A program made the translations under genes and the position numbers. A stretch of DNA of 64,000 nucleotides from Marivita geojedonensis (lineage in GTDB: Bacteria > Pseudomonadota > Alphaproteobacteria > Rhodobacterales > Rhodobacteraceae), in the NCBI RefSeq assembly GCF_002115805.1, contig NZ_JFKC01000001.1, forward strand, positions 558,001-622,000. The letters run 5' to 3'. Below are positions 1 through 64,000 of this stretch, piece after piece. How positions within the stretch are numbered: position 1 is the first letter of the stretch; the number at the start of each line of letters is the position of its first letter. The notes under the pieces were generated by a model. The model was not told the DNA's origin, searched no databases, and worked only from the letters and a program-made list of their open reading frames with translations.

Positions 1-1450
1 TCCAGAGGCTGTTCAGCCAGGCCGAAAAACTATCGGCAAAGACTACGTTTTGCCCAAGCGTGCCGTAGCAACTCAACTGCAACCAAGCGGACGGATCGCT
101 GCGTGCGGAAAGCGCCGCAGCCTGAAGTTCCGTCCAGTTCGGATCGTTGGGTTCAATCGCGGTTCCGTCTTCCCGTTCACCTGCGCACATACGCGCCCAG
201 AGGGCTTCGGCGAGTGCCAGTCCATCCACGGTTCGACCTGCCGCAAGTCCATCGCGAAGGCTCGGAAACAGGAACCCGGGGTGTCTGGATGATCCGTCGA
301 AGGCAACGCGCCGCGTGCTGTCCCGGATCTGAGGATTGGAGAACCGACCGTCAATAAGCTCGAGGTAGCCTGTAGGTGTAATCTCTGGAACCGCTTGAAC
401 AAAAGGTGCGATTTCTTTTTCTTCGACTTTGCGGAAAAAGCCGGAAATGTCGTCATCCGCCATGCAGTCCGCAATCGTCGCAACAGAAAGCAACTCTCCC
501 GCATTTGCCAGAAGCTGATGTCCACCGTTCAGCATCCGCAGCTTCATCGCTTCATACGTGTGCACATCATCGGTAATTGTCGCGCCGACTTTTTCCCAGG
601 CCGGTCGACCTGCAACAAACGCGTCTTCGATGACCCACTGGCGAAAACTCTCATGCGACACAGGTGCGGCATCCTCGATACCGAGCGCATGTGTCCGTGC
701 GATCAGTTCCGCGCTTGTCGCAGGAACGATGCAGTCGACCATCGAATTGGGGAATGTCGCTTCACGGTTGATCCAATCTGCCAGATCAGGGTCAGAAAGG
801 CGCGCGAGCTCCACCACACACTGGCGCAAGATCGCACCATTGCCCTGCAGGTTATCGCAGGACAGAGCTGTAAAGGGCCCTACTCCATTCGCCCGGCGTG
901 CTTTGAGAGCCGCAACCATGGCACCGAATGCTGTGCGCGGACGATCAGGGTTCGCAGCATCGTGCCGGATGTCTTCGTGGCTTTGATCAAAGTCACCGCT
1001 ATCCGGATCGATGTAGTACCCGCCTTCCGTTACAGTCATGGACACAATGCGGATCGCCGGGTTGGACATCGCCTCAATCAAAGAGGCGTTGCCTTCTTCG
1101 ATCGGCAGGTAATCTATCATCGAGCCCGACACTTCAGCCGAGGAGCCAAGAGGATCCAGCTTGATCAAGGTGGTCAAGCAATCCTGCGCCAGAAGCTTCT
1201 CGCGCATCGCAGCATCGTAGACCCGAACCCCGGCCCCAATGATCGCCCAATCATGTGCCTCGCCCTGCTGCATCAGGCTATGCAGATACCACGCCTGATG
1301 CGCACGATGGAAATTACCGAGACCGATGTGGACGATCCCAGGCGTCAGCTTGGATCGGTCATACTGCGGGCGCACAACGTCGGCAGAAAGCATGTCGAGG
1401 TTTGCGTTGCACAGTTTCATGGCATGTGGCCCTTTTACGAAATCGTCCAT
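1..1450 (-). CDS. mtlK: mannitol 2-dehydrogenase, 3' end cut by window edge
   Basis: NAD-dependent long-chain polyol dehydrogenase that should oxidise D-mannitol (and D-arabinitol) to fructose in the cytosol. I translated the minus strand from ATG at 1450: the N-terminal Rossmann motif GLGNFHRAHQ is at residues 43-52, the catalytic-helix motif KLRMLNGGH near residue 303, and DGSSRHPGF near 383, all typical of the MtlK/UxaB/UxuB family. About 483 codons are visible; family members are about 480-490 residues, so only a few C-terminal residues are missing. The start overlaps the smoS stop by one base (TGATG), suggesting translational coupling; an internal ATG at 1420 is an alternative. It is the last visible gene of the polyol operon. 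Confidence 0.93.
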   Translation of the reverse strand, partial: MDDFVKGPHAMKLCNANLDMLSADVVRPQYDRSKLTPGIVHIGLGNFHRAHQAWYLHSLMQQGEAHDWAIIGAGVRVYDAAMREKLLAQDCLTTLIKLDPLGSSAEVSGSMIDYLPIEEGNASLIEAMSNPAIRIVSMTVTEGGYYIDPDSGDFDQSHEDIRHDAANPDRPRTAFGAMVAALKARRANGVGPFTALSCDNLQGNGAILRQCVVELARLSDPDLADWINREATFPNSMVDCIVPATSAELIARTHALGIEDAAPVSHESFRQWVIEDAFVAGRPAWEKVGATITDDVHTYEAMKLRMLNGGHQLLANAGELLSVATIADCMADDDISGFFRKVEEKEIAPFVQAVPEITPTGYLELIDGRFSNPQIRDSTRRVAFDGSSRHPGFLFPSLRDGLAAGRTVDGLALAEALWARMCAGEREDGTAIEPNDPNWTELQAAALSARSDPSAWLQLSCYGTLGQNVVFADSFSAWLNSLW

Positions 1451-2223
1451 CAGCTCATCCAGTTGCCGCCGTCAACGTTATACGTTTGAGCGACAATGTA
1501 GTCGGCCTCTTCCGAGGCGAGAAAGACTGCCATTCCAGTTAGATCTTCTGCGCGGCCCATTCTGCCGTATGGAACGGACTCGCCCACTTCCTTCTTCTTC
1601 TGCCCCAAAGCCTTGTTTTCATACTTGGCAAAAAACGCATCAACGCCATCCCAGTGTTCGCCATCGACGACCCCGGGAGCGATTGCGTTTACATTGATCC
1701 CATGCCCGATAAGATTCAAACCCGCTGATTGCGTGAGACTGATAACCGCAGCCTTGCTTGCACAGTAAACCCCGACCAAAGCCTCACCGCGGCGTCCTGC
1801 TTGACTTGCCATATTGATGATCTTGCCGCGAACGCCTCGCTCGATCATGTGTTTCGCTACAGCCTGCATTGTGAATAGCGTCCCGGCTACGTTGATCTCG
1901 AACACGCGGTCAAAGTCTTTGCGTTCGATCTCGACAATGGGCGCGGCAGTAAAAAGCGCTGCATTGTTGATCAGGATGTCGATTTGGCCAAAAGCCTCAG
2001 CGACTGTGGCCACGGCACTATCGATGCTCTGTTGCTGGGTGACGTCCATTTCGACGGCGATAGCTGCATCACCGATCTGCTCTGCAGTTTCCCGTGCGCG
2101 GCCAATGTCGATATCCGCAATGGCGACCTTTGCACCTTCGCGAACGTAAGCTTCCGCAAAAGCGCGCCCGATCCCTCGGGCGGCGCCTGTGATCAGCGCG
2201 CTTTTGTCCTGCAGCCGTTTCAT
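1450..2223 (-). CDS. smoS: sorbitol dehydrogenase, SDR family (SmoS-type)
   Basis: Classical short-chain dehydrogenase of 257 residues, predicted to oxidise D-sorbitol/L-iditol or galactitol to the ketose with NAD+. Visible landmarks are the cofactor motif TGAARGIG near residues 12-19, NNAA near 86-89, the catalytic Ser region [10 protein letters not shown] followed by YCASK (Tyr-x3-Lys), and the tail [16 protein letters not shown]. The whole protein closely resembles Rhodobacter SmoS as I remember it. It overlaps smoK by four bases upstream and mtlK by one base downstream, so it is in the middle of a tightly coupled transport-catabolism operon. Confidence 0.95.
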
Positions 2224-3224
2224 TCGATACGCAAACCCTGCTCGTTGAAGCGGTGCAGGTGCTCCGGCCGCGGCGTGAGATAAACCTCGGAGCCGTATTT
2301 AAACGAGACCTCGCCTGTGGCTCGAACGGTCAAAGGTTCGTCGGTCACGTCACACTGCACATGGAAGAAAGTATCGGATCCAAGGTGCTCCGAAACACCG
2401 ATTTTGCCTTTCCAAGCACCTGAACTCTCGGAAATATCGATATGCTCCGGACGGATACCAATTGTCGCCGCGTCGTGTTTCTGCGCTTCGGCACCGCTGA
2501 TCAGGTTCATCTTTGGAGAACCGATGAATCCGGCCACGAAGGTGTTGCGCGGTCTTTGGTAGAGTTCAAGCGGGCTGCCGACCTGCTCAATTACACCGGC
2601 CTGAAGAACGACAATCTTGTCGGCCATTGTCATCGCTTCGACCTGATCGTGAGTAACGTAGATCATGGTCGTTGCAAGTCGCTTGTGCAGTTCCGAGATC
2701 TCCAGACGCATTCCCACGCGAAGAGCCGCATCGAGGTTTGACAGCGGTTCGTCGAAAAGGAAGGCAGCGGGCTCGCGGACAATCGCGCGACCGATTGCAA
2801 CACGCTGACGCTGACCTCCGGAAAGCTGGCCTGGGCGGCGGTCGAGGTAAGCCGTCAGGTTCAGAACAGAGGCGGCTGCTTCGATCCGCTTGTCGATCTC
2901 TGCCGGGTCCATCTTGGCCATCTTGAGCGGGAACGCGATGTTCTTGCGCACCGACATATGCGGGTACAGGGCATATGACTGGAAAACCATGGCCAGTCCG
3001 CGCTTCGCGGGAACAAGATTTGTCGCATCATTACCGTCAATCTCGATTGTGCCGGTGGTGATGTCCTCCAAACCCGCGATGAGGCGAAGAAGTGTGGACT
3101 TGCCGCAGCCGGATGGTCCGACGAAGACCGTGAATTCGCCATCCTCGATGGTCAGATCCAGCGGTGGGATCACCTGAATGTCGCCGAAAGACTTCGTGAC
3201 CGATTTGAGTTGAATACGTCCCAT
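2220..3224 (-). CDS. smoK: polyol ABC transporter ATP-binding protein
   Basis: Carbohydrate (CUT1) ABC ATPase of 334 residues that energises sorbitol/mannitol import. Walker [10 protein letters not shown] is at about residues 36-44, the Q-loop in [12 protein letters not shown], the signature LSGGQRQR near 133, Walker [12 protein letters not shown] near 155 and the H-loop THD near 190. The C-terminal 110 residues form the MalK-like OB/TOBE regulatory domain. It lies 12 bp after smoG and overlaps smoS by ATGA, consistent with one transcript. The gene symbol follows the Rhodobacter smoEFGK nomenclature. Confidence 0.93.
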
Positions 3225-3236
3225 AGGTCTGGTCCC

Positions 3237-4067
3237 TTATTTCACCGCGCCGAATGTCAGGCCGCGGACAAGTTGTTTCTGGCTAAACCAGCCAAGGATG
3301 AGGATCGGCGCGATGGCCATGGTCGAGGCTGCACTGAGTTTTGCGAAGAACAGGCCTTCCGGGCTGGAGTAGCTGGCGATGAACGCAGTCAACGGAGCAG
3401 CATCTACAGCCGTGAGGTTCAGCGTCCAGAAGGCTTCGTTCCAAGCGAGGATAAAGTTCAACAGCATAGTCGATGCGATGCCCGGAACCGCCATGGGCGT
3501 GAGGATATAAAGTACTTCTTCCTTAAGCGTCGCACCGTCCATCCGGGCGGCTTCAAGGATCTCGACCGGGATTTCGCGGAAGTAGGTGTAGAGCATCCAG
3601 ACGATGATCGGCAAGTTGATCAACATCATCACGATCACTAGGCCGGCGCGGCTGTCGAGGAGACCCAACTGAATAAACAGCAGGTAGATCGGATAAAGCA
3701 CGCCGACGGCCGGCAGCATCTTGGTCGAGAGCATCCAAAGCAGGATGTCCTTGGTCCTGCGCGAAGGTACAAAGGCCATCGACCAGGCGGCAGGCACCGC
3801 GACAATCAGGCCAAGAACCGTAGAGCCACCGGCGATGATGATCGAGTTCATCAGGAACCGAGCATAGTTCGACCGCTCCATCACGACGCCATAGTTCTCG
3901 AGCGTCCAATCGAAGCCGAGGAACAGCGGAGGGCTGGCGATGGCCTGAGCCTCGGTCTTGAAGCTGGTCAGGATCGTCCAGAGGATCGGGAAGAAGATCA
4001 GCAATCCGATTGCCCAGGCAAGACCGGTATTGATCAGTTTGCGGCGGGGTGTAACTGCACGTGCCAT
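3237..4067 (-). CDS. smoG: polyol ABC transporter permease 2
   Basis: Inner-membrane permease of the MalG type, 276 residues with about six transmembrane helices. The cytoplasmic EAA loop is visible as ILEAARMDGATLKEEVLYI at about residues 172-190, where the ATPase docks. It starts two bases after the smoF stop codon and should form a heterodimer with SmoF. Product and partner assignment rests on family resemblance plus position between a second permease and the ATPase. Confidence 0.92.
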   Translation of the reverse strand: MARAVTPRRKLINTGLAWAIGLLIFFPILWTILTSFKTEAQAIASPPLFLGFDWTLENYGVVMERSNYARFLMNSIIIAGGSTVLGLIVAVPAAWSMAFVPSRRTKDILLWMLSTKMLPAVGVLYPIYLLFIQLGLLDSRAGLVIVMMLINLPIIVWMLYTYFREIPVEILEAARMDGATLKEEVLYILTPMAVPGIASTMLLNFILAWNEAFWTLNLTAVDAAPLTAFIASYSSPEGLFFAKLSAASTMAIAPILILGWFSQKQLVRGLTFGAVK

Positions 4068-4069
4068 GA

Positions 4070-4936
4070 TCAGTTGTCCAAGTTCTTGCCGACGATCCGC
4101 ATCAGGAAGATCGCGACGATGTTTGCAAGGATGATGGCGTAGACACCACCGGCTGAGCCAAGTCCCACGTTCTGGCTTTCCAGCACCCGCTGGAAGATCA
4201 GGTAAGACAGGGTACGGGTTCCGAACGCACCGCCTGTGGTGACGAAAATCTCGGCAAAGATGGCCAGAAGGAAGATCGTCTGGATAAGGATCACGATTGT
4301 GATCGCGCGGCTCAGATGCGGAAGAACGATATAGGCAAAGCGCTTCAGAACAGGGGCACCATCCATTTCGGCAGCTTCCAACTGTTCGCTGTCAAGCGAC
4401 TGGATTGCCGTCAGCAGGATCAGCGTTGCGAAAGGCAGCCACTGCCAGCTCACGATCATGATGATCGACTGCAGCGAGGCGTCCGACAACCAACTGATCG
4501 GATCGGCTCCAAAGAAGCGCCACAAATGCGCCAGGAGACCGTTCACCGGGTCCATGAACATGTTTTTCCAGACCAGAGCTGAAACGGTCGGCATCACAAA
4601 GAATGGGGCGATGACAAGGATACGAACAACACCCTGCCCCCACATCGGCTGATCCAAAAGAATGGCCAGCAGGATGCCCAAACAGACGGTAATCACAAGC
4701 ACGCCAAGAACAATAACCAGAGTGGTCTGCACTGCAGGCCAGAACGCGCTGGAACTGACGAACCGTACGTAGTTGTCAAACCCGGTCCACCCCTGATCAC
4801 CACCGCGCAGCGGCAGATAGGTGCGGAACGAAAACCAGAGCGTCATGATCAGCGGAACCAACATCCAGCCCAGAAGCAGAATAACCGCCGGGGCCATCAT
4901 AAGTCGGGCCGCTGATCGGGATGCTTTCGTCGCCAT
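4070..4936 (-). CDS. smoF: polyol ABC transporter permease 1
   Basis: MalF-type inner-membrane permease of 288 residues with about six membrane helices and the EAA loop QLEAAEMDGAPVLKRFAYI. I chose ATG at 4936 (protein begins MATKASRS) because a strong ribosome site GGAGGAG lies about 9 bases upstream; the reading frame is open to 5002, but that longer start adds a polar, non-conserved extension and has no ribosome site. It is separated from smoE by 139 bp containing a strong hairpin and an AAACGTTT palindrome. Confidence 0.91.
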   Translation of the reverse strand: MATKASRSAARLMMAPAVILLLGWMLVPLIMTLWFSFRTYLPLRGGDQGWTGFDNYVRFVSSSAFWPAVQTTLVIVLGVLVITVCLGILLAILLDQPMWGQGVVRILVIAPFFVMPTVSALVWKNMFMDPVNGLLAHLWRFFGADPISWLSDASLQSIIMIVSWQWLPFATLILLTAIQSLDSEQLEAAEMDGAPVLKRFAYIVLPHLSRAITIVILIQTIFLLAIFAEIFVTTGGAFGTRTLSYLIFQRVLESQNVGLGSAGGVYAIILANIVAIFLMRIVGKNLDN

Positions 4937-5005
4937 GGGATACATCTCCTCCGTTGCCAGCCCGTCGCAGGATACCGCGCTGTCCGAATAGAACCACTTC
5001 AAAGT

Positions 5006-5019
5006 GGAAACGTTTAAAT
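5006..5019. promoter_or_regulatory. possible LacI-family operator between smoE and smoF
   Basis: GGAAACGTTTAAAT contains the perfect palindrome AAACGTTT with the central CG usual for LacI/GalR operators. The same GGAAAC half occurs at 6464 (GGAAACTTTTAAG) and at 7559 (GGAAACTTTACA), on both sides of the LacI-type gene. Use by that regulator is inference. Confidence 0.4.
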
Positions 5020-5030
5020 GGAGTGGGGTG

Positions 5031-5059
5031 TCAGGGGGCGGCGCGGGGCCGCCCCCTGA
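5031..5059 (-). terminator. strong hairpin after the binding-protein gene
   Basis: Perfect 12-bp inverted repeat TCAGGGGGCGGC / GCCGCCCCCTGA around a 5-base loop, 16 bp after the smoE stop. No U-tract follows, so it probably acts as a 3' stabiliser or partial terminator. Such elements raise binding-protein mRNA over permease mRNA in ABC operons (for example malE-malF). Confidence 0.75.
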
Positions 5060-5075
5060 AGGTCAAGCCCGAAGT

Positions 5076-6383
5076 TTAGCGGTAGCCAGCGGCTTCCATA
5101 ACTTCTGTCGCAATCGCCTGTGCTTTGGCAAGCGCCTCGTCCACGGTCTGCTGACCAGCATAAGCTGCGGAGAATTCCTGGCTGACTTCTGTCGCCATGC
5201 CTGCGAATTCCGGGATCGCGACGAACTGGATACCGACATACGGCACCGGATCGACGGTCGGATCGGTCGGATCAGCTGCGTTGATCGAGTCGAGCGTCAT
5301 CTTCGCAAACGGAACATCCTGGTATTCAGGTGTCTCGTAGAGAGACGTCCGCGCACCCGGAGGAACGTTGGCCCAGCCTTCTTTCGCTGCAACCAGTTCG
5401 ATGTACTCTTTGGATGTAGCCCACTCGATGAACTGCTTAGCTGCCGCTTCTTTCTGGGTGCCTGCCGGGATGGCAAGAGCCCATGCCCACAGCCAGTTGG
5501 CGCGCTTTTCGACGCCTTCGGCGTTGGGAGCCAGCGCGAATCCGACATGCTCAGCAACGGTCGAGTCGTTGGGGTTGGTCACGAAGGACGCCGCAACGGT
5601 CGCATCGATCCACATGCCGCACTTGCCCTGCTGGAACAGCGACAGGTTTTCGTTGAAACCGTTGGTCGCAAAACCTTCCGGGCCGTAGTCGTTCATCAGG
5701 TTAACGTAGAAATCCAGTGCGGCTTTCCACTCCGGCTGATCGAACTGAGCGTTCCACTCTTCGTCGAACCACCGTGCGCCAAACGAGTTACCTGTTACAG
5801 TGATGAACGCGCCGCCTTCACCCCAACCGGCCTTGCCGCGCAGGCAGATGCCATTGATGTCGTTGGCCGGATCATCCATCGCCGCAGCGGCTTCACGGAT
5901 GAACTGCCAGGTCGGTGCATCCGGCATGTCCAGACCTGCTTTTTCCATCAGGTCGGTGCGGTACATGACCATGGAGCTTTCGCCATAGAACGGTGCCGCA
6001 TAGAGCGTGCCGTCATGGGAGAGACCGCCGCGCATCGCGGGCAGGATGTCATCTACGTCATATTCAGCGGACAGATCGTCCAGCGGAACGAGCCAGCCGT
6101 TGGCGCCCCAGATCGGGGTTTCGTACATGCCGATTGTCATGATGTCGAACTGACCACCTTTGGTGGTGATGTCCGTGGTCACACGCTGACGCAGCACGTT
6201 TTCCTCAAGGGTTACCCACTCGACTTCATGGCCGGTCTTGGCTGTGAAGTCGTCGGTATAACCCTGCATGCGGATCATATCGCCATTGTTCACTGTCGCG
6301 ATAGTGATGGTTTCTGCATACGCGCCGCTTGCTGTGATCAGAGAAAGCGCCGTGGCCGCACGGAGTGCGTTTCTGAAAGACAT
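5076..6383 (-). CDS. smoE: polyol ABC transporter substrate-binding protein
   Basis: Periplasmic family 1 extracellular solute-binding protein of 435 residues with a Sec signal peptide (MSFRNALRAATALSLITASGAYAE). It should capture sorbitol/mannitol and deliver it to SmoFG. The typical SBP_bac_1 features are present: an aromatic-rich pocket region, the PFYGESSMVMYRTDLMEKAG segment near 155-175, and an LFQQGKCGMWIDA stretch near 250. The start is supported by GGGAGG six bases upstream. It is the first transporter gene after the regulator and is followed by a hairpin likely to favour its over-expression. Confidence 0.92.
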   Translation of the reverse strand: MSFRNALRAATALSLITASGAYAETITIATVNNGDMIRMQGYTDDFTAKTGHEVEWVTLEENVLRQRVTTDITTKGGQFDIMTIGMYETPIWGANGWLVPLDDLSAEYDVDDILPAMRGGLSHDGTLYAAPFYGESSMVMYRTDLMEKAGLDMPDAPTWQFIREAAAAMDDPANDINGICLRGKAGWGEGGAFITVTGNSFGARWFDEEWNAQFDQPEWKAALDFYVNLMNDYGPEGFATNGFNENLSLFQQGKCGMWIDATVAASFVTNPNDSTVAEHVGFALAPNAEGVEKRANWLWAWALAIPAGTQKEAAAKQFIEWATSKEYIELVAAKEGWANVPPGARTSLYETPEYQDVPFAKMTLDSINAADPTDPTVDPVPYVGIQFVAIPEFAGMATEVSQEFSAAYAGQQTVDEALAKAQAIATEVMEAAGYR

Positions 6384-6441
6384 CCGAATCCTCCCTAGCT
6401 TGGATGTTGTGACCGAAAAGTTAGCCGAAGAGTTGCCGCGC

Positions 6442-6482
6442 CGTCAATATTAAATTGACGCGCGGAAACTTTTAAGTTTACG
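6442..6482. promoter_or_regulatory. palindromic operator candidates upstream of smoE
   Basis: Two dyads sit in the 94-bp gap before smoE. The first is CGTCAAT-ATTAA-ATTGACG at 6442-6460 (perfect 7-bp arms). The second is GGAAACTTTTAAGTTTACG at 6464-6482 (arms AAACTT/AAGTTT), which overlaps the stop codon of the regulator gene. Either could be the operator of the adjacent LacI-type protein. Confidence 0.5.
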
Positions 6483-7509
6483 CTGAATTTCGCAGCACGA
6501 GCCGCGACGGGAACAACGTTTCCTCTCGGTTCCGAAATTCCCCCCCACTTTCAATGAGTTCGAAAAGCGTCTCCACGCTGCGATTGGATACGGAGTCGTA
6601 GTCATGCGCGGCTGTCGTCAGGGACGGACATGTGAAACGTGCGAAAGGATGATCGTCATTCGACGCAACGCGCAGGTTACAATCCGGACCGCGACCGACT
6701 CGATATCCCAGTTCACAGCAGGCCGACAAAAGCCCGATGGCCAGGCGGTCGTTGCTGCAAAGGATCGAATCCGTTGGCAGACGGTTGTCCCGCAGGATTT
6801 CAAGAGCACCGCGCCGTCCGATCTCCTCAAAGGCCCAGCCCTCGCCTTCAATCTGGATGATATGAGGCTCGAGACCTAGCCTGTCCATCATCTGGATGTA
6901 GGCGACGCGCCGCTTGTTTGCGTTTGGGTTTGCAGGCGTCCGCATCTCAAAAAAGGAGGGCGGCGCTCCTGTTCTGGTGAGGTATTCAACGGTCTGCGAC
7001 ACAAAGCTGAAATTGTCAGAACCGATAAACGCTTCTCCGAGCCCTTCGATATTACTGTCAAAAAGGACGGTCGGAACGTCCCGACAGAATTTCTCGATCT
7101 CTTTCTGGTCGGACGCGCGTCCCAGCGGGGCAAGCAGAACCCCGGCAGGCTTGAGCGAGCGGAGCCCATCCAGGATGTCCACTTCGAGCGCAGGGTCACC
7201 ATGCGCACTGTAGAGTGTCGGCCTGAAACCTGCACTGATACAGCGCTGCTCGATATTTCTTGCGTGCTCGGCAAAGACGGGGTCAGCCATAAAGGGCACG
7301 ACGATGCCGATATTCTTTGTAAGCTTCCGGTTCTGGTTCATCGCAAAGATGTTCGGCCGGTAGTCATACCGTTCGAGCGCCTTTTCGATCCTTGCACGTG
7401 TCGACCTTCGGACACTGTCCGGATCATTAAAATACTTGGAAACTGTTGGTCGTGATATTCCGCTAACTGCAGCGAACTCTTCCATGTTACGAATTCGTTT
7501 TTGCGTCAT
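6478..7509 (-). CDS. LacI-family transcriptional regulator of polyol genes
   Basis: A 343-residue LacI/GalR repressor. The N-terminal helix-turn-helix FAAVSGISRPTVSKYFND (residues about 12-29) and hinge helix precede a periplasmic-binding-like sensor domain (FMADPVFAEH, LICSND-type region SILCSNDRLAIG, and a C-terminal FPSRLVLRNSA). It is encoded immediately upstream of, and in the same direction as, smoEFGK-smoS-mtlK, so it probably represses that operon and is relieved by a polyol or its phosphate; the ligand is not visible from sequence. GGAAAC-type motifs flank it on both sides, suggesting autoregulation. Confidence 0.9.
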   Translation of the reverse strand: MTQKRIRNMEEFAAVSGISRPTVSKYFNDPDSVRRSTRARIEKALERYDYRPNIFAMNQNRKLTKNIGIVVPFMADPVFAEHARNIEQRCISAGFRPTLYSAHGDPALEVDILDGLRSLKPAGVLLAPLGRASDQKEIEKFCRDVPTVLFDSNIEGLGEAFIGSDNFSFVSQTVEYLTRTGAPPSFFEMRTPANPNANKRRVAYIQMMDRLGLEPHIIQIEGEGWAFEEIGRRGALEILRDNRLPTDSILCSNDRLAIGLLSACCELGYRVGRGPDCNLRVASNDDHPFARFTCPSLTTAAHDYDSVSNRSVETLFELIESGGEFRNREETLFPSRLVLRNSA

Positions 7510-7558
7510 GAGCGTTCCTCTTCAGCAAGCGGCTGACGCCTCCTCCCTCATTCTTTCC

Positions 7559-7570
7559 GGAAACTTTACA
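7559..7570. promoter_or_regulatory. GGAAAC-type half-site upstream of the LacI-type gene
   Basis: GGAAACTTTACA lies 50 bp upstream of the regulator start and shares its first half with the candidates at 5006 and 6464. The match is a half-site only, so confidence is low. Confidence 0.3.
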
Positions 7571-7723
7571 TGTTCTTAGCGCGCGGCAAAACAAAAGTTT
7601 TTGAACACAATCTGAAGCTGAACGGCGCGGTTGGTTGACCTGCACCCTGGAGGCTGACACCCTTTGGCTTACAGCCGTAATCAGACTATCTGCCCCTGAA
7701 AGACTTTGCTGGAGACCTGCGCG

Positions 7724-8350
7724 ATGATCGATCTTTACACGTGGACGACGCCAAATGGACGGAAGGTTTCGATCCTCTTGGAGGAGTTGGGCGTCCCCTA
7801 CACCGTCCATGCGATCGATATTGGAAAGGACGATCAGTTTGCGCCAGAGTTTCTCAAAATTTCACCCAACAACAAGATCCCGGCAATCGTCGACAGGGAA
7901 GCTGACCTCGCTCTAATGGAGAGTGGCGCCATCATGCTCTACCTCGGACAGAAATATGGTCGCTTCATTTCCCAAGGGGATGACTACTGGAGTATGATGG
8001 AATGGCTGATGTGGCAAATGGGCGGTTTCGGGCCAATGCTTGGACAAGCCCATCACTTCCTGAAATTCAACAAAGGGACATCTGACTATGCCGAAGCGCG
8101 ATACGGCAAAGAAGCCGCACGCCTGTATTCCGTACTAGATACACGGCTTGAAGGGCGCAGCTATGTTGCTGGGGACTATTCGATTGCAGATATGGCAATC
8201 TTCCCTTGGGCTGCGAGGTTCGAGTGGCAGGAGATCAACCTGAACGACTTTCCGAATGTGCGGGAATGGTATCTTCGGATTGCAAACCGACCCGCCGCTC
8301 AAAGAGGCTATCAAGTTCCGAAGTTCGTTACCGGTATTCCGATGCCCTGA
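7724..8350 (+). CDS. glutathione S-transferase, YfcG/nu-class
   Basis: A 208-residue thioredoxin-fold protein resembling E. coli YfcG/YghU. The N-terminal half has the WTTPNGRKVSILLEE segment (Thr/Asn in place of a Cys or Tyr, as in nu-class enzymes), the cis-Pro motif NNKIPAIVD near 52-60 and ESGAIMLYL; the C-terminal helical domain follows. Nu-class members have glutathione disulfide-bond reductase activity. I place the start at ATG 7724 with GGAGACC upstream; a TTG six codons earlier is in frame but lacks support. It is a single gene, convergent with ask. Confidence 0.9.
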   Translation: MIDLYTWTTPNGRKVSILLEELGVPYTVHAIDIGKDDQFAPEFLKISPNNKIPAIVDREADLALMESGAIMLYLGQKYGRFISQGDDYWSMMEWLMWQMGGFGPMLGQAHHFLKFNKGTSDYAEARYGKEAARLYSVLDTRLEGRSYVAGDYSIADMAIFPWAARFEWQEINLNDFPNVREWYLRIANRPAAQRGYQVPKFVTGIPMP

Positions 8351-8367
8351 TCAGGGCATCGGAATAC
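8334..8367. terminator. 34-bp perfect palindrome between gst and ask
   Basis: GTATTCCGATGCCCTGA is followed immediately by its exact reverse complement, giving 17-bp arms with no spacer. The gst stop codon TGA is the last three bases of the left arm. It lies between convergent genes and should form a stable hairpin in either transcript, so a bidirectional transcription end without a U-tract is the simplest reading. Confidence 0.7.
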
Positions 8368-8377
8368 TCCGGACATG

Positions 8378-9802
8378 TCATGCCGCGCGCGACAGCGTTG
8401 TAGGGGCATTTTCGATCAGTTCGGCATGAAGCGCTTTAATGACCGCTTCCATGGAATCCCGGTCCATCACAAACTGAACGTCCACATTGCGGGGCCCCTG
8501 ACTCGCGCCGATCGCTTCGCGGCCTGCATTGGCGATAGCCTGCAATCCCCGCGTCAGAACAGACAGACCTCGCAGATCACGACCGATCACGGAAACCATC
8601 GCAAGTCGGCGTGTCGAGATCTCGGCTGCCGGGAAAAGCTTGGCGATGTCGCGCTCTACCCGACGCATCGTCTTGAGCGACGCATCGAGATAATGCGTGA
8701 TCGTATTTGCGTTTGAGACCTTCGACACGATCCGAACATTATGACGCTTCAAAATGTCGAGGACTCCGGAATCGTAGCCTTTGACCCCAACCATGTCCTG
8801 CTCGAACACTTCCAACGCCACGATGTCCAACCCCGTGACAATTTCTGCTGCGGCCTCATCTGCAGGCTGGTCGTCAATCAGCGTACCCGGGTCTCCCGGA
8901 TCGAAGGCATTTGTGACGCGCAGTGGCACTCCAGCCTGCCGAAGGGTCTTGGCCGCGTTCGGATGGATGGCCTCCATGCCCATGTTCGAAAGTTGATCGG
9001 CCACGTCGTAATTCGTACGACCAAGCTTTCGCACTGCACCTGCCCCAACAAGATTTGGATCCGCCGAGGACAGGTGAAACTCCTTGTGGATGATCGCTTC
9101 TCTTGCACCGGTCAGAGCAGCGAGATGTGAGAACGTGACCTCGGAGTATCCTCGATCAAATTCGTTCATCAAACCATCGACGCACTGTGCATACCCAGTC
9201 ACAATTGGCATCTCAGATGCGGGATCGATTGCCTCGAGCGCATCCGTGATCCGTGTTTTGAGATCGACGTCTCCCTCGTCCCGCCATCCGGACAAATCCA
9301 CAAACCGCGCTTCTATTCCACTTCGCTGCAAAAGAAGCGTTGTGACAAATGCGGAATGGGCTTCGCCAAGGCCAGACAATAGTTCACGGATATGCCCCAT
9401 ATGTTCCGGCAACCGGAAATGGCCGTAAGAGCACAATCGCTGTAGATCGATCAGGCAGTTGCGTGCCCCCAAAATCCGTTCATCGACGAACAGATCCGCC
9501 TGCTGGATATCCCCCTTGTGGCTGAGGATGTCCCCATGCGCTGCCTTCATAGCCTTGGCAACACGGTCAAGCGCGTCCTGCCATTTGTGATTGCTGTCGT
9601 CGTTGGCGAAAAGCGCGTATACGCCCGGTTCACCGGATTTCTTGTGTTCGAGAAGGAGGTTTGTAATCCCGCCAAAAGCGGACACAACAAATATTCGGTT
9701 GTAGATGTCCTCTGCAGAACGACCTCCGATAAACAGCGTGTCTCTGAGTTCGCACAGGCGGGACATGGATGTCCCGCCGATCTTTTCAACAGTGTGGGTC
9801 AT
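8378..9802 (-). CDS. ask: aspartate kinase, ectoine-specific
   Basis: Aspartate kinase of 474 residues, phosphorylating L-aspartate as the first step towards L-aspartate-semialdehyde for ectoine. The amino-acid-kinase motif KIGGTSM is at residues 6-12, VVSAFGGITNLL at about 36-47, and two C-terminal ACT domains carry VSKVSNANTITHY and VSVIGRDLRG. It matches the Ask_Ect subgroup that travels with ectABC and escapes normal lysine/threonine feedback. ATG at 9802 is one base after the ectC stop (TGACATG); longer starts in frame would overlap ectC and have no homology. Confidence 0.93.
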   Translation of the reverse strand: MTHTVEKIGGTSMSRLCELRDTLFIGGRSAEDIYNRIFVVSAFGGITNLLLEHKKSGEPGVYALFANDDSNHKWQDALDRVAKAMKAAHGDILSHKGDIQQADLFVDERILGARNCLIDLQRLCSYGHFRLPEHMGHIRELLSGLGEAHSAFVTTLLLQRSGIEARFVDLSGWRDEGDVDLKTRITDALEAIDPASEMPIVTGYAQCVDGLMNEFDRGYSEVTFSHLAALTGAREAIIHKEFHLSSADPNLVGAGAVRKLGRTNYDVADQLSNMGMEAIHPNAAKTLRQAGVPLRVTNAFDPGDPGTLIDDQPADEAAAEIVTGLDIVALEVFEQDMVGVKGYDSGVLDILKRHNVRIVSKVSNANTITHYLDASLKTMRRVERDIAKLFPAAEISTRRLAMVSVIGRDLRGLSVLTRGLQAIANAGREAIGASQGPRNVDVQFVMDRDSMEAVIKALHAELIENAPTTLSRAA

Positions 9803-9803
9803 G

Positions 9804-10199
9804 TCAGGCGTCCTCGGGCGCCGCGTAGGACCCATCTGCACGGTGGACTTCACTGCCCGTCACCGGCGGATTGAAACAACAGGCCATGACAAGTTCCTCG
9901 TCCGCGCGAAGACTGTGCCGGTCGTGTTTGTCGAGCGCATACATCACACCCGGCGTGATCTCATGCGTCTCACCGGTGGCAAGGTCGGTGATGGAACCCT
10001 TTCCTTTCATACAGTAGACGCTTTCGAAGTGGTTCTTGTATTCAAAGGTGTGTTCGGAACCCTCTTCCAGAAAGGTGATATGGAAGGAAAAACCCATGTT
10101 GTCGTCAGCCAGAAGCATCCGCACGCTGGTCCAATTCGCGTCCGAGACAACCCGGTTCTTTTCCTGCTCAACGATCTTGTTGAAGTCTCTGACAATCAT
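9804..10199 (-). CDS. ectC: L-ectoine synthase
   Basis: Cupin-fold ectoine synthase of 131 residues, cyclising N-gamma-acetyl-L-2,4-diaminobutyrate to ectoine. The start MIVRDFN is the family signature, and the metal/substrate region [20 protein letters not shown] (about 48-67) and [15 protein letters not shown] (about 86-100) are intact, including the Glu, Tyr and His of the iron site. Its length is normal for the family. It is third in the order ectA-ectB-ectC-ask, with 5-bp spacing from ectB. Confidence 0.97.
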
Positions 10200-10204
10200 T
10201 TCGG

Positions 10205-11497
10205 TTACTCCGCCGCAATCTTGTTTGTACCGGTCAAGACGTCGTTCGCTGCATCGAGGAGAATGTTCAGACCCTTCCGCAGCGTATCTGTGGGTGTGGT
10301 CAAAGGTGCCAATACCTTGATAACCTGATCCTCGCTGCCCGATGTTTCGATGATGAGACCTTTTTCGTAGGCCCGCGCGCAGATCTCCGACGCAAGATCA
10401 CCCGAAATCACATCAACGCCCTGCATCAGACCGCGCCCCTTGAGATGGGCGTCGGGCACCATTGCAGCGAGATCGGCCAGAGCGTCGTGCACTATCTGCG
10501 CCTTTTCGCTCAACTCGCGCTGGAAAGCATCATTGGACCAGAACTTTTCGATAGCAACTCTTGCCGTCACAAACGCGTGCGTGTTCCCGCGGAAAGTGCC
10601 GTTGTGCTCTGCCGGGCCGAAGATGTCATAGTCCGGTTTCACCAGAACCATGGCCATCGGCAGACCGAACCCGGAAACCGATTTTGCCATCGTCACGATA
10701 TCTGGCGTGACACCCATATCTTCGAATGAAAAAAATGTTCCGCAGCGGCCGCAGCCTGCCTGAATATCGTCGATAATCAGAAGAGCGCCGTTGTCTTTTG
10801 CCAGCTTTGCGATGTGTCGGACCCATTCCGGGCTTGCGGCGTTCAGACCACCCTCACCCTGCACCGTTTCCAGCAAAATGGCAGCAGGCGCATCCACACC
10901 GCCGGACTGGTCCTTCAGCATGGCCTCAAGGAACTCTGCCGTATTGGTCTCTCCGGGGAAATAATTGTCGAATGGCATACGCGTGACACCGTTCAACGAC
11001 GTACCGGCGCCCCCGCGATGGTAGCCATTGCCCGTTGCCGAAAGCGCGCCAGTGGTAACGCCGTGAAAGCCATTGGTGAAAGCGATTATGTTAGTGCGTC
11101 CGGTCACCTTGCGCGCAATCTTCATCGCGGCCTCAACGGCATTTGCGCCGGTAGGACCCGTGAACATCACGCGGTGGTCCATATCGCGGGGTTCAAGAAT
11201 GTGACTCTCGAACGCTTCAAGGAATGCCGCTTTTGTGTCGGTATGAAGGTCCAAACCGTGGGCCAGCCCATCATTGGAGATGTGCTCAATCAGAGCGGCT
11301 TTCATGTCCGGATCATTGTGACCATAGTTCAACGAAGAGCAGCCGGCTAGAAAGTCGATCCACGTCTTACCCGCCTCATCGGTGATCTCTGAACCCTGCG
11401 CCGTGGCAAAGGTCGCCGGCATCCCCCGGCAATAGGATCGGGCCGCACTCTCGCGACGCTCGAATATCGAAACAGAATGACTCATGTCCTTGGGCAT
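10205..11497 (-). CDS. ectB: diaminobutyrate-2-oxoglutarate transaminase
   Basis: PLP-dependent class III aminotransferase of 430 residues, converting L-aspartate-semialdehyde and glutamate to L-2,4-diaminobutyrate. [16 protein letters not shown] at the N terminus is the EctB signature. [21 protein letters not shown] precedes the Schiff-base lysine in [10 protein letters not shown], and [13 protein letters not shown] is the EctB-specific motif. ATG at 11497 has AAAGGA seven bases upstream; the TTG five codons earlier is less likely. Confidence 0.96.
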
Positions 11498-11543
11498 TGC
11501 ATGTCCTTTCAAGGCATTGAAATTGGATTGTAGAGGGAGACGG

Positions 11544-12077
11544 TCAGGCCGCGCGCTTGAGGTTGCTAACCTTAGGCAGCGAAATCGACACCATGTATTC
11601 CGTGTCGTGACGCCCTTCGAAGTGGGTGTCGCGCTTGAAGTGAGGCACGTCGGTCAGAGTTCCGCCGATCGATCTCGCGAAGCCACGGAACAAGGCCCAC
11701 GACGCATCATTGTCACGCGTGATCGTGGTTTTGAGGTGTGTAGCGGCATCGCAGACATCACGCTCGATCAACTCAAGAAGCATGGATTTGGCGAGGCCCA
11801 GACCCCGCGCCTTTTCGCTAACGGCCACCTGCCAAACAAACAGCGCGTCCTGATCTGGTATCATGTGCCCAGAGACCCATCCAACGACGCATCCGTCCAA
11901 TTCTGCGACAACACAGGTCTCCCGGAAGTGGTCGGCCTGTACCAAATTACAATACATCGAATTTTCGTCGAGAGGCTTGCAGTCCTTCACAAGCTCCCAA
12001 ATGGCAGCCCCGTCCGTCGCATCTGGCTTGCGCAGACGGGGCTTTCGCGTTCGATCCGGATCACTGTTCTTTGGCAT
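11544..12077 (-). CDS. ectA: L-2,4-diaminobutyrate N-acetyltransferase
   Basis: GNAT acetyltransferase of 177 residues making N-gamma-acetyl-diaminobutyrate from acetyl-CoA. The acetyl-CoA motif is FVWQVAVSEKARGLGLAKSM (about 92-111), followed by THLKTTITRDNDASWALFRG, which is characteristic of EctA. ATG at 12077 has a GAGGTGGAAG ribosome site and gives the usual length; the frame stays open to 12182, but that extension is AT-rich, low in homology, and probably 5' leader. It is the first gene of the ectoine operon. Confidence 0.95.
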   Translation of the reverse strand: MPKNSDPDRTRKPRLRKPDATDGAAIWELVKDCKPLDENSMYCNLVQADHFRETCVVAELDGCVVGWVSGHMIPDQDALFVWQVAVSEKARGLGLAKSMLLELIERDVCDAATHLKTTITRDNDASWALFRGFARSIGGTLTDVPHFKRDTHFEGRHDTEYMVSISLPKVSNLKRAA

Positions 12078-12321
12078 GGCTTCCACCTCATCTTTAGTTC
12101 GTTTGGCTAAGTAGTTCATCTGGTCACTGATTTCAAGAACATAGCCTAGCTGCAATTTAAAGCTGTTATTTATATATTTCATTGCAAAATTTTAGTTAGT
12201 TATTCTATTCAAATCGTCATGAATCTCTATTGCTTTTACTAAGCGTTAACTCGCAAGGACCGACTTGGTTCCAAGCGAAGGAAGATTGCGGCCGCTTCGA
12301 AAAATGTGCGAAGCTCTTCCA
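12078..12321. promoter_or_regulatory. AT-rich ectA-ectR divergent promoter region
   Basis: The segment 12150-12245 is strikingly AT-rich compared with its surroundings, with runs such as TTATATATTTC and AAAATTTTAG, and lies between two divergent genes. It should hold the osmoregulated ect promoter and the EctR operator. I could not fix -35/-10 boxes with confidence. Confidence 0.6.
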
Positions 12322-12822
12322 ATGAGCACAACGACGCCTCAGAGGATGGACGACAGCCTGATTGCGCTGCGACGCATTCTGCGAGCGACCGAGTTATATG
12401 CCCGGGATCTTGCTCAAGCCGTGGGGCTGACACCCGCGCAGCTTCGGGTGCTGCAGATCGTTGACGAGAAGGAAAGCGTAACGCAGAAGGCGTTGGCGAC
12501 GCAGATGGGCGTCAGCCAAGCAACCGTATCCGCCTTGGTCGACAAACTGGTGGCACAACAGCTGGTCAAGCGAATTCCCTCTGAACAGGACCGGCGCCAA
12601 ACCAACGTCACCGTCACGTCAGAGGGACACACCAGGCTTCAGGATGCTCCGGACGCGCTGCAACAACGGTATGTGAGAAAATTTCTGGAACTGGCAGACT
12701 GGGAACAGGCCCAGCTTGTCGCGACACTCGAACGGGTTGCGGATATGCTTGATGCACGCGGGTTGGACGCGTCTCCGGTCTTGACGACGGGAGAGATCAG
12801 GACGGAAAGGAAAGCCGAATGA
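12322..12822 (+). CDS. ectR: MarR-family regulator of ectoine genes (EctR-like)
   Basis: Winged-helix MarR regulator of about 166 residues. The recognition region QKALATQMGVSQATVSALVD and wing segment RIPSEQDRRQTNVTVTSEG are clear. It is divergent from ectA across an AT-rich promoter region, the arrangement described for EctR repressors in methylotrophs and other halophiles, so repression of ect transcription at low osmolarity is the likely role. The start is uncertain: ATG 12322 is used here; ATG 12304 and TTG 12265 are in frame, and none has a convincing ribosome site. The stop overlaps the next gene by ATGA. Confidence 0.82.
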   Translation: MSTTTPQRMDDSLIALRRILRATELYARDLAQAVGLTPAQLRVLQIVDEKESVTQKALATQMGVSQATVSALVDKLVAQQLVKRIPSEQDRRQTNVTVTSEGHTRLQDAPDALQQRYVRKFLELADWEQAQLVATLERVADMLDARGLDASPVLTTGEIRTERKAE

Positions 12823-13220
12823 CGAGATTTGCTGTTGCCTTAGCGGTCACTCTCCTGGCCATGGTCGGTTGGTCTGCGGCATCGGCAGACCCCTCTTTCG
12901 AATGCAGTATGAACAGTTCAAGCCAGGTCGAGATCGGGAATTGCGTGGGCGAGGCCGAAACAACGGTCAATCAAACCATTGAGGTCGCTCTGCGGTTCGC
13001 CATGGAGTCAGCAGCCGAATTGGACGCCGCAACCGAGCGCGATACAGCCGTACCTGCACTAAAGGCGGGGCAATCCGCTTGGGAGATCTACCGCGATGCG
13101 CATTGTGAATTTGTCGGATCAACCTTCGGAGGCGGATCCGGTACGGAGATCGCGATTCGCTCCTGCCGTGTCGAACTGGGCCGGGCACGTGTGAAGGAAC
13201 TGATGTCGTTCCTGCAATAG
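12819..13220 (+). CDS. secreted lysozyme-inhibitor LprI-like protein (DUF1311)
   Basis: A 133-residue protein with a cleavable signal peptide (MTRFAVALAVTLLAMVGWSAASA) and four cysteines in the DUF1311 pattern: CSMNSSSQVEIGNC near residues 30-43 and HCEF...RSCRVELGRARVKEL near 95-125. Family members are periplasmic or membrane-anchored lysozyme inhibitors (LprI, MliC-like function) or remain uncharacterised. It is translationally coupled to ectR (ATGA overlap), an odd partner for an osmotic regulator. It ends 17 bp before mnhG on the other strand. Confidence 0.75.
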   Translation: MTRFAVALAVTLLAMVGWSAASADPSFECSMNSSSQVEIGNCVGEAETTVNQTIEVALRFAMESAAELDAATERDTAVPALKAGQSAWEIYRDAHCEFVGSTFGGGSGTEIAIRSCRVELGRARVKELMSFLQ

Positions 13221-13237
13221 GTGCCCGTTCGAAGCTA

Positions 13238-13612
13238 CTACTTATCGGCCGTCTGTTCGGGCGGTTCATCAAAGACGGACCAGCCGCAAGAGCTTTGGCT
13301 GTCCGGCAAATCCGACTCTTTCAGATTGCGTGCCATGTAGGTCTTTGCAATGAAATTCGCGGTAATCGGCGCGGTAAGAAGAAGAAAGACCGTGATCAGC
13401 AGTTCATGGATAGACAGGTGGTCTGTCTTCGCAAAGAAATACAGCATGGACGCGATCAACACGCCGCCGACGCCAAGTGTCGTCGCCTTTGTCGGCGCGT
13501 GCAACCGCTGTAGCGAGTCCTGGAGTTTGACCAGCCCGTAGGAGCCCACCAAACCGAACACCCCGCTGACGACCAGAGAAATGGCGATGAGTAGTTCCGT
13601 AACAAAGCTCAT
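13238..13612 (-). CDS. mnhG: Mrp antiporter subunit G
   Basis: A 124-residue membrane protein with about three helices and the MrpG signature GLVGSYGLVKLQDSLQRLHAPTKATTLGVGG at about residues 21-51. It is the last gene of a complete (AB)CDEFG operon encoding a proton-driven Na+/H+ antiporter, which exports sodium and regulates cytoplasmic pH. Confidence 0.93.
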   Translation of the reverse strand: MSFVTELLIAISLVVSGVFGLVGSYGLVKLQDSLQRLHAPTKATTLGVGGVLIASMLYFFAKTDHLSIHELLITVFLLLTAPITANFIAKTYMARNLKESDLPDSQSSCGWSVFDEPPEQTADK

Positions 13613-13621
13613 GTCAGTGCC

Positions 13622-13891
13622 TCATTCGATAATGTCGCCGCGAAGCAGGAACCGGCAGTACGCCACGGTCGACACAAAGCCGACCATGGCAACCAGCATC
13701 GCTGCCTCGAAATAGATCGCCGTGTCGCGCCAGACGCCATAAAGAACGAGCAAGGCAATGACATTGATGACCATTGTATCAAGCGCAAGAATGCGATCGG
13801 CTGCGTTGGGGCCCTTCACAATCCTCCAGAGATCCAACAGCAGGGCGATGCCATAACACGCAGCTGCAAACAGTATCGCGGCTTCGATCAT
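13622..13891 (-). CDS. mnhF: Mrp antiporter subunit F
   Basis: An 89-residue subunit with three membrane helices; the conserved GPNAADRILALDTM segment at residues 28-41 marks MrpF. It starts four bases inside the end of mnhE (ATGA overlap) and is followed after 9 bp by mnhG. Confidence 0.93.
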   Translation of the reverse strand: MIEAAILFAAACYGIALLLDLWRIVKGPNAADRILALDTMVINVIALLVLYGVWRDTAIYFEAAMLVAMVGFVSTVAYCRFLLRGDIIE

Positions 13892-14379
13892 TGGAAAATC
13901 TCCTTCAATCGGCGTTCGTAGCGCGACTTGATCTCATCGCGCACTCCGTCCGGATCGTCAATGTGCAGGCAGTGCACCAGAATACTGCCTCCGTCGGCGG
14001 CAAGCATGGCCGAGACTGTGCCGGGGGTCATGGTGATCGTTCCTGCCAGCACGGTGATCGCCTCGGCCGAGGTCAGTTCAAGGGGAACCACAATCCAGTG
14101 AGAGCGGATATCTGGATTGCTTCGGAAAAGAATGATGGCCGCCACCTGTACATTGGCCACCACGATATCCCAAAGGACAACCAACACGTATTCGATAACA
14201 CGCAGCGGTTTTGCGATCTTCGGGCGGTCAGGCCAATACGGCGCGGTCAGCATCGGAATGATAACGGCGAAGACAACGCCAAGGATCAAGTTGCCCAAGG
14301 TGAACTTGTTGACCAGCCCGAGCCAGACAAAAACCAGAGCAAGGCTCAGCAGCGGGTGTGGGATCAGACGACGCAGCAT
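13888..14379 (-). CDS. mnhE: Mrp antiporter subunit E
   Basis: A 163-residue subunit with N-terminal hydrophobic helices and a cytoplasmic C-terminal half containing the family motif TITMTPGTVSAMLAADGGSI (about 114-133) and HCLHIDDPDG. It starts three bases after the mnhD stop and overlaps mnhF. It is a structural member of the Mrp complex in the inner membrane. Confidence 0.92.
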   Translation of the reverse strand: MLRRLIPHPLLSLALVFVWLGLVNKFTLGNLILGVVFAVIIPMLTAPYWPDRPKIAKPLRVIEYVLVVLWDIVVANVQVAAIILFRSNPDIRSHWIVVPLELTSAEAITVLAGTITMTPGTVSAMLAADGGSILVHCLHIDDPDGVRDEIKSRYERRLKEIFQ

Positions 14380-14382
14380 GGC

Positions 14383-15930
14383 TTAGTTCTCCGCGTCTGG
14401 GTTCAGCACAGCCGAGATGTATCCCGGTCGGTCAAACAACTGAGCAGACGTCTCGTCCAGGTACTCCGCGACCGGCCCTGCAAAAATGGCCAGTCCGACC
14501 AAGGCGGCGAGCGTGAGCATCACTGGTGCGACTTCGAAAACACCGGCGTGACGAGCCAGAAGCAACTGCCCATCCGGTTCGATTTCAGGGTCGGGTGAAG
14601 CTTGTGGAATAGAAGTCGATTTCCAAAACAAGGCACTCCCCGCGCGCGCGAAGCCAACGATCGTGATCAGTGAACCGATAAGGATCGCCGTCCATGCCCA
14701 AACCATTTGGCCCGGTTCCCGCAGCGCATCAAGCACCAGCAGCTTGCCCAAGAAGCCACTAAGAGGTGGCATGCCTGCCATGGCGATCATCGCGGCAAAG
14801 AAGATCGCGGCAAACAACCCGTTCTGAACCGTGGCCGGTTCCGGCCGGAGAGAGTCTCCCTCACGCCGGCTAACCACAAGATCGGCGATCAGGAACAGGC
14901 TTGCCGCAGCAAAGGTAGAGTGCACCATATAGTAGAGAGCAGCGGTGGTTGCCGCCGGTGAGAACGCTGCAACCGCGACAAGCAAAGTGCCCATCGATCC
15001 GATCACCGAGAAGCTGATCATCGGCATCAGACGTCGTGCGCCCAGTACACCGAATGCGCCCAACGCGATCGTAACAATCGCCGCCGGGAACAGCCACGTA
15101 TCCGCAATCCCTTCGGTTCCATCTATGCCGGGGCCGAAAGCAACCGTATACACCCGAAGCAACGCGTAGGCACCGACCTTGGTCATGATCGCGAACAGCG
15201 CAGCAACCGGAGCGGGGGCGTTTGCATAGGTTGCTGGCAACCAGAACTGCACCGGAAACAGTGCCGCTTTGACGGCGAACACGATCATCAGAAGCATCGC
15301 CGAGACCCGTACCAGCGCGGCGTCCTCCGGCGGAATGTCCGCCACTTTGGCAGCCAGATCCGCAATGTTCAGCGTTCCCGTGCTGGCGTAGAGCGTGCCC
15401 AGCGCGAAAAGGAACAGCGTTGAACCTGCGAGGTTCATCACGACGTATTGCAGGCCAGCGCGCATCCGCTCTCGACCGCCAGAATGGATCATCAAGCCGT
15501 AGGACGCGATCAACAACACCTCGAAGAAAACAAACAGATTGAAGATGTCACCAGTTAAGAACGCGCCGCAAATCCCCATGAGTTGGAATTGAAAAAGCGC
15601 ATGAAAATGTCGGCCGCGTGAGTCCCATCCGGTGGCGATGGCGTGAAGCAGCACCATCAAAGCCAAACTGGCTGTGAGAAGGATCATCAGGGCGGACAGA
15701 CGGTCCAATACCAGCACGATCCCGAAGGGTGCGGGCCAGTCGCCAAGACGATAGATATGCGTATCCCCATCGGCAGCCATAGCGGCAAGACCAATGCAGA
15801 CGCCAAGCAGCAAAACCGTGCCGACTGTCGATGCGATGCGCGCAAGTACGATGTCGTGCCGCATGACAAAGCCAATCAGCGGTGCAAGCATGGCCGGCAA
15901 GACAATAGGAACGATGATCCAGTGGCTCAT
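14383..15930 (-). CDS. mnhD: Mrp antiporter subunit D (NuoN/L-like)
   Basis: A 515-residue polytopic protein homologous to complex I antiporter-like subunits, with the proton-channel core FNLFVFFEVLLIASYGLMIH (near 130-150; Glu in TM5) and KAALFPVQFWLPATYANAPA (near 222-241; Lys in TM7). It forms the D module of the Mrp Na+/H+ antiporter. The start overlaps the mnhC stop (ATGA). Confidence 0.95.
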   Translation of the reverse strand: MSHWIIVPIVLPAMLAPLIGFVMRHDIVLARIASTVGTVLLLGVCIGLAAMAADGDTHIYRLGDWPAPFGIVLVLDRLSALMILLTASLALMVLLHAIATGWDSRGRHFHALFQFQLMGICGAFLTGDIFNLFVFFEVLLIASYGLMIHSGGRERMRAGLQYVVMNLAGSTLFLFALGTLYASTGTLNIADLAAKVADIPPEDAALVRVSAMLLMIVFAVKAALFPVQFWLPATYANAPAPVAALFAIMTKVGAYALLRVYTVAFGPGIDGTEGIADTWLFPAAIVTIALGAFGVLGARRLMPMISFSVIGSMGTLLVAVAAFSPAATTAALYYMVHSTFAAASLFLIADLVVSRREGDSLRPEPATVQNGLFAAIFFAAMIAMAGMPPLSGFLGKLLVLDALREPGQMVWAWTAILIGSLITIVGFARAGSALFWKSTSIPQASPDPEIEPDGQLLLARHAGVFEVAPVMLTLAALVGLAIFAGPVAEYLDETSAQLFDRPGYISAVLNPDAEN

Positions 15931-16280
15931 TGCGCGGAATCCTCGATTTGATCGGCTTGGGCTATATCGATTTCGTCACTGTCAGCTTCCAGAAAGGCTC
16001 CAAGTGAGATCATCACCAAGACTGCGGTCATGCCAAAAGAAATCACGATGGCCGTAAGAACCAATGCCTGCGGCAGGGGATCGGTGTAACTGGCCTCACC
16101 GTATTTCGACAGAATGGGCGACATGTCGATGGCGAGCCGACCGCTGGAAAACAGGAATACGTTCACAGCATACGACAGAAGCGCCAGACCAAGGATCACT
16201 GGGAACGTTCTGAGACGCAGGATCAGGTAAACGCCTCCGGCCGTCATCGCTCCGATAGCGCTTGCAACGAGAAGCTCCAT
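15927..16280 (-). CDS. mnhC: Mrp antiporter subunit C (NuoK-like)
   Basis: A 117-residue NuoK-like subunit with three membrane helices; GVYLILRLRTFPVILGLALLSYAVNVF spans helices 1-2, and DPLPQALVLTAIVISFGMTA is the hallmark of MrpC. I start at ATG 16280 (MELLVASAIG), one base after the upstream stop; the longer in-frame start would overlap mrpAB by 60 bp and is polar. Confidence 0.94.
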   Translation of the reverse strand: MELLVASAIGAMTAGGVYLILRLRTFPVILGLALLSYAVNVFLFSSGRLAIDMSPILSKYGEASYTDPLPQALVLTAIVISFGMTAVLVMISLGAFLEADSDEIDIAQADQIEDSAQ

Positions 16281-16281
16281 G

Positions 16282-19143
16282 TCAGCCCTCCTCCACGCTG
16301 TCAGTTGTACGGGTGCCCGGATCGTAATCCATGGGCGTGACATTCACTGTTTCACCGGCATAGCGTGCAATCCGCGACAGGCTGTAGAGCATCAGCATCA
16401 CAGCACCGAGGACCGTAAGGAAAACGCCCAGATCAAACAGCATCGCCGTAGCAAGCTCGAACTCCTCGATCGGGGGCAAATGCACATAGGTGTAGGAACT
16501 GGTGAGGAAAGGCACACCGAACACCCAAGCGCCCGCCCCTGTCAGCCCGGCAATCAATACGCCAAAGCCGATCATGCTGTGATATTCGATACGTTTTCTA
16601 GCCTGCGTCCATGCAAAACCCGAAGCCATGTATTGCATCAGAAGCGCGATGGCGACGACGAGTCCGGCAACGAAACCACCACCCGGTTGGTTGTGTCCCC
16701 GAAGGAAGATGTAGATGCCGACGAGAACCGCAATTGGCATCAGGACACGTGTTACGACAACCATCATCAGCGGGTGACGGTCGCGCGAACGATCCTGGGA
16801 GTAATCGGTATTCCGCAGTCTCCGGGCAGCCGGTCCATCAAGCAACGCGTGCATCAGCGCGTAGATCAACAGACCTGCAATTCCGAGAACGATGATCTCG
16901 CCGTAAGTGTCATAGCCACGGAAATCGACGAGGATCACGTTCACCACATTGGTGCCTCCGCCGCCTTCGTAACTGTTCTCCACATGATACGAGGAGATCG
17001 TGGAAATATCGCGTTGCATGAACGCGTAGGCCAGACCGCCGACGCCACCTCCCGCAGCCAGTGCGATCAGACCATCGCGGGTTTTGCGACCGACAGAGCT
17101 TTCTCTTGGCGTTTCCTTTGGCAGGAAATGCAGCGCCAAAAGCAACAGCATGATCGTAACCGTTTCGACAGAAATCTGTGTCAGAGCCAGGTCAGGCGCG
17201 GACATATATACAAAGCCGGCAGATATGGTCAGACCGATGATCCCGATCAGTACAAGCGCGCGGAACCTGTTGTGATGCATCGTCACAACGCTCACCGTGG
17301 CGACGATCAGCATCAGCCAACCCACGGCAATCACAGCCGGAACCGGAAGAAGACCCCGTGAAGGAGCAGACAATCCGCCTCCGAAAAAGGCGATGGTCCC
17401 GAGTGCCACGGACGCCACCGTGAATATTGCAAGGTAGCGGCTGATCGCACCGTTATGAGTCGCTTCCGTAACCAACCGGGTAAAGCCAACCAGCGCCGCA
17501 ACGAGGCGATCAAAGATATCCTTCGCCTCGGGTCGAGGTGCCTTGATCCAGGCTCGGTCCAGTGGCCCATGGAGCATCAGAAGTATCCCGCCACCGATTA
17601 CTGCGATTACGGACATGTAAAGGGCCGGAGTAACACCGTGCCAAATCTTGAGATGCGGGTGAAGGTCACCACCCGTGACAGCATTGGCCGCCGCCGTCAC
17701 GATACCTTCGGCAAGGAAAGGCATGACCCCGATCAAAACAACCAGCGTGGCGAGCAGCGCAGGCGCCGCCCACAGCCCGAACGGCGGATCATGTGGCTTC
17801 GATGGGTAATCATCGCGGACCGGGCCAAGAAACACATGCGCGACAAATCGGAAAGAGTAGGCCACGGACAGCAGAGCACCAATGGTCGCCAACACAGGAA
17901 CGACGTAGTGACTGTCGAGCCATGTCGTGTGGGACGCTTCTTCCAGCATCATCTCTTTTGAAAGAAAGCCGTTGAACAACGGTATTCCCGCCATCGACAA
18001 TGCCGCGATGGTTCCGATCCCGAAGGTTATCGGCATGAGATGCCGCAACCCTCCCAACCGCTTGATGTCACGGGTGTGGGTTTCATGATCGATGATCCCG
18101 GCCGTCATGAAGAGAGCGGCTTTGAAGGTCAGGTGATTGATAATGTGAAAGACCGCCGCGACCGCGGCAGCATCGGTTCCGAAACCCAGCAACATCGTCA
18201 GCAGACCAAGGTGGCTGACGGTCGAAAATGCGAGGAGCGCCTTGAGGTCATCTTTGAACAACGCAATCAACGCGCCCACAACCATAGTGACCAATCCCGT
18301 GGTGGCGACGATGTAGAACCACGCGTCGGTACCTGACAGAACCGGCCACATGCGCGCCATCAGAAATACACCTGCTTTCACCATGGTGGCTGAGTGAAGA
18401 TAGGCCGAAACGGGTGTTGGAGCCGCCATCGCGTGCGGCAACCAGAAATGGAATGGGAATTGCGCGGACTTTGTGAACGCGCCCAGCAGGATCAGGATCA
18501 GCGCAGCCATGTACCAATCCGAGGCACGAATTGCATCGCCCGCCTGCAAGATATCGGTCAGGTTGTAACTGCCGACGATGTTTCCGAGGATCAACATCCC
18601 CCCGATCATCGCCAAACCACCCGCCCCGGTCACAGCAAGCGCCATACGCGCACCCTGACGGCCTTCTGGAAGGTGCTTCCAATAGCCGATGAGCAGGAAG
18701 GAGGACAGCGATGTAAGCTCCCAGAAGATGAGCAAAAGCAAGATGTTATCGGAAATCACAATCCCGAGCATCGCACCCTGAAACAGCAGGAGGTAAGTGT
18801 AGAACTGACCAACTGGATCATCCCCCGACAGATAGAACCGCGCGTAAAGCGTGATCAGCAAGCCAACTCCGAGGATCATGCAGGCAAATAGCAGGCCCAG
18901 ACCGTCCAGGAAGAAGGACGCGGACAATCCAAGTTGAGGTAGCCACTCGATCTCTGCCTGGATCGTTTCGCCGTTCATCACTGCAGGCGCAAATGTGAGC
19001 AGAAGGATCAACGCCAAGGCCGTTGGCACCGCCGTGAAGGAAGCGCAGGCATTCCGCCCGGCTCGAATCATCACTCCCGGAACCAGCGCGCCGAGGAACG
19101 GCAGCAAAGCTATGAGAAAAAGGAGGTTGCCCGATGTGCCCAT
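16282..19143 (-). CDS. mrpA: Mrp antiporter fused subunits A and B
   Basis: A 953-residue protein joining MrpA (NuoL-like) and MrpB. The NuoL core shows ILLLLIFWELTSLSSFLLIGYW (about 118-139) and the channel motif KSAQFPFHFWLPHAMAAPTPVSAYLHSATMVKAG (about 221-254). The C-terminal part (about 660-953) has the MrpB-type segments DFRGYDTYGEIIVLGIAG and RGHNQPGGGFVAGLV. ATG 19143 has GAAGG just upstream; a longer frame to 19182 is not conserved. AB fusion is usual for group 2 Mrp operons, so this is a full six-gene system. Confidence 0.95.
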   Translation of the reverse strand: MGTSGNLLFLIALLPFLGALVPGVMIRAGRNACASFTAVPTALALILLLTFAPAVMNGETIQAEIEWLPQLGLSASFFLDGLGLLFACMILGVGLLITLYARFYLSGDDPVGQFYTYLLLFQGAMLGIVISDNILLLLIFWELTSLSSFLLIGYWKHLPEGRQGARMALAVTGAGGLAMIGGMLILGNIVGSYNLTDILQAGDAIRASDWYMAALILILLGAFTKSAQFPFHFWLPHAMAAPTPVSAYLHSATMVKAGVFLMARMWPVLSGTDAWFYIVATTGLVTMVVGALIALFKDDLKALLAFSTVSHLGLLTMLLGFGTDAAAVAAVFHIINHLTFKAALFMTAGIIDHETHTRDIKRLGGLRHLMPITFGIGTIAALSMAGIPLFNGFLSKEMMLEEASHTTWLDSHYVVPVLATIGALLSVAYSFRFVAHVFLGPVRDDYPSKPHDPPFGLWAAPALLATLVVLIGVMPFLAEGIVTAAANAVTGGDLHPHLKIWHGVTPALYMSVIAVIGGGILLMLHGPLDRAWIKAPRPEAKDIFDRLVAALVGFTRLVTEATHNGAISRYLAIFTVASVALGTIAFFGGGLSAPSRGLLPVPAVIAVGWLMLIVATVSVVTMHHNRFRALVLIGIIGLTISAGFVYMSAPDLALTQISVETVTIMLLLLALHFLPKETPRESSVGRKTRDGLIALAAGGGVGGLAYAFMQRDISTISSYHVENSYEGGGGTNVVNVILVDFRGYDTYGEIIVLGIAGLLIYALMHALLDGPAARRLRNTDYSQDRSRDRHPLMMVVVTRVLMPIAVLVGIYIFLRGHNQPGGGFVAGLVVAIALLMQYMASGFAWTQARKRIEYHSMIGFGVLIAGLTGAGAWVFGVPFLTSSYTYVHLPPIEEFELATAMLFDLGVFLTVLGAVMLMLYSLSRIARYAGETVNVTPMDYDPGTRTTDSVEEG

Positions 19144-19308
19144 GTTACCTTCTAGTCCAACTCGAAGTGCCTCGAAGGGCAATATCGTTAAATGAACCCG
19201 ATGTAAAAGCTTCGGTATCTTTCAGAAAGACGACGCAACCGCCTTTGGCCCTGACACCGACAGTAATTGGAAAGCGATTTTGGGTTCGGAGACGTTGCGC
19301 TTGAACTG

Positions 19309-19340
19309 AAAACGCCCGGGCAGTCAGAGCTGCCCGGGCT
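19309..19340 (-). terminator. rho-independent terminator of katG
   Basis: GCCCGGGCAG (19314-19323) pairs with CTGCCCGGGC (19330-19339) around a 6-base loop. On the minus strand it is followed by GTTTTC. It lies 12 bp after the katG stop. Confidence 0.85.
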
Positions 19341-19351
19341 GGTTTAGTCGA

Positions 19352-21645
<2,294 letters not shown>

Positions 21646-22545
21646 ATGGCTGCTCTTACGATCAAACAGCTTCGGTATCTTGATGCCTTGGCCAGACACC
21701 AGCATTTCGGACAGGCTGCAGATGCCTGCTCGATCTCTCAGCCTGCACTGTCGCTTCAAATCAAGGAATTGGAGGCAATAACGGGAACGGCACTGGTGGA
21801 ACGAGGGCCCCGCACAGTCAGGCTGACGCGCATTGGCGAAGACTTTGTTCGTAAGGCGCGTCAAGTCCTGGTTGCAGTCGATGAACTGGAGGACCTTGTC
21901 CGCGCCGCGCATGGCCCACTTGCCGGTCGGTTTCGACTGGGTGTCATTCCAACAGTTGCACCATATCTCCTTCCATCGACAATAGCTGCTTTGTCAGAGC
22001 GCTTCCCTGATATTGAGCTGGAGGTTCGGGAATCGGTCACGAAGTCCCTCGTGGCAGATCTATTGGAGTCCCGTCTGGACGCGGCCATCGTAGCGCTGCC
22101 GATTTCGGAACAAGCCCTGAGGGAGTTTGCACTCTTCAAAGAGGATTTTGTCCTTGTTCGTCCAAGCTCTGACGCGGAAAAGCCCGTGCCAAGTCCTGAC
22201 ATGCTCAGGACCATGCGTTTGCTGCTCCTCGAAGAAGGTCACTGCTTTCGCGATCAGGCATTGAGTTTCTGCGAGATAAAGAAAACGCAGCCACGGCAAT
22301 TGATGGAGGGCAGTTCGCTGTCCACACTGGTGCAGATGGTGGGCGCAGGAATGGGCGTGACGCTCATTCCAGAAATGGCGCTCAACCTGGAAACCCGGTC
22401 AGCTGACGTTTCCATTGCCCGGTTCCCCAGCCCAACACCGTCAAGAACGATCGGAATGATCTGGCGCAAGTCCAACCCGTTGGCAGATCACTTGATGCAA
22501 GTGGGTGCGATCGTTCGAGGCTTGGGAAACCGCAAGAACCGATGA
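21646..22545 (+). CDS. oxyR: peroxide sensor regulator OxyR
   Basis: LysR-type regulator of 299 residues with an N-terminal helix-turn-helix (QAADACSISQPALSLQIKELE). Its sensor domain carries GHCFRDQALSFC, the two cysteines spaced as Cys199 and Cys208 of E. coli OxyR that form the regulatory disulfide. It is divergent from katG. Length and the second domain (VQMVGAGMGVTLIPEMAL) are normal. It should activate katG upon peroxide oxidation. Confidence 0.95.
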   Translation: MAALTIKQLRYLDALARHQHFGQAADACSISQPALSLQIKELEAITGTALVERGPRTVRLTRIGEDFVRKARQVLVAVDELEDLVRAAHGPLAGRFRLGVIPTVAPYLLPSTIAALSERFPDIELEVRESVTKSLVADLLESRLDAAIVALPISEQALREFALFKEDFVLVRPSSDAEKPVPSPDMLRTMRLLLLEEGHCFRDQALSFCEIKKTQPRQLMEGSSLSTLVQMVGAGMGVTLIPEMALNLETRSADVSIARFPSPTPSRTIGMIWRKSNPLADHLMQVGAIVRGLGNRKNR

Positions 22546-22860
22546 TCAAAGGCGCCAGGCCCAAAGCCAATTCCTCGACGCGCTGCACAAGGGTGAACCC
22601 AAATCCTGATTCACACCGAGCGTGCATGAGCAGTCAAAGGTTCACCTCAGGATTTGTGGACACGGCTCCCGGAACATCGCAGGATAGAGTTGGTCATGCA
22701 GCTTGAGCACTTTCAACAAAGGCTGGATGCTGCAGGTCCGGAGCAAGCCACGAAACGGGTGCCTTGAATTCCATACCCCTGTGGCGCTCTGAAATCTCTG
22801 CGCCATGTGGCGAATGCTGCGCCGTAAGGAAAAACGATTGCCGACGGATATGGAAAATCC
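22546..22860. other. non-coding gap with a TTGA-N6-TCAA box
   Basis: No convincing gene is seen in this 315-bp gap. It contains TTGAGCACTTTCAA at 22703-22716, a perfect Crp/Fnr-type dyad half-site pair, 145 bp before the next start codon; no clear -10 lies at the expected spacing, so this is the weakest of the six boxes in the island. Confidence 0.45.
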
Positions 22861-23574
22861 ATGAGAAGAGACGCTTCCCTAGCGTCCGCAATCGTCATGT
22901 CCATGACGATGTCGCTGGCTGCGCAGGAAAATGGTTTGACGGCTGACGACCCACCGGCCTTTCAATGCCCGTCTGGCCATTTGGAAGTATATGCAACAGA
23001 TCCCGAATTGGCGCGCCGCATTTGCGACATTGAGAAACAGACAGCCCCGACCCTCGCCGCCTGTGGCATGTCGGATCGTACACCGCTCAGTCTTTACGTG
23101 GTGCAGCGGATCGAAGCGGCAGGACCTCACTGTCTTGGTGCGTATATCTGCGAAACCGATGAAATTGCCGTTGTTGCCCCAGAGCAGCTTGCCACGCTCG
23201 AAGTGCTGTCTGACATCTACCGCTCCATGGATGCGGCAGTCCTGTTTGACAGCCTTGTGGTGCATGAGATCACCCACGCGCGGTTGACCAAGGCGCTGCA
23301 GGGCGAGGAACTCAGCGTCGCTTCCCATGAATACATTGCTTACGCTATGCAGATGGCATCGTTGCCCAGCGCCGTTAGACAAAGCTTGGAAGACGTCCGC
23401 GCCGAGGGTCCAGTGGACCGTTCGGCCATAAACGAATTGACACTCTTCTTTGGTGGACCCGATGCCTTTGCGCCCTTGGTCTGGCGGCACTTTCAGACAG
23501 ACGGAAACGGATGTGATTTCGTAAAATCGCTGATCGATGGAACCACCATATTGGGTCTGCCGCCGGACAGCTGA
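22861..23574 (+). CDS. secreted HExxH protein, paralogue 1 (DUF6639-like)
   Basis: A 237-residue predicted periplasmic protein with a short signal peptide ending AAQE. It carries the zinc-metallopeptidase motif HEITHA (about residue 138) followed some 30 residues later by HEYIAYAMQ, whose Glu could be the third ligand of a gluzincin-like site. Cysteines recur in pairs, and the tail has VWRHF...GCDFVKSLIDG. Two paralogues with the same order of motifs lie at 24772-25521 and 33124-33804. I recall this family as DUF6639, but the name should be verified. No substrate is known; peptidase activity is inference. Confidence 0.8.
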   Translation: MRRDASLASAIVMSMTMSLAAQENGLTADDPPAFQCPSGHLEVYATDPELARRICDIEKQTAPTLAACGMSDRTPLSLYVVQRIEAAGPHCLGAYICETDEIAVVAPEQLATLEVLSDIYRSMDAAVLFDSLVVHEITHARLTKALQGEELSVASHEYIAYAMQMASLPSAVRQSLEDVRAEGPVDRSAINELTLFFGGPDAFAPLVWRHFQTDGNGCDFVKSLIDGTTILGLPPDS

Positions 23575-23789
23575 GACGAGGTCGCCTGCGAGACCCCATC
23601 ATCGCCCTGCCCCGCGCAGCGCAGACCAGGCTCATGCAGCTGAATAGGTGGGATCTCATCCGGATAGGAGGTTGCAGAACCACATCACGTGTCTGCATCT
23701 CACAGTCCCTTAAGCAACTTGTCCCACCTGGAGACCACGCAGGTCGCCGCCTGTGACAGTCTCCGCCCGCCGAGCGGGCAGCGCCCGGT

Positions 23790-23838
23790 TTGATACATGT
23801 CAAACACGGAATGTTTCGAAACACATATACTCTCCAGA
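23790..23838 (+). promoter_or_regulatory. Crp/Fnr-type class II promoter
   Basis: TTGATACATGTCAA (23790-23803) has perfect TTGA/TCAA halves. A -10-like TATACT lies at 23826-23831. With a start near 23838 the box centre is at -41.5, exactly class II Fnr/Crp geometry. The leader then forms the hairpin TCTCCA-GAGTG-TGGAGA (23831-23847) just before the ribosome site. Confidence 0.7.
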
Positions 23839-23868
23839 GTGTGGAGAAATCCTGGGGAGGAGGGATCT

Positions 23869-24309
23869 ATGCAAGAGCTATCACACAAGACCATGGCTGC
23901 GCTGGCTTTCGGCGCGTCACTTGTTCTGCCGACGCTGGCGGTATCGGATGGCATGTCCGATGAAGAAGCGATCCTGGGGATCTGGTCGACATACACGGAG
24001 GCACGGGTCGACGGTGATGCGGAGACTTGGCTGAGCCTTTGGGACAAAGAGGGCATCCGGATGCCGCCCGGTGTTCCAGCGGTTGACTATCAGACCTTTG
24101 CGCCGGGAACCGCGAAGCGGTTTGCCAATCCGCCAAAGTCGATGGACATCAACTCCGAAGAAATCGTCATTGCAGATGAGTGGGCCTACTCGCGCGGCAC
24201 GTTTACGGTCAACGATGCAGTGGAGGGGAAGTTTCTGACGATTTTCCGCCGTCAGGATGATGGATCGTGGCGGATCTATCGTGACTCGTTCAGCATGAAT
24301 AGCGAGTGA
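23869..24309 (+). CDS. secreted NTF2-like (SnoaL/DUF4440) protein
   Basis: A 146-residue protein with a signal peptide (to about residue 26, PTLAVS) and one NTF2-like cone domain: ILGIWSTYTEARVDGDAETWLSLWDKEG, then a variable middle, and the closing FLTIFRRQDDGSWRIYRDSFS, typical of the SgcJ/DUF4440 group. Such domains bind small ligands or act as isomerase-like folds; no catalytic role can be assigned. ATG 23869 has the very strong ribosome site GGGGAGGAGG. It is driven by the Crp/Fnr-type promoter at 23790 and closed by the terminator at 24377. Confidence 0.85.
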   Translation: MQELSHKTMAALAFGASLVLPTLAVSDGMSDEEAILGIWSTYTEARVDGDAETWLSLWDKEGIRMPPGVPAVDYQTFAPGTAKRFANPPKSMDINSEEIVIADEWAYSRGTFTVNDAVEGKFLTIFRRQDDGSWRIYRDSFSMNSE

Positions 24310-24376
24310 TCGGCACGCCCCCCGGGTCAGCACGATCCGAACGGTGGGGCAGTAATAATTGCCGATTTTAAGACGG

Positions 24377-24441
24377 CTGGTGGCACCGCAGGGTGGTCTT
24401 TCCTGTCCCGAAGACCATCTCGGTGCCACCAGTGTCTTTTT
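24377..24441 (+). terminator. rho-independent terminator
   Basis: CTGGTGGCACCG (24377-24388) pairs with CGGTGCCACCAG (24421-24432), enclosing a second stem GGTGGTCTT/AAGACCATC; TGTCTTTTT follows. It ends the transcript of the NTF2-like gene. The remaining gap to 24771 (330 bp) shows no supportable feature. Confidence 0.85.
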
Positions 24442-24771
24442 GTTACCGCGGTCTCTCTTGTGTGGCTCTGACCTTAGTCAGAACGCCGTCAGCGCGGAAG
24501 CCATGACGGTCCTGCCACTGAACGCACTCCCGAAATCGCGGCAGCCAGTCGGGTGCGCAACACGGTCTACCCGCAAGCGGCGAGCCATTGTGAGAGCATG
24601 TTTGTCAGGGCGAGCAGGCTTTTTTCGGGGGTGTGGGAAATGCACGCTGTCCCTCGAATCACCGATGGGACTGCGTAATCTGAGCGGGAGCGTAGCGTTG
24701 CTGCAGTGCGAGGAACCCCAGACATGGGATCATCGCCTTTTGTTGAGGAAGCCTGCGGCACATCGCGGTTC

Positions 24772-25521
24772 TCAGTCCCAGAGGGTGTTGAACAGCAAGT
24801 CACCGCGAATGATCCGGTCCACGAGATCCGAATCTGCACCCTCCTGGTCGAAATGCATCCACGCCATGGCAGCAAAATGGATGGGGGAGAACTGCAGCAG
24901 GGACGCACTGATCTCATCGAAGACAATCGGGGCTGCAATTTGGGCCTTCTCGAGGATCCGGATGCGGTCCGCCTCGGGCAGAAGGTCCAATTGGATGGAA
25001 TAGGCCAGGTACTCATGAGCAACCCGCGGCAGGAACCGGCCCGAGCTGTGCTGGTCGATATGCGCATGCACAAGCTCATGGACCAGAACTGTCTCGAACA
25101 GCAGATCCGGCTCCATCTCGGCAAACCCGATCGAATGAGCCGTTTGATCCTGCAGGCAGCTTCTGGACAGGATCTGCAGCTTCTTCTCCATGGCATTATA
25201 CAGGCCGACGCAGACACCCTGAGCCACATCCAGCGCGCTGGTGATCTCGACACGGGCAGGCTCAAGCATTTCGAAACCCAGTTGCGCGAGCCGGGCATGT
25301 GTCTTGTCGATGATTGCGCAGGCCAGATCGGCCTCCTGCGGATCCTCTGCAGAGACCGAGAACGCACCACTGTGACAGGAGACGACAGGCGTTTCGGCCA
25401 GCGCAGGCCGGGTCAGCACACTCAACAGGCAGAGAGTCAGAGTGAGGGCTCTGAAGCCGTCCATCACCACGGAGCGTGCCGGCAGGATCGGGGGTTTGAT
25501 ATCGGGGGTCAACCGCTGCAT
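24772..25521 (-). CDS. secreted HExxH protein, paralogue 2
   Basis: A 249-residue predicted exported protein; the hydrophobic signal segment is ALTLTLCLLSVLTRPALAE at about 25-43. The metallopeptidase motif is HELVHA near 152, followed by HEYLAYSIQLDLLP, and a C-terminal AMAWMHF...SDLVDRIIRGD, all colinear with the paralogues at 22861 and 33124. ATG 25521 is supported by TAAGG; ATG 25464 would give a shorter signal peptide. It is downstream of, and in the same direction as, three cytochrome c genes, which suggests joint expression. Function unknown. Confidence 0.8.
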   Translation of the reverse strand: MQRLTPDIKPPILPARSVVMDGFRALTLTLCLLSVLTRPALAETPVVSCHSGAFSVSAEDPQEADLACAIIDKTHARLAQLGFEMLEPARVEITSALDVAQGVCVGLYNAMEKKLQILSRSCLQDQTAHSIGFAEMEPDLLFETVLVHELVHAHIDQHSSGRFLPRVAHEYLAYSIQLDLLPEADRIRILEKAQIAAPIVFDEISASLLQFSPIHFAAMAWMHFDQEGADSDLVDRIIRGDLLFNTLWD

Positions 25522-25817
25522 TTGGGCCTTACTTTAGGGTCTGAACACAGGGCAATCGAGGGGCAACCGGGCCTTTGCAGGCATAAGACACCTCTTTTGG
25601 CGGGCACATTTGTGCCAAAAACCAAAGACAGATGCCTCCCACCAGCTACACGTGCGCACAGCCACAACCCAAGGCAGCTCATGCACTGTCCTGGGCCAGA
25701 TTATCTTGGACCAAAACGCGCGACAGGGCCGAAGAGGCTGCTCACGGAGGAGACGCAGAGCGAGCAGCCTCTGGCACATGATGTTTTTGCGCCAGGGCGC
25801 AGGGGAAAGGACCGATG

Positions 25818-26228
25818 TTACTCCTGGATGGAGGACAGGTATTCCACCAAGGCCAGAACCCGATTCAAGGCGTAGGCGCGCGCTTCGGTCCAGGAATAAT
25901 GGGCTGTCGGGTCATCCTGCATCTCGGTCATATACCGATCACCCCAGATCGGCATATCCCGTCCGCCATGGACAGCGACATCAGCCGTGCCATCGATAAT
26001 CGCGTACACATCCGCGATGGGGAATACCCCCCCGTTCATCTTGCTCAGGACAGTGAGGTCTGGCGGCGTGTTCAGGAGCTGTGAACTGACAGGTCCATCT
26101 CCTTTGCCATCCTGTCCGTGGCACACCGCACAGGAGTTGGAATATTCGATGGCCCCGAGATCTTGCGCATTGGCAATAGATCCAAGCAGCACCACCAGCC
26201 CGCAGGCCAAAACTCCCCTTTTCAACAT
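25818..26228 (-). CDS. small mono-haem cytochrome c, paralogue 1
   Basis: A 136-residue class I-like cytochrome c with signal peptide (ends ANAQ). Haem attachment is CAVCH (about 33-37) in the longer motif CHGQDGKGDGP, and the likely axial methionine is in DMPIWGDRY (about 91-99). It shares PPDLT, FP and the C-terminal VEYLSSIQE with three other cytochromes in this island. The start has GGGAGG six bases upstream. It should be a periplasmic electron carrier; donor and acceptor are unknown. Confidence 0.9.
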   Translation of the reverse strand: MLKRGVLACGLVVLLGSIANAQDLGAIEYSNSCAVCHGQDGKGDGPVSSQLLNTPPDLTVLSKMNGGVFPIADVYAIIDGTADVAVHGGRDMPIWGDRYMTEMQDDPTAHYSWTEARAYALNRVLALVEYLSSIQE

Positions 26229-26642
26229 GGAACACCTCCCATTGGTCTTCAGTTAAATCCAACGTCGCAGAACCGACCGACAACTCTTGAACACCCGAAA
26301 AACCCAACCTGACATATGCGTCGCCCAGCGACCGCCCGCCTGTCACAGCTGGCACGGCGGAGCTGTGCACTTCGACGGCCACGGCGTCTTGGTAAACGCC
26401 CGCGCGTCTGGTTCGACATCTCGCCCCCAAATCAGGCCCAAATCAGGCCATGTGACAGGCTGTGCGCATCCCCCTGGGCGCAGAACGACAGGCAAGACCT
26501 GCCGGCCCCTCAAACCGGGCGGCACGACACATCCCGCACCCGATATCCGAGACGCATGCCTTTGGGCACCCACGACAGGTGTCGCGGCAGAGACCCTCCG
26601 GTAGCTCGACGCAAAGCGCTCTGCCACCGACCTGTTGCCGAC
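26229..26642. other. 414-bp intergenic region without a supported gene
   Basis: It lies between two tandem cytochrome genes. One open frame covers 26343-26627 on the minus strand, but its composition is proline/arginine-rich and resembles nothing I know. A short direct repeat of AAATCAGGCC occurs at about 26430-26452. Nothing else is seen. Confidence 0.5.
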
Positions 26643-27038
26643 CTATTCCTGGATCGTCTCGAGATAATAGGTCAGCGATAGAATGCGCCCGAGGGCCACC
26701 ATCTCTGCCGTTTCCCCACTCCGGCTGGTGGCTGAGGCTTGAAAGCGGTCCCCCCAGACCGGCATCTCGCTCCCATGCACCGGGATCACGTTTCTCCGGT
26801 CAATCATGAACAGCGTGTATTCAAACGGGAATTCACCATCATTTCGCGCGGCCAGCGTCGTGAGATCCGGCGTATGGATGTTCAACAACCCCGCCAAAGG
26901 ACCATCACCCTTCCCGGATTCGCCATGACATCCGGCACAGGCAATCATGTATTCCTTTTGGCCGGAACTCTCCTGCGCGTTTGACGGCAAGCATGACAAA
27001 CCCAAGAAAACTGATGCTACGAGAATACCAAACTTCAT
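26643..27038 (-). CDS. small mono-haem cytochrome c, paralogue 2
   Basis: A 131-residue exported cytochrome c with signal peptide ending SNAQ. Haem site CAGCH (about 34-38) followed by GESGKGDGP, then PDLTTLAARNDGEFPF and axial Met in EMPVWGDRF; the C terminus is YYLETIQE. GGAAGG precedes the ATG. It has the same architecture as the genes at 25818, 27215 and 27791, indicating local duplication. Confidence 0.9.
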   Translation of the reverse strand: MKFGILVASVFLGLSCLPSNAQESSGQKEYMIACAGCHGESGKGDGPLAGLLNIHTPDLTTLAARNDGEFPFEYTLFMIDRRNVIPVHGSEMPVWGDRFQASATSRSGETAEMVALGRILSLTYYLETIQE

Positions 27039-27214
27039 TTTGACATCCTTCCCTTGTTGATATCGACGTCACCTGGCTGAATGGACACCCTTCACGCCAT
27101 GCGCGCTGAGTGCCTGTGGTTTCGGGACTCACCGGAAACGACGGGTTCGGCGTTTCCGGGATCAGGAGACGCGGCAGGCAAGAGACCGTGCCCGCATCGA
27201 CCCCGCACCGGTCG

Positions 27215-27637
27215 CTATTTTTGAATGGACTCGAGATAGAGCACGACGGAGAAGATCCGCCCGGCAGCGATCTCCAGGGCGTCCCCGGGAGAGACACCGC
27301 GGTCTTCCAAAGTATCCGCCAGGAAATAATCACCCCAGACAGGCATCTCGGAATCCCCGTGCCCTGGCTGGTCCATCCCCGCTGCGATCAATTCGTAGAC
27401 ATCCGAAAACGGAAAGGACCCACCGGCGCGCGCAGCCAGAGTCGTCAGATCCGCTGGCGGCACCTTGAAGAGCTCGGCAATCTCACCACCGCCGGATGCA
27501 TCCGGTCCATGGCACAGCGCACACCGCGCGGTAAACGTGGATTTGCCCAATGTTATCTCAGATTCCTGTGCCTGTACCTGCGCAATTGGGGCAGACAGAC
27601 ATATCGCTAGTACAACGGCTTTGGCTCGGTTCATCAT
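27215..27637 (-). CDS. small mono-haem cytochrome c, paralogue 3
   Basis: A 140-residue exported cytochrome c. I start at ATG 27637 (MMNRAKAVV, ribosome site GGGAGG); the frame is open to 27721 but the extension carries no signal features. Haem site CALCH near 38-42. The following segment GPDASGGGE departs from the GKGDGP of its paralogues. PADLTTLAARAGGSFPF, EMPVWGDYF and YLESIQK are conserved. It is divergent from paralogue 4 across a shared Crp/Fnr-type box. Confidence 0.9.
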   Translation of the reverse strand: MMNRAKAVVLAICLSAPIAQVQAQESEITLGKSTFTARCALCHGPDASGGGEIAELFKVPPADLTTLAARAGGSFPFSDVYELIAAGMDQPGHGDSEMPVWGDYFLADTLEDRGVSPGDALEIAAGRIFSVVLYLESIQK

Positions 27638-27692
27638 CAATCCTCCCTTTGTGTCGAGCTCAAGACCTCCAATCTTGAAGTCGACCCATTGA

Positions 27693-27762
27693 AGGGTACC
27701 GCGCTCAAAACATAGTGACATTGAGATATGTCAAAGCGCGTCAGGACCTGAGTCCCTAGCAT
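27693..27762. promoter_or_regulatory. shared Crp/Fnr-type box with divergent promoters
   Basis: TTGAGATATGTCAA is at 27721-27734. On the plus strand a -10-like TAGCAT lies at 27757-27762, and on the minus strand TACCCT at 27698-27693. Both are placed so the box centre would be at about -41.5, so one site could activate both cytochrome genes. Confidence 0.65.
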
Positions 27763-27790
27763 CACCAGACTTTTATGGGAGGTGCAAAAA

Positions 27791-28261
27791 ATGCCGGAAC
27801 GCAAAATCAACGTCACCACGCTGTCGCCGAATTTGGGGTCAGGCCTGCGCGCACTCTGTTGTCTTGCGGCGCTTGCTGTCGCGCCGATCTCCGTGTCTGC
27901 CGAGGAAGACCTCATTGGCGCTGACGAATATGAGGCGGCCTGTTTGGCGTGTCATGGGGTTGGCGGCAAAGGCGATGGCCCGATGGCAGAATACCTGTCG
28001 GTCACACCTTCGGACCTGACGGCAATCGCCAAGAACAATGAAGGTGTGTTTCCGCTCCTCGAAATCTTTCAGATCATCGATGGCCGCACGGAACTTGGAG
28101 CCCATGGCGTCCGGCATACGGAAGGCTGGGAAATGCCCATCTGGGGGGATCGCTACAAGGAACAGGCCGGCAGCAAATACGGCCCATACGGGAGTGAGCA
28201 GGCGGTTCGGGCGCGGATCCTCGAACTGGTCTTCTATCTCCAGGCCATCCAGCAACAGTAA
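27791..28261 (+). CDS. small mono-haem cytochrome c, paralogue 4
   Basis: A 156-residue exported cytochrome c. ATG 27791 has GGGAGG eight bases upstream. After the signal peptide (ends SVSAEE) comes CLACH (about 53-57) with GVGGKGDGP, PSDLTAIAKNNEGVFPLL, then the axial Met region WEMPIWGDRY and C-terminal FYLQAIQQQ. An insertion (GVRHTEG) before the MPIWG motif distinguishes it from the other three. It is the first gene of a plus-strand unit that continues into the NAD-synthase-like gene. Confidence 0.9.
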   Translation: MPERKINVTTLSPNLGSGLRALCCLAALAVAPISVSAEEDLIGADEYEAACLACHGVGGKGDGPMAEYLSVTPSDLTAIAKNNEGVFPLLEIFQIIDGRTELGAHGVRHTEGWEMPIWGDRYKEQAGSKYGPYGSEQAVRARILELVFYLQAIQQQ

Positions 28262-28439
28262 CACGCCACCTCGACTGCGCTGCGGGACAGATACCGCGAC
28301 GCGCGGCGGTCACGTTTGACCGTCGGGGTCGCCTTGGACCAGCGCCAGGGTGGGAGGATTTCGGCACCCGGCCGAAGTTCTCGATTTTGGCGTGAGGAGA
28401 GCACTGCCCAATCAGGATGCCCCGTTCGGAGACATATCT

Positions 28440-29419
28440 ATGAGACCTCTTGAGATTGATGCCGATCGAGCCATCGAGGCCATCTGCAACGCCATCTCCG
28501 AGAAGGTCACGCGCGACATGTCAGAAGGTGTCATACTCGGGTTGAGCGGCGGGCTTGATTCCTCGGTTTTGGCCGCCCTTGCCGTCAAGGCCCTTGGCGC
28601 CGGGAAGGTGACGGTTGTCTATCTCTTCGACCGCGACAGCGATGCCGGAATTGGCCGCAACGCCCGGCTGATGGCGCAGCATCTGGGTCTTGAGCTGGAG
28701 ATCCTGGATATTTCGGAGGAGATGAAAAACTCCCAGGTCTACAAACCGCTCTTCATCAAGCTGTTAAGACTCTCTCCCCTGATCGCAAAACTCAGCGCCG
28801 GGAGCTATCGCGTCATTTGTGGAGAGAGCCCGTTTAAATCGACGCTGCGTGTTGGGCGCGGGGAACATCTCAGCCCGTGTACAAAAGACTCCTCTTTGGA
28901 ATGACGATGCATCATGTCGATTCCGGCTTTGCAGCCCGGCACAAATATCGCCGTGTGTTGCTTGAGCGCTTGGCCCTGGAACGCAAACTGTCCCTCATTG
29001 GCGCAGCCAACCTCTCGGAATGTGACGTGGGCTGGTTTGTAAAAGACGGTATCGACGATCTCCCGTTTCAACCCTTGACTGGCCTTTACAAGACACAGGT
29101 ACGCCAATTGGCGAAGGCGCTTGCGCTGCCCTCGGAGATATCCACGCAACTTCCCTCGCCGGACATGGCGAAAGGTGTGACCGATGAGTTCGGGATTGGA
29201 CATGACTACAGCGTGGTGGACCAAGTGATCGACGGGGTCGACAGAGGCCTGACCGCTCAGGACATCGCCAAGCTGGGCATTCCCCTGGGCGAGATCACCG
29301 ATATCCAGGAGCTGATGCAGCTGTCGGATTGGAAACGCCAGTCTCCGCATGAGGCGCCCCCCGTCGATGGGAAACTGGCCGGCGGGCTGAGACGGACGAC
29401 AGAAGGCCAAGGCTCTTAG
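28440..29419 (+). pseudogene. nadE: NAD synthase-like gene with a frameshift
   Basis: Two overlapping frames together encode one NadE-like ATP-pyrophosphatase of about 325 residues. The first frame (28440-28906 region) has the P-loop GLSGGLDSS and runs to GRGEHLS. Homology then continues in another frame with VYKRLLFGMTMHHVDSGF, GAANLSECDVGWFVKDGIDD and LYKTQVRQLAKAL, ending at 29419. The switch lies between 28838 and about 28886 and fits loss of one base. No X-XXY-YYZ slippery heptamer is seen. So it is a recent pseudogene, a sequencing error or, less likely, a recoded gene. ATG 28440 has GGAG upstream. Confidence 0.75.
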
Positions 29420-29678
29420 CTGAGACCAGGATTGCCGTTCTGCGGATCCTCGCAGGACGCGAGAGTCCGGGACAGGTATGCGCCGTGGTGGACGGAGCAT
29501 TCAAGACATCCCGGCGGACAGATGACCCGCGATTGCGGGATCCCGCAGCAACAGAGTCTGGCTGAACGCAACGGCGGGACATGGACTGCGACACGCCCTG
29601 CACAGATCTCAGCGAAGCGCCGGCCATGAAGCCGGATCCGCCATTCTGAGCGGATCCGGGTTGTGCAAGGGAGCGTGT

Positions 29679-29837
29679 TTACGCGCCCGGGATCACGCTG
29701 CAGTCACTGGCATCCATGTCAAGGACAGGGTCATTTGGACCACACTCCTCTTCGCTCACCGGATATGTCCCTGTCTCGGTACATCCTGTGATCGCGAAGA
29801 TCAGTGCCAGCAGGGCGGAATATGCAATATGTTTCAT
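29679..29837 (-). CDS. small lipoprotein of 52 residues
   Basis: ATG 29837 preceded by AAGGA encodes a type II signal peptide with lipobox AITGC (Cys19) and a short mature part containing EEECGPNDPVLDMDASDC, ending VIPGA. The mature protein would be 34 residues with two further cysteines. It sits 115 bp downstream of the rhodanese gene on the same strand and is likely co-transcribed. Function unknown; I believe similar tiny lipoproteins occur in other Rhodobacteraceae, but cannot verify this here. Confidence 0.72.
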   Translation of the reverse strand: MKHIAYSALLALIFAITGCTETGTYPVSEEECGPNDPVLDMDASDCSVIPGA

Positions 29838-29952
29838 AGTGGTTCCTTTTTCAGTTTGAGGTCAGGAAAGAGCAGAGACCGGGGGAGATCCGCGCGACGC
29901 GGCTTTGATCGGGCAAAGCTCCGAGAGCCCAACAGCGCCCGAGCAACATGGA

Positions 29953-30879
29953 TCAGAACGTCACCTTTTGGTCTGTGATGTGCCCCGTGTGAGTCCACTC
30001 GGCCATCGACCCATCAAAGAGCAGGGCGTTTTTGTTGTTCAGCAGCTCATGGCTCACAAACCAGCCGATACTGGCCAAGTGGCCTGTATTGCAGAAGTTG
30101 ATCTGTGGATCCGTGAGGGACACTCCGGCTGCCGCATAGAGGGCCGCGAGAGCATCGGACTCCCGGAACGACCCTTTTGCATCAACCGTCAGCCAGCTGT
30201 GAGGAAGATTCACCGAGTTCGGGATGGTCCCGGCGGTTTTGGCAGCCCCTGATTTTGTAATGCCCAAGTGGAAGTCACGGGTGCGATTATCGACCGGCAC
30301 CACACCTGTCGCCACCATGATCTCGACGTCGTCCGCGGTGAGAAGCATGTGCTCTCTTGGCTTGGCGACAAAGGACGCCGAACCCCTATCGACCTTGCCT
30401 TTTTGCAGGGGGTTGAGAGGGATCTTCTTGTCATCCAGCTCCTTGAGATAAGCGGCCATGCCGCCATCCAGAATGGAGAGCTCATCATGGCCCAAATAAC
30501 TCAAGGTCCAGTAGACTCGGGTCGCGGCACCCATGTCCGATGAGCTGGTCCCGCCAGGGATCAGCACGATATGATCGTCGTTCGAAACACCAATCCTCCC
30601 GAGATGCGCCGCAATCTGCTCCGGCTCGCGCACCAGCCCCCGCACCTGTCCAACCTTCATGCGCCACTGGTCCTTGGGACCACCATATTGGGTATGCACG
30701 GCGCCAGGAATATGGCCGTCCAGATACGCGCCCCCACTCCGCAGATCGACAAACACCACATCTTCGCTGTCGAGGTTTTCCGTCACCCATGCCACATCAA
30801 CCAGAGGGTCGGCCGCATGGGCAAAACTCGCAAGGCTAAGCGCTGCAGCGGTGACTGCCAGGGATAGTGGATAGGTCAT
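29953..30879 (-). CDS. periplasmic two-domain rhodanese (sulfurtransferase)
   Basis: A 308-residue sulfurtransferase exported by a Sec signal (ends FAHAAD). The first rhodanese domain (about 25-150) has VDLRSGGAYLDGHIPGAV but lacks the catalytic Cys. The second domain (about 180-300) has the active loop CNTGHLAS with Cys near 262. This is the thiosulfate/3-mercaptopyruvate sulfurtransferase layout, here in the periplasm, so it could transfer sulfane sulfur from thiosulfate or persulfides. GGGAGG supports the start. A perfect Fnr-type box lies 113 bp upstream. Confidence 0.9.
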   Translation of the reverse strand: MTYPLSLAVTAAALSLASFAHAADPLVDVAWVTENLDSEDVVFVDLRSGGAYLDGHIPGAVHTQYGGPKDQWRMKVGQVRGLVREPEQIAAHLGRIGVSNDDHIVLIPGGTSSSDMGAATRVYWTLSYLGHDELSILDGGMAAYLKELDDKKIPLNPLQKGKVDRGSASFVAKPREHMLLTADDVEIMVATGVVPVDNRTRDFHLGITKSGAAKTAGTIPNSVNLPHSWLTVDAKGSFRESDALAALYAAAGVSLTDPQINFCNTGHLASIGWFVSHELLNNKNALLFDGSMAEWTHTGHITDQKVTF

Positions 30880-30991
30880 GGTGTCCTCCCGTCAGGATGC
30901 GAGGAGATGGCAAGACTTCAGGCCACGTGACGCAACGACCGAACAGCAAACCCTCGCACCAGCAAGCTTCCACGTTCGAAAACCATTGTTG

Positions 30992-31005
30992 TTGATATGA
31001 ATCAA
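30992..31005. promoter_or_regulatory. Fnr-type box upstream of rhodanese
   Basis: TTGATATGAATCAA matches the full Fnr/Dnr consensus TTGAT-N4-ATCAA. It is upstream of the minus-strand rhodanese gene; the -10 at class II spacing is not obvious. Confidence 0.65.
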
Positions 31006-31570
31006 AACGGAGAACCGGCGCTATCCCAGTCCTGGGTATGGCAGGACGGTTTTTGAGCCCTCCATGAAGAGCGGATGCGCGGGTTTCGCCGTCCTGGACG
31101 CTTGGCCGGTTCGCCGGTGCATCCAAAACCGGTCTGAACCTGGGCGGTTTGGGTGTTTCGGGAACCCAGGTCAAGGGATAGGGAGATGCGTTCAGCCCTA
31201 GCCGTGCTTCATGAGGCGCCCAGTGTCGTTCCCCGGACAGGTCACGGGTAACCCCGCCTTAGGAGCATGGACGAAACCATCAATCACAGCCGGGAACACC
31301 TCGACCGGTGCGCGCGCGTGCCGCGCGAACTGCGGCTTGGCAAACACCGGTTTGAGGCCAAGCGTCACAAGCTGAAATCAGGCTTGGAATGGAGTCCAGA
31401 GAGTGTCGGCCTTCACGGCTCAAGCCTTCTGGGGCAAATGTCCTGCACCTGCGCATGCACAGCGCAGGACGCCCTGAAGCGCGATCGACCCGACGCGCGG
31501 CGATCGGACCCAAAGACCGAGCTGGTGAGTCATGGCCGCGATTGGAAACCGCGGCCAGAGCAGAGAAGCG
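31006..31570. other. 565-bp intergenic region
   Basis: Between the rhodanese control region and the end of the di-haem cytochrome gene I see no convincing gene. A hairpin GCTTGGC/GCCAAGC is at 31335-31363. Several open frames exist on both strands but all have the skewed composition expected of chance frames in GC-rich DNA. Confidence 0.5.
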
Positions 31571-32407
31571 CTATTCCGGATCCGGGAGAGGCGGCAGTTG
31601 CCGCAGATACAAAACAACAGCGTCCAGATCTGTTTCGGTCATCGAGGCATAATACCCATATCCCATGGGAGGCATCATGGGACTGCCATCCGGTCGCTTG
31701 CCCTGGGTGATCATCATCTTGATCTCGTCGTCCGTATACCCTGCGAGACCGTCCTCATGACTTGTCAGGTTTGCGGAAACCGAGGTTCCCCATGGCCCAT
31801 GAAACGGAAACCCGCCAGCGCCAAGATGTGTATCCAGCATCGGGCCCATGGGACCCGGCGTCGAATGGCATTCCACGCAATGAGCAACCGGGCCTGCAAG
31901 ATACTCCCCATATTCGACAGTCACAGCGGCAGGGATGGCGGCGACGCTCTCGATGGGCGGGCCATAGGCCGGTGGGAGGGGAATATTATAGGTCGAGAAA
32001 GGTGTTGTATTGTCACTTGCAGGGACGGTCCGGAGAAACATGACGATCGACATGAGATCATCGTCTGAGAGACCGCGATACAGTCCAATCGGCATCGGAG
32101 GTCCAATAACAGAGCCATTAGGTCGGATACCCTCCCGGATGGCGCGCGCAAGTTCTGCGTCAGTCCATTCCGCAACACGGCTCCCCGGCGTAATGTTGAC
32201 AGCCCAGGCCTCGAACGCCTCTGACTTCTCCACCATGAATCCGCCGAGCTCATTTGCCATATCGGGTCCGTTTGGACCCTGCGGTGTGTGACAATTGCCG
32301 CAGGCCGCTGGCCCGCGAACCAGGTATTCACCGCGCTCCAGGCTGGGCTCAGCCGAAACCGCGATGGGCAGCACCATGACCAGGGCTGCAAGTAGATCGT
32401 TTCGCAT
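31571..32407 (-). CDS. di-haem cytochrome c
   Basis: A 278-residue exported protein (signal ends VSAEP) with two cytochrome c domains: CGNCH at about 36-40 and CVECH at about 179-183. Candidate axial methionines are in GPPMPIGLYRGLSDDDL and SPMMPPMGYGYYASMTETDL. The layout resembles di-haem cytochromes associated with periplasmic dehydrogenases and with membrane cytochrome c oxidase donors. It may receive electrons from the small cytochromes of this island; that link is inference. GGGGGA precedes the ATG. Confidence 0.9.
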   Translation of the reverse strand: MRNDLLAALVMVLPIAVSAEPSLERGEYLVRGPAACGNCHTPQGPNGPDMANELGGFMVEKSEAFEAWAVNITPGSRVAEWTDAELARAIREGIRPNGSVIGPPMPIGLYRGLSDDDLMSIVMFLRTVPASDNTTPFSTYNIPLPPAYGPPIESVAAIPAAVTVEYGEYLAGPVAHCVECHSTPGPMGPMLDTHLGAGGFPFHGPWGTSVSANLTSHEDGLAGYTDDEIKMMITQGKRPDGSPMMPPMGYGYYASMTETDLDAVVLYLRQLPPLPDPE

Positions 32408-32759
32408 AGATGGTCCCCCGTTTCGTGAGGCACGCTTGTTTTTGATATAGTCTGCGCGCTCTCTGCTCTCATGCTACCCGATCCTGGCGGTTTCGCCTAA
32501 TCCCGCGTTTCCCGGCCTCGGCCAAAGCCCGACACCAATCTCGACATGGCCGCACCTCTCACCCGCTTTTGGGAGGTGATGGACCAAAACAGACCAATCC
32601 CACCTCCAGCAGCCCCTCGAGACACATGAGACGGGGGCGCTGCCTTGACCGATAACCCAACCGCGCTGCTCGTTCAGAGGATAGGACCGGCTGAAATAGA
32701 GCTTGTCACAGAAGCTTCTTTTGCGATTATTGAGACATGCACGAACAGGGAGGTCTCAA
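32408..32759. other. 352-bp divergent intergenic region
   Basis: This separates the di-haem cytochrome (minus) from the DUF2892 gene (plus). It holds two incomplete Fnr-like halves, TTGATATAG near 32440 and TTGAGACATG near 32739, but no full dyad. No gene is seen. Confidence 0.45.
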
Positions 32760-32963
32760 ATGACCGTAGAACGTTCAATCCTTTTGATCGTTGGTGTTGT
32801 GGTTCTTGGCAGTGCACTTCTTGCAGCGTTCCATAACCCGAATTGGCTTTGGCTGACGGGTCTCATGGGTGCACACCTGATCCAGGCATCGTTTACGGGG
32901 ATGTGCCCCGTTGTCATGACATTGAAGAAACTCGGGCTTCCCACGAAAGCCGGATTTGCGTGA
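32760..32963 (+). CDS. DUF2892 (YgaP-type) inner-membrane protein 1
   Basis: A 67-residue protein with two membrane helices (ILLIVGVVVLGSALLAAF and WLTGLMGAHLIQASF) joined by the NPNW turn, then the conserved CPVVMTLKKLGL. This is the DUF2892 membrane module that is fused to a rhodanese in E. coli YgaP; here it is a separate protein. GGGAGG lies seven bases before ATG 32760. It is followed by the third HExxH gene. Confidence 0.85.
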   Translation: MTVERSILLIVGVVVLGSALLAAFHNPNWLWLTGLMGAHLIQASFTGMCPVVMTLKKLGLPTKAGFA

Positions 32964-33123
32964 CGTCCTGTGTCGAACGACGCGGTTCGGCGCTTTGGTC
33001 AGAATGGGGCACATGCGCCAGGCTTTGAGCGATTGGCGCAGAACTGGTTCTGTGCAACGGCGTCACTTCATATCCAAGCTGTCTCCCGAGCAGAGTCAGC
33101 AAGGCAGGTCCAACAGGCGACGA

Positions 33124-33804
33124 GTGTGGAAAACCGGGATCTGCGCGGCCTTGGCCAGTCTTCTGGTTTCGTCGGTTTACGCCGATGACCTCCAAACCTG
33201 TTCAGATAGGCAGTTTTCTGTCGAGGCGCCAAATGACGAGTTGCTTGAAACGCTCTGTCACGCCGCACCGCGCATCCGGGACACGCTTTCAGACTGCGGG
33301 CTGACCCAGACGAGACCCTTGACGATCAAGGTTGTGGACGAGTTGAGCCACAAGATTGGAAACTGCCTCGCGTGGTTTGATTGCGATCACGACTCCATCC
33401 GGCTGACCAATCCCGCCCGTTATCCAGAGGTTATTGACCAGGACAGCCCCTATGCCACGCTGCCAGCGGATGTCTTGCTGGAAAATGCGCTCACGCACGA
33501 ACTGGTGCATGCCCTCATTACGCAAAGTGCAAATGGTCGCGAAGTATCCCTGATTGATCACGAATACATTGCGGCCGCACTTGAGCTCGAATTGATGGAG
33601 CCTCAATGGCGCGATGTGTTGATTTCTGCAGCTCCCGTGTCGCTGCCGCCAAAAACTGGGCTGATCGACATTTGGATCTATGGGCTGGAGCCCCGCAAGT
33701 TTGCGACCAATGCATGGCAGCATTTCAGTTTGCAGCAGAACGGTTGCGGATTGGTGGAACGCATCGTTCAAGGGGACGAGACACTGTCCCGGAGTTCACG
33801 ATAA
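33124..33804 (+). CDS. secreted HExxH protein, paralogue 3
   Basis: A predicted exported protein of about 226 residues. GTG 33124 gives a textbook signal peptide (WKTGICAALASLLVSSVYA then DD) and a length like the paralogues; the frame is open from 32956, so ATG 33004 or 33013 are alternatives. It contains HELVHALI (HExxH), then HEYIAAALELELMEPQW, and a C-terminal NAWQHF...GCGLVERIVQGDE. Cysteines C...C before and after match paralogue 1. It follows the DUF2892 gene. Predicted zinc peptidase-like; function unknown. Confidence 0.78.
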   Translation: MWKTGICAALASLLVSSVYADDLQTCSDRQFSVEAPNDELLETLCHAAPRIRDTLSDCGLTQTRPLTIKVVDELSHKIGNCLAWFDCDHDSIRLTNPARYPEVIDQDSPYATLPADVLLENALTHELVHALITQSANGREVSLIDHEYIAAALELELMEPQWRDVLISAAPVSLPPKTGLIDIWIYGLEPRKFATNAWQHFSLQQNGCGLVERIVQGDETLSRSSR

Positions 33805-33954
33805 CGGACCCCGACAACGGCCTGTCCACGCGACGGGAACGTGACATCGCAGGGGCACATGCCTGATGCCCACGACATGCCTTCAGCGCCGAGTCACGTC
33901 CGGAGGTGATGTCGAGGCCCGACGCGGACAGTCCCAAACCCCTGAGCGATCGCG

Positions 33955-33996
33955 TTGACCCACATCAACGCAATCACGTCCCAAAACACGTTTACT
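33955..33996 (+). promoter_or_regulatory. Crp/Fnr-type class II promoter
   Basis: TTGACCCACATCAA at 33955-33968 is followed by TTTACT at 33991-33996, which places the box centre at about -41.5 from a start near 34003. The downstream gene begins at 34022 or 34028. Confidence 0.6.
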
Positions 33997-34021
33997 GGGC
34001 ACGTGTTTCAAAAGGGGGGAC

Positions 34022-34243
34022 ATGCAGATGGCAACCGGAAAAGCGGGGCGTGTTGGACCACTGGATCGGATCATTCGGCTGATCCTGGCACTGGTACTTC
34101 TAGGGTTTGCACTATTCTGCCCATTTGCACAGGCGCTTGGGCCCGTTGTTGTTTGGATAAGCGGGTTTCTGGGGGTTGTGCTGTTTATGACGGCGTTCAT
34201 CGGTCGATGCCCCATCTATCAATTGGCGGGCATGCACACGTAA
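34022..34243 (+). CDS. DUF2892 (YgaP-type) inner-membrane protein 2
   Basis: A 71-73 residue membrane protein with two helices (IIRLILALVLLGFALF and VVVWISGFLGVVLFMTAF) and the family tail FIGRCPIYQLAGM with its single conserved Cys-Pro. ATG 34028 is better spaced (8 bases) from GGGGGG than ATG 34022. It is the second free-standing YgaP-type module of the island and sits under its own Crp/Fnr-type promoter. With the separate periplasmic rhodanese it could form a split YgaP-like sulfur-transfer system; this is inference. Confidence 0.85.
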   Translation: MQMATGKAGRVGPLDRIIRLILALVLLGFALFCPFAQALGPVVVWISGFLGVVLFMTAFIGRCPIYQLAGMHT

Positions 34244-34456
34244 AGATCCGGCAAGGACAAACCTCACACGTCGAGACCCAAGAACGAATAGTCCGCCGGT
34301 GACGCCTTGGCTGGTTGCCGTGACCGCGTCCTGGCCTTTAATGACGCCTCAATAGCGCGGGTACTGTTGACGCAGAGTAGAGCCCGATCAACCCGTCGCT
34401 GCGGGCACCAGAAAAGTTATGGAGACGGAAAATCCGGTAGAAAGGTCAGCATTGCT

Positions 34457-34591
34457 CACTTGATTTATGTGCGTTCTGTGGGACGCTTCTTGCGTTGCGG
34501 ACTCATCGGTCCGAGCTCCCAAGTGAAGGGGCCTGCGCCCACCCCACCTCTTTCCTAGGCGGAGGCCCCTTCTTCATCGGTGCGGTTTTTT
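34457..34591 (+). ncRNA. possible structured small RNA or leader
   Basis: CACTTG (34457-34462) pairs with CAAGTG (34520-34525), enclosing smaller hairpins such as GGAC-TCATCG-GTCC (34499-34512). Directly after comes a 15-bp stem with one mismatch, GAAGGGGCCTGCGCC (34525-34539) with GGCGGAGGCCCCTTC (34558-34572), whose 18-base loop is C-rich (CACCCCACCTC...). A run of six T follows at 34586-34591. No open frame explains the pairing. I cannot match it to a known RNA family. The remaining parts of the 533-bp gap 34244-34776 hold only the box at 34695. Confidence 0.4.
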
Positions 34592-34694
34592 GCATGAGGA
34601 CGCCCTAAAGACATGCGGCATCGAAGGTCCGCTGAAGCAAGTGCAAACAGAAATGCCTGGGCCCGAATGTGCGAAAGGCGTTCACAGCATTGCA

Positions 34695-34708
34695 TTGATG
34701 TTGATCAA
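34695..34708. promoter_or_regulatory. Fnr-type box upstream of the 67-residue orphan
   Basis: TTGATGTTGATCAA fits TTGAT-N4-ATCAA exactly. It is centred 75 bp before ATG 34777. The -10 at class II spacing (CACACT, 34731-34736) is weak. Confidence 0.6.
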
Positions 34709-34776
34709 ATCCCGATCCCGGACAGGATGGCACACTTCAGCGTCAACAAACCCGCAATCTGGAGGTCACGCGCGTC

Positions 34777-34980
34777 ATGACAGGCATGAAGTATGTTTGG
34801 AAGATCACTGCGCGCGGCGACCAGGGAAGCACGGAACGCCCGCCGTGCTACGCCTATGCAGGCAGCATGCGGGAGGCCTTGGAATTGGCGGGTGAGCCCG
34901 ATGCCATTGCGACACCTCAAGTTGGTCGAGAATGGCACAGCCTCATGGACGGTCGGCGCGTTTGGCGTGAAGAACCCTAA
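34777..34980 (+). CDS. 67-residue protein of unknown function
   Basis: A small soluble protein without signal peptide or membrane segment, beginning MTGMKYVWKITARGDQG and ending SLMDGRRVWREEP. A GGAGG ribosome site lies 11 bases before ATG 34777. I recognise no family. The case for a real gene rests on the ribosome site, the perfect Fnr-type box upstream and the balanced amino-acid composition. It is convergent with mscS. Confidence 0.6.
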   Translation: MTGMKYVWKITARGDQGSTERPPCYAYAGSMREALELAGEPDAIATPQVGREWHSLMDGRRVWREEP

Positions 34981-35055
34981 TTGTGGCCGACAGTTTCAAT
35001 TAGGGAGCACCTGGTCGCGTTTTGACCTGTGCGCGCGAGGTCCACTGACACGTGC

Positions 35056-36468
35056 TCATGACGAGTCTGCCCGGGACGCATCCGTGCCATGGTGATGAAT
35101 ATGAACATCCCGTTGCGGATACGGTATCGAGATCCCGGCCTCGTCAAATTTTTCCTTTATTTGTTGTGTCAGGTCCCAATAAACCGTCCAGTAGTCAGCT
35201 GTCTTGCTCCACGGCCTGCAGATGAAATTTACCGAATTATCCGCCAGTTCATGTACGCGAATAACAGGTTCCGGATCGGCCAGAACCAGGGGATGGGCGG
35301 TCACTGTCTCTTTGATGACGTCTAGCGCATCAGAGATGGAGTCCGCGTAGGAAATACCAAACAACAAATCGACCCGGCGTGTTGTGCTTGCAGTGACATT
35401 TGTAATGACGTTCCCCCAAACATTCTTGTTCGGGATCACGATCACCTGGTTGTCGGGCGTGACCACTTTGGTAGCAACGATACTGACGGATCGCACAGTA
35501 CCAGCCACACCACCAACATCGACATAATCGCCCTCATCGAATGGCCGGTTGATCATGATCATCAGTCCACTTGCGAGATTTCCAAGCGTGTCCTGAAACG
35601 CAAACGCCAAAATGAACGAAGCACCACCAATCAGGGCGAAAACGGGTGTGATATCGATCCCCATGGCAGACAATACCACCAGCAGACCAAACGCCAGAAC
35701 CAGCCAGTAGACCACCGTCGCGAGAAAGGCCTGCAAGAGCTTGGAGAGATTTGGAACACGGCCCATCATCCGCTGACTTGTGCGCCGGCTCACTCTTGCA
35801 AACAAGAGCAACCCTAGGAGTGCAACGGCAAGTACGGCCCCGTTCAGCCCAACCGAAATGCCACCTTCGCGATCCATAAGCCAACTCAAAGTCTCGGACA
35901 CGAGAGTTTCAAAATCGGTGTTCCGTGTTTCGTCAATAATGACCGAGGACCGATACGCCCGATACTCCGCGACCAGAGATGGATCACCGCCCTTCTTTTC
36001 CAGGGAGGAGATGACCCTGCTGTATTTGTCGAACAGTGCCTTTCTCTCAAGGACCAGCGCGGACAGGTTTTGGCGAGCCGCATCTTCGACACCCTGATCC
36101 GTCCGCAAGATGGTGATTTGTGCGGCCATCACCTCTTCTGTCGCTGCGCGTACAGTTTCCAACCAGGTTTCCGCGAGACTTTCCAACTCGGATTTCGTGA
36201 GGGGGATCAGTCGCAGTTCAAGCTCGTTTAGGGGAATATTCGGGTCCAGTATGTCGCGCGAAAGACCGGGTTCGGAATTGGCCGCATTATCATCGACAAC
36301 CTGCTCCGAATTGGCACCCGTTGTCCTGCTAGCATCGCCCTCTGAGAGAGTTTCCTGGGCCGGCACTGCGACTGTTGAGAGCAAGAGAACACAGGTCGCA
36401 AAAAGACCCAGCATACAGGCAAGCACCCAAGACCCTCTCGTGACCACGTTGCTCTGGATGGATGTCAT
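35056..36468 (-). CDS. MscS-type mechanosensitive channel
   Basis: A 470-residue small-conductance mechanosensitive channel. After a signal-like N-terminal helix comes an extracytoplasmic helical domain (about 50-220), then the MscS core: pore helix GGASFILAFAFQDTLGNLASG, beta domain DYVDVGGVAGTVRSVSIVAT and VIPNKNVWGNVITN, and the alpha/beta C-terminal domain. It releases solutes on hypo-osmotic shock, complementing ectoine accumulation. ATG 36468 has GAGGGGG upstream; the frame open to 36657 is not conserved. Confidence 0.92.
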   Translation of the reverse strand: MTSIQSNVVTRGSWVLACMLGLFATCVLLLSTVAVPAQETLSEGDASRTTGANSEQVVDDNAANSEPGLSRDILDPNIPLNELELRLIPLTKSELESLAETWLETVRAATEEVMAAQITILRTDQGVEDAARQNLSALVLERKALFDKYSRVISSLEKKGGDPSLVAEYRAYRSSVIIDETRNTDFETLVSETLSWLMDREGGISVGLNGAVLAVALLGLLLFARVSRRTSQRMMGRVPNLSKLLQAFLATVVYWLVLAFGLLVVLSAMGIDITPVFALIGGASFILAFAFQDTLGNLASGLMIMINRPFDEGDYVDVGGVAGTVRSVSIVATKVVTPDNQVIVIPNKNVWGNVITNVTASTTRRVDLLFGISYADSISDALDVIKETVTAHPLVLADPEPVIRVHELADNSVNFICRPWSKTADYWTVYWDLTQQIKEKFDEAGISIPYPQRDVHIHHHGTDASRADSS

Positions 36469-36748
36469 CTGCTGTCCCCCTCGTCGACGTCTCGAAATCA
36501 CAGACTGTCGCCATCTGAGAAGAAACGCAATTTTTGGCAAACCAGCGAGTAACGGAGAAAAGCGAGCAGTTGTCTCGACAGCGACAAACACCCCCAAAAA
36601 TGGCGCAGACTGCGAAGATCTTTGAGATTGATGAACCGGGCCGAATCCGATGAACACGGCGCCGGGTCACTGGTCTCGAAAAGGTGTCAAGAGAGACACA
36701 CGTCAGACGTCGAGGTCGACATGTGTCACGTCTTGCCGAAGATTGCGT

Positions 36749-37267
36749 CTACTGGGTGTCGGACGTGGCCGTCGAGTTGCCCATGGCTGCTGCACCCAGA
36801 AGCAACGCGGCGACACCACCGACCACCGTGGGTGTGAAACTGCCTGCGACAACCGCGCCTGCAGCTGCGCCCCCGGCTGCAACTGTACCAGGCGGGCAGG
36901 TGCCGACAACGGCCGCGGCCGCCGAACATTGAACGCGGATCTCTGAATTCGTTTCGAAACGCGCGCTGATGATCGCCCGGTCTCCGCAAGCATTTTGACT
37001 GCGGGCGATTTCGTACGCGCGACGCTCAGACTCCGATGCTCCCGTAGCAGCGACGGGAATGCATTGCGCGCCAGCCACACCTTCCGCGCAACGAACACCG
37101 ACGCGCCCATCCTCGAGAAAGCGCGCCGACACGATCAAATCGTTCTGACCTTCACCACATGCTTCCTGAGCTTGGGCGATGGCCAAAGCCTCAGCATTGG
37201 ATTGAGCAAATGCACCCGTGGCCGAAACGGTCAAGGCCATCATGGCGGCGAGGAAGGGGCTTTTCAT
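36749..37267 (-). CDS. secreted two-repeat protein with YjbE-like tail
   Basis: A 172-residue exported protein (signal ends GAFAQ). Two tandem repeats of about 40 residues each have the pattern ACG...I(V/I)SARF...(R/E)(V/I)RVxC: one around ACGEGQNDLIVSARF, one around ACGDRAIISARF, each closed by a second Cys. The tail is Ala/Gly-rich with one hydrophobic helix (VVGGVAALLLGAAAMG) and ends in Ser/Thr residues, reminiscent of YjbE. It lies next to an exopolysaccharide locus that also has YjbF and YjbH, so a role in polymer secretion is possible but unproven. Confidence 0.7.
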   Translation of the reverse strand: MKSPFLAAMMALTVSATGAFAQSNAEALAIAQAQEACGEGQNDLIVSARFLEDGRVGVRCAEGVAGAQCIPVAATGASESERRAYEIARSQNACGDRAIISARFETNSEIRVQCSAAAAVVGTCPPGTVAAGGAAAGAVVAGSFTPTVVGGVAALLLGAAAMGNSTATSDTQ

Positions 37268-37833
37268 AGTGGACTCCGGTTCTGACGACGACACAACTTT
37301 GCGGGTAGATAACATGATTAAACTGAGCTGCCAAAGATCAAGTGAAAAAATCTCGGATTTCAGGCGTCATCTCATGACCTCCGCAATAATATGTATAAAT
37401 GAAAAGCCGTTTCGGTCAGCTTGGAAAGCAGTGGCAGCACGTCTACACATGGAAAGGACTTCGAGCCTTGTTGGACATACCTCCGCATCTCACAAAACTG
37501 GCAAGATACTCCTGATTTTCTCAGAGAATCAGTGATAATCGCGGCTTGTGTATGATCTTTTTGGACTTTTGCGGGCAGTCTTCTTTGTTTGACTGCGCTA
37601 GCGTCGCCGAAACCGTGATCCGTTGGAGTCTTTTTGTAACTGCAATAATTGGCTAGGCACGCATCGCAAAGAGATACAGGCCGCGTTGAATGACCAAAAT
37701 TTGGTCGACGGGCAAGTTATCGCCCTGTGACTCTTATCAGTGTGACAATATGGATTGAGCGTTGGAGGCAAAACCAGTATCGTTTTAGTTGTAGATATTG
37801 GCAGACATTTCACGTGAACGGTGGGGGTTCATT
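37268..37833. other. 566-bp divergent intergenic region
   Basis: AT-richer than its surroundings and lying between divergent genes, this must hold the promoters of the secreted protein and of the sugar transferase. I could not identify individual boxes with confidence, and I see no gene. Confidence 0.5.
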
Positions 37834-38478
37834 GTGTTCGACAGTTTGATGGACGATGTCGCGGGTTTAGCGACGTCGAAGAGGCGCAGCTCTTTTGTAT
37901 TCAAGGCGTTCAAGCGGCTGTTTGATTTGTTCGTCAGCCTGATGTTGCTGCCTCTGCTCGCCGCGTCCGCGCTTGCGATTCTTGCACTCAATCCGCTGCT
38001 CAACCGTGGGCCTCTGCTGTTCAGGCAGCAACGCATGGGACGGCACTGCCAACCCTTTGTCGCGTACAAATTCCGAACGTTGCTCCCCTGCACGTTGTCG
38101 CACAGAGATGTAAATGACCCCCTCGAACACCATCGCATTACAAAGCTTGGCAAGTTTCTGCGACGCACCCGGCTTGATGAGCTGCCCCAGATCATCAATG
38201 TGCTGAAGGGGGAAATGAGTCTGATTGGACCGCGTCCTGACTACCTGCCGCACGCCCAAGTGTTTTTGAAGGACATTCCAGGATACCGTGAACGTCACGA
38301 AGTGCGTCCGGGAATCAGTGGGCTGGCTCAAACGGAAATTGGCTATGTGCAGGGTCCGAGTGACACGCGCCGCAAGGTGCTGGCAGACCTCTATTACATC
38401 AGAAATTCCGGCTTCCTGCTGGAGTTTTGGATCGTATGGCGCACCTTGTTGATCGTCTTTGGAGGAAAAGGTTTGTAG
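37834..38478 (+). CDS. exopolysaccharide initiating sugar transferase (ExoY/WcaJ type)
   Basis: Polyprenyl-phosphate hexose-1-phosphate transferase of about 214 residues that loads the first sugar on the lipid carrier at the inner membrane. One N-terminal helix (LFDLFVSLMLLPLLAAS) is followed by GPLLFRQQRMGRHCQPFVAYKFRT, then FLRRTRLDELPQIINVLKGEMSLIGPRP and RHEVRPGISGLAQ, all family motifs with the catalytic Asp-Glu pair. GTG 37834 follows GGTGGGGG; TTG 37798 and ATG 37849 are alternatives. It opens the polysaccharide locus on the plus strand. Confidence 0.9.
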   Translation: MFDSLMDDVAGLATSKRRSSFVFKAFKRLFDLFVSLMLLPLLAASALAILALNPLLNRGPLLFRQQRMGRHCQPFVAYKFRTLLPCTLSHRDVNDPLEHHRITKLGKFLRRTRLDELPQIINVLKGEMSLIGPRPDYLPHAQVFLKDIPGYRERHEVRPGISGLAQTEIGYVQGPSDTRRKVLADLYYIRNSGFLLEFWIVWRTLLIVFGGKGL

Positions 38479-38526
38479 GTTCGGAACAGCGACTTTGTCG
38501 AAACACGGACCAAGTCGCGCTTACAT

Positions 38527-40707
38527 GTGAGATCAGCAGTAGGAACACAGATTTTGTTGCAGGACTACGCACGCGCTGGACGCAACCAGAAATCCGAGCA
38601 TATCGGAGACGACGAAATCGATCTCCTAGAGCTGTTCGGGTCGCTCTGGCGCGGCAAATGGATCATTTTGCTCTGCGCCTTGCTGGCGGGTCTTGGTGGC
38701 GGCTACTATGCGTTCCAACTTGCGGTACCGAAATATTCTGCGCAAACAACTCTCGCCATTCAGGTTGGTGGCTCGCAAATTGTCGATATCGACAGCGTGT
38801 TTTCAGGTGTCTCCGCCGACACCGTGTCTCTGAACACGGAAATCGAGGTCATCAAATCGCGCAAACTGGGAGAGCAACTCGTCAGAGAGCTCAATCTCAC
38901 AGCGGATGCCGCATTTAATCCCTATCTCGCGGACACGGGGCCAGCCTTCTACGAACCGTATCTCGAACCCTATCTGAAGGATTGGTTCGGCTTCGAATTT
39001 CCGGAAGAGCCGACACCGACGGAGTTTCAGCAGTTCGATCGCACAGTCGTTAACGCGATGAGCGCGATCAGCGCGTCGTTACAGCGTGATACCTACGTGT
39101 TCACGCTCTCAGCCAAAACGGTTGATCCGCAGAAATCCGTCTTGCTCGTGAATACGCTGGCTCAGCTCTACATCGCGGACCAGATCGCCGTGAAATTCGA
39201 AGCCACTGAAAATGCGGTCACCTGGCTTTCTGAGCGTGTTACCGAGTTGGAAATTGAACTGAAAGAAAAAGAAGACGCCATCAAGGATCTCCGCTCCAGG
39301 TCAAACGTGGTCAATGCAGAGGTCCTTGCAGGATTAAACCAGCAAGCAAACGATATTCAGGACCGCCTGCAAAGCCTGCGTGAGACCGCGGAAGGAGCAA
39401 CAACCCGTCTGGAACGTTTGCGAGCTCTTCAACTCGATGGATCGCCGGAAGAAATCCTGGAAGCCTTTCCCGACCCGGTACTTCAGAGGCTTTACAACGA
39501 TCTGAGCGATGGCGGTCCGCAAAGGTTGACTTTGTTCGATGACCGTTTTGCACTGCTCGTGGATCGGGAGGCCACAGACACGCAACGTGCCCTGACGCAG
39601 GCCGAGTCCCTGTCTGCATCTTATGACGAGCTTCAAACCCGGATTGCCCTGCAGACGCAGGATCTGATTGATCTACAGCAATTGGAACGCGAAGCGGAAG
39701 CAACGCGCATTCTCTACGATACATTTCTAGCGCGTCTGAAAGAGACAACTGTTCAACGTGGGTTGCAGGAGGCCGATGCCCGAGTGCTCTCACCTGCGAT
39801 AAATGGCGTTTACGTTGAACCACGCAAGTCACGGATCGTGGCACTCTCGCTGATCCTGGGCAGCATGCTGGGGGTCGGCATTGTCTTGCTGCAGCAGTTT
39901 TTGCACAATGGCTTCCGGACCGCCGAGGATCTGGAGCGCCACACCGGTATCGGTGTTATGGGTCAAATTCCGCGGATCCCGATTTCAAAACGCGAAGCCC
40001 TTATTCCCTATCTGAATGACAAACCCACATCTGCAGCCTCAGAGGCCGTCCGCAACCTGCGCACGTCGGTGATGCTGTCAAACATTGACCAGCCACCCAA
40101 GGTCATCATGTCGACCTCGTCGATTCCGGGCGAAGGCAAGACCACGCAGGCCATCGCATTGGCCAAGAATTTTGCGACTTTGGGGCGGAGTGTTCTCTTG
40201 ATTGAATGCGATATCCGGAGACGAACCTTCAGCCGATATTTCAAAACCGCGCCTGATTGCGGGATCGTCTCGGCTTTGTCACGTCGTCGACCCCTGGATG
40301 AAATCGTCTTTCATGACAAGGCATTGTGCGCAGACGTGCTTATGGGAGAAAAGAGCTCGGTGAATGCGGCAGATCTCTTCAGTTCCGACCGCTTCCAGGA
40401 GTTTATTGGGAACGCCCGAAAATCCTACGATGTCATCATCATCGACACGCCGCCCGTCCTTGTGGTTCCCGATGCTCGTGTCATCGGCCAGGCTGTTGAT
40501 GCAATTATCTATTCGGTGGCGTGGGACAAGACCGCCAAGGCCCAGGTGGACGAAGGTCTGCGTCAACTGGCAGGCGCCAATCTCAAGGTTGCTGGATTTG
40601 TTCTGTCTCAGATCGACCCAAAAGGCATGCAGCGCTACGGCTATGGTGGTCGCTACAGCGCCTATGGGGCCTATGCCAAATACGGCAAACATTACTACGA
40701 CACATGA
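38527..40707 (+). CDS. polysaccharide co-polymerase / tyrosine autokinase (Wzc, ExoP)
   Basis: A 726-residue BY-kinase controlling polymer length and export. The N-terminal Wzz domain is flanked by membrane helices (GKWIILLCALLAGLGGG near 40-56; SLILGSMLGVGIVLL near 440) with a long coiled-coil periplasmic region. The cytosolic kinase has Walker A PGEGKTTQA (about 537), A' VLLIECDIRR and B VIIIDTPPVL. The tail contains eight tyrosines in the last 25 residues (QRYGYGGRYSAYG to YYDT), the autophosphorylation cluster. The start is unclear: GTG 38527 is used; TTG 38554 with AGTAGGA is an alternative. Confidence 0.92.
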   Translation: MRSAVGTQILLQDYARAGRNQKSEHIGDDEIDLLELFGSLWRGKWIILLCALLAGLGGGYYAFQLAVPKYSAQTTLAIQVGGSQIVDIDSVFSGVSADTVSLNTEIEVIKSRKLGEQLVRELNLTADAAFNPYLADTGPAFYEPYLEPYLKDWFGFEFPEEPTPTEFQQFDRTVVNAMSAISASLQRDTYVFTLSAKTVDPQKSVLLVNTLAQLYIADQIAVKFEATENAVTWLSERVTELEIELKEKEDAIKDLRSRSNVVNAEVLAGLNQQANDIQDRLQSLRETAEGATTRLERLRALQLDGSPEEILEAFPDPVLQRLYNDLSDGGPQRLTLFDDRFALLVDREATDTQRALTQAESLSASYDELQTRIALQTQDLIDLQQLEREAEATRILYDTFLARLKETTVQRGLQEADARVLSPAINGVYVEPRKSRIVALSLILGSMLGVGIVLLQQFLHNGFRTAEDLERHTGIGVMGQIPRIPISKREALIPYLNDKPTSAASEAVRNLRTSVMLSNIDQPPKVIMSTSSIPGEGKTTQAIALAKNFATLGRSVLLIECDIRRRTFSRYFKTAPDCGIVSALSRRRPLDEIVFHDKALCADVLMGEKSSVNAADLFSSDRFQEFIGNARKSYDVIIIDTPPVLVVPDARVIGQAVDAIIYSVAWDKTAKAQVDEGLRQLAGANLKVAGFVLSQIDPKGMQRYGYGGRYSAYGAYAKYGKHYYDT

Positions 40708-40739
40708 AAAAAGCGGGCCCCGAAGAGGCCCGCTTTTTT
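40707..40739. terminator. bidirectional rho-independent terminator
   Basis: AAAAAAGCGGGCC (40707-40719), a seven-base loop CCGAAGA, then GGCCCGCTTTTTT. It separates the convergent kinase and export-lipoprotein genes and has a U-tract in both directions. Confidence 0.93.
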
Positions 40740-40761
40740 ATCGTTTTGAGGAAGTTTTGGT

Positions 40762-42135
40762 TTAGTTGCCCGCAGCGTTTGCCGTGCTGATTGCTGCCCC
40801 AACGAGGCCAAAGGTTTGCTGGAGCGACCGGCCCCATTTTGTTACCGGCTGCTCTTCGATGAAGATGATGTCATTGGGGCGCATCTCCATGCGAGCCGCC
40901 AAGGTCAGGTTCACCGCGTTGCTGGCATCCAGATGCCATGCTGTCACCGCACCAAATTCCGCAGGGTTTTCCGAGGCACGCAATACGTAAATGTGCCGTG
41001 AGCTTCCGGTCGCATTGCTGTAACCGCCACTGTCATAGAGCGCATCGGCAAGGGTCGCTGTCTGACCATAAGGAAGCGCAAAGCGACTTTGCTTGGCTAC
41101 CTCTCCTGTCAGATAAACATAATCCCGCTCGACGGCACCGTATTCGGCTCGTGCACCAAAATTCGACCGTTGTTCGTCCAAAGCCGCCCGCCGAAACCCA
41201 ACTTCAGCCTGCAGCTCAGCCAAAGCCTGTGTTCTGGCCTGGTTTCTCTGGGCAATCACATCGAGACGCTGTTGGTAAAACAGCAAGGCTTGCTCGAGAT
41301 CGTAGGTGGTATCGACATACACGGCATCACCATCGAGAAGGATACGCCGTTGCAGGGAGGCATCCGCAAAATAATCCCGAATGGGAATTTGGTAGAGCGT
41401 CCCGTTTCGGTAGATACGGATGGAGCCAAACTCGTCATTTGCCAGTTGAACCCCACCGGCAGCGGCCAGTGCTTCGCCGAGGGTCAGGGGCCGGAGCGTG
41501 ATGGGTATCAGGGTTGAGCTGCCTACGGCGCCACCGATCACCACGCGCTGCGAATTAAATTCCGAGACTTCAAGACTGAAGGCAGGATCGACCTGGTTCC
41601 GAACAAGGATCTCAAAAATCCGGGCCTCCGCTTCTTCCACCGTCAAGCCGGCGATATCGATCTGTCCGATTTCCGGAATGGCAATGCGGCCATCATCCCG
41701 CACCGTGTAGCCCTGCCGCCGGTTCTGGGCCGCAAGAAGTCCGGTCAGCTCTTCGACGGTTGTTCCAACGGATTTCGTGGCGAGAAGAACGACGTCACCG
41801 ACCCCGATCCGGTATGTTTCCGGAAGGATTTGCGGCGGCGGGCGCAGCTGCAATGTGCCCGGTGTTTCCTCCGGGACGAAGGGTTCTTCCGGAAGGGGTC
41901 CCCCAAACCGCAAAGACCCTCCTCCCGCTGTCTGGTAGAAGGCTGCCGGAAGAGATTTAGGTGTGTAGGACGAGCGGTTCGCCACCAGCACACTTTGTGC
42001 CGTGAGCGGGATTTCACGGACGGCTACGCCGGCGCCCGCGTCTTTTACAGTCGGGCTATGGTAGGTAATGCCGCATGCCGTTGTCACAAGAGCTGTGCTC
42101 AACAGCGCGATCCCAAGATAATTTCGGCGCTTCAT
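40762..42135 (-). CDS. polysaccharide export outer-membrane lipoprotein (Wza/KpsD-like)
   Basis: A 457-residue lipoprotein (lipobox TTAC near residue 21) with a Poly_export domain (YRIGVGDVVLLATKSVG at about 106) followed by SLBB-type domains (GEALAAAGGVQLAND; GQTATLADALYDSGGYSN). It forms the outer-membrane export channel working with the tyrosine kinase encoded on the other strand. A long helical insertion (about 290-345) is visible. It is the last gene of the yjbH-yjbF-export unit. Confidence 0.9.
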   Translation of the reverse strand: MKRRNYLGIALLSTALVTTACGITYHSPTVKDAGAGVAVREIPLTAQSVLVANRSSYTPKSLPAAFYQTAGGGSLRFGGPLPEEPFVPEETPGTLQLRPPPQILPETYRIGVGDVVLLATKSVGTTVEELTGLLAAQNRRQGYTVRDDGRIAIPEIGQIDIAGLTVEEAEARIFEILVRNQVDPAFSLEVSEFNSQRVVIGGAVGSSTLIPITLRPLTLGEALAAAGGVQLANDEFGSIRIYRNGTLYQIPIRDYFADASLQRRILLDGDAVYVDTTYDLEQALLFYQQRLDVIAQRNQARTQALAELQAEVGFRRAALDEQRSNFGARAEYGAVERDYVYLTGEVAKQSRFALPYGQTATLADALYDSGGYSNATGSSRHIYVLRASENPAEFGAVTAWHLDASNAVNLTLAARMEMRPNDIIFIEEQPVTKWGRSLQQTFGLVGAAISTANAAGN

Positions 42136-42182
42136 ACTCGACCCTCAATTCCGATTCGACGTCGGCGTTCCATCGCGAAAAC

Positions 42183-42779
42183 TTAACGGATGACCCGCTC
42201 GGTTTCCACGTAACCAACGCCCGGCGAGACCCATTGGCGTGATTTCAGAACCAAGCCGTTGCTATTTCGCCAGTATGTATTCTCGATCTGCCGCTCATCG
42301 TTGATGCAGGCTTCTGTGATGCGTGTGGCAGTGACAAGGCGATTTCCGACAGGTGTTTGGACGGATTGTGTGTCAGACCTGCGGCACTGAAACGTCATGA
42401 AAAAGCTTTGGTATTCGCCATTCATATAACCATTGATCCGCGGCGCCCACGCGAGTGCTCCGCCATTTACCGCCGCGATCGACTGGGTTGCATCAGCTCC
42501 CATGAGGTCATCACCCAGACCACGCGTCGAGACGATCACGCCTTGATCGAATGAAAACGTTGCGTTGTCTGCCGTCCGCCATGTGACAACGCTGCCGATG
42601 CGGGCAGCTTCAGTGGCAAAGCCCTGCGCACCGAGCACGGGAACAGACACTTGGAGACTGTCACGGGTGGCTGTCCCGATCACGACCTCTGAACCACCAA
42701 GACCCGCAAGTGATGTGAGCTGAGAACACGCGCCAAGGATCGTAGCAACCACGAGACTTATGAAAGACCGCCACATCAT
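42183..42779 (-). CDS. YjbF-family lipoprotein
   Basis: A 198-residue exported lipoprotein (ILGACSQ lipobox) of the YjbF/GfcB family, implicated in exopolysaccharide production in enterobacteria. Visible family features are the long beta-rich domain with VVTWRTADNATFSFDQGVIVSTRGLGDDLMGAD and the end LVLKSRQWVSPGVGYVETERVIR. Two adjacent ATGs at the start; the first overlaps the yjbH stop, so translation is coupled. Confidence 0.85.
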   Translation of the reverse strand: MMWRSFISLVVATILGACSQLTSLAGLGGSEVVIGTATRDSLQVSVPVLGAQGFATEAARIGSVVTWRTADNATFSFDQGVIVSTRGLGDDLMGADATQSIAAVNGGALAWAPRINGYMNGEYQSFFMTFQCRRSDTQSVQTPVGNRLVTATRITEACINDERQIENTYWRNSNGLVLKSRQWVSPGVGYVETERVIR

Positions 42780-44875
42780 TTCCAGAACCGCCCCCATCCG
42801 TTTTGTAGTTCCGGTTTATGGAGCTCCCGCACGGTCTCGTAGAGACGGTCCGACACATTCAAGCGCGCACCGCCATCACGCTGCACCGGGCGCATCGTGT
42901 AGGTCAGTTTGTCTGTATTAGGTTGCCCCGTGACCGTGCTGATCGGAATCTCGAACCGCAGACCTTTGTCGAACGAGCCTTCGCCAAAATCATCAAAGCT
43001 GACATCGGTGAAAGTGGCAAACGCCCCAACTTTCCAGCCGTTTTTGAACTCACGATCCAGTGTAAAGGTGGTTCCCCAATCTCCGGCGAGATAGCGGCCA
43101 ACATCGAGCTGGGAATGAAACCCGTTGCCCATATCCCAATATCCAGAGACATGGCCGGTTGCGACTTCATAATCCCTGAACCCAAAGAGCTGGTCGAAGT
43201 CACGTTGCTTGACGTAGTTGAGCTCAGCTCCCAAGGCGAACGGACTGTCGATCGGTTTCCAGAGCAGTTCCGTTGAAATCCCGCCAAACATCGGCTCCAG
43301 GTATCCGGCAGTCACTCGACCGTAAAGATCTTCGCCTGGCTTGAAGTAATACGCGCCTACCAACTCCGTGATCGCAGGATCCCCTTCGCGATCGTAGATG
43401 TTGAAATCCGAGCGCACTTTTTCGAGCACCGATGTAGAGGCACGGGTGCTTTCGTCGAGATTGCCAGCGAGTTTTTTGCGGACGGCACCGCGGAGTTCAA
43501 AACCAGGAGCAGGCTGGTATTTTGCAGCCAGTTCGAGGCCAACATCGACCCGGATGGGATCATCCGGGTCGAACAGACTTGGCGTCAGATAGGGGCGCAA
43601 CTGCCATTCGAATTGCGGATACCGTCCAGAGATCGGCGATAGCGGCCCAGTGTCAGGTTCAATGGAGGCACGGGCAAAACTGCTCCAGCTATTGTCGTAG
43701 GTGTATTCGAGCTCTTCGAGATCTGAGCGGTTCAAGGTCACGGCCGCCCCAGAAAGTCCCGCGACAACAGGCACAATCGTAAATGTATCGACACCTGTTG
43801 GCACCGAATGGGTCAGTGCCCGCGCCGTTCGACCAACAACCTGCGCCATGTTCGGATACGTGGCGTTTTCAACCTCGATCCGGATGCTGCGCCCTGACGC
43901 CGAGAAGCCATGCAGCTTCAACCCGGACTGTGCAAGAGCAGCCTGAATCCTATTTTGGACACGGGTTTCTCCAATGGAGTCTACGCTCCATCCAAGAGAA
44001 GCTGCATTGCGTCGCGGCAAGACCGGCATCGGCGCACGATCAATCCCTGGTCCCCCACTGGGTGATTTGGGGTTGGTTGCAAATGTGGCCTGCACCCCGA
44101 ATTCCGAGCCATAGAGATAATGCGCGCCGAGCGTGATGCCGGGGCGGTATTGGTAGGAAACACCGAAGTTGTAGGGTGACTTGCGTTCAAAGGCAGATCC
44201 ATCCTCAAACGGATAAGCATCCGATGAGTATTCAGCGGTGATGGCGAGTTTCTCGGTCGCCTGCCACTCAATCCCGCCAAAGAACGCCGCGTTACCTCGG
44301 AAGAACTGGTCCGCTTCAACGGTTCCGCCTTTGCCAAAATCACGGGTTGGTCGTGTCTTCATCGCATCACTGAAGACGCCGAGTGGATTATCAAACCCGC
44401 CGACGCCTGCCAGACGACCCCAGCCCAAACCGCCGGTTACGCGAACACCACTTCCAAGCGTTTTGGTGGCAACGACATATTCAGAGGAATAGATCCCTGT
44501 TCCGAGAAAGTCGTTCAAGCCAACAGCTACAGCAGGCTGCCAAGTGTCCGGGTTTTCGTCGATCAGACGATATTGAAGCGAGAAGCTTCGATCGAAGAGT
44601 TCGGATCCTTCGCGCTGGAAGTTTTCAATATTTGAGTAGCGGAAACTCCCGGACAGGCGCGGCGTGATTTGGAACGTGATCGTGTTACGCGACTGGTTCT
44701 TGAAGTAACTGGACGTGAAGGCCAGTTCTGCATCCGGACGGCTCAACGCCGACGGCGTGTCGATCAGACCTGGATAGCCATAAGTATTGTATCCGGAATA
44801 CGGCTCAGCCAGAGACTGGCCCAAAAACACGCCTCCAGACGCCACAACAAGAGTTGATCTGATCAAGTACCGCAC
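42776..44875 (-). CDS. YjbH-family outer-membrane beta-barrel protein
   Basis: A 699-residue predicted outer-membrane protein (signal ends SLAEP) with the N-terminal YjbH signature NTYGYPGLIDTPSALSRPDAEL and many amphipathic strands, ending in WGRFWK. YjbH/GfcD proteins are thought to assist secretion or modification of exopolysaccharide. GTG start 44875 with GGAGG five bases upstream. It overlaps yjbF; no YjbG/GfcC gene is seen between them. Confidence 0.88.
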   Translation of the reverse strand: MRYLIRSTLVVASGGVFLGQSLAEPYSGYNTYGYPGLIDTPSALSRPDAELAFTSSYFKNQSRNTITFQITPRLSGSFRYSNIENFQREGSELFDRSFSLQYRLIDENPDTWQPAVAVGLNDFLGTGIYSSEYVVATKTLGSGVRVTGGLGWGRLAGVGGFDNPLGVFSDAMKTRPTRDFGKGGTVEADQFFRGNAAFFGGIEWQATEKLAITAEYSSDAYPFEDGSAFERKSPYNFGVSYQYRPGITLGAHYLYGSEFGVQATFATNPKSPSGGPGIDRAPMPVLPRRNAASLGWSVDSIGETRVQNRIQAALAQSGLKLHGFSASGRSIRIEVENATYPNMAQVVGRTARALTHSVPTGVDTFTIVPVVAGLSGAAVTLNRSDLEELEYTYDNSWSSFARASIEPDTGPLSPISGRYPQFEWQLRPYLTPSLFDPDDPIRVDVGLELAAKYQPAPGFELRGAVRKKLAGNLDESTRASTSVLEKVRSDFNIYDREGDPAITELVGAYYFKPGEDLYGRVTAGYLEPMFGGISTELLWKPIDSPFALGAELNYVKQRDFDQLFGFRDYEVATGHVSGYWDMGNGFHSQLDVGRYLAGDWGTTFTLDREFKNGWKVGAFATFTDVSFDDFGEGSFDKGLRFEIPISTVTGQPNTDKLTYTMRPVQRDGGARLNVSDRLYETVRELHKPELQNGWGRFWK

Positions 44876-45094
44876 TGCTGCCTCCGGAGAATCATTTTTC
44901 TTTGGGATTCTCTCCGCCTCTAGCGTCGTCTGTTCTATGCGCGCGCTCTATTGATTTCGACAGGTTTTCATGGACGAAATCTGATCGTTGCAAACGAGTC
45001 ACGCAACGTAGTCCATTCGACTACGCCAAAAGACTAACACTGTGTCGGACGAAAGAACTGTCCAAAACAACTATTCGACGTGTCGCAGAAAGCC

Positions 45095-46063
45095 TCAGGC
45101 GCGAAAATCCTCCTGATGATCGAGGAACCAGCGGTAAGTCTCCCGAATTCCGTTTTCCAAGGGGATCTGGGCGGTCCAGCCCATATTGCTGAGCCGCGAA
45201 ACATCCATCAGTTTGCGAGGCGTCCCATCCGGTTTTGATGGATCCGTCAGAATCTGGCCCGTGAAGCCGGTGACGTTGGCCACAAGTTTCGCTAGCTCAA
45301 GGATCGACACATCGGTTCCGGATCCAACATTGATATGGCTGAGCATGGGCTCCGTGTTGGCTTGGTAGGTCGATTTGTCGAGATCCAGAACAAAGAGGCT
45401 TGCCTCGGCCATGTCATCGACATGGAGAAATTCACGGCGGGGTGATCCTGTGCCCCAAATGGTCACGCTGTCGCGACCCTCTTCCTTTGCCTCATGAAAT
45501 CGACGGATCAAAGCGGGCAGAACATGAGAGTTCTCGGGATGGAAATTGTCGCCCGGACCGTAAAGATTGGTCGGCATGACCGAACGGTAGTCCGTTCCAT
45601 ATTGCCGGTTGTAGCTTTCACAGAGCTTGATCCCGGCAATCTTGGCGATGGCATAGGGTTCATTGGTAGGCTCCAACGTCCCGGTCAGAAGCGCCTGCTC
45701 GGCCATCGGCTGATCTGCATGTTTGGGGTAAATACAGGACGAACCCAATTGCAGAAGACGTATCACGCCCGCAGCATAGGCTTCATGGATGACGTTACAC
45801 TCCATCATCAGATTTTCGTAAATGAACTCGGCAGGGTAGGTGTTGTTGGCGTGAATGCCGCCCACCTTGGCGGCTGCCAGAATGACAACATCCGGACGTT
45901 GGGCCTTCAGGAAGGCGCGCACCTGCGATTGATCGGTCAGATCAAGCTCGGAATGGGTGCGGGTGATGATCGTTAGATCTTCGCCGGACGCTTTGCGCGC
46001 TTCCAATCGACGCAGGATTGCCCCTCCCACCATGCCCCGATGTCCGGCAAGATAGATTTTCAT
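45095..46063 (-). CDS. fcl: GDP-L-fucose synthase
   Basis: A 322-residue extended SDR epimerase-reductase making GDP-L-fucose from GDP-4-keto-6-deoxymannose. It has the Rossmann motif GHRGMVGG (about 8-15), [19 protein letters not shown], and catalytic Tyr-Lys in [16 protein letters not shown] 46063 (MKIYLAG) gives the family length; the frame open to 46198 overlaps gmd and is not homologous. It sits 5 bp after gmd and supplies the donor for the fucosyltransferase at 61692. Confidence 0.95.
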
Positions 46064-46068
46064 GGGCG

Positions 46069-47193
46069 TCACCCGTTTTCCAGGCTGACTGGAATGTCGT
46101 GCCCATGTGCCTTGAGAAACGCATGTCGCTGCGCAATCTTCAGGTCTTCGGCGACCATCTCGGCACACATTTCCTGCGTTGTAATCTCGGGCTCCCAACC
46201 CAACGCGGCCTTGGCTTTGGACGGGTCCCCAAGGAGTGTTTCGACTTCCGCCGGACGGAAATACCTCGGATCAATCCGCATGATCACATCCCCGGGTTTC
46301 ACGGACGGAGACTTGTCGCTTGTCACCGAGACCACAGTCGCAATCTCATCGACCCCATCCCCAGAGAATTCCAGGGTGATGCCAAGCTCTTTCGCGCTCC
46401 ATGTGATGAATTGGCGAACCGAGTATTGCTGTCCTGTCGCGATCACAAAGTCCTCGGGCGCGTCCTGCTGCAGCATCATCCACTGCATGCGGACATAGTC
46501 TTTGGCGTGCCCCCAATCACGCAGAGCATCGATATTGCCCATGTAGAGGCAGTCCTCCAAACCCTGCGCAATATTGGCGAGGCCTCTGGTGATCTTTCGG
46601 GTGACAAATGTCTCTCCCCGCCGCGGACTCTCGTGATTGAAGAGAATGCCATTGCAGGCATACATGCCATAGGCTTCGCGATAGTTTACCGTGATCCAGA
46701 AGGAATAGAGTTTCGCAACAGCGTATGGGCTACGCGGATAGAACGGCGTGGTTTCTTTCTGGGGCGTTTCCTGCACAAGCCCGTAGAGTTCCGACGTTGA
46801 GGCCTGGTAGAAACGCGTTTTGCGTTCAAGTCCCAAAAACCGGATGGCCTCCAAAAGGCGCAGCGTCCCGATCCCATCAACATCGGCGGTGTATTCAGGG
46901 GCCTCGAAACTCACGGCGACATGGCTCTGCGCGCCAAGGTTATAGACCTCGTCCGGCTCCGTTTCCTGCAGGATCCGGGTGAGGTTCGAGGTGTCCGTCA
47001 GATCACCATAGTGCAGCTTGAACTTTGGATTTGTCTCGTGCGGATCCTGATAAATGTGATCGATCCGCTGTGTGTTGAACGACGAGGCGCGGCGCTTGAT
47101 GCCATGTACCTCGTATCCTTTATCCAGAAGGAATTCGGCAAGATAAGACCCGTCCTGCCCCGTCACGCCAGTGATCAATGCCCGTTTGCTCAT
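46069..47193 (-). CDS. gmd: GDP-mannose 4,6-dehydratase
   Basis: A 374-residue enzyme converting GDP-D-mannose to GDP-4-keto-6-deoxy-D-mannose. It has [16 protein letters not shown] (8-23), the [18 protein letters not shown] signature, [13 protein letters not shown], and catalytic Tyr in [20 protein letters not shown]. It is upstream of and coupled to fcl, completing the two-step GDP-L-fucose pathway; no GDP-mannose synthesis gene is in the window. Confidence 0.96.
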
Positions 47194-47208
47194 CGGTCTC
47201 TGTCTACC

Positions 47209-47949
47209 TCAAAAGAACTGTTGGATTTTGGAGAGATTTTTCCGGGCCAAGGTGCCCAGGCCCCCGACCCCGTTGCTCCGGATCGCACGGTAGTCTTCCC
47301 GACTTTTCCGGAGGATCTTGCCCAGGGATTTGTTGCTTTCACCACCTACCCGCATTTTGACCATGACGTCCGGGATGTATCCCAGCTTGATCTGCCCTTT
47401 TCCCAGATATCGCAGCATGGCGTCGTAGTCTGCGGCAATCCGGTAAGATGTGTCGTAAAGGCCATACCTGTCAAAGACATCGCGCCTCAGATACACGGTG
47501 GGGTGCGGTGGCATCCATCCTTTGGACAGGCGGTCTTGACTGTATGGGCCTGAGCGCCATCGGCGGATGATACGGCTCGTGTCGTCTGCCGCAACATAGT
47601 CGAGATCGCCGTAAACGCCATCGAGATCCGGATTCGAAAGAGCCTCCGCCACAGCTGTCAGGACGTCAGTATGCGCGAACAAATCATCCGAATGCATAAG
47701 CCCGATGACGTCACCCTGCGCACGGCGAATGCCGCGGTTGATTGCATCATAGATGCCGTCATCCGGCTCGGAGGTAAGGCGCATCCTGTCGTTGGATATT
47801 TCGGCAATCAGGTCGACCGTTCCATCGGTGGAGCCACCATCTTGAATGACGTGCTCGACCTGAGCATAATTTTGTGAGGACACACTGCCGAGCGCCTGCG
47901 CAATGGTGGCCCGGCGGTTATAGACTGCGGTGACAACGGAGATTTTCAA
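47209..47949 (-). CDS. family 2 glycosyltransferase (WcaA/WcaE-like)
   Basis: A 246-residue GT-A fold transferase: SVVTAVYNRRATIAQALGSV at the N terminus, IQDGGSTDGTVDLI, then the metal-binding region LMHSDDLFAHTDVL and a C-terminal WMPPHPTVYLRRDVFDRYGL typical of this group. The frame opens with TTG (47949) because no ATG is available at the conserved start, and no clear ribosome site precedes it. It lies 15 bp before gmd, same strand. Confidence 0.87.
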   Translation of the reverse strand: MKISVVTAVYNRRATIAQALGSVSSQNYAQVEHVIQDGGSTDGTVDLIAEISNDRMRLTSEPDDGIYDAINRGIRRAQGDVIGLMHSDDLFAHTDVLTAVAEALSNPDLDGVYGDLDYVAADDTSRIIRRWRSGPYSQDRLSKGWMPPHPTVYLRRDVFDRYGLYDTSYRIAADYDAMLRYLGKGQIKLGYIPDVMVKMRVGGESNKSLGKILRKSREDYRAIRSNGVGGLGTLARKNLSKIQQFF

Positions 47950-48652
47950 AGGGGAAATTGGTTTGGCTGGGATTTGGTCAGATCAGGGATGAAGCCGTGA
48001 CGTTAGTGCAGATACCAGGTCGTTTGAAGCCCATAATGGGGTAGAGATTGGCACTGAAGGCCATAGTATTTTGCCGGTCGCCCGTCCCTCATGAAGGAAA
48101 GGAATATCCTAATAACGCCCACTATCAGGTATTTGGACCATCTCACATCCTCTTTGACCACAACCCCGAAAAGAATTGATATTTCAGCGCTTTAAGCTCT
48201 AACCTTTCAACATCGCCAAATTCAACCTATGATTGATTTCTGGCTTTGTTTCGGGACATCGCCCTTTGCACACGGATTATGCATACCGCTCTTCACCAAT
48301 GATATTTTGCGCCAATCTGGATAGAATCTGACAGTGCATTTGCAAAAGAGCCTTTAAAAATACTGACCTTGAGCACAGGATAATTTGGAGTACAGGTCAA
48401 GCCGAATGATCCGAGACGCCAGACGTTTGTTTCGCAGAGCCCTCTGTGCCTTGAACGTGCACAGCTGGAGGGACAGTTCCAGCATGCCCGAAGAGGTTTG
48501 CCAGTACTGCTACAAACGGCGCGGAAAAACCGTCTAGCGTCGCGTGTTTGAGACATTTCCGCTCTCTCGCACTTGCTGGACCGTGCTTGTTCTGATTTCC
48601 AGGGCAATGTCATGTCGACATATCCTGTGTTTGTTTTGGGACTTGAGAGGTT
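47950..48652. other. 703-bp region without a supported gene
   Basis: AT-richer than the flanking genes. It should contain the promoter for the glycosyltransferase-gmd-fcl unit. One minus-strand frame (48293-48613) has no recognisable features. It also marks the left edge of the insertion carrying the recombinase. Confidence 0.5.
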
Positions 48653-49216
48653 TCATGCCGCCATCCGCGCTTGGTCCCGTACCGCAACCCAGGACTGCAG
48701 AGCTTTGCGACGCTGCGCGCGAGCTTCCCGCACATAGCGCTGCAACAGGCGGTGCCGCTTGCCACCCCGAGCCGTCTCTTCGACCTCAACCTTGGCAATA
48801 CGCGTAAGCAGGCTTAGTGCCTCGCGCCGCTGGCGCTTGGTACAGGGCTCAACAGCAAGCTCATCGAGGATCATGTCCCGCAGCTCCTTGAACTCAGTCA
48901 GGACATCGGATGGCCGTTCGCGACCTGACTCGAAGTCCTTGAGCGCCTGCTCAGCGCGCACCAGACCCGCTTCGGCCTGTGCCAGTATCAGGGCTTGAAC
49001 GCCAAGATCGTCATCGGGCATCAAATCCTGCGCTTGCAGATCGGGTTGGTTCAGAATGACCGCCAACCAGGAGGCAACAGACGTCGGATCGAGCCGGCCT
49101 GTGACGCCATGCCGACGGGCGTTCTGCGCGACCACGGCTTTCCCGCGCTCCGATCTTGGCCCCGTACTCTTCTGCGCATTGACCCGATTGCGGGCGGTTT
49201 GGTCTCGGTGGGTCAT
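48653..49216 (-). CDS. conserved hypothetical, STGPRSERGKAVVAQNARRHG type
   Basis: A 187-residue basic protein. Its N terminus AQKSTGPRSERGKAVVAQNA is a motif I recognise from a widespread uncharacterised family often found beside mobile genes. The rest is helical and rich in Arg, Glu and Ala. It overlaps the upstream gene by four bases, so the two are a coupled pair. Function unknown. Confidence 0.72.
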   Translation of the reverse strand: MTHRDQTARNRVNAQKSTGPRSERGKAVVAQNARRHGVTGRLDPTSVASWLAVILNQPDLQAQDLMPDDDLGVQALILAQAEAGLVRAEQALKDFESGRERPSDVLTEFKELRDMILDELAVEPCTKRQRREALSLLTRIAKVEVEETARGGKRHRLLQRYVREARAQRRKALQSWVAVRDQARMAA

Positions 49217-49863
49217 CCCTCGATCACCGTTCCTTCGACGGGGCGCGCATTTTGGAGAAGATCGTAGTCCCGTCTCACTTCACGGCGACGGCGCTCAAGA
49301 TCCGGCAACTTCTCCTCGTGATATTTGACAGATGCTCCGTAGGAGCGATGCGCCTCGCCCAACAATGCCAACGGATCGAGCCCGAGCTTGGCAATCTCAC
49401 CATATGCGGTTTCCTGTTCGCCGGGATCGCCGGACAGACACATCTTCCAGAGATGCTCTGCATGTTTGTCTGCCGGAGCGGGATCGAACTCGTAAGGTTC
49501 GTCCCAGTCATCTCTCTCCCCGCCCTCCTCGATGAATTTATCATATTCAACATCCATCTCGGAGTTGTAGAGGTCCTCATAGTAAGAGCGCAGAGCGTCT
49601 CGAATGGCCGTTTGAATATGACGGCGCAAACCTGCGTCGCGCATACGGCGGTGCTGCAGCAGCTCCCATTCGATGGCGATGAGGTTTTCGGCAATGACAC
49701 ATTCGTACGGCGTAAGTGGCGCCAGCGAGCGCATCATGCCGTCGTGAAAGCTTTGGAAAGAGCCGGGATCCTCTCCAACGATGGGATCTCTTGCGGGCAG
49801 CATGTCGGCAAAACTCGAAAGGTTGAACCGATTTGGATCGGGAAGCGAAAGGTCTTGTGCCAT
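49213..49863 (-). CDS. hypothetical protein coupled to the preceding family
   Basis: A 216-residue acidic, mostly helical protein (MAQDLSLPDPNRFNLSSF...). Visible features are an aromatic/acidic middle (YYEDLYNSEMDVEYDKF) and a C-terminal helix with many Arg and Glu. No signal, membrane segment or known motif. Its stop overlaps the start of the 187-residue gene, suggesting the two products act together. Function unknown. Confidence 0.68.
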   Translation of the reverse strand: MAQDLSLPDPNRFNLSSFADMLPARDPIVGEDPGSFQSFHDGMMRSLAPLTPYECVIAENLIAIEWELLQHRRMRDAGLRRHIQTAIRDALRSYYEDLYNSEMDVEYDKFIEEGGERDDWDEPYEFDPAPADKHAEHLWKMCLSGDPGEQETAYGEIAKLGLDPLALLGEAHRSYGASVKYHEEKLPDLERRRREVRRDYDLLQNARPVEGTVIEG

Positions 49864-50121
49864 TGTGCACTCCTTCTGGGCTGTGTGGCCCCTTGTGCGC
49901 GTCCCCCCATGCGCTCGCGAATCTAGTCGTTCCCCTTTTGTTTCACCATATATTGAGACGCCCGTTCACGCAACCACCAGGCATGGTGGTGCGCTTACGA
50001 CCCCGCAGGGTGTTTCCGCGCCGCTCCCGAACTGTAGGCCCATGGTGTCGGCTCAAGATCGATTGAAATCATGTGTCGTCCGGCAGGTTCTTGATGCTGG
50101 TGAGCATTGACCAAACACGGA

Positions 50122-50370
50122 TCATGTTTTCGGCGATCCGATCCGGATGCCAGGACGATCATCAGGGGCGCCAATGAACTCAATGCCTGCGTTTTCAAAA
50201 TGGGTTCTTAGAAGTTGCAGGTGTCCCTTTCGAGACTTCGGTATCCCCTGAGACGCTTCGTATCTCTTTAGTGTGGCGGAGCCGATACCCGTACTTTCGG
50301 CAATTTCTTTGATACTCCAGCCAAGCGCAGCACGAGCAGCTTTGATCTGTTCCGCTGTTATGTCCTGCAC
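50122..50370 (-). CDS. small XRE-family regulator
   Basis: An 82-residue helix-turn-helix protein: ITAEQIKAARAALGWSIKEI then AESTGIGSATLKRYEASQG is a clear Cro/CI-type domain, followed by LRTHFENAGIEFIGA. I choose GTG 50370, with AAGGA upstream; the frame stays open to 50472 but would overlap the recombinase gene. It is divergent from the recombinase across 35 bp, the layout of a repressor controlling an integrase. Confidence 0.75.
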   Translation of the reverse strand: MQDITAEQIKAARAALGWSIKEIAESTGIGSATLKRYEASQGIPKSRKGHLQLLRTHFENAGIEFIGAPDDRPGIRIGSPKT

Positions 50371-50405
50371 TTGAATTATGATCCTTTTGGTATCATATTG
50401 GATGA

Positions 50406-51311
50406 ATGAATAATCCGGCCAAACCAGATTGGCGCTCTGCCTTTCTACGCCTCGAAGGGGCCTATGCGCCATTGACGATGCGCGCGTACCGCGCGGATGT
50501 CGAGGCCTTTGAAACCTGGTGCTTTGACACCGGGATACCCGGTCCTTTCCCGGCGACCGTCGATATGTTGTGCAGGTTCATCGACGACCAAGCCGAAATG
50601 AAAGCGCATTCGACAATCAAACGCCGTCTCTGTGCCATTCGACTGGTTCACCGCCTCCTTGATCAGCCTGATCCAACCGGACATCCGGACGTCCAACTCG
50701 CAGTCCGTCGGGTGCGTCGAAAAAAAGCGGCGCGCCCGAAACAGGCGAAGGGTCTTACCAAAGCGTATCTTGAGCGGTTTCTCGATGCTCAACCCGATAC
50801 ACCGTGGGGATTGCGAAACCGCGCGATGCTGTCCTTGGGATACGAATTGCTGACCCGTCGATCCGAGCTGGTTGCATTGAGAACGGATGATCTTGAGTTG
50901 CGGTCAGACGGGACGTTTCGCGTTTTGATCCGGCGCAGCAAAATGGATCAGGAGGGATTGGGACGCATATCCTTCACGTCTCGCAAGACCGCTCGCCTGG
51001 TCCAGGATTGGTTGGAGTGGCGCGGCGCGAAGATCATCCCTCTCTTCTGCCCAATTTACCAATGCAAACCGATCAACCGAGCTCTTGAAGCCACCATTGT
51101 CAAAAGCATTGTGAAAAATGCAGCGCGAAACGCGGGTCTCGATCCTGCAGACATTGATGCCTTCAGTGGACACTCAATGCGGGTCGGAGCCGCTCAGGAC
51201 CTCCTTCAGAGAGGTGTTGATACAGCTGCCATCATGCGTGCGGGAGGCTGGAAATCCGTCAACATCCTTGCCCGCTATCTGGAAAAGGCGGAGCACAACG
51301 TTTGGGAATAA
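50406..51311 (+). CDS. tyrosine recombinase / integrase
   Basis: A 301-residue phage-type integrase. The N-terminal SAM-like domain (YAPLTMRAYRADVEAFETW) precedes the catalytic domain with Arg in LTRRSELVAL, Lys in LIRRSKMDQEG, the HxxR box GHSMRVGAAQDLL, Trp in AGGWKS and the nucleophile Tyr in LARYLEKAEHN. All catalytic residues are present, so it may be active. No tRNA or clear att repeat was found near it. Confidence 0.92.
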   Translation: MNNPAKPDWRSAFLRLEGAYAPLTMRAYRADVEAFETWCFDTGIPGPFPATVDMLCRFIDDQAEMKAHSTIKRRLCAIRLVHRLLDQPDPTGHPDVQLAVRRVRRKKAARPKQAKGLTKAYLERFLDAQPDTPWGLRNRAMLSLGYELLTRRSELVALRTDDLELRSDGTFRVLIRRSKMDQEGLGRISFTSRKTARLVQDWLEWRGAKIIPLFCPIYQCKPINRALEATIVKSIVKNAARNAGLDPADIDAFSGHSMRVGAAQDLLQRGVDTAAIMRAGGWKSVNILARYLEKAEHNVWE

Positions 51312-51329
51312 GTGTATGAGCCGCAGCAC

Positions 51330-52127
51330 TCAGCAACTGCGTGGCATCACCTCGGTTGTCCGACCCGTGACGCGATAGACCACCAGCCCAATCCACTCTT
51401 TGGCCGCGACATTGAGAAGCTTCAAATTTGCGGCGAAAGACCAACCAAGCCCGGGCCGGTCGGCAGCGCGATAATCCACCGGATACGGGACAATGTTCCG
51501 CCAACCCGCGGCACAGAACGCGCCAACACTGCGCGGCATGTGAAACGCAGATGTGACCAAAACCCAAGGTCCTGCCGTGATGTCATCGACTAGAGCCCGT
51601 GTCAGAGAGGCGTTTTCAGCCGTATTGCGAGCTTTTGGCTCCAGCACGACCCGCTCTCTGGAAACCCCGAACGCATCAAAGAGGGTTTGTGCGCCGTCTG
51701 CCCCCGAAACGCTCTGATCTATTAAACTAGCACTCCCGCCAGTGAAAATGAGCTTCGCGTCGCCATGTTGTTTTGCAAGCGCCGCCCCGAGAAGAAGCCG
51801 TTCGCCGGCATCGTTCAACTCTGGCAAGCCAGAAACAGCTGACATGCGTGCGTCTTCACCGCCCCCAAGGACAATGATCGCAGCCGGATATGAGATATCC
51901 GGCGCCGCGGGAAACCGGACCTCCAGAGGACGAATGAGAATTGCCCCAATTGGAACAATCCCAATGATGAGAACGAGACTGAGCGCGCACAAAACAAACC
52001 TGCGCGCGACCAGAAACGACTGACGGTGAAGCCCCCATAGGGTCAGACCGAGCAGCACGGTGAGCCAGCTTTCCGGCTGAATAAGCAGCCAGACAAGCTT
52101 GGACAAAACGAAGAAAAGGCTGTCCAT
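51330..52127 (-). CDS. YdcF/ElyC-like DUF218 membrane protein
   Basis: A 265-residue protein with two N-terminal membrane helices and a DUF218 domain: IIVLGGGEDARMS, LIFTGGSASL, EPKARNTAENASLTRALVDD and VLVTSAFHMPRSVGAFCAAGW. ElyC/SanA relatives act in envelope carbon and peptidoglycan metabolism; in polysaccharide loci the role is unclear. It is convergent with the recombinase, 18 bp apart. Confidence 0.88.
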   Translation of the reverse strand: MDSLFFVLSKLVWLLIQPESWLTVLLGLTLWGLHRQSFLVARRFVLCALSLVLIIGIVPIGAILIRPLEVRFPAAPDISYPAAIIVLGGGEDARMSAVSGLPELNDAGERLLLGAALAKQHGDAKLIFTGGSASLIDQSVSGADGAQTLFDAFGVSRERVVLEPKARNTAENASLTRALVDDITAGPWVLVTSAFHMPRSVGAFCAAGWRNIVPYPVDYRAADRPGLGWSFAANLKLLNVAAKEWIGLVVYRVTGRTTEVMPRSC

Positions 52128-52252
52128 CAGCCAAGATCAAATCGCTTGAACTTCTGTTGGTGTGCACATCTCAAAGAGAACGGGACGCCCTCCATACGCA
52201 GCCAAACCAGCTACGCGCTGCTTGAGTCTTCAACCCGAGCCGTGCAGCGCCT

Positions 52253-52482
52253 TCAAGACGAGACGGATTTATTTTCGCAGAACCCGATCCGACCCACACT
52301 CTCATACGCGACAAAGCCTGCGTCCCGCGCCACGTCGGCGCTGTAGATGTTACGCAGGTCGGCCATGGCGGGCCGCGACATGCTGGATGCGATCTTGTCG
52401 AGGTCCAGCGCGCGGAACTCGTTCCACTCTGTCAGCAGCACGATCAGGTCCGGATCGTCGCAATCCGCGTAGCTCCGCCCGT
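52253..52482 (-). pseudogene. 3' remnant of UDP-glucose 6-dehydrogenase
   Basis: The frame reads SYADCDDPDLIVLLTEWNEF, RALDLDKIASSM, then DLRNIYSADVARDAGF, which are the last 65-70 residues of a UDP-glucose dehydrogenase (the TEWxEFRALD and DLRNIY motifs). The N-terminal 85% is absent: the fragment begins immediately after the stop of the UDP-glucuronate decarboxylase gene. It probably derives from an ugd-uxs neighbourhood damaged by recombination. Confidence 0.8.
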
Positions 52483-53454
52483 CTACACTTCAACGAGTTC
52501 CGGCAAACGCTTTTTGAAATATTCGATTGTCCGCGTAAGGCCTTCTTCCAACTCAATTGTTGGCTCCCAAGACAGCGCCTCCCGCGCTTTCGTGATGTCC
52601 GGCTGACGCTGTTTGGGATCATCAGCCGGCAAAGGCATCTGAACCAATTCCGATTTTGAACCCGTTAGTTGGATTGTCTTTTCAGCAAGCTCCCGAATGG
52701 TGAACTCGCCGGGATTGCCGATATTGATGGGCCCAGTGACAGAGTTGTCGGTCTCCATCATTCGCAGAAAACCCTCGACGAGATCGTCGACATAGCAGAA
52801 GCTTCGTGTCTGCTGCCCATCCCCAAAAATCGTGATCGGCTCTCCCCGCAAGGCCTGGACGATGAAGTTCGAAACCACGCGGCCATCCGCATGATGCATG
52901 CGCGGGCCATAGGTGTTGAAGATGCGGACAACCTTGATGTCGAGATTGTGCTGGCGCCAATAGTCGAAAAACAACGTCTCAGCGCAGCGTTTGCCTTCAT
53001 CATAGCACGACCGCGGCCCGATCGGATTAACATTGCCCCAGTAGTCTTCGGGCTGTGGGTGGACCGACGGATCCCCGTAAACCTCGCTTGTTGAGGCTTG
53101 GAAGATCCTGCAGCGCAGTCGCTTGGCAAGACCCAGCATGTTGATGGCGCCATGCACAGACGTCTTAGTGGTCTGGACCGGGTCGTGTTGGTAGTGAATT
53201 GGAGAGGCCGGACAGGCGAGATTGTAGATCTCGTCGACTTCGACATACAGCGGGAAGGTCACGTCATGGCGCATGAATTCGAAATGTGGGTGTCCATGCA
53301 GGTGCTCGATATTGCGTTTTGTCCCCGTAAAAAGGTTATCAGCACAGATCACCTCGTGCCCTTGATCGAGAAGCCGATCAATCAAATGGGACCCGAGAAA
53401 CCCGGCTCCACCCGTTACAAGAATGCGTTTGCGGCTGTCATAAAGTCGCGTCAC
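52483..53454 (-). CDS. UDP-glucuronate decarboxylase (UDP-xylose synthase)
   Basis: A 323-residue extended SDR converting UDP-glucuronate to UDP-xylose. Motifs: [37 protein letters not shown], and catalytic [16 protein letters not shown] 53454 has GGAG six bases upstream; a TTG four codons earlier is less well placed. Its substrate needs UDP-glucose dehydrogenase, of which only a remnant lies next door, so a copy elsewhere must supply UDP-glucuronate. Confidence 0.92.
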
Positions 53455-53781
53455 TGATTGCTCCAATTTTGGTGAAGTTTAAGCTTGGTTTCCGGGTTGC
53501 TCACGAACAAGCGATCGTATCGTGCAAAAGTATCACGCCTCGTGGGCTGGGGAGTGAAACCCTTCGCTCCCATCAAAGACGCCTCGTTTCACCATATAAG
53601 CGAATAGGCAGTCGAAGGCTGAAAGTTATAACTTGAAAATTGGGCGCGAAACTTCGAGAGCCAAACAACGAGCGGCAACAGCGAAGGGCCGCTTCTGACA
53701 ACCTGTTTGCGAAATTCGCGCGCGCAAGCCATACAAAACGCCTCAGTTCGCCAATCTCTTTCGAATGTACGGGTGCCTCAT
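53455..53781. other. 327-bp divergent intergenic region
   Basis: Lies between the UDP-xylose synthase (minus) and the WcaF-like gene (plus). No gene or clear regulatory motif is seen. Confidence 0.5.
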
Positions 53782-54276
53782 ATGCAGCAGCGGAAAATTG
53801 TTCGGTTGGATCTTGCATCGTTCAAGAAACCCTCGATAGACGGCAACCCGACACTACCCCTCCGCGCTCTCTGGTATCTCATAAACACAGTAATCTTCCG
53901 CAGTAGCCTGCTCGGCCTGATGCCTTCTCCATCCAAGACGGCTGTGCTCAGGATGTTCGGCGCGAAGGTCGGCAACGGCGTCGTAATCAAGCCTAGGGTC
54001 AATATTAAGTCCCCGTGGTTTCTCGAGATTGGCGATCATGTTTGGATCGGTGAACAGGTCTGGATCGACAATCACACGACGGTCCGCATCGGCCCAAATA
54101 CCTGCATAAGCCAGGGTGTATATCTCTTCACCGGCAATCACGACTGGAATGATCCGGCATTCGCCTTCTTCTGCACGCCGATTGAAATTGGAGAAAGTGT
54201 CTGGATTACTGCGTTTTGCCAGATTCCTCCAGGCAGTGCTATCCCGGATCAAACCGTAGTACTCGACAAGGAGTGA
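53782..54276 (+). CDS. WcaF-like acetyltransferase, C-terminally truncated
   Basis: A 164-residue left-handed beta-helix acyltransferase of the colanic-acid WcaF group: LRMFGAKVGNGVVIKPRVNI, DHVWIGEQVWIDNH and FTGNHDWNDPAFAFFCTPI. Compared with relatives of about 180-200 residues the protein ends abruptly at IPDQTVVLDKE, without the usual GAVVTKD and AGNPA turns. It is the only plus-strand gene in this half of the locus, and its stop is 4 bp from the convergent glycosyltransferase. It may be inactive. Confidence 0.8.
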   Translation: MQQRKIVRLDLASFKKPSIDGNPTLPLRALWYLINTVIFRSSLLGLMPSPSKTAVLRMFGAKVGNGVVIKPRVNIKSPWFLEIGDHVWIGEQVWIDNHTTVRIGPNTCISQGVYLFTGNHDWNDPAFAFFCTPIEIGESVWITAFCQIPPGSAIPDQTVVLDKE

Positions 54277-54280
54277 TGGC

Positions 54281-55429
54281 TCAAACTGACAGGATTTCAT
54301 CGTAGAGACCGTGTGTCAGACGGGCCGAAATCCTCCAGTCGAAAGAGCCGTGAGCTAGAGCGTGCGCGGCCTCGCTTGCCCTCTGTTGCACCTCATGATT
54401 ATGGAAATATCGAAGCATACCTGCTGAAAGGCTGACCTCGAGATCTTCCTCCTCAAGAACCTGCCCTGCGCCCACCCTGGAAATCTCGCGCCAGATATTG
54501 ACCTTACGTGTAATGAGCGCAGGGACACCGGCATGCAAAGCTTCAGCCAAAGCAATAGCGAAATTTTCCTGCTGTGAAGGCAGGAGAAAGACATCTGATG
54601 CCGCCATTGCTTGCCATTTTTCGCGGCCCGCCAAGAACCCTAGGAATCGGACGCTCTCCTCAAGCTTCAATTGCGCCACGAGTTGCCGTAATTCCCCCTC
54701 GGCTTCACCTGAGCCGACGAAAAGAAGGCACGCAGAGGGTTCAGACTGCAGAACTTTAATCATGGATCGAAGCGCAGTTTGCGGACGCTTTTTGGCATGC
54801 AACCTGCCAAGGAAAATGGCGCGCTTCCGGTTTCGCAATTCCGGATGCTGCGACAGGAATTCCTGTCGGAGGGTTTCAGTACGATCTGGGGGGGCGTCCG
54901 CACCCAGGGGAATGATCGCTGATGAAGTCTCGCCTGTGATTGGGTTTGCAAGGCGTCGCTCTTCCTCTGCCGTGAACAAAAGTTGCGATGCCCCTCGGAT
55001 GGTACGTCCTTCGATCACCGCAAGATAAAGACGCTTCTTCCATGGTTTTTGGCCGATCGAATATGGGTCAAGCATACCGTGTGGTGACACAACATACGGC
55101 ACACCGGCTCGTTTTGCCTGACGGACCGCCGAAGCAACAAGGGGGCTCCACATGGTATGACAATGCAGGATGTCGGCAGCTGAAACCGCCTTTGCAACCT
55201 GTCGGCTGGCGGCACCGAAAGTGGCAGCCAACTGGTTGGGTAACACGATTGCGCCGGGGCATGTTGCTCTCAAAGCCTCGCCACGATCTGACGTCATTTT
55301 TGCAGTTGTTAGGATTTGCGCAGAAAAGCCGTTTTCGGCAGCATGCTCAGACAGTCGTTCCACTACGACCGGAGGACCACCAGCCGAGGCATCGAGATAA
55401 GGCGTTACATGCAATACGCGGCGGCTCAA
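54281..55429 (-). CDS. family 4 glycosyltransferase
   Basis: A 382-residue GT-B transferase. N-terminal VTPYLDASAGGPPVVVERL is the acceptor-side loop; YVVSPHGMLDPYSIGQKPWKKR is typical of the EPS GT4 group. The donor-side domain has FLGRLHAKKRPQTAL, LLFVGSGEAEGEL and the EX7E-like ENFAIALAEALHAGVPALIT. Its sugar specificity is unknown. Confidence 0.9.
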   Translation of the reverse strand: MSRRVLHVTPYLDASAGGPPVVVERLSEHAAENGFSAQILTTAKMTSDRGEALRATCPGAIVLPNQLAATFGAASRQVAKAVSAADILHCHTMWSPLVASAVRQAKRAGVPYVVSPHGMLDPYSIGQKPWKKRLYLAVIEGRTIRGASQLLFTAEEERRLANPITGETSSAIIPLGADAPPDRTETLRQEFLSQHPELRNRKRAIFLGRLHAKKRPQTALRSMIKVLQSEPSACLLFVGSGEAEGELRQLVAQLKLEESVRFLGFLAGREKWQAMAASDVFLLPSQQENFAIALAEALHAGVPALITRKVNIWREISRVGAGQVLEEEDLEVSLSAGMLRYFHNHEVQQRASEAAHALAHGSFDWRISARLTHGLYDEILSV

Positions 55430-55531
55430 TTCAGGCCACCGAAGTTATCGAAAATATTGCGAGTGCCGTTCACGGCATAACAGATGCTCAACGAGCGATT
55501 TCTTAGCAAGGCCACTCTACTCGACATAGCC

Positions 55532-56644
55532 TCACACCTGACGGCGCCGAGACAGCACTTCTCTTGCTGCCGCGATCCATCTACGCGCGCCCTCGTCCAC
55601 CCCCCATGACTTTGCTGCCAAGCTTGAGGCTCTAGCCATATCACATCGCAAGTCCGGGTCGATCGCCAACTTTTCAAGCGCTTTTGAAAGGGCCCGTGCA
55701 TCTTGTGCTGGTGTTATGAAGCCATTCACTCCTTGCGACACTAGATCTCGTCCCGCGCCGACGGCATCGCTGACGACGATGGGCAAGCCTGCACCAAGAG
55801 CTTCGTTTACGACGACACCCCACCCGTCGTGCCTGCTGGGCAAGCAAAAGATGTCAGCCGATGCGAAAACTGAGGGAAGGTCCTCAGGATCCTTATGGCC
55901 GAGGAAGAGAACACGATCCCGTAGTTCGGCCAGAACTGAGGCATAGTATCGTTCTTTCTCGGGACCGTTGCCCAAGAGAACTAGGCGCAAATTTGGACGC
56001 CTCCTGGCAATACGATCAAAGGCGGCTAAAAGGATGTCCACGCCCTTCCGCTCGATCATCTGACCACTGAACAGCACATCAACCGTCTGTTTATTTCTTG
56101 TTGCCTTTGACCGCGCCTGTTGGAAAGGCTCCAAGTCACAGAAGTACGGAATATTCAGTGTGGGCTTGTCGGGAAACAATTTTTCGTAGGCTTCAACGGC
56201 GACTTCACCTATTCCCGCAATGGCAGCGGCGCGCCGCAGCGGGGTTTGCAGCAGTTGACGAGCTTTTCTTCCAATGGCTCCACGTTTTGAGAAGCCAGGA
56301 ACCTCACCCCAGTAGATCATCGGAACGTCTTGTTTTGCCAAACCTCGCATTACAACTTGCGCCGTGAGTGACGAGTAATCACTAACGATCACAACATCTG
56401 GTGCGAACTTCTTGACTTCAGAGTTTGCGGACGGATTCCAGTAAGTAGTCGCTCCCAAAATATCTTTTGAGTAACCGGGCAAGACTCTTTCGTAGTCAAA
56501 AAAATCCGGTCTCTTCCATTGCCGATCCGAAGCCGATGATGCATAGTAAAATACTTTGATTTCCACTTCCCCCGATGACGCAATTGTTGAAAAGAGCTGT
56601 CTTTGATAGGGTGAGGGGATCACAGTCAAGAAAAGAAGCTTCAT
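55532..56644 (-). CDS. family 4 glycosyltransferase
   Basis: A 370-residue GT-B transferase starting MKLLFLTVIPSPYQRQLFST, with the donor-binding part SGQMIERKGVDILLAAF, LVLLGNGPEKERYY and the motif SRHDGWGVVVNEALGAGLP (EX7E). It overlaps the polymerase gene by four bases, so it is in the same operon. Substrates unknown. Confidence 0.9.
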   Translation of the reverse strand: MKLLFLTVIPSPYQRQLFSTIASSGEVEIKVFYYASSASDRQWKRPDFFDYERVLPGYSKDILGATTYWNPSANSEVKKFAPDVVIVSDYSSLTAQVVMRGLAKQDVPMIYWGEVPGFSKRGAIGRKARQLLQTPLRRAAAIAGIGEVAVEAYEKLFPDKPTLNIPYFCDLEPFQQARSKATRNKQTVDVLFSGQMIERKGVDILLAAFDRIARRRPNLRLVLLGNGPEKERYYASVLAELRDRVLFLGHKDPEDLPSVFASADIFCLPSRHDGWGVVVNEALGAGLPIVVSDAVGAGRDLVSQGVNGFITPAQDARALSKALEKLAIDPDLRCDMARASSLAAKSWGVDEGARRWIAAAREVLSRRRQV

Positions 56645-58065
56645 GATCTAATCTTAAACTTTTTATGGAGAATGATCGCAAAAATTGGAAGTAGGGTTGG
56701 GAAAACCGATAAATAGCTGCGCATCGCAATCCCAGCCGCGAAAAAACCAAGTGCGAAAGTGATGACATCGAATGTTGTCGCGGCTCGAGCTCCGCGCCGG
56801 TTCCATAATGCAGCCATTGCACCTAGAAACAGAGAAGCTAGCAGGATAGCGATGTAGCCGCCGGCCATCCAGAACTCACCCACGAAGGTAGCTGACAACG
56901 TCATTCCTTGAACACCAAGAGCTTCCTCAATCCCCAAGGACAAGCCTTCTGGTTTCCCAGGCCAAAGGGCGCGAGGAACGGGACGGATTGCCGCGATGTA
57001 GGGAATTTCGAAACCGAGGTAGCCAGCCCGCTCGGGGAAGACCTCAGTCAAATGAGCAACGTTGACCATGTTCATGTCAACGAAAAGGCTATCTGTCCTC
57101 TGCAAAGCCAAGCCGAAATTCTGAAGGCCTAAGTTTCTTATTTCCGGTAGGTAGTAGATGGCGAAGTAGGCAACGGTTGCTATCGGAGCGAATACCAAAG
57201 CCAGCTTGCGCAGGTTCATTCGAGGCTTCATAAGCGCATACGCCGAAATGAACGTCGCGAGATGCGATAGGAAAACGTTTCTCGTACCTGACGCAAAACT
57301 CTCAAATAAAACCAGTGAAAGAAGCACCATAGCAATCAGAATCTGCCACCTGTAATACTTCTTACGATTTGCCAGAATGGCGGCGGCAAGGGGGGGGATC
57401 AGGTATTTCAGCAGTGCCAATTCGTTCAGCAGAGTCGACAGGGACCCAAATCGTCCACGCGCCCAAGGTTGTGAAAAACGCGGCCGAGTTAACTGGTAAA
57501 AAAGTTCGAAGATGTCGAAGCGCACAGCGATCAGCATATAAAGGTAACCAAATACCGCGCAAACGATCATCAAACGCACTGTCGCATTTGGCGAAACTTT
57601 AAGTTCAAAACTTGATGAAATGGACTGTCGTACGGGAAAAGCATGCCGCCCCAAGACGATGCCTGCGAACCCAAGCAGAACGGCGGTCACCGCTGTCTGG
57701 GCTGAGTTCAGCGAAACCAGTCCGAGGAGCGTCCTTTGTGGAAGGAGGAACTCAAGAAACGTTAGCAGATATAGAACACCGAGCATGAAAAGGTCTATGC
57801 GTAGGAGGTTACGAACGCCAGTTTGTCCCTCTACGAAAAACGCGACGACCAAGCCGACCGCGAGCGCAAACGCTGGATTAGAGAAGGCTTGATCAGCGTT
57901 TTCCGCAATAAGTGTCGACATCCAAGCGGTCACTAGGCTGAAGAGAAGAATAAACGTCGAAATCAGCTTCAAGTTATTTGATCGATGGGCCGGCACCTGT
58001 GCCGAAGGCGCGTGATCCTTCAGAAAAGGTTCCTGTGCAGAAGTTTCAATCAAAGGTGTCATCAC
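56641..58065 (-). CDS. Wzy-like polysaccharide polymerase (O-antigen polymerase type)
   Basis: A 474-residue polytopic inner-membrane protein with about 12 hydrophobic segments. The cytoplasmic or periplasmic loop FELFYQLTRPRFSQPWARGR and the Arg-rich segment PYIAAIRPVPRALWPGKPEG near 330-350 resemble the oligosaccharide repeat-unit polymerase family. ATGA overlaps on both sides put it in the glycosyltransferase operon. Assignment rests on topology and context. Confidence 0.75.
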   Translation of the reverse strand: MMTPLIETSAQEPFLKDHAPSAQVPAHRSNNLKLISTFILLFSLVTAWMSTLIAENADQAFSNPAFALAVGLVVAFFVEGQTGVRNLLRIDLFMLGVLYLLTFLEFLLPQRTLLGLVSLNSAQTAVTAVLLGFAGIVLGRHAFPVRQSISSSFELKVSPNATVRLMIVCAVFGYLYMLIAVRFDIFELFYQLTRPRFSQPWARGRFGSLSTLLNELALLKYLIPPLAAAILANRKKYYRWQILIAMVLLSLVLFESFASGTRNVFLSHLATFISAYALMKPRMNLRKLALVFAPIATVAYFAIYYLPEIRNLGLQNFGLALQRTDSLFVDMNMVNVAHLTEVFPERAGYLGFEIPYIAAIRPVPRALWPGKPEGLSLGIEEALGVQGMTLSATFVGEFWMAGGYIAILLASLFLGAMAALWNRRGARAATTFDVITFALGFFAAGIAMRSYLSVFPTLLPIFAIILHKKFKIRS

Positions 58066-59267
58066 ACAACATTGAAATATTGGCTAGATAGGGACATCAG
58101 CCGAGAGCCGAGCCGGTCGATGGAAAACCTGTCACTCAGGGTTGCCCCGTCACTTAGCGCCTGGACCAAGGATGGACTGTGGAGAAGGAATGCAATCAAA
58201 TCGGCCAAAGCCTTCGGTTCAAGATTTTGAAGCACAAACCCATTTTTGCCATCCTCAACAACAGCTCCGCATCGATCCGATGAAATAATGGGCACGCCTG
58301 CGCTAAGAGCTTCCAACTGCGTTAGACCGAATCCATCTGAACGCGTTGGAAACAAAAAGATATCTGCGGCAGAGTAAAACTCTGCTGCTTTGCTTCGAGG
58401 GACTGCCCCATGAAAGATGATTCGCTCGTCAACGGTTGCAGTTTCAGGGATCTGAATCTGTAGAGGACCAACGACGTCGAGCCTCAGAGGCAAATCTGGT
58501 AGAAGCGCCATTGCGTCCAATACGATATCGATTCCTTTTCTCAGCGTGACCTGGCCGAGGAAAAGGAGCCTGAGAGGCCGTTCAGATCGAAAAGTCGGGG
58601 ACGTCTCCTTCGGGGAAGTGACCTTTTGGGATTCATAGGCGAGCGGTACCACCACGATCTTGTCGGGAGCCACACCCTCGTTCAGCAATCCTTGCCGTGA
58701 CCACTCTGAATTCACCAAAATTAGATCGGCCAAGGCGGTTTCTCTGCGCCAACTCTCCCAGTAAGCGGAAGGGATGTGCTCATGCACCTGTCCAGCCAGT
58801 TTGTATAGGTCCGCAACTAGCTGCGCCTCCGAGAGCCCCGGGTCGATCTGTCCAAGCACCGTGGGCCAACCCCGTGCTTTCGCCGCCGCGAAAACGCGTT
58901 CGGCTGCATAGCTATAGGCGAAGACAATCCCGTGCTCTTCTGGCGCCCGCATTACCGTGTGGGCCGCTACCCGTTGGAACCAGGCGTTTCGGTCCATGAT
59001 CTGCGACCATCCTTCCTTTCGGGCAACTTGATCCTGCAATGCGCGTCGAAGCGCGGATATAGTCGGTGCCACAACCTGCGCCTGCGCAAGCTCCTGATGC
59101 CACCTCTCGCCAAGCCTAGTCGAGACGCGTCCTATTATTCCGTCCGCCCACATATCCGTCACGAGACGACCCAGCCGCCCCTTCCGCTGCAGCGCGCGTG
59201 CGATCGCGTAATTTTCCCGCGCTCCGATCTGGCAGATGGTCCATAGGGGTTCTGATGCGAACGCCAT
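58062..59267 (-). CDS. family 4 glycosyltransferase
   Basis: A 401-residue GT-B transferase: ICQIGARENYAIARALQRKG at the N terminus, LFLGQVTLRKGIDIVLDAM, and donor motif PTRSDGFGLTQLEALSAGVP. Overlaps the polymerase gene (ATGA). A particular sugar cannot be assigned from sequence. Confidence 0.88.
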   Translation of the reverse strand: MAFASEPLWTICQIGARENYAIARALQRKGRLGRLVTDMWADGIIGRVSTRLGERWHQELAQAQVVAPTISALRRALQDQVARKEGWSQIMDRNAWFQRVAAHTVMRAPEEHGIVFAYSYAAERVFAAAKARGWPTVLGQIDPGLSEAQLVADLYKLAGQVHEHIPSAYWESWRRETALADLILVNSEWSRQGLLNEGVAPDKIVVVPLAYESQKVTSPKETSPTFRSERPLRLLFLGQVTLRKGIDIVLDAMALLPDLPLRLDVVGPLQIQIPETATVDERIIFHGAVPRSKAAEFYSAADIFLFPTRSDGFGLTQLEALSAGVPIISSDRCGAVVEDGKNGFVLQNLEPKALADLIAFLLHSPSLVQALSDGATLSDRFSIDRLGSRLMSLSSQYFNVV

Positions 59268-59276
59268 ATTTCGGTC

Positions 59277-60152
59277 TCAGAAGTCTGTGCGGCGCATAGA
59301 TCCAGTCGAGCGCAGTCTGCGATAGAGTCGATAGGTCGTTTTGCTTACCGGACAACGCGTGTTGAGTAGCCTTATCCCGTCAAGCCAGCCTACAAGCAGC
59401 CCATATGCCATGTCATGTGGCTGTTTGGCCCGCACCATGCTTTTGATACCATTCCAAGTCGTACCGAGTAGGTGCAATGGAACGCTTTCTGTCGGCACAT
59501 TTCTGAAGGCGAAAAGGATATCGTTTCTTCGGCCATAGAAATGCATGCGGCGAAGATCGCGTATGGGAGACTCGTAATGGATGATCGGATCTGCTCTCCC
59601 GAGGCGAATTAGAAAGTCTTGATCCAATAAACGTATGGCGAAGTCTGTCTCCTCACCTTGGTGGACCAGATCTTCTCGAAAACCGCCGACACTCAAGAAC
59701 GTTTCACGTCTTACCGCGAACGCAGTGCCCTTGAAGCAGTCGGTGATCCAGGTATCACTACTGTTTGGCGGGAATTGTAGCCGCCGACCCGCGTATTTTG
59801 GCTCAATAAGTGGAATGGCAACGCCCGCGATGCGAGGATCGTCAAAGTCGGCCAACGTTTGTCGAACCGTGTGTATGGACGAGAACTCGGCGTCATCATC
59901 AATCGAGAATATTATGTCCCCAGATGCTTTGCGAAAGGCTTCGTTGCGACGAACGATCAGCCCGGCGGAAGCCTCATGCCTCAACAAGTATACTTGCGGA
60001 AACTCGGCCGAGACCATCTCCGAAGTGCCATCAGTCGAGCCATCATCGATCACTAGAATCTCTGGGCGAGCAGTCTGCTCCGTGCATGACGCAAGAGCTA
60101 CTCGCAAACTATCCCGGCGATTTTTGGTTGTAATGACAACGGTTGCCCTCAT
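59277..60152 (-). CDS. family 2 glycosyltransferase
   Basis: A 291-residue GT-A transferase: TVVITTKNRRDSLRVALASC, LVIDDGSTDGTSEMV, the DxD-type FSIDDDAEFSSI and the C-terminal HQGEETDFAIRLLDQDFLI, typical of rhamnosyl-/galactosyl-like GT2 proteins. It starts directly after the acetyltransferase stop. Confidence 0.9.
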   Translation of the reverse strand: MRATVVITTKNRRDSLRVALASCTEQTARPEILVIDDGSTDGTSEMVSAEFPQVYLLRHEASAGLIVRRNEAFRKASGDIIFSIDDDAEFSSIHTVRQTLADFDDPRIAGVAIPLIEPKYAGRRLQFPPNSSDTWITDCFKGTAFAVRRETFLSVGGFREDLVHQGEETDFAIRLLDQDFLIRLGRADPIIHYESPIRDLRRMHFYGRRNDILFAFRNVPTESVPLHLLGTTWNGIKSMVRAKQPHDMAYGLLVGWLDGIRLLNTRCPVSKTTYRLYRRLRSTGSMRRTDF

Positions 60153-60752
60153 CTAATCAGTTTCCACCGCAAACTCACCTCTTCTGGAGCCGTGGAGCCA
60201 TTCACTGAAACGTGCAGGAACACCGGTGGCGACAGCACCAGCGGGAATGTCTTTCGTCACGACGGCACCAGCGCCGACAATAGCGTTGTCGCCAATTGTC
60301 ACCCCTTTCAGAACAATAGCATTGGCGCCGATCCAGACGTTACGCCCAACATGAGTAGGCGCAGCTTTCAGCGGTTGATCTCCGACCCTCTGGCCGAGCT
60401 TAGCCTCATGATCATGATCGGTAAGATAAACAAATGGACCAATCATCGTGTCTGCGCCGATCGTCAACTCGTCTGATACATCAATCATAACGTTCCGGTT
60501 TACATAAACGCGCGGCCCAATTCGCAAGCGAGGGCGTGCTACACGCTTGCCGCTGGTCAGGAGAACCACGCCGTCGTCTAGGGCGACACGCTCAGAGAGC
60601 AAAATATCCCATGGATTGCGTGGCACGGAGATCCTGCGAATCCAGCAGTTCTGTCCGATTTGCATTCCGAACATACGTAGGCGCGCAATCCTGGTCCGCA
60701 TTGCAATCGCTGATGGTGCTCTAATGACAAAATTGATCAGTCGATCACTCAT
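60153..60752 (-). CDS. hexapeptide-repeat acetyltransferase
   Basis: A 199-residue left-handed beta-helix O-acetyltransferase. It has the full set of turns: RNVMIDVSDELTIGADTMIG, TDHDHEAKLG, VWIGANAIVLKGVTIGDNAI, GAGAVVTKDIPAGAVATGVP. Complete, in contrast to the WcaF-like protein at 53782. It probably decorates the polymer with acetyl groups. Overlaps the next gene by four bases. Confidence 0.9.
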   Translation of the reverse strand: MSDRLINFVIRAPSAIAMRTRIARLRMFGMQIGQNCWIRRISVPRNPWDILLSERVALDDGVVLLTSGKRVARPRLRIGPRVYVNRNVMIDVSDELTIGADTMIGPFVYLTDHDHEAKLGQRVGDQPLKAAPTHVGRNVWIGANAIVLKGVTIGDNAIVGAGAVVTKDIPAGAVATGVPARFSEWLHGSRRGEFAVETD

Positions 60753-61657
60753 CCTGAATCACTCATCCTAAGCTTCCGGATCGCCAGCGAGAACCCCGCT
60801 GCTGCTAGGAATTTGTATCGACCCTTTGCCAAATGCCAGCTGAGCGTGCGCTGGTACAAGTCACCCGCCGCTGTTGAATGGCCCGTCTTTGCTGCTTCCA
60901 ATATCGCAGGGCGCGCATGCCGCGAGATAATCTCGCGACGGGCAGACGCTAAGGATCGGCCGCCAGGGTAGGCACCAGCCTCTTCGCGCTCAACCAACCG
61001 GATTACGCCAAGAACGGTCTTTTCCACATCGCCCATTTCGTTGCCAGAATGAACGCGGTGCGCAACTGTCACGGGGCTGACCACGCGAACGAAACCTGGG
61101 GCATCGGAAAGCTGCAGAGCAAGATCGTGATCCTCACCGTTCAGCCGGTCTTCGGGGAAACCTTCCGCGTACACGAAAGCATCGCGTCGAGCTACCATCA
61201 TCCCCCCACCTGCGAACGCCGCGACTTTATGGCTCGCGGCGAAATTTGCATAGACCTCAGCAGTTGCTGCTTCAAGCAAACCGAAATCCGGAAGTTCTGC
61301 AAAATCTCGATACCGGGCAAACAGCAAAGAGGGTCGATCGTATCTCTTCAACAGGTCGCGATAGGTTGAAAGCGCCCAAGGTGGCCACAGATCATCACTG
61401 TCGAGAAAGGCCAGATAATCACCGGAGGCTTCAGCTGCACCACGATTGCGTGCAGCGCCGGGGCCAGCATTTTGCTGCCGTATCGCACGTATCTCGGGGT
61501 GTGTGTTTTGCAGCCACTCGACGGTACCATCGGTCGACCCATCATCAACGACGATGATTTCGAATGGTGCGCAGGTCTGCGCCGCAATCGACTCTAAGCA
61601 GTGCTTGAGATAGCTCAACCGGTTGTAGGTCGGGACAATGACTGAAAACTGCACCAT
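60749..61657 (-). CDS. family 2 glycosyltransferase
   Basis: A 302-residue GT-A transferase: FSVIVPTYNRLSYLKHCLES, IIVVDDGSTDGTVEWL, the DxD LAFLDSDDLWPPWAL, and AEGFPEDRLNGEDHDLALQL. I start at ATG 61657 (MVQFSV); the frame runs to 61678. It overlaps the acetyltransferase start. Confidence 0.9.
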   Translation of the reverse strand: MVQFSVIVPTYNRLSYLKHCLESIAAQTCAPFEIIVVDDGSTDGTVEWLQNTHPEIRAIRQQNAGPGAARNRGAAEASGDYLAFLDSDDLWPPWALSTYRDLLKRYDRPSLLFARYRDFAELPDFGLLEAATAEVYANFAASHKVAAFAGGGMMVARRDAFVYAEGFPEDRLNGEDHDLALQLSDAPGFVRVVSPVTVAHRVHSGNEMGDVEKTVLGVIRLVEREEAGAYPGGRSLASARREIISRHARPAILEAAKTGHSTAAGDLYQRTLSWHLAKGRYKFLAAAGFSLAIRKLRMSDSG

Positions 61658-61691
61658 GTGCCGATAATCCAAATACACCCAGCTCGTAGCC

Positions 61692-62636
61692 TCATACCGT
61701 CCTCCAGTTTGGCGGTATCAGATCGCTGGTGTCGACAGAATTGTCTGCAAACCACCGCGCAGGGGCGAGAACATTGCGCGCGCTATCGGCTGCCAGCCAA
61801 GCAGCCCACCAAGAAAAGGTGCTGTTTGCGATAATGAGATTTGCGCCCCTTGACATCAATTGCATCTCGAACGCGTGTTGAGGCACACCGTCCGGTGCGC
61901 GCATGTCGACATATTCTGCCTCAATACCCAGTTGCGGTAGCTCCTTCCGACTCCAACCCAAGTCGTCAGAAAAGACGAAAAAGCGGGGCTTGTCGATTAC
62001 AGATCGGATCTGTGCAATCGCGTCGCGGTAGTAATCGAGGCCAACGAAGCCAAGCAGATCAGCATTTTCCGCGACACTCACATAGTCTCCGCGCCTTATG
62101 TGCAATACAACGCTGTTAACCTCGCCTAGCTTACGCACGAGCGCCTCACCTGCAGCGCCGAGCGAATGGCGAAAGGTTAAGTCCTGTCGAATTTGCGACT
62201 GTTGTTCCTCGAGGTATCTCCAGGATTGCCACAGACCTTCGAGGTATACCGGCGGTTTGGCACAGAGAACTGTTGGATCGAAACGAAAGCCGTTTTCGTG
62301 CAACATCTCAAGCGGGCCAAGTCGTGCCGGCAACAACCCAGCACTCGCCAACCGTTTTCGCAAGTGGAAGTGCGCCTTACCCAGCTTGCCCGTACCGAAA
62401 GAGTGGTAGCGGCGCACGTCATCACGCCGAGCGAAATTCGCCTCGAGTGAAAAAATACCGAGCCCGTAATTCCGATTGGTCAAATGAAGCCCAGGTCGAT
62501 GGTCCTCAAGCAAGAACTTGTCCAACACAAGGGGAGCACCAGTACGCATGGAGATTACCCGTCCAAGCGCATACTGAAACATCTGATTGCCAAGTCCGCC
62601 CAGCAGGCGGACAATAACCATTGGCGGATTACTCAT
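61692..62636 (-). CDS. alpha-1,2-fucosyltransferase (GT11)
   Basis: A 314-residue family 11 transferase with the N-terminal RLLGGLGNQMFQYALGR, the donor motif HIRRGDYVS (GDP-fucose binding, about 178-186), VFSDDLGWSRK and ANSTFSWWAAWLA. All four GT11 motifs are intact. It uses GDP-L-fucose made by gmd and fcl at 45-47 kb, so the two ends of the locus are functionally linked. Confidence 0.93.
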   Translation of the reverse strand: MSNPPMVIVRLLGGLGNQMFQYALGRVISMRTGAPLVLDKFLLEDHRPGLHLTNRNYGLGIFSLEANFARRDDVRRYHSFGTGKLGKAHFHLRKRLASAGLLPARLGPLEMLHENGFRFDPTVLCAKPPVYLEGLWQSWRYLEEQQSQIRQDLTFRHSLGAAGEALVRKLGEVNSVVLHIRRGDYVSVAENADLLGFVGLDYYRDAIAQIRSVIDKPRFFVFSDDLGWSRKELPQLGIEAEYVDMRAPDGVPQHAFEMQLMSRGANLIIANSTFSWWAAWLAADSARNVLAPARWFADNSVDTSDLIPPNWRTV

Positions 62637-62654
62637 TGATCTCTGTGGAGTTAG

Positions 62655-63485
62655 TCAGTCGCGCTTGAAAATAAAGTTGTTGTTACCGGGTAAATCCAGC
62701 CCTTGTGACCATGCCTCCACTTCACTTCGACTGACAGCCTTCCCGGGAGAAAACACGTTCTCAGCACAATAGCCATTCTGCCAAAACATATCGAACGTTG
62801 GCAGAAGGTTCGGGTTGATCCCAATGCCATCGGGCATATGTTCGTCGATTCCGATTTCAACAAACCAAACCGGCGCCAAGGCCCGCTGTAGTTGTCTAAG
62901 CGCACCTTCGAGCACAGGCAGCTCGAAACCTTCAACATCGATCATTACCAGCATTCGCTGGTTCTTGAAACGGTCGGAAAGGATCGTATCAAGGGTAAGG
63001 ACGGGCACGCGCGCAAAATGGCCGGCCTCGCAATTGGCCCAGCCACTTATCAAGGAAGCCGCTGTCCCGCCTCCATAGATTTTGGTCACTTTTGCTCTAT
63101 CGCCAAGAGCCACTTGGAAGAGTTCGACCTCGTCCCATTGGTTCGCCTCGAGATTTCTGAGAAGCGTAGAAAAATTCTCTTCAAGAGGTTCTACTGCGAC
63201 AACGCGCTTTCCCATGTTCAAAGCATGGCAGACATAGTAGCCGACATTTGCACCAACATTTACAAAGACATCTACTTCGCTCAGAATTGCCTGAACGCAC
63301 TTAGTCTCCATTGGCTCGAATGCTCCATTCTGCATCGCGTCGGGACCCAGCAGCTTGAACCCGAAGGGCGTTTGCACCGGCTCTACCTGCAGCTTCCGTT
63401 CGCGATAGGCTCCCTTCAAGGCCGCATATAGAACAGGTGACTTTCTCAATGCTCTTAGGACGTTCTTCTGAAGAATTTGAAGCAT
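62655..63485 (-). CDS. FkbM-family methyltransferase
   Basis: A 276-residue SAM-dependent methyltransferase of the FkbM group. SAM motif VFVNVGANVGYYVCHALNMG (about 71-90), VVAVEPLEENFSTLLRNLEAN, and the acidic MLVMIDVEGFELPVLEGA. These enzymes O-methylate sugars in polysaccharides. Followed on the same strand, after an 18-bp gap, by the fucosyltransferase; a second FkbM gene lies upstream. Confidence 0.9.
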   Translation of the reverse strand: MLQILQKNVLRALRKSPVLYAALKGAYRERKLQVEPVQTPFGFKLLGPDAMQNGAFEPMETKCVQAILSEVDVFVNVGANVGYYVCHALNMGKRVVAVEPLEENFSTLLRNLEANQWDEVELFQVALGDRAKVTKIYGGGTAASLISGWANCEAGHFARVPVLTLDTILSDRFKNQRMLVMIDVEGFELPVLEGALRQLQRALAPVWFVEIGIDEHMPDGIGINPNLLPTFDMFWQNGYCAENVFSPGKAVSRSEVEAWSQGLDLPGNNNFIFKRD

Positions 63486-63500
63486 TACTGTAGGACTACC

Positions 63501-64000
63501 TTAATCGTCACGTCTGCTTGCGCGGCGCATGAACAGAGCATCAATCTGAAACACAGGTTCGCCAAGGCGAACGCCCTTCCCAAATGCTCGTAAAACGAAG
63601 CCTGCCTCCGCCAAAAAGCCTAGAACCTCATGACTAGCGGGTTGACCTTCATAGATTTCTTCAAAGCTAAGTTCAATTAGGACACTATGAGCACGACGAA
63701 GTGCTTCGGTGCCTCCTGTGAGCACTTCCAGTTCGAAACCCTGAACGTCGAGCTTTATGAGACCCGGATAAGCTAAGGCTAGTTCCGCTATCCGGTCATC
63801 TAGGCGTTCTACAGGTACGTTGATTTGCTCAGACTCTGAAAGCCCCCAGACCTCAGCGCCCTTCGCCCCAAGCTCCAGCAGGCTGGAGGCATCACTGAAG
63901 TTCGTTACGTGCAGAGTATGGATGCCCGATTTGGCACCTAGCGCAACTTCATGAATATGAACCCTGTCGGTTTCCGTCGCGAACTTTCGCAATCGAGCCA
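63501..64000 (-). CDS. FkbM-family methyltransferase, 5' end cut by window edge
   Basis: The visible C-terminal part (at least 163 residues, frame open to the window end) carries VHIHEVALGAKSGIHTLHVT, LIKLDVQGFELEVLTGGTEA and VLIELSFEEIYEGQP, the conserved second half of FkbM methyltransferases. The SAM-binding N terminus lies outside the window. It is 15 bp upstream of the other FkbM gene, in the same direction. Confidence 0.88.
   Translation of the reverse strand, partial: ARLRKFATETDRVHIHEVALGAKSGIHTLHVTNFSDASSLLELGAKGAEVWGLSESEQINVPVERLDDRIAELALAYPGLIKLDVQGFELEVLTGGTEALRRAHSVLIELSFEEIYEGQPASHEVLGFLAEAGFVLRAFGKGVRLGEPVFQIDALFMRRASRRDD

Follow-up and report, generated by a model that had tools for sequence, protein, structure and literature searches.

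A 12-kb island of 12,006 bases, peculiar to Marivita geojedonensis among the relatives sampled, carries genes of exported redox proteins beneath repeated TTGA-N6-TCAA boxes, and it raises the question of whether these boxes mark a regulatory system of their own or part of a known one. The island was analyzed within a window of 64,000 nucleotides, the whole stretch of DNA under study, and its features are listed in Table 1. A previous sequence-only reading described a cluster of accessory, redox-related genes with FNR-type boxes, and this description is supported here.

Table 1. Boxes and genes of the island (positions in the window).
Feature	Position	Strand	Remarks
Box 1, TTGAGCACTTTCAA	22703..22716		158 bp upstream of DUF6639 gene 22861; not strict form; no −10 in register; weakest of the six
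Exported HExxH protein 1, DUF6639	22861..23574	+	PF20344, 46 bits (cut-off 27)
Box 2, TTGATACATGTCAA	23790..23803		Strict form; −10 TATACT at −41.5 register
DUF4440 protein, signal-like N-terminus	23869..24309	+	PF14534, 35.6 bits (cut-off 25.2)
Exported HExxH protein 2, DUF6639-like	24772..25464	-	PF20344, 18.9 bits (under cut-off 27); HExxH and EY kept
cytA, small monohaem cytochrome c, family A2	25818..26228	-	No perfect box
cytB, small monohaem cytochrome c, family A2	26643..27038	-	No perfect box
cytC, small monohaem cytochrome c, family A2	27215..27637	-	
Box 3, TTGAGATATGTCAA	27721..27734		Between divergent cytC and cytD; not strict form
cytD, small monohaem cytochrome c, family A2	27791..28261	+	
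Small lipoprotein-like frame, 52 aa	29679..29837	-	No Pfam match; 47% match at locus L236
Exported two-domain rhodanese (sulfurtransferase)	29953..30879	-	PF00581
Box 4, TTGATATGAATCAA	30992..31005		Strict form; 113 bp upstream of rhodanese gene; no −10 in register
Exported dihaem cytochrome c	31571..32407	-	Without box of its own
YgaP-like TM (DUF2892) membrane protein, 67 aa	32760..32963	+	PF11127, 43.6 bits (cut-off 25.3)
Exported HExxH protein 3, DUF6639	33124..33804	+	PF20344, 40.2 bits (longer frame scored); member of alignment A3
Box 5, TTGACCCACATCAA	33955..33968		Strict form; −10 TTTACT at −41.5 register
YgaP-like TM (DUF2892) membrane protein, 71 aa	34028..34243	+	PF11127, 57.7 bits
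Box 6, TTGATGTTGATCAA	34695..34708		Strict form; 82 bp upstream of frame 34777; −10 only 3/6
67 aa frame, no family found	34777..34980	+	

Boxes and promoter register

The six perfect boxes reported previously were all present, each upstream of an island gene, with the one at 27721 separating a divergent pair of cytochrome genes. None of the genes at 24772, 25818, 26643, 31571, 32760, and 33124 has its own perfect box. TTGA-N6-TCAA occurs eight times in the window, compared with a mean of 1.44 and a largest count of 4 in 100 dinucleotide shuffles, and 114 times in the genome (4,313,167 bases, 73 contigs), compared with 20 matches of a reversed-pattern control. Equal box densities in island and genome had been named beforehand as refuting; the island density was 19 times that of the genome, and the idea survived. 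The chance estimate of fewer than 0.1 boxes per 12 kb was too low: 0.32 per 12,006 bases are expected from the genome density and approximately 0.27 when scaled from the shuffles. The Poisson probability of six or more boxes is 1.1e-6, or approximately 4e-4 after correction for all 12-kb places.

The strict form, TTGAY-N4-RTCAA, was found 46 times in the genome, compared with one match of the reversed pattern. Four of these sites are in the island (P = 1.0e-5, approximately 4e-3 corrected), namely, those at 23790, 30992, 33955, and 34695. The boxes at 22703 and 27721 match only the looser form and are singly weaker, because the loose-only sites number 68 genome-wide against 19 control matches.

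The −10-like hexamers that had been noted with the box centre at −41.5 were confirmed at 23790 (5/6 matches), 27721 (TAGCAT, 4/6), and 33955 (4/6); a score of at least 4/6 is reached at 1.3% of positions. The 27721 box has this TAGCAT towards cytD and TACCCT (3/6) towards cytC (27637). No −10 was found in register at 22703 (1/6) and 30992 (2/6). When 38 distinct boxed cytochrome promoters were examined, eight reached 4/6 at −41.5 and at most six did so at any other of 30 offsets, and the TAnnnT count was six at −41.5, tied with −40.5. The register test over these promoters is thus positive but modest.

Small cytochromes and DUF6639 proteins

The small exported monohaem cytochrome c family has 11 copies in this genome and is found in 185 of 295 family genomes. 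Across 58 sequences, C15, C18, H19, and M73 are invariant, giving the single CxxCH and distal Met of a class I cytochrome c, and the Pfam matches lie at or below the cut-offs with one exception. A perfect box precedes the family at 28 of 91 loci from named genomes, leaving 63 without one, compared with 21 of 634 control genes; in a further genome set, the box was present at 14 of 29 and lacking at 15. In this genome, six of the ten copies scored have no perfect box within 300 bp. Members with FNR-type boxes occur in Alpha-, Beta-, and Gammaproteobacteria. Judged from these comparisons, the family is widespread, box-linked, and without a name, a point that the sequence-only reading missed. With an operator of oxygen/NO-sensing FNR-type regulators before it in several proteobacterial classes, a role in low-oxygen respiration is directly testable.

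All 24 genomes in which DUF6639 was found also carry the cytochrome, mostly in at least four copies, a co-occurrence that the sequence-only reading likewise missed. Two island proteins (22861 and 33124) pass the PF20344 gathering cut-off of 27 bits, and the one at 24772 falls below it yet aligns with HExxH and EY. HExxH and a downstream Glu, the putative third ligand, are invariant in 31/31 sequences of alignment A3. The predicted model (pLDDT 89.4) has its best structural matches to LTA4H (E value, 0.018; probability, 0.97), with none at E 0.001 or better. No paper on DUF6639 was found in the open-licence literature; the co-occurrence provides a first functional lead, and the main cytochrome family and its link to DUF6639 look undescribed. 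A second such island in the genome was considered and rejected, since the DUF6639 copies on contigs C12 and C18 sit among unrelated genes. One possibility, which we raise tentatively, is that FNR-controlled small cytochromes and DUF6639 belong together in a single hypoxia/NO module found in marine and soil Proteobacteria. The cytochromes would be a multi-copy pool of periplasmic electron carriers, and a dedicated protease with a shared distribution would process or clear the haem proteins of this pool; of the 295 family genomes, this one would then hold the largest version.

Along the chain of the rhodanese, solved thiosulfate and mercaptopyruvate sulfurtransferases match. Its ortholog in genome G279 (67–68% identical) keeps a perfect box upstream, and orthologs at 51% and 42% identity have none. 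A box link of the dihaem cytochrome was rejected: none of 20 genes, the island's included, has a perfect box, and two have one with a single mismatch.

Regulators and competing explanations

The genome contains seven HTH_Crp_2 genes above the cut-off. One product has an FnrL-like cysteine cluster, and another is Dnr-like and encoded beside nnrS, narK, and narG, both sub-families being named by reading the sequence. The match to nirS was partial (26.9 bits), and the gene is not claimed. Elsewhere in the genome, strict boxes precede cco, fnrL/hemN, hemA, and dnr/usp genes, which resemble those in published core lists for FNR and DNR, with gene names taken mostly from reading translations. The switch controlling the island is therefore most likely the known FnrL/Dnr one. 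These boxed genes leave the previous proposal of an undescribed regulon unsupported, as do passages of published work in which cytochrome c, a DUF2892 protein, and Usp are already FixK, NnrR, or FnrL targets (PMC2908626, PMC6710368, PMC5398030).

We regard the island as a probable local enlargement, specific to this species, of the ordinary FnrL/Dnr regulon, and as an example of a global regulon growing in one place through boxed copies of one family. The sequence itself shows the boxes and their statistics, the promoter register, the retention of the box before the cytochrome family, and the joint occurrence of DUF6639; for the binding regulator, the expression, and the protein functions, we infer the following scheme. 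Upon a fall in oxygen (FnrL) or in the presence of NO (Dnr-like protein), an FNR-type dimer would bind the boxes and activate promoters mostly of class II geometry (box centre at −41.5). Two small cytochromes sharing a single bidirectional box, the DUF4440 protein, the periplasmic rhodanese, a DUF2892 membrane protein, and the 67 aa frame would be switched on, perhaps together with a DUF6639 protein. The most likely role of the cytochromes would be periplasmic electron transfer to enzymes that these regulators also induce, for example the cbb3 oxidase. The DUF6639 proteins resemble zinc proteases of the periplasm and would serve haem-protein turnover, and the rhodanese and DUF2892 proteins suggest sulfane-sulfur handling.

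Several points count against the FnrL/Dnr explanation: the two boxes with no −10 in register, the six island genes and the many cytochrome loci lacking a perfect box, the less similar rhodanese orthologs without one, and the other Crp/Fnr paralogs encoded in the genome. The boxes could be operators of one of these paralogs, for example on contig C13, where a paralog adjoins a DUF2892 gene (by Pfam) and a persulfide-dioxygenase-like gene (named by reading), and the island would then answer to sulfide or persulfide instead of oxygen or NO. The rhodanese and two DUF2892 genes of the island and the strict box of a Sulf_transp gene agree with this, but the strict boxes before cco, fnrL/hemN, hemA, and dnr/usp genes fit FnrL and Dnr, and no sulfur function could be shown for the cytochromes; we regard it as unlikely.

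The gathering of exported redox proteins under one motif could suggest a pathway dedicated to anaerobic conditions, with the island acting as a single undescribed redox system. However, no catalytic oxidoreductase was recognized in the set, and in none of 87 related loci did matches to the island proteins represent over two families, with all cytochromes taken as a single family; this comparison covered the island references other than nadE_N and DUF4440, which were read out of frame. The rhodanese, moreover, is missing from 16/16 congeners at E 1e-60, and such a pathway appears very improbable. The same gene set, which the sequence-only reading had proposed to seek in relatives, was not found in any sampled relative, where its parts are carried apart. 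A conserved gene cluster was likewise rejected: among genes around 80 cytochrome loci (the best 80 of 94 confirmed), six rhodanese loci, and locus L181, predicted with a crude gene caller, the cytochrome cluster spans 62 loci and the next only 12, the latter being a generic transporter ATPase by sequence. HExxH protein 2 beside the cytochrome recurs at loci L066 and L115, and the dihaem cytochrome beside DUF6639 at L025. By gene content, the set is no conserved pathway, and its conserved part is the small cytochrome family.

Least probable of all is that the boxes are non-functional, being chance occurrences or decayed sites, as the two non-strict boxes and the two of six without a −10 might suggest, since the strict form has one control match genome-wide against four sites in the island, and promoter register and conservation also argue against it.

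The G + C content of the island is slightly higher (56.5–59.2% in 2-kb steps) than that of the rest of the window (49.9–57.9%), a difference that leaves its origin undecided, and no plasmid DNA match was found.

Comparison with known systems

The operator is shared with the FnrL/Dnr regulons of Rhodobacterales such as Rhodobacter sphaeroides and Dinoroseobacter shibae, where passages describe a TTGAT-N4-ATCAA-like site, boxes at −41.5 for D. shibae nosR2 and hemA3, and targets that include the cbb3 oxidase, haem genes, and Usp (PMC2908626, PMC5398030). Rhodanese and DUF6639, both in the island, are unlisted in these target passages, and the word rhodanese is absent from the main text of both papers. 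No paper combining FnrL with rhodanese, cytochrome c, and Rhodobacter was found in the open-licence literature.

A further comparison is the FixK/FixK2–NnrR regulon of Bradyrhizobium and relatives. Family A2 homologs of Bradyrhizobium (L114 and L134) carry perfect boxes; any membership of ID 2551 or CycS (bll6062) in family A2 is putative. Passages on such regulons place "cytochrome c class I" in the predicted FixK core (PMC2908626) and report a DUF2892 gene whose expression rose 26-fold under anoxia and was 2.7-fold lower when nnrR was mutated (PMC6710368); the clustered multiple copies and the DUF6639 and rhodanese partners of the island are not listed in them.

Gluzincin (M1-type) zinc peptidases share HExxH and the downstream Glu with DUF6639, which differs in being approximately 230 aa long, exported, and without another domain. 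Both parts of YgaP, the PF11127 TM domain and the rhodanese, are found in the island; YgaP fuses them, whereas the island encodes stand-alone TM proteins of 67 and 71 aa and a separate exported two-domain rhodanese.

Island boxes and their probable regulator

The sequence-only reading had placed six perfect TTGA-N6-TCAA boxes in the approximately 12 kb island, and all six positions were confirmed (table below). The window covers positions 558001-622000 of contig 1 in a 4.31 Mb draft genome, which contains 114 such boxes against 20 for the reversed-pattern control, and the density in the island is 19 times the genome average. The strict form, TTGAY-N4-RTCAA, occurs 46 times in the genome (control, 1) and four times in the island. 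The Poisson probability of the island count was 1.1e-6 for the loose and 1.0e-5 for the strict form, or approximately 4e-4 and 4e-3, respectively, once every possible 12 kb placement is allowed for. The -10 hexamers proposed from the sequence (TATACT, TAGCAT, and TTTACT) are real and lie exactly in the -41.5 register, against a background of 1.3% of positions reaching 4/6 or better; none was present in that register at boxes 22703 and 30992.

Coordinates of the features discussed (window positions unless a contig, C, or locus, L, is named)
Feature	Position	Remark
Perfect boxes	22703, 23790, 27721, 30992, 33955, 34695	island
Small cytochromes	25818, 26643, 27215, 27791	island
Small cytochrome, fifth copy	C1:355k	48% identity to 26643
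DUF6639 genes	22861, 24772, 33124	PF20344; 24772 below cut-off
NAD synthase homology	28440-29419 (+)	frames 28440-28904 and 28877-29419, both PF02540
Rhodanese	29953	exported, two-domain
Dihaem cytochrome	31571
DUF2892 genes	32760, 34028	stand-alone YgaP-like TM domains
Repeated DUF6639 sequence	L047:7301-8071	C12
Repeated DUF6639 sequence	L052:74-478	very start of C72, cut off
Crp/Fnr-type regulator unit	L181:3415-5440	C13:30000-38000
Sulf_transp gene	C73:50600 (L217)	strict box 70 bp upstream

Neighbours were inspected at all 46 strict boxes, namely the four in the island, three in one locus (L051), and 39 others. Of these 39, 16 fall inside a frame of the crude gene caller; some of the frames are probably spurious, and some of the boxes probably chance or internal. 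Named by reading translations, the L051 neighbours were Usp, ccoNOQP, and ccoG, and further neighbours were hemA, tldD, a DksA-like protein, dnr with usp, and fnrL with hemN, the box in this last case reaching into the beginning of the fnrL frame as called. These agree with the FNR core list published in PMC2908626, and a locus on C5 that holds U32 peptidases, nnrS, usp, dnr, narK, and narG agrees with the DNR core list of the same paper. Of two strict-box neighbours checked by Pfam, one was identified as an Rrf2 regulator and the other as a Sulf_transp protein. An apparent 1105 aa minus-strand frame antisense to narG on C5 (L050) is a gene-calling trap in GC-rich DNA.

The genome codes for both a Dnr-like protein and an FnrL-like protein, the latter carrying a cysteine cluster, and a standard FnrL/Dnr switch, responsive to oxygen or NO, is the simplest reading of the island boxes. 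Less probably, the signal is sulfide, acting through another Crp/Fnr paralog. On C13, a Crp/Fnr-type regulator, a DUF2892 gene, and a persulfide-dioxygenase-like gene form one unit, possibly a sulfide-responsive system alongside the FnrL/Dnr one.

The small cytochrome family and its boxes

The four small exported cytochromes of the island form a single family (40-41% identity to 26643), ending in HG..MPxWGD...SIQ. Seven further copies bring the genome to 11. In a comparison across the bacterial family, with one genome per genus and 15 candidates scored in each, this was the highest number among 295 genomes, 185 of which have a member at E 1e-15. All 16 congeners carry 1 to 5 copies. Pfam and NCBIfam gave only generic matches to the members tested, mostly under cut-off, and PDB profile matches were mostly restricted to the haem-motif half.

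A scan of named genomes confirmed 94 loci, of which the best 80 were used; they come from Alpha-, Beta-, and Gammaproteobacteria, with a few from other groups, and two filed under Klebsiella bins were taken for contamination. Among small cytochrome genes whose upstream sequence spans 200 bp or more, 28/91 had a perfect box within 300 bp before the estimated start, versus 21/634 control genes lying over 2.5 kb from them in these best 80 loci (Fisher p 5e-15); the reversed pattern occurred at 1/91 and 0/634, respectively. An earlier, looser count gave 29/94 versus 59/1027 genes, neighbours included. In a second sample of 29 genomes, with loci picked by protein score, 14 had a perfect box, 22 one with at most one mismatch, and none the reversed pattern. 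The samples overlap in species, and their 42 boxed promoters reduce to 38 distinct ones, of which 36 have Y and R as inner box bases. Their -10 match peaks in the -41.5 register, where 8/38 match at least 4/6 bases and none of the other 30 offsets tried exceeds 6; when TAnnnT is counted, this register ties with -40.5. The dihaem cytochrome family, handled alike, had a perfect box in 0/20 cases; therefore, the box link is not general to exported cytochromes.

In the window's own genome, a perfect box lies within 300 bp of 4/10 scored copies, 27215 and 27791 sharing one; at C1:355k it lies farther away, and the eleventh copy was left out of scoring. Three gammaproteobacterial MAG contigs (L105, L112, and L131) hold at least two members and several perfect boxes each. 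On L105, several boxed copies lie near genes read as FixLJ-like and FNR-like, surroundings expected for oxygen-controlled genes, and L112 also holds FixLJ-looking genes; all three are candidate hypoxia clusters.

DUF6639, rhodanese and DUF2892 proteins

The HExxH proteins 22861 and 33124 belong to DUF6639 (Pfam), and 24772 falls under cut-off with the motif kept. HExxH, EY, and two cysteines were kept in 31/31 aligned sequences. The structure model (mean pLDDT 89.4) best matched M1-type zinc peptidases, weakly (E 0.018; none at 0.001). DUF6639 occurs in 24/295 genomes at E 0.001 (22 above cut-off). The small cytochrome is present in 24/24 of these versus 161/271 others, and at least four copies in 16/24 versus 12/271 (p 1.5e-13, with genera treated as independent and genome size ignored). 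Outside the island, 5/30 distinct DUF6639 genes have a perfect box (the motif filter overlooked one locus, L029), in three cases 65-68 bp before the estimated start. An adjoining cytochrome recurs in two loci (L066 and L025) and is absent from most DUF6639 loci examined. One DUF6639 sequence is found twice, on C12, adjoining a transposase-like frame, and on C72; either it was duplicated recently or the assembly broke at a repeat.

The rhodanese was found in no congener at E 1e-60, and the island is thus accessory, as had been proposed from the sequence. Its ortholog in a relative (G279; 67-68% identity) keeps the perfect box at a similar distance (130 versus 126 bp). Orthologs at 51% and 42% identity lack a perfect box, two homologs at 32-34% identity have one, and the remaining homologs among the 30 genomes listed have no box or one-mismatch sites. 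In Rhizobiales and in other genomes of the family, homologs adjoin YeeE/YedE-type genes, some annotated and some identified by reading, which points to a putative role in sulfur transfer. The boxed Sulf_transp (YeeE/YedE-type) gene on C73 is a further hint of sulfur handling within the regulon. The island NAD synthase gene is interrupted by a frameshift, reflecting either decay of this copy or an error in the draft assembly.

Proposed working and known systems

From protein family and context, FnrL or Dnr would be activated when oxygen falls or NO appears, and would switch on the small cytochromes as extra periplasmic carriers to co-induced terminal enzymes. The protease-like DUF6639 proteins may serve the turnover of haem proteins, and the rhodanese and DUF2892 proteins sulfane sulfur handling. 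No description of the small cytochrome family as such, DUF6639, or the island gene set was found in the open-licence literature. The regulatory switch itself is already known; published work reports a cytochrome c under predicted FixK control (PMC2908626) and a DUF2892 gene whose expression depends on NnrR (PMC6710368).
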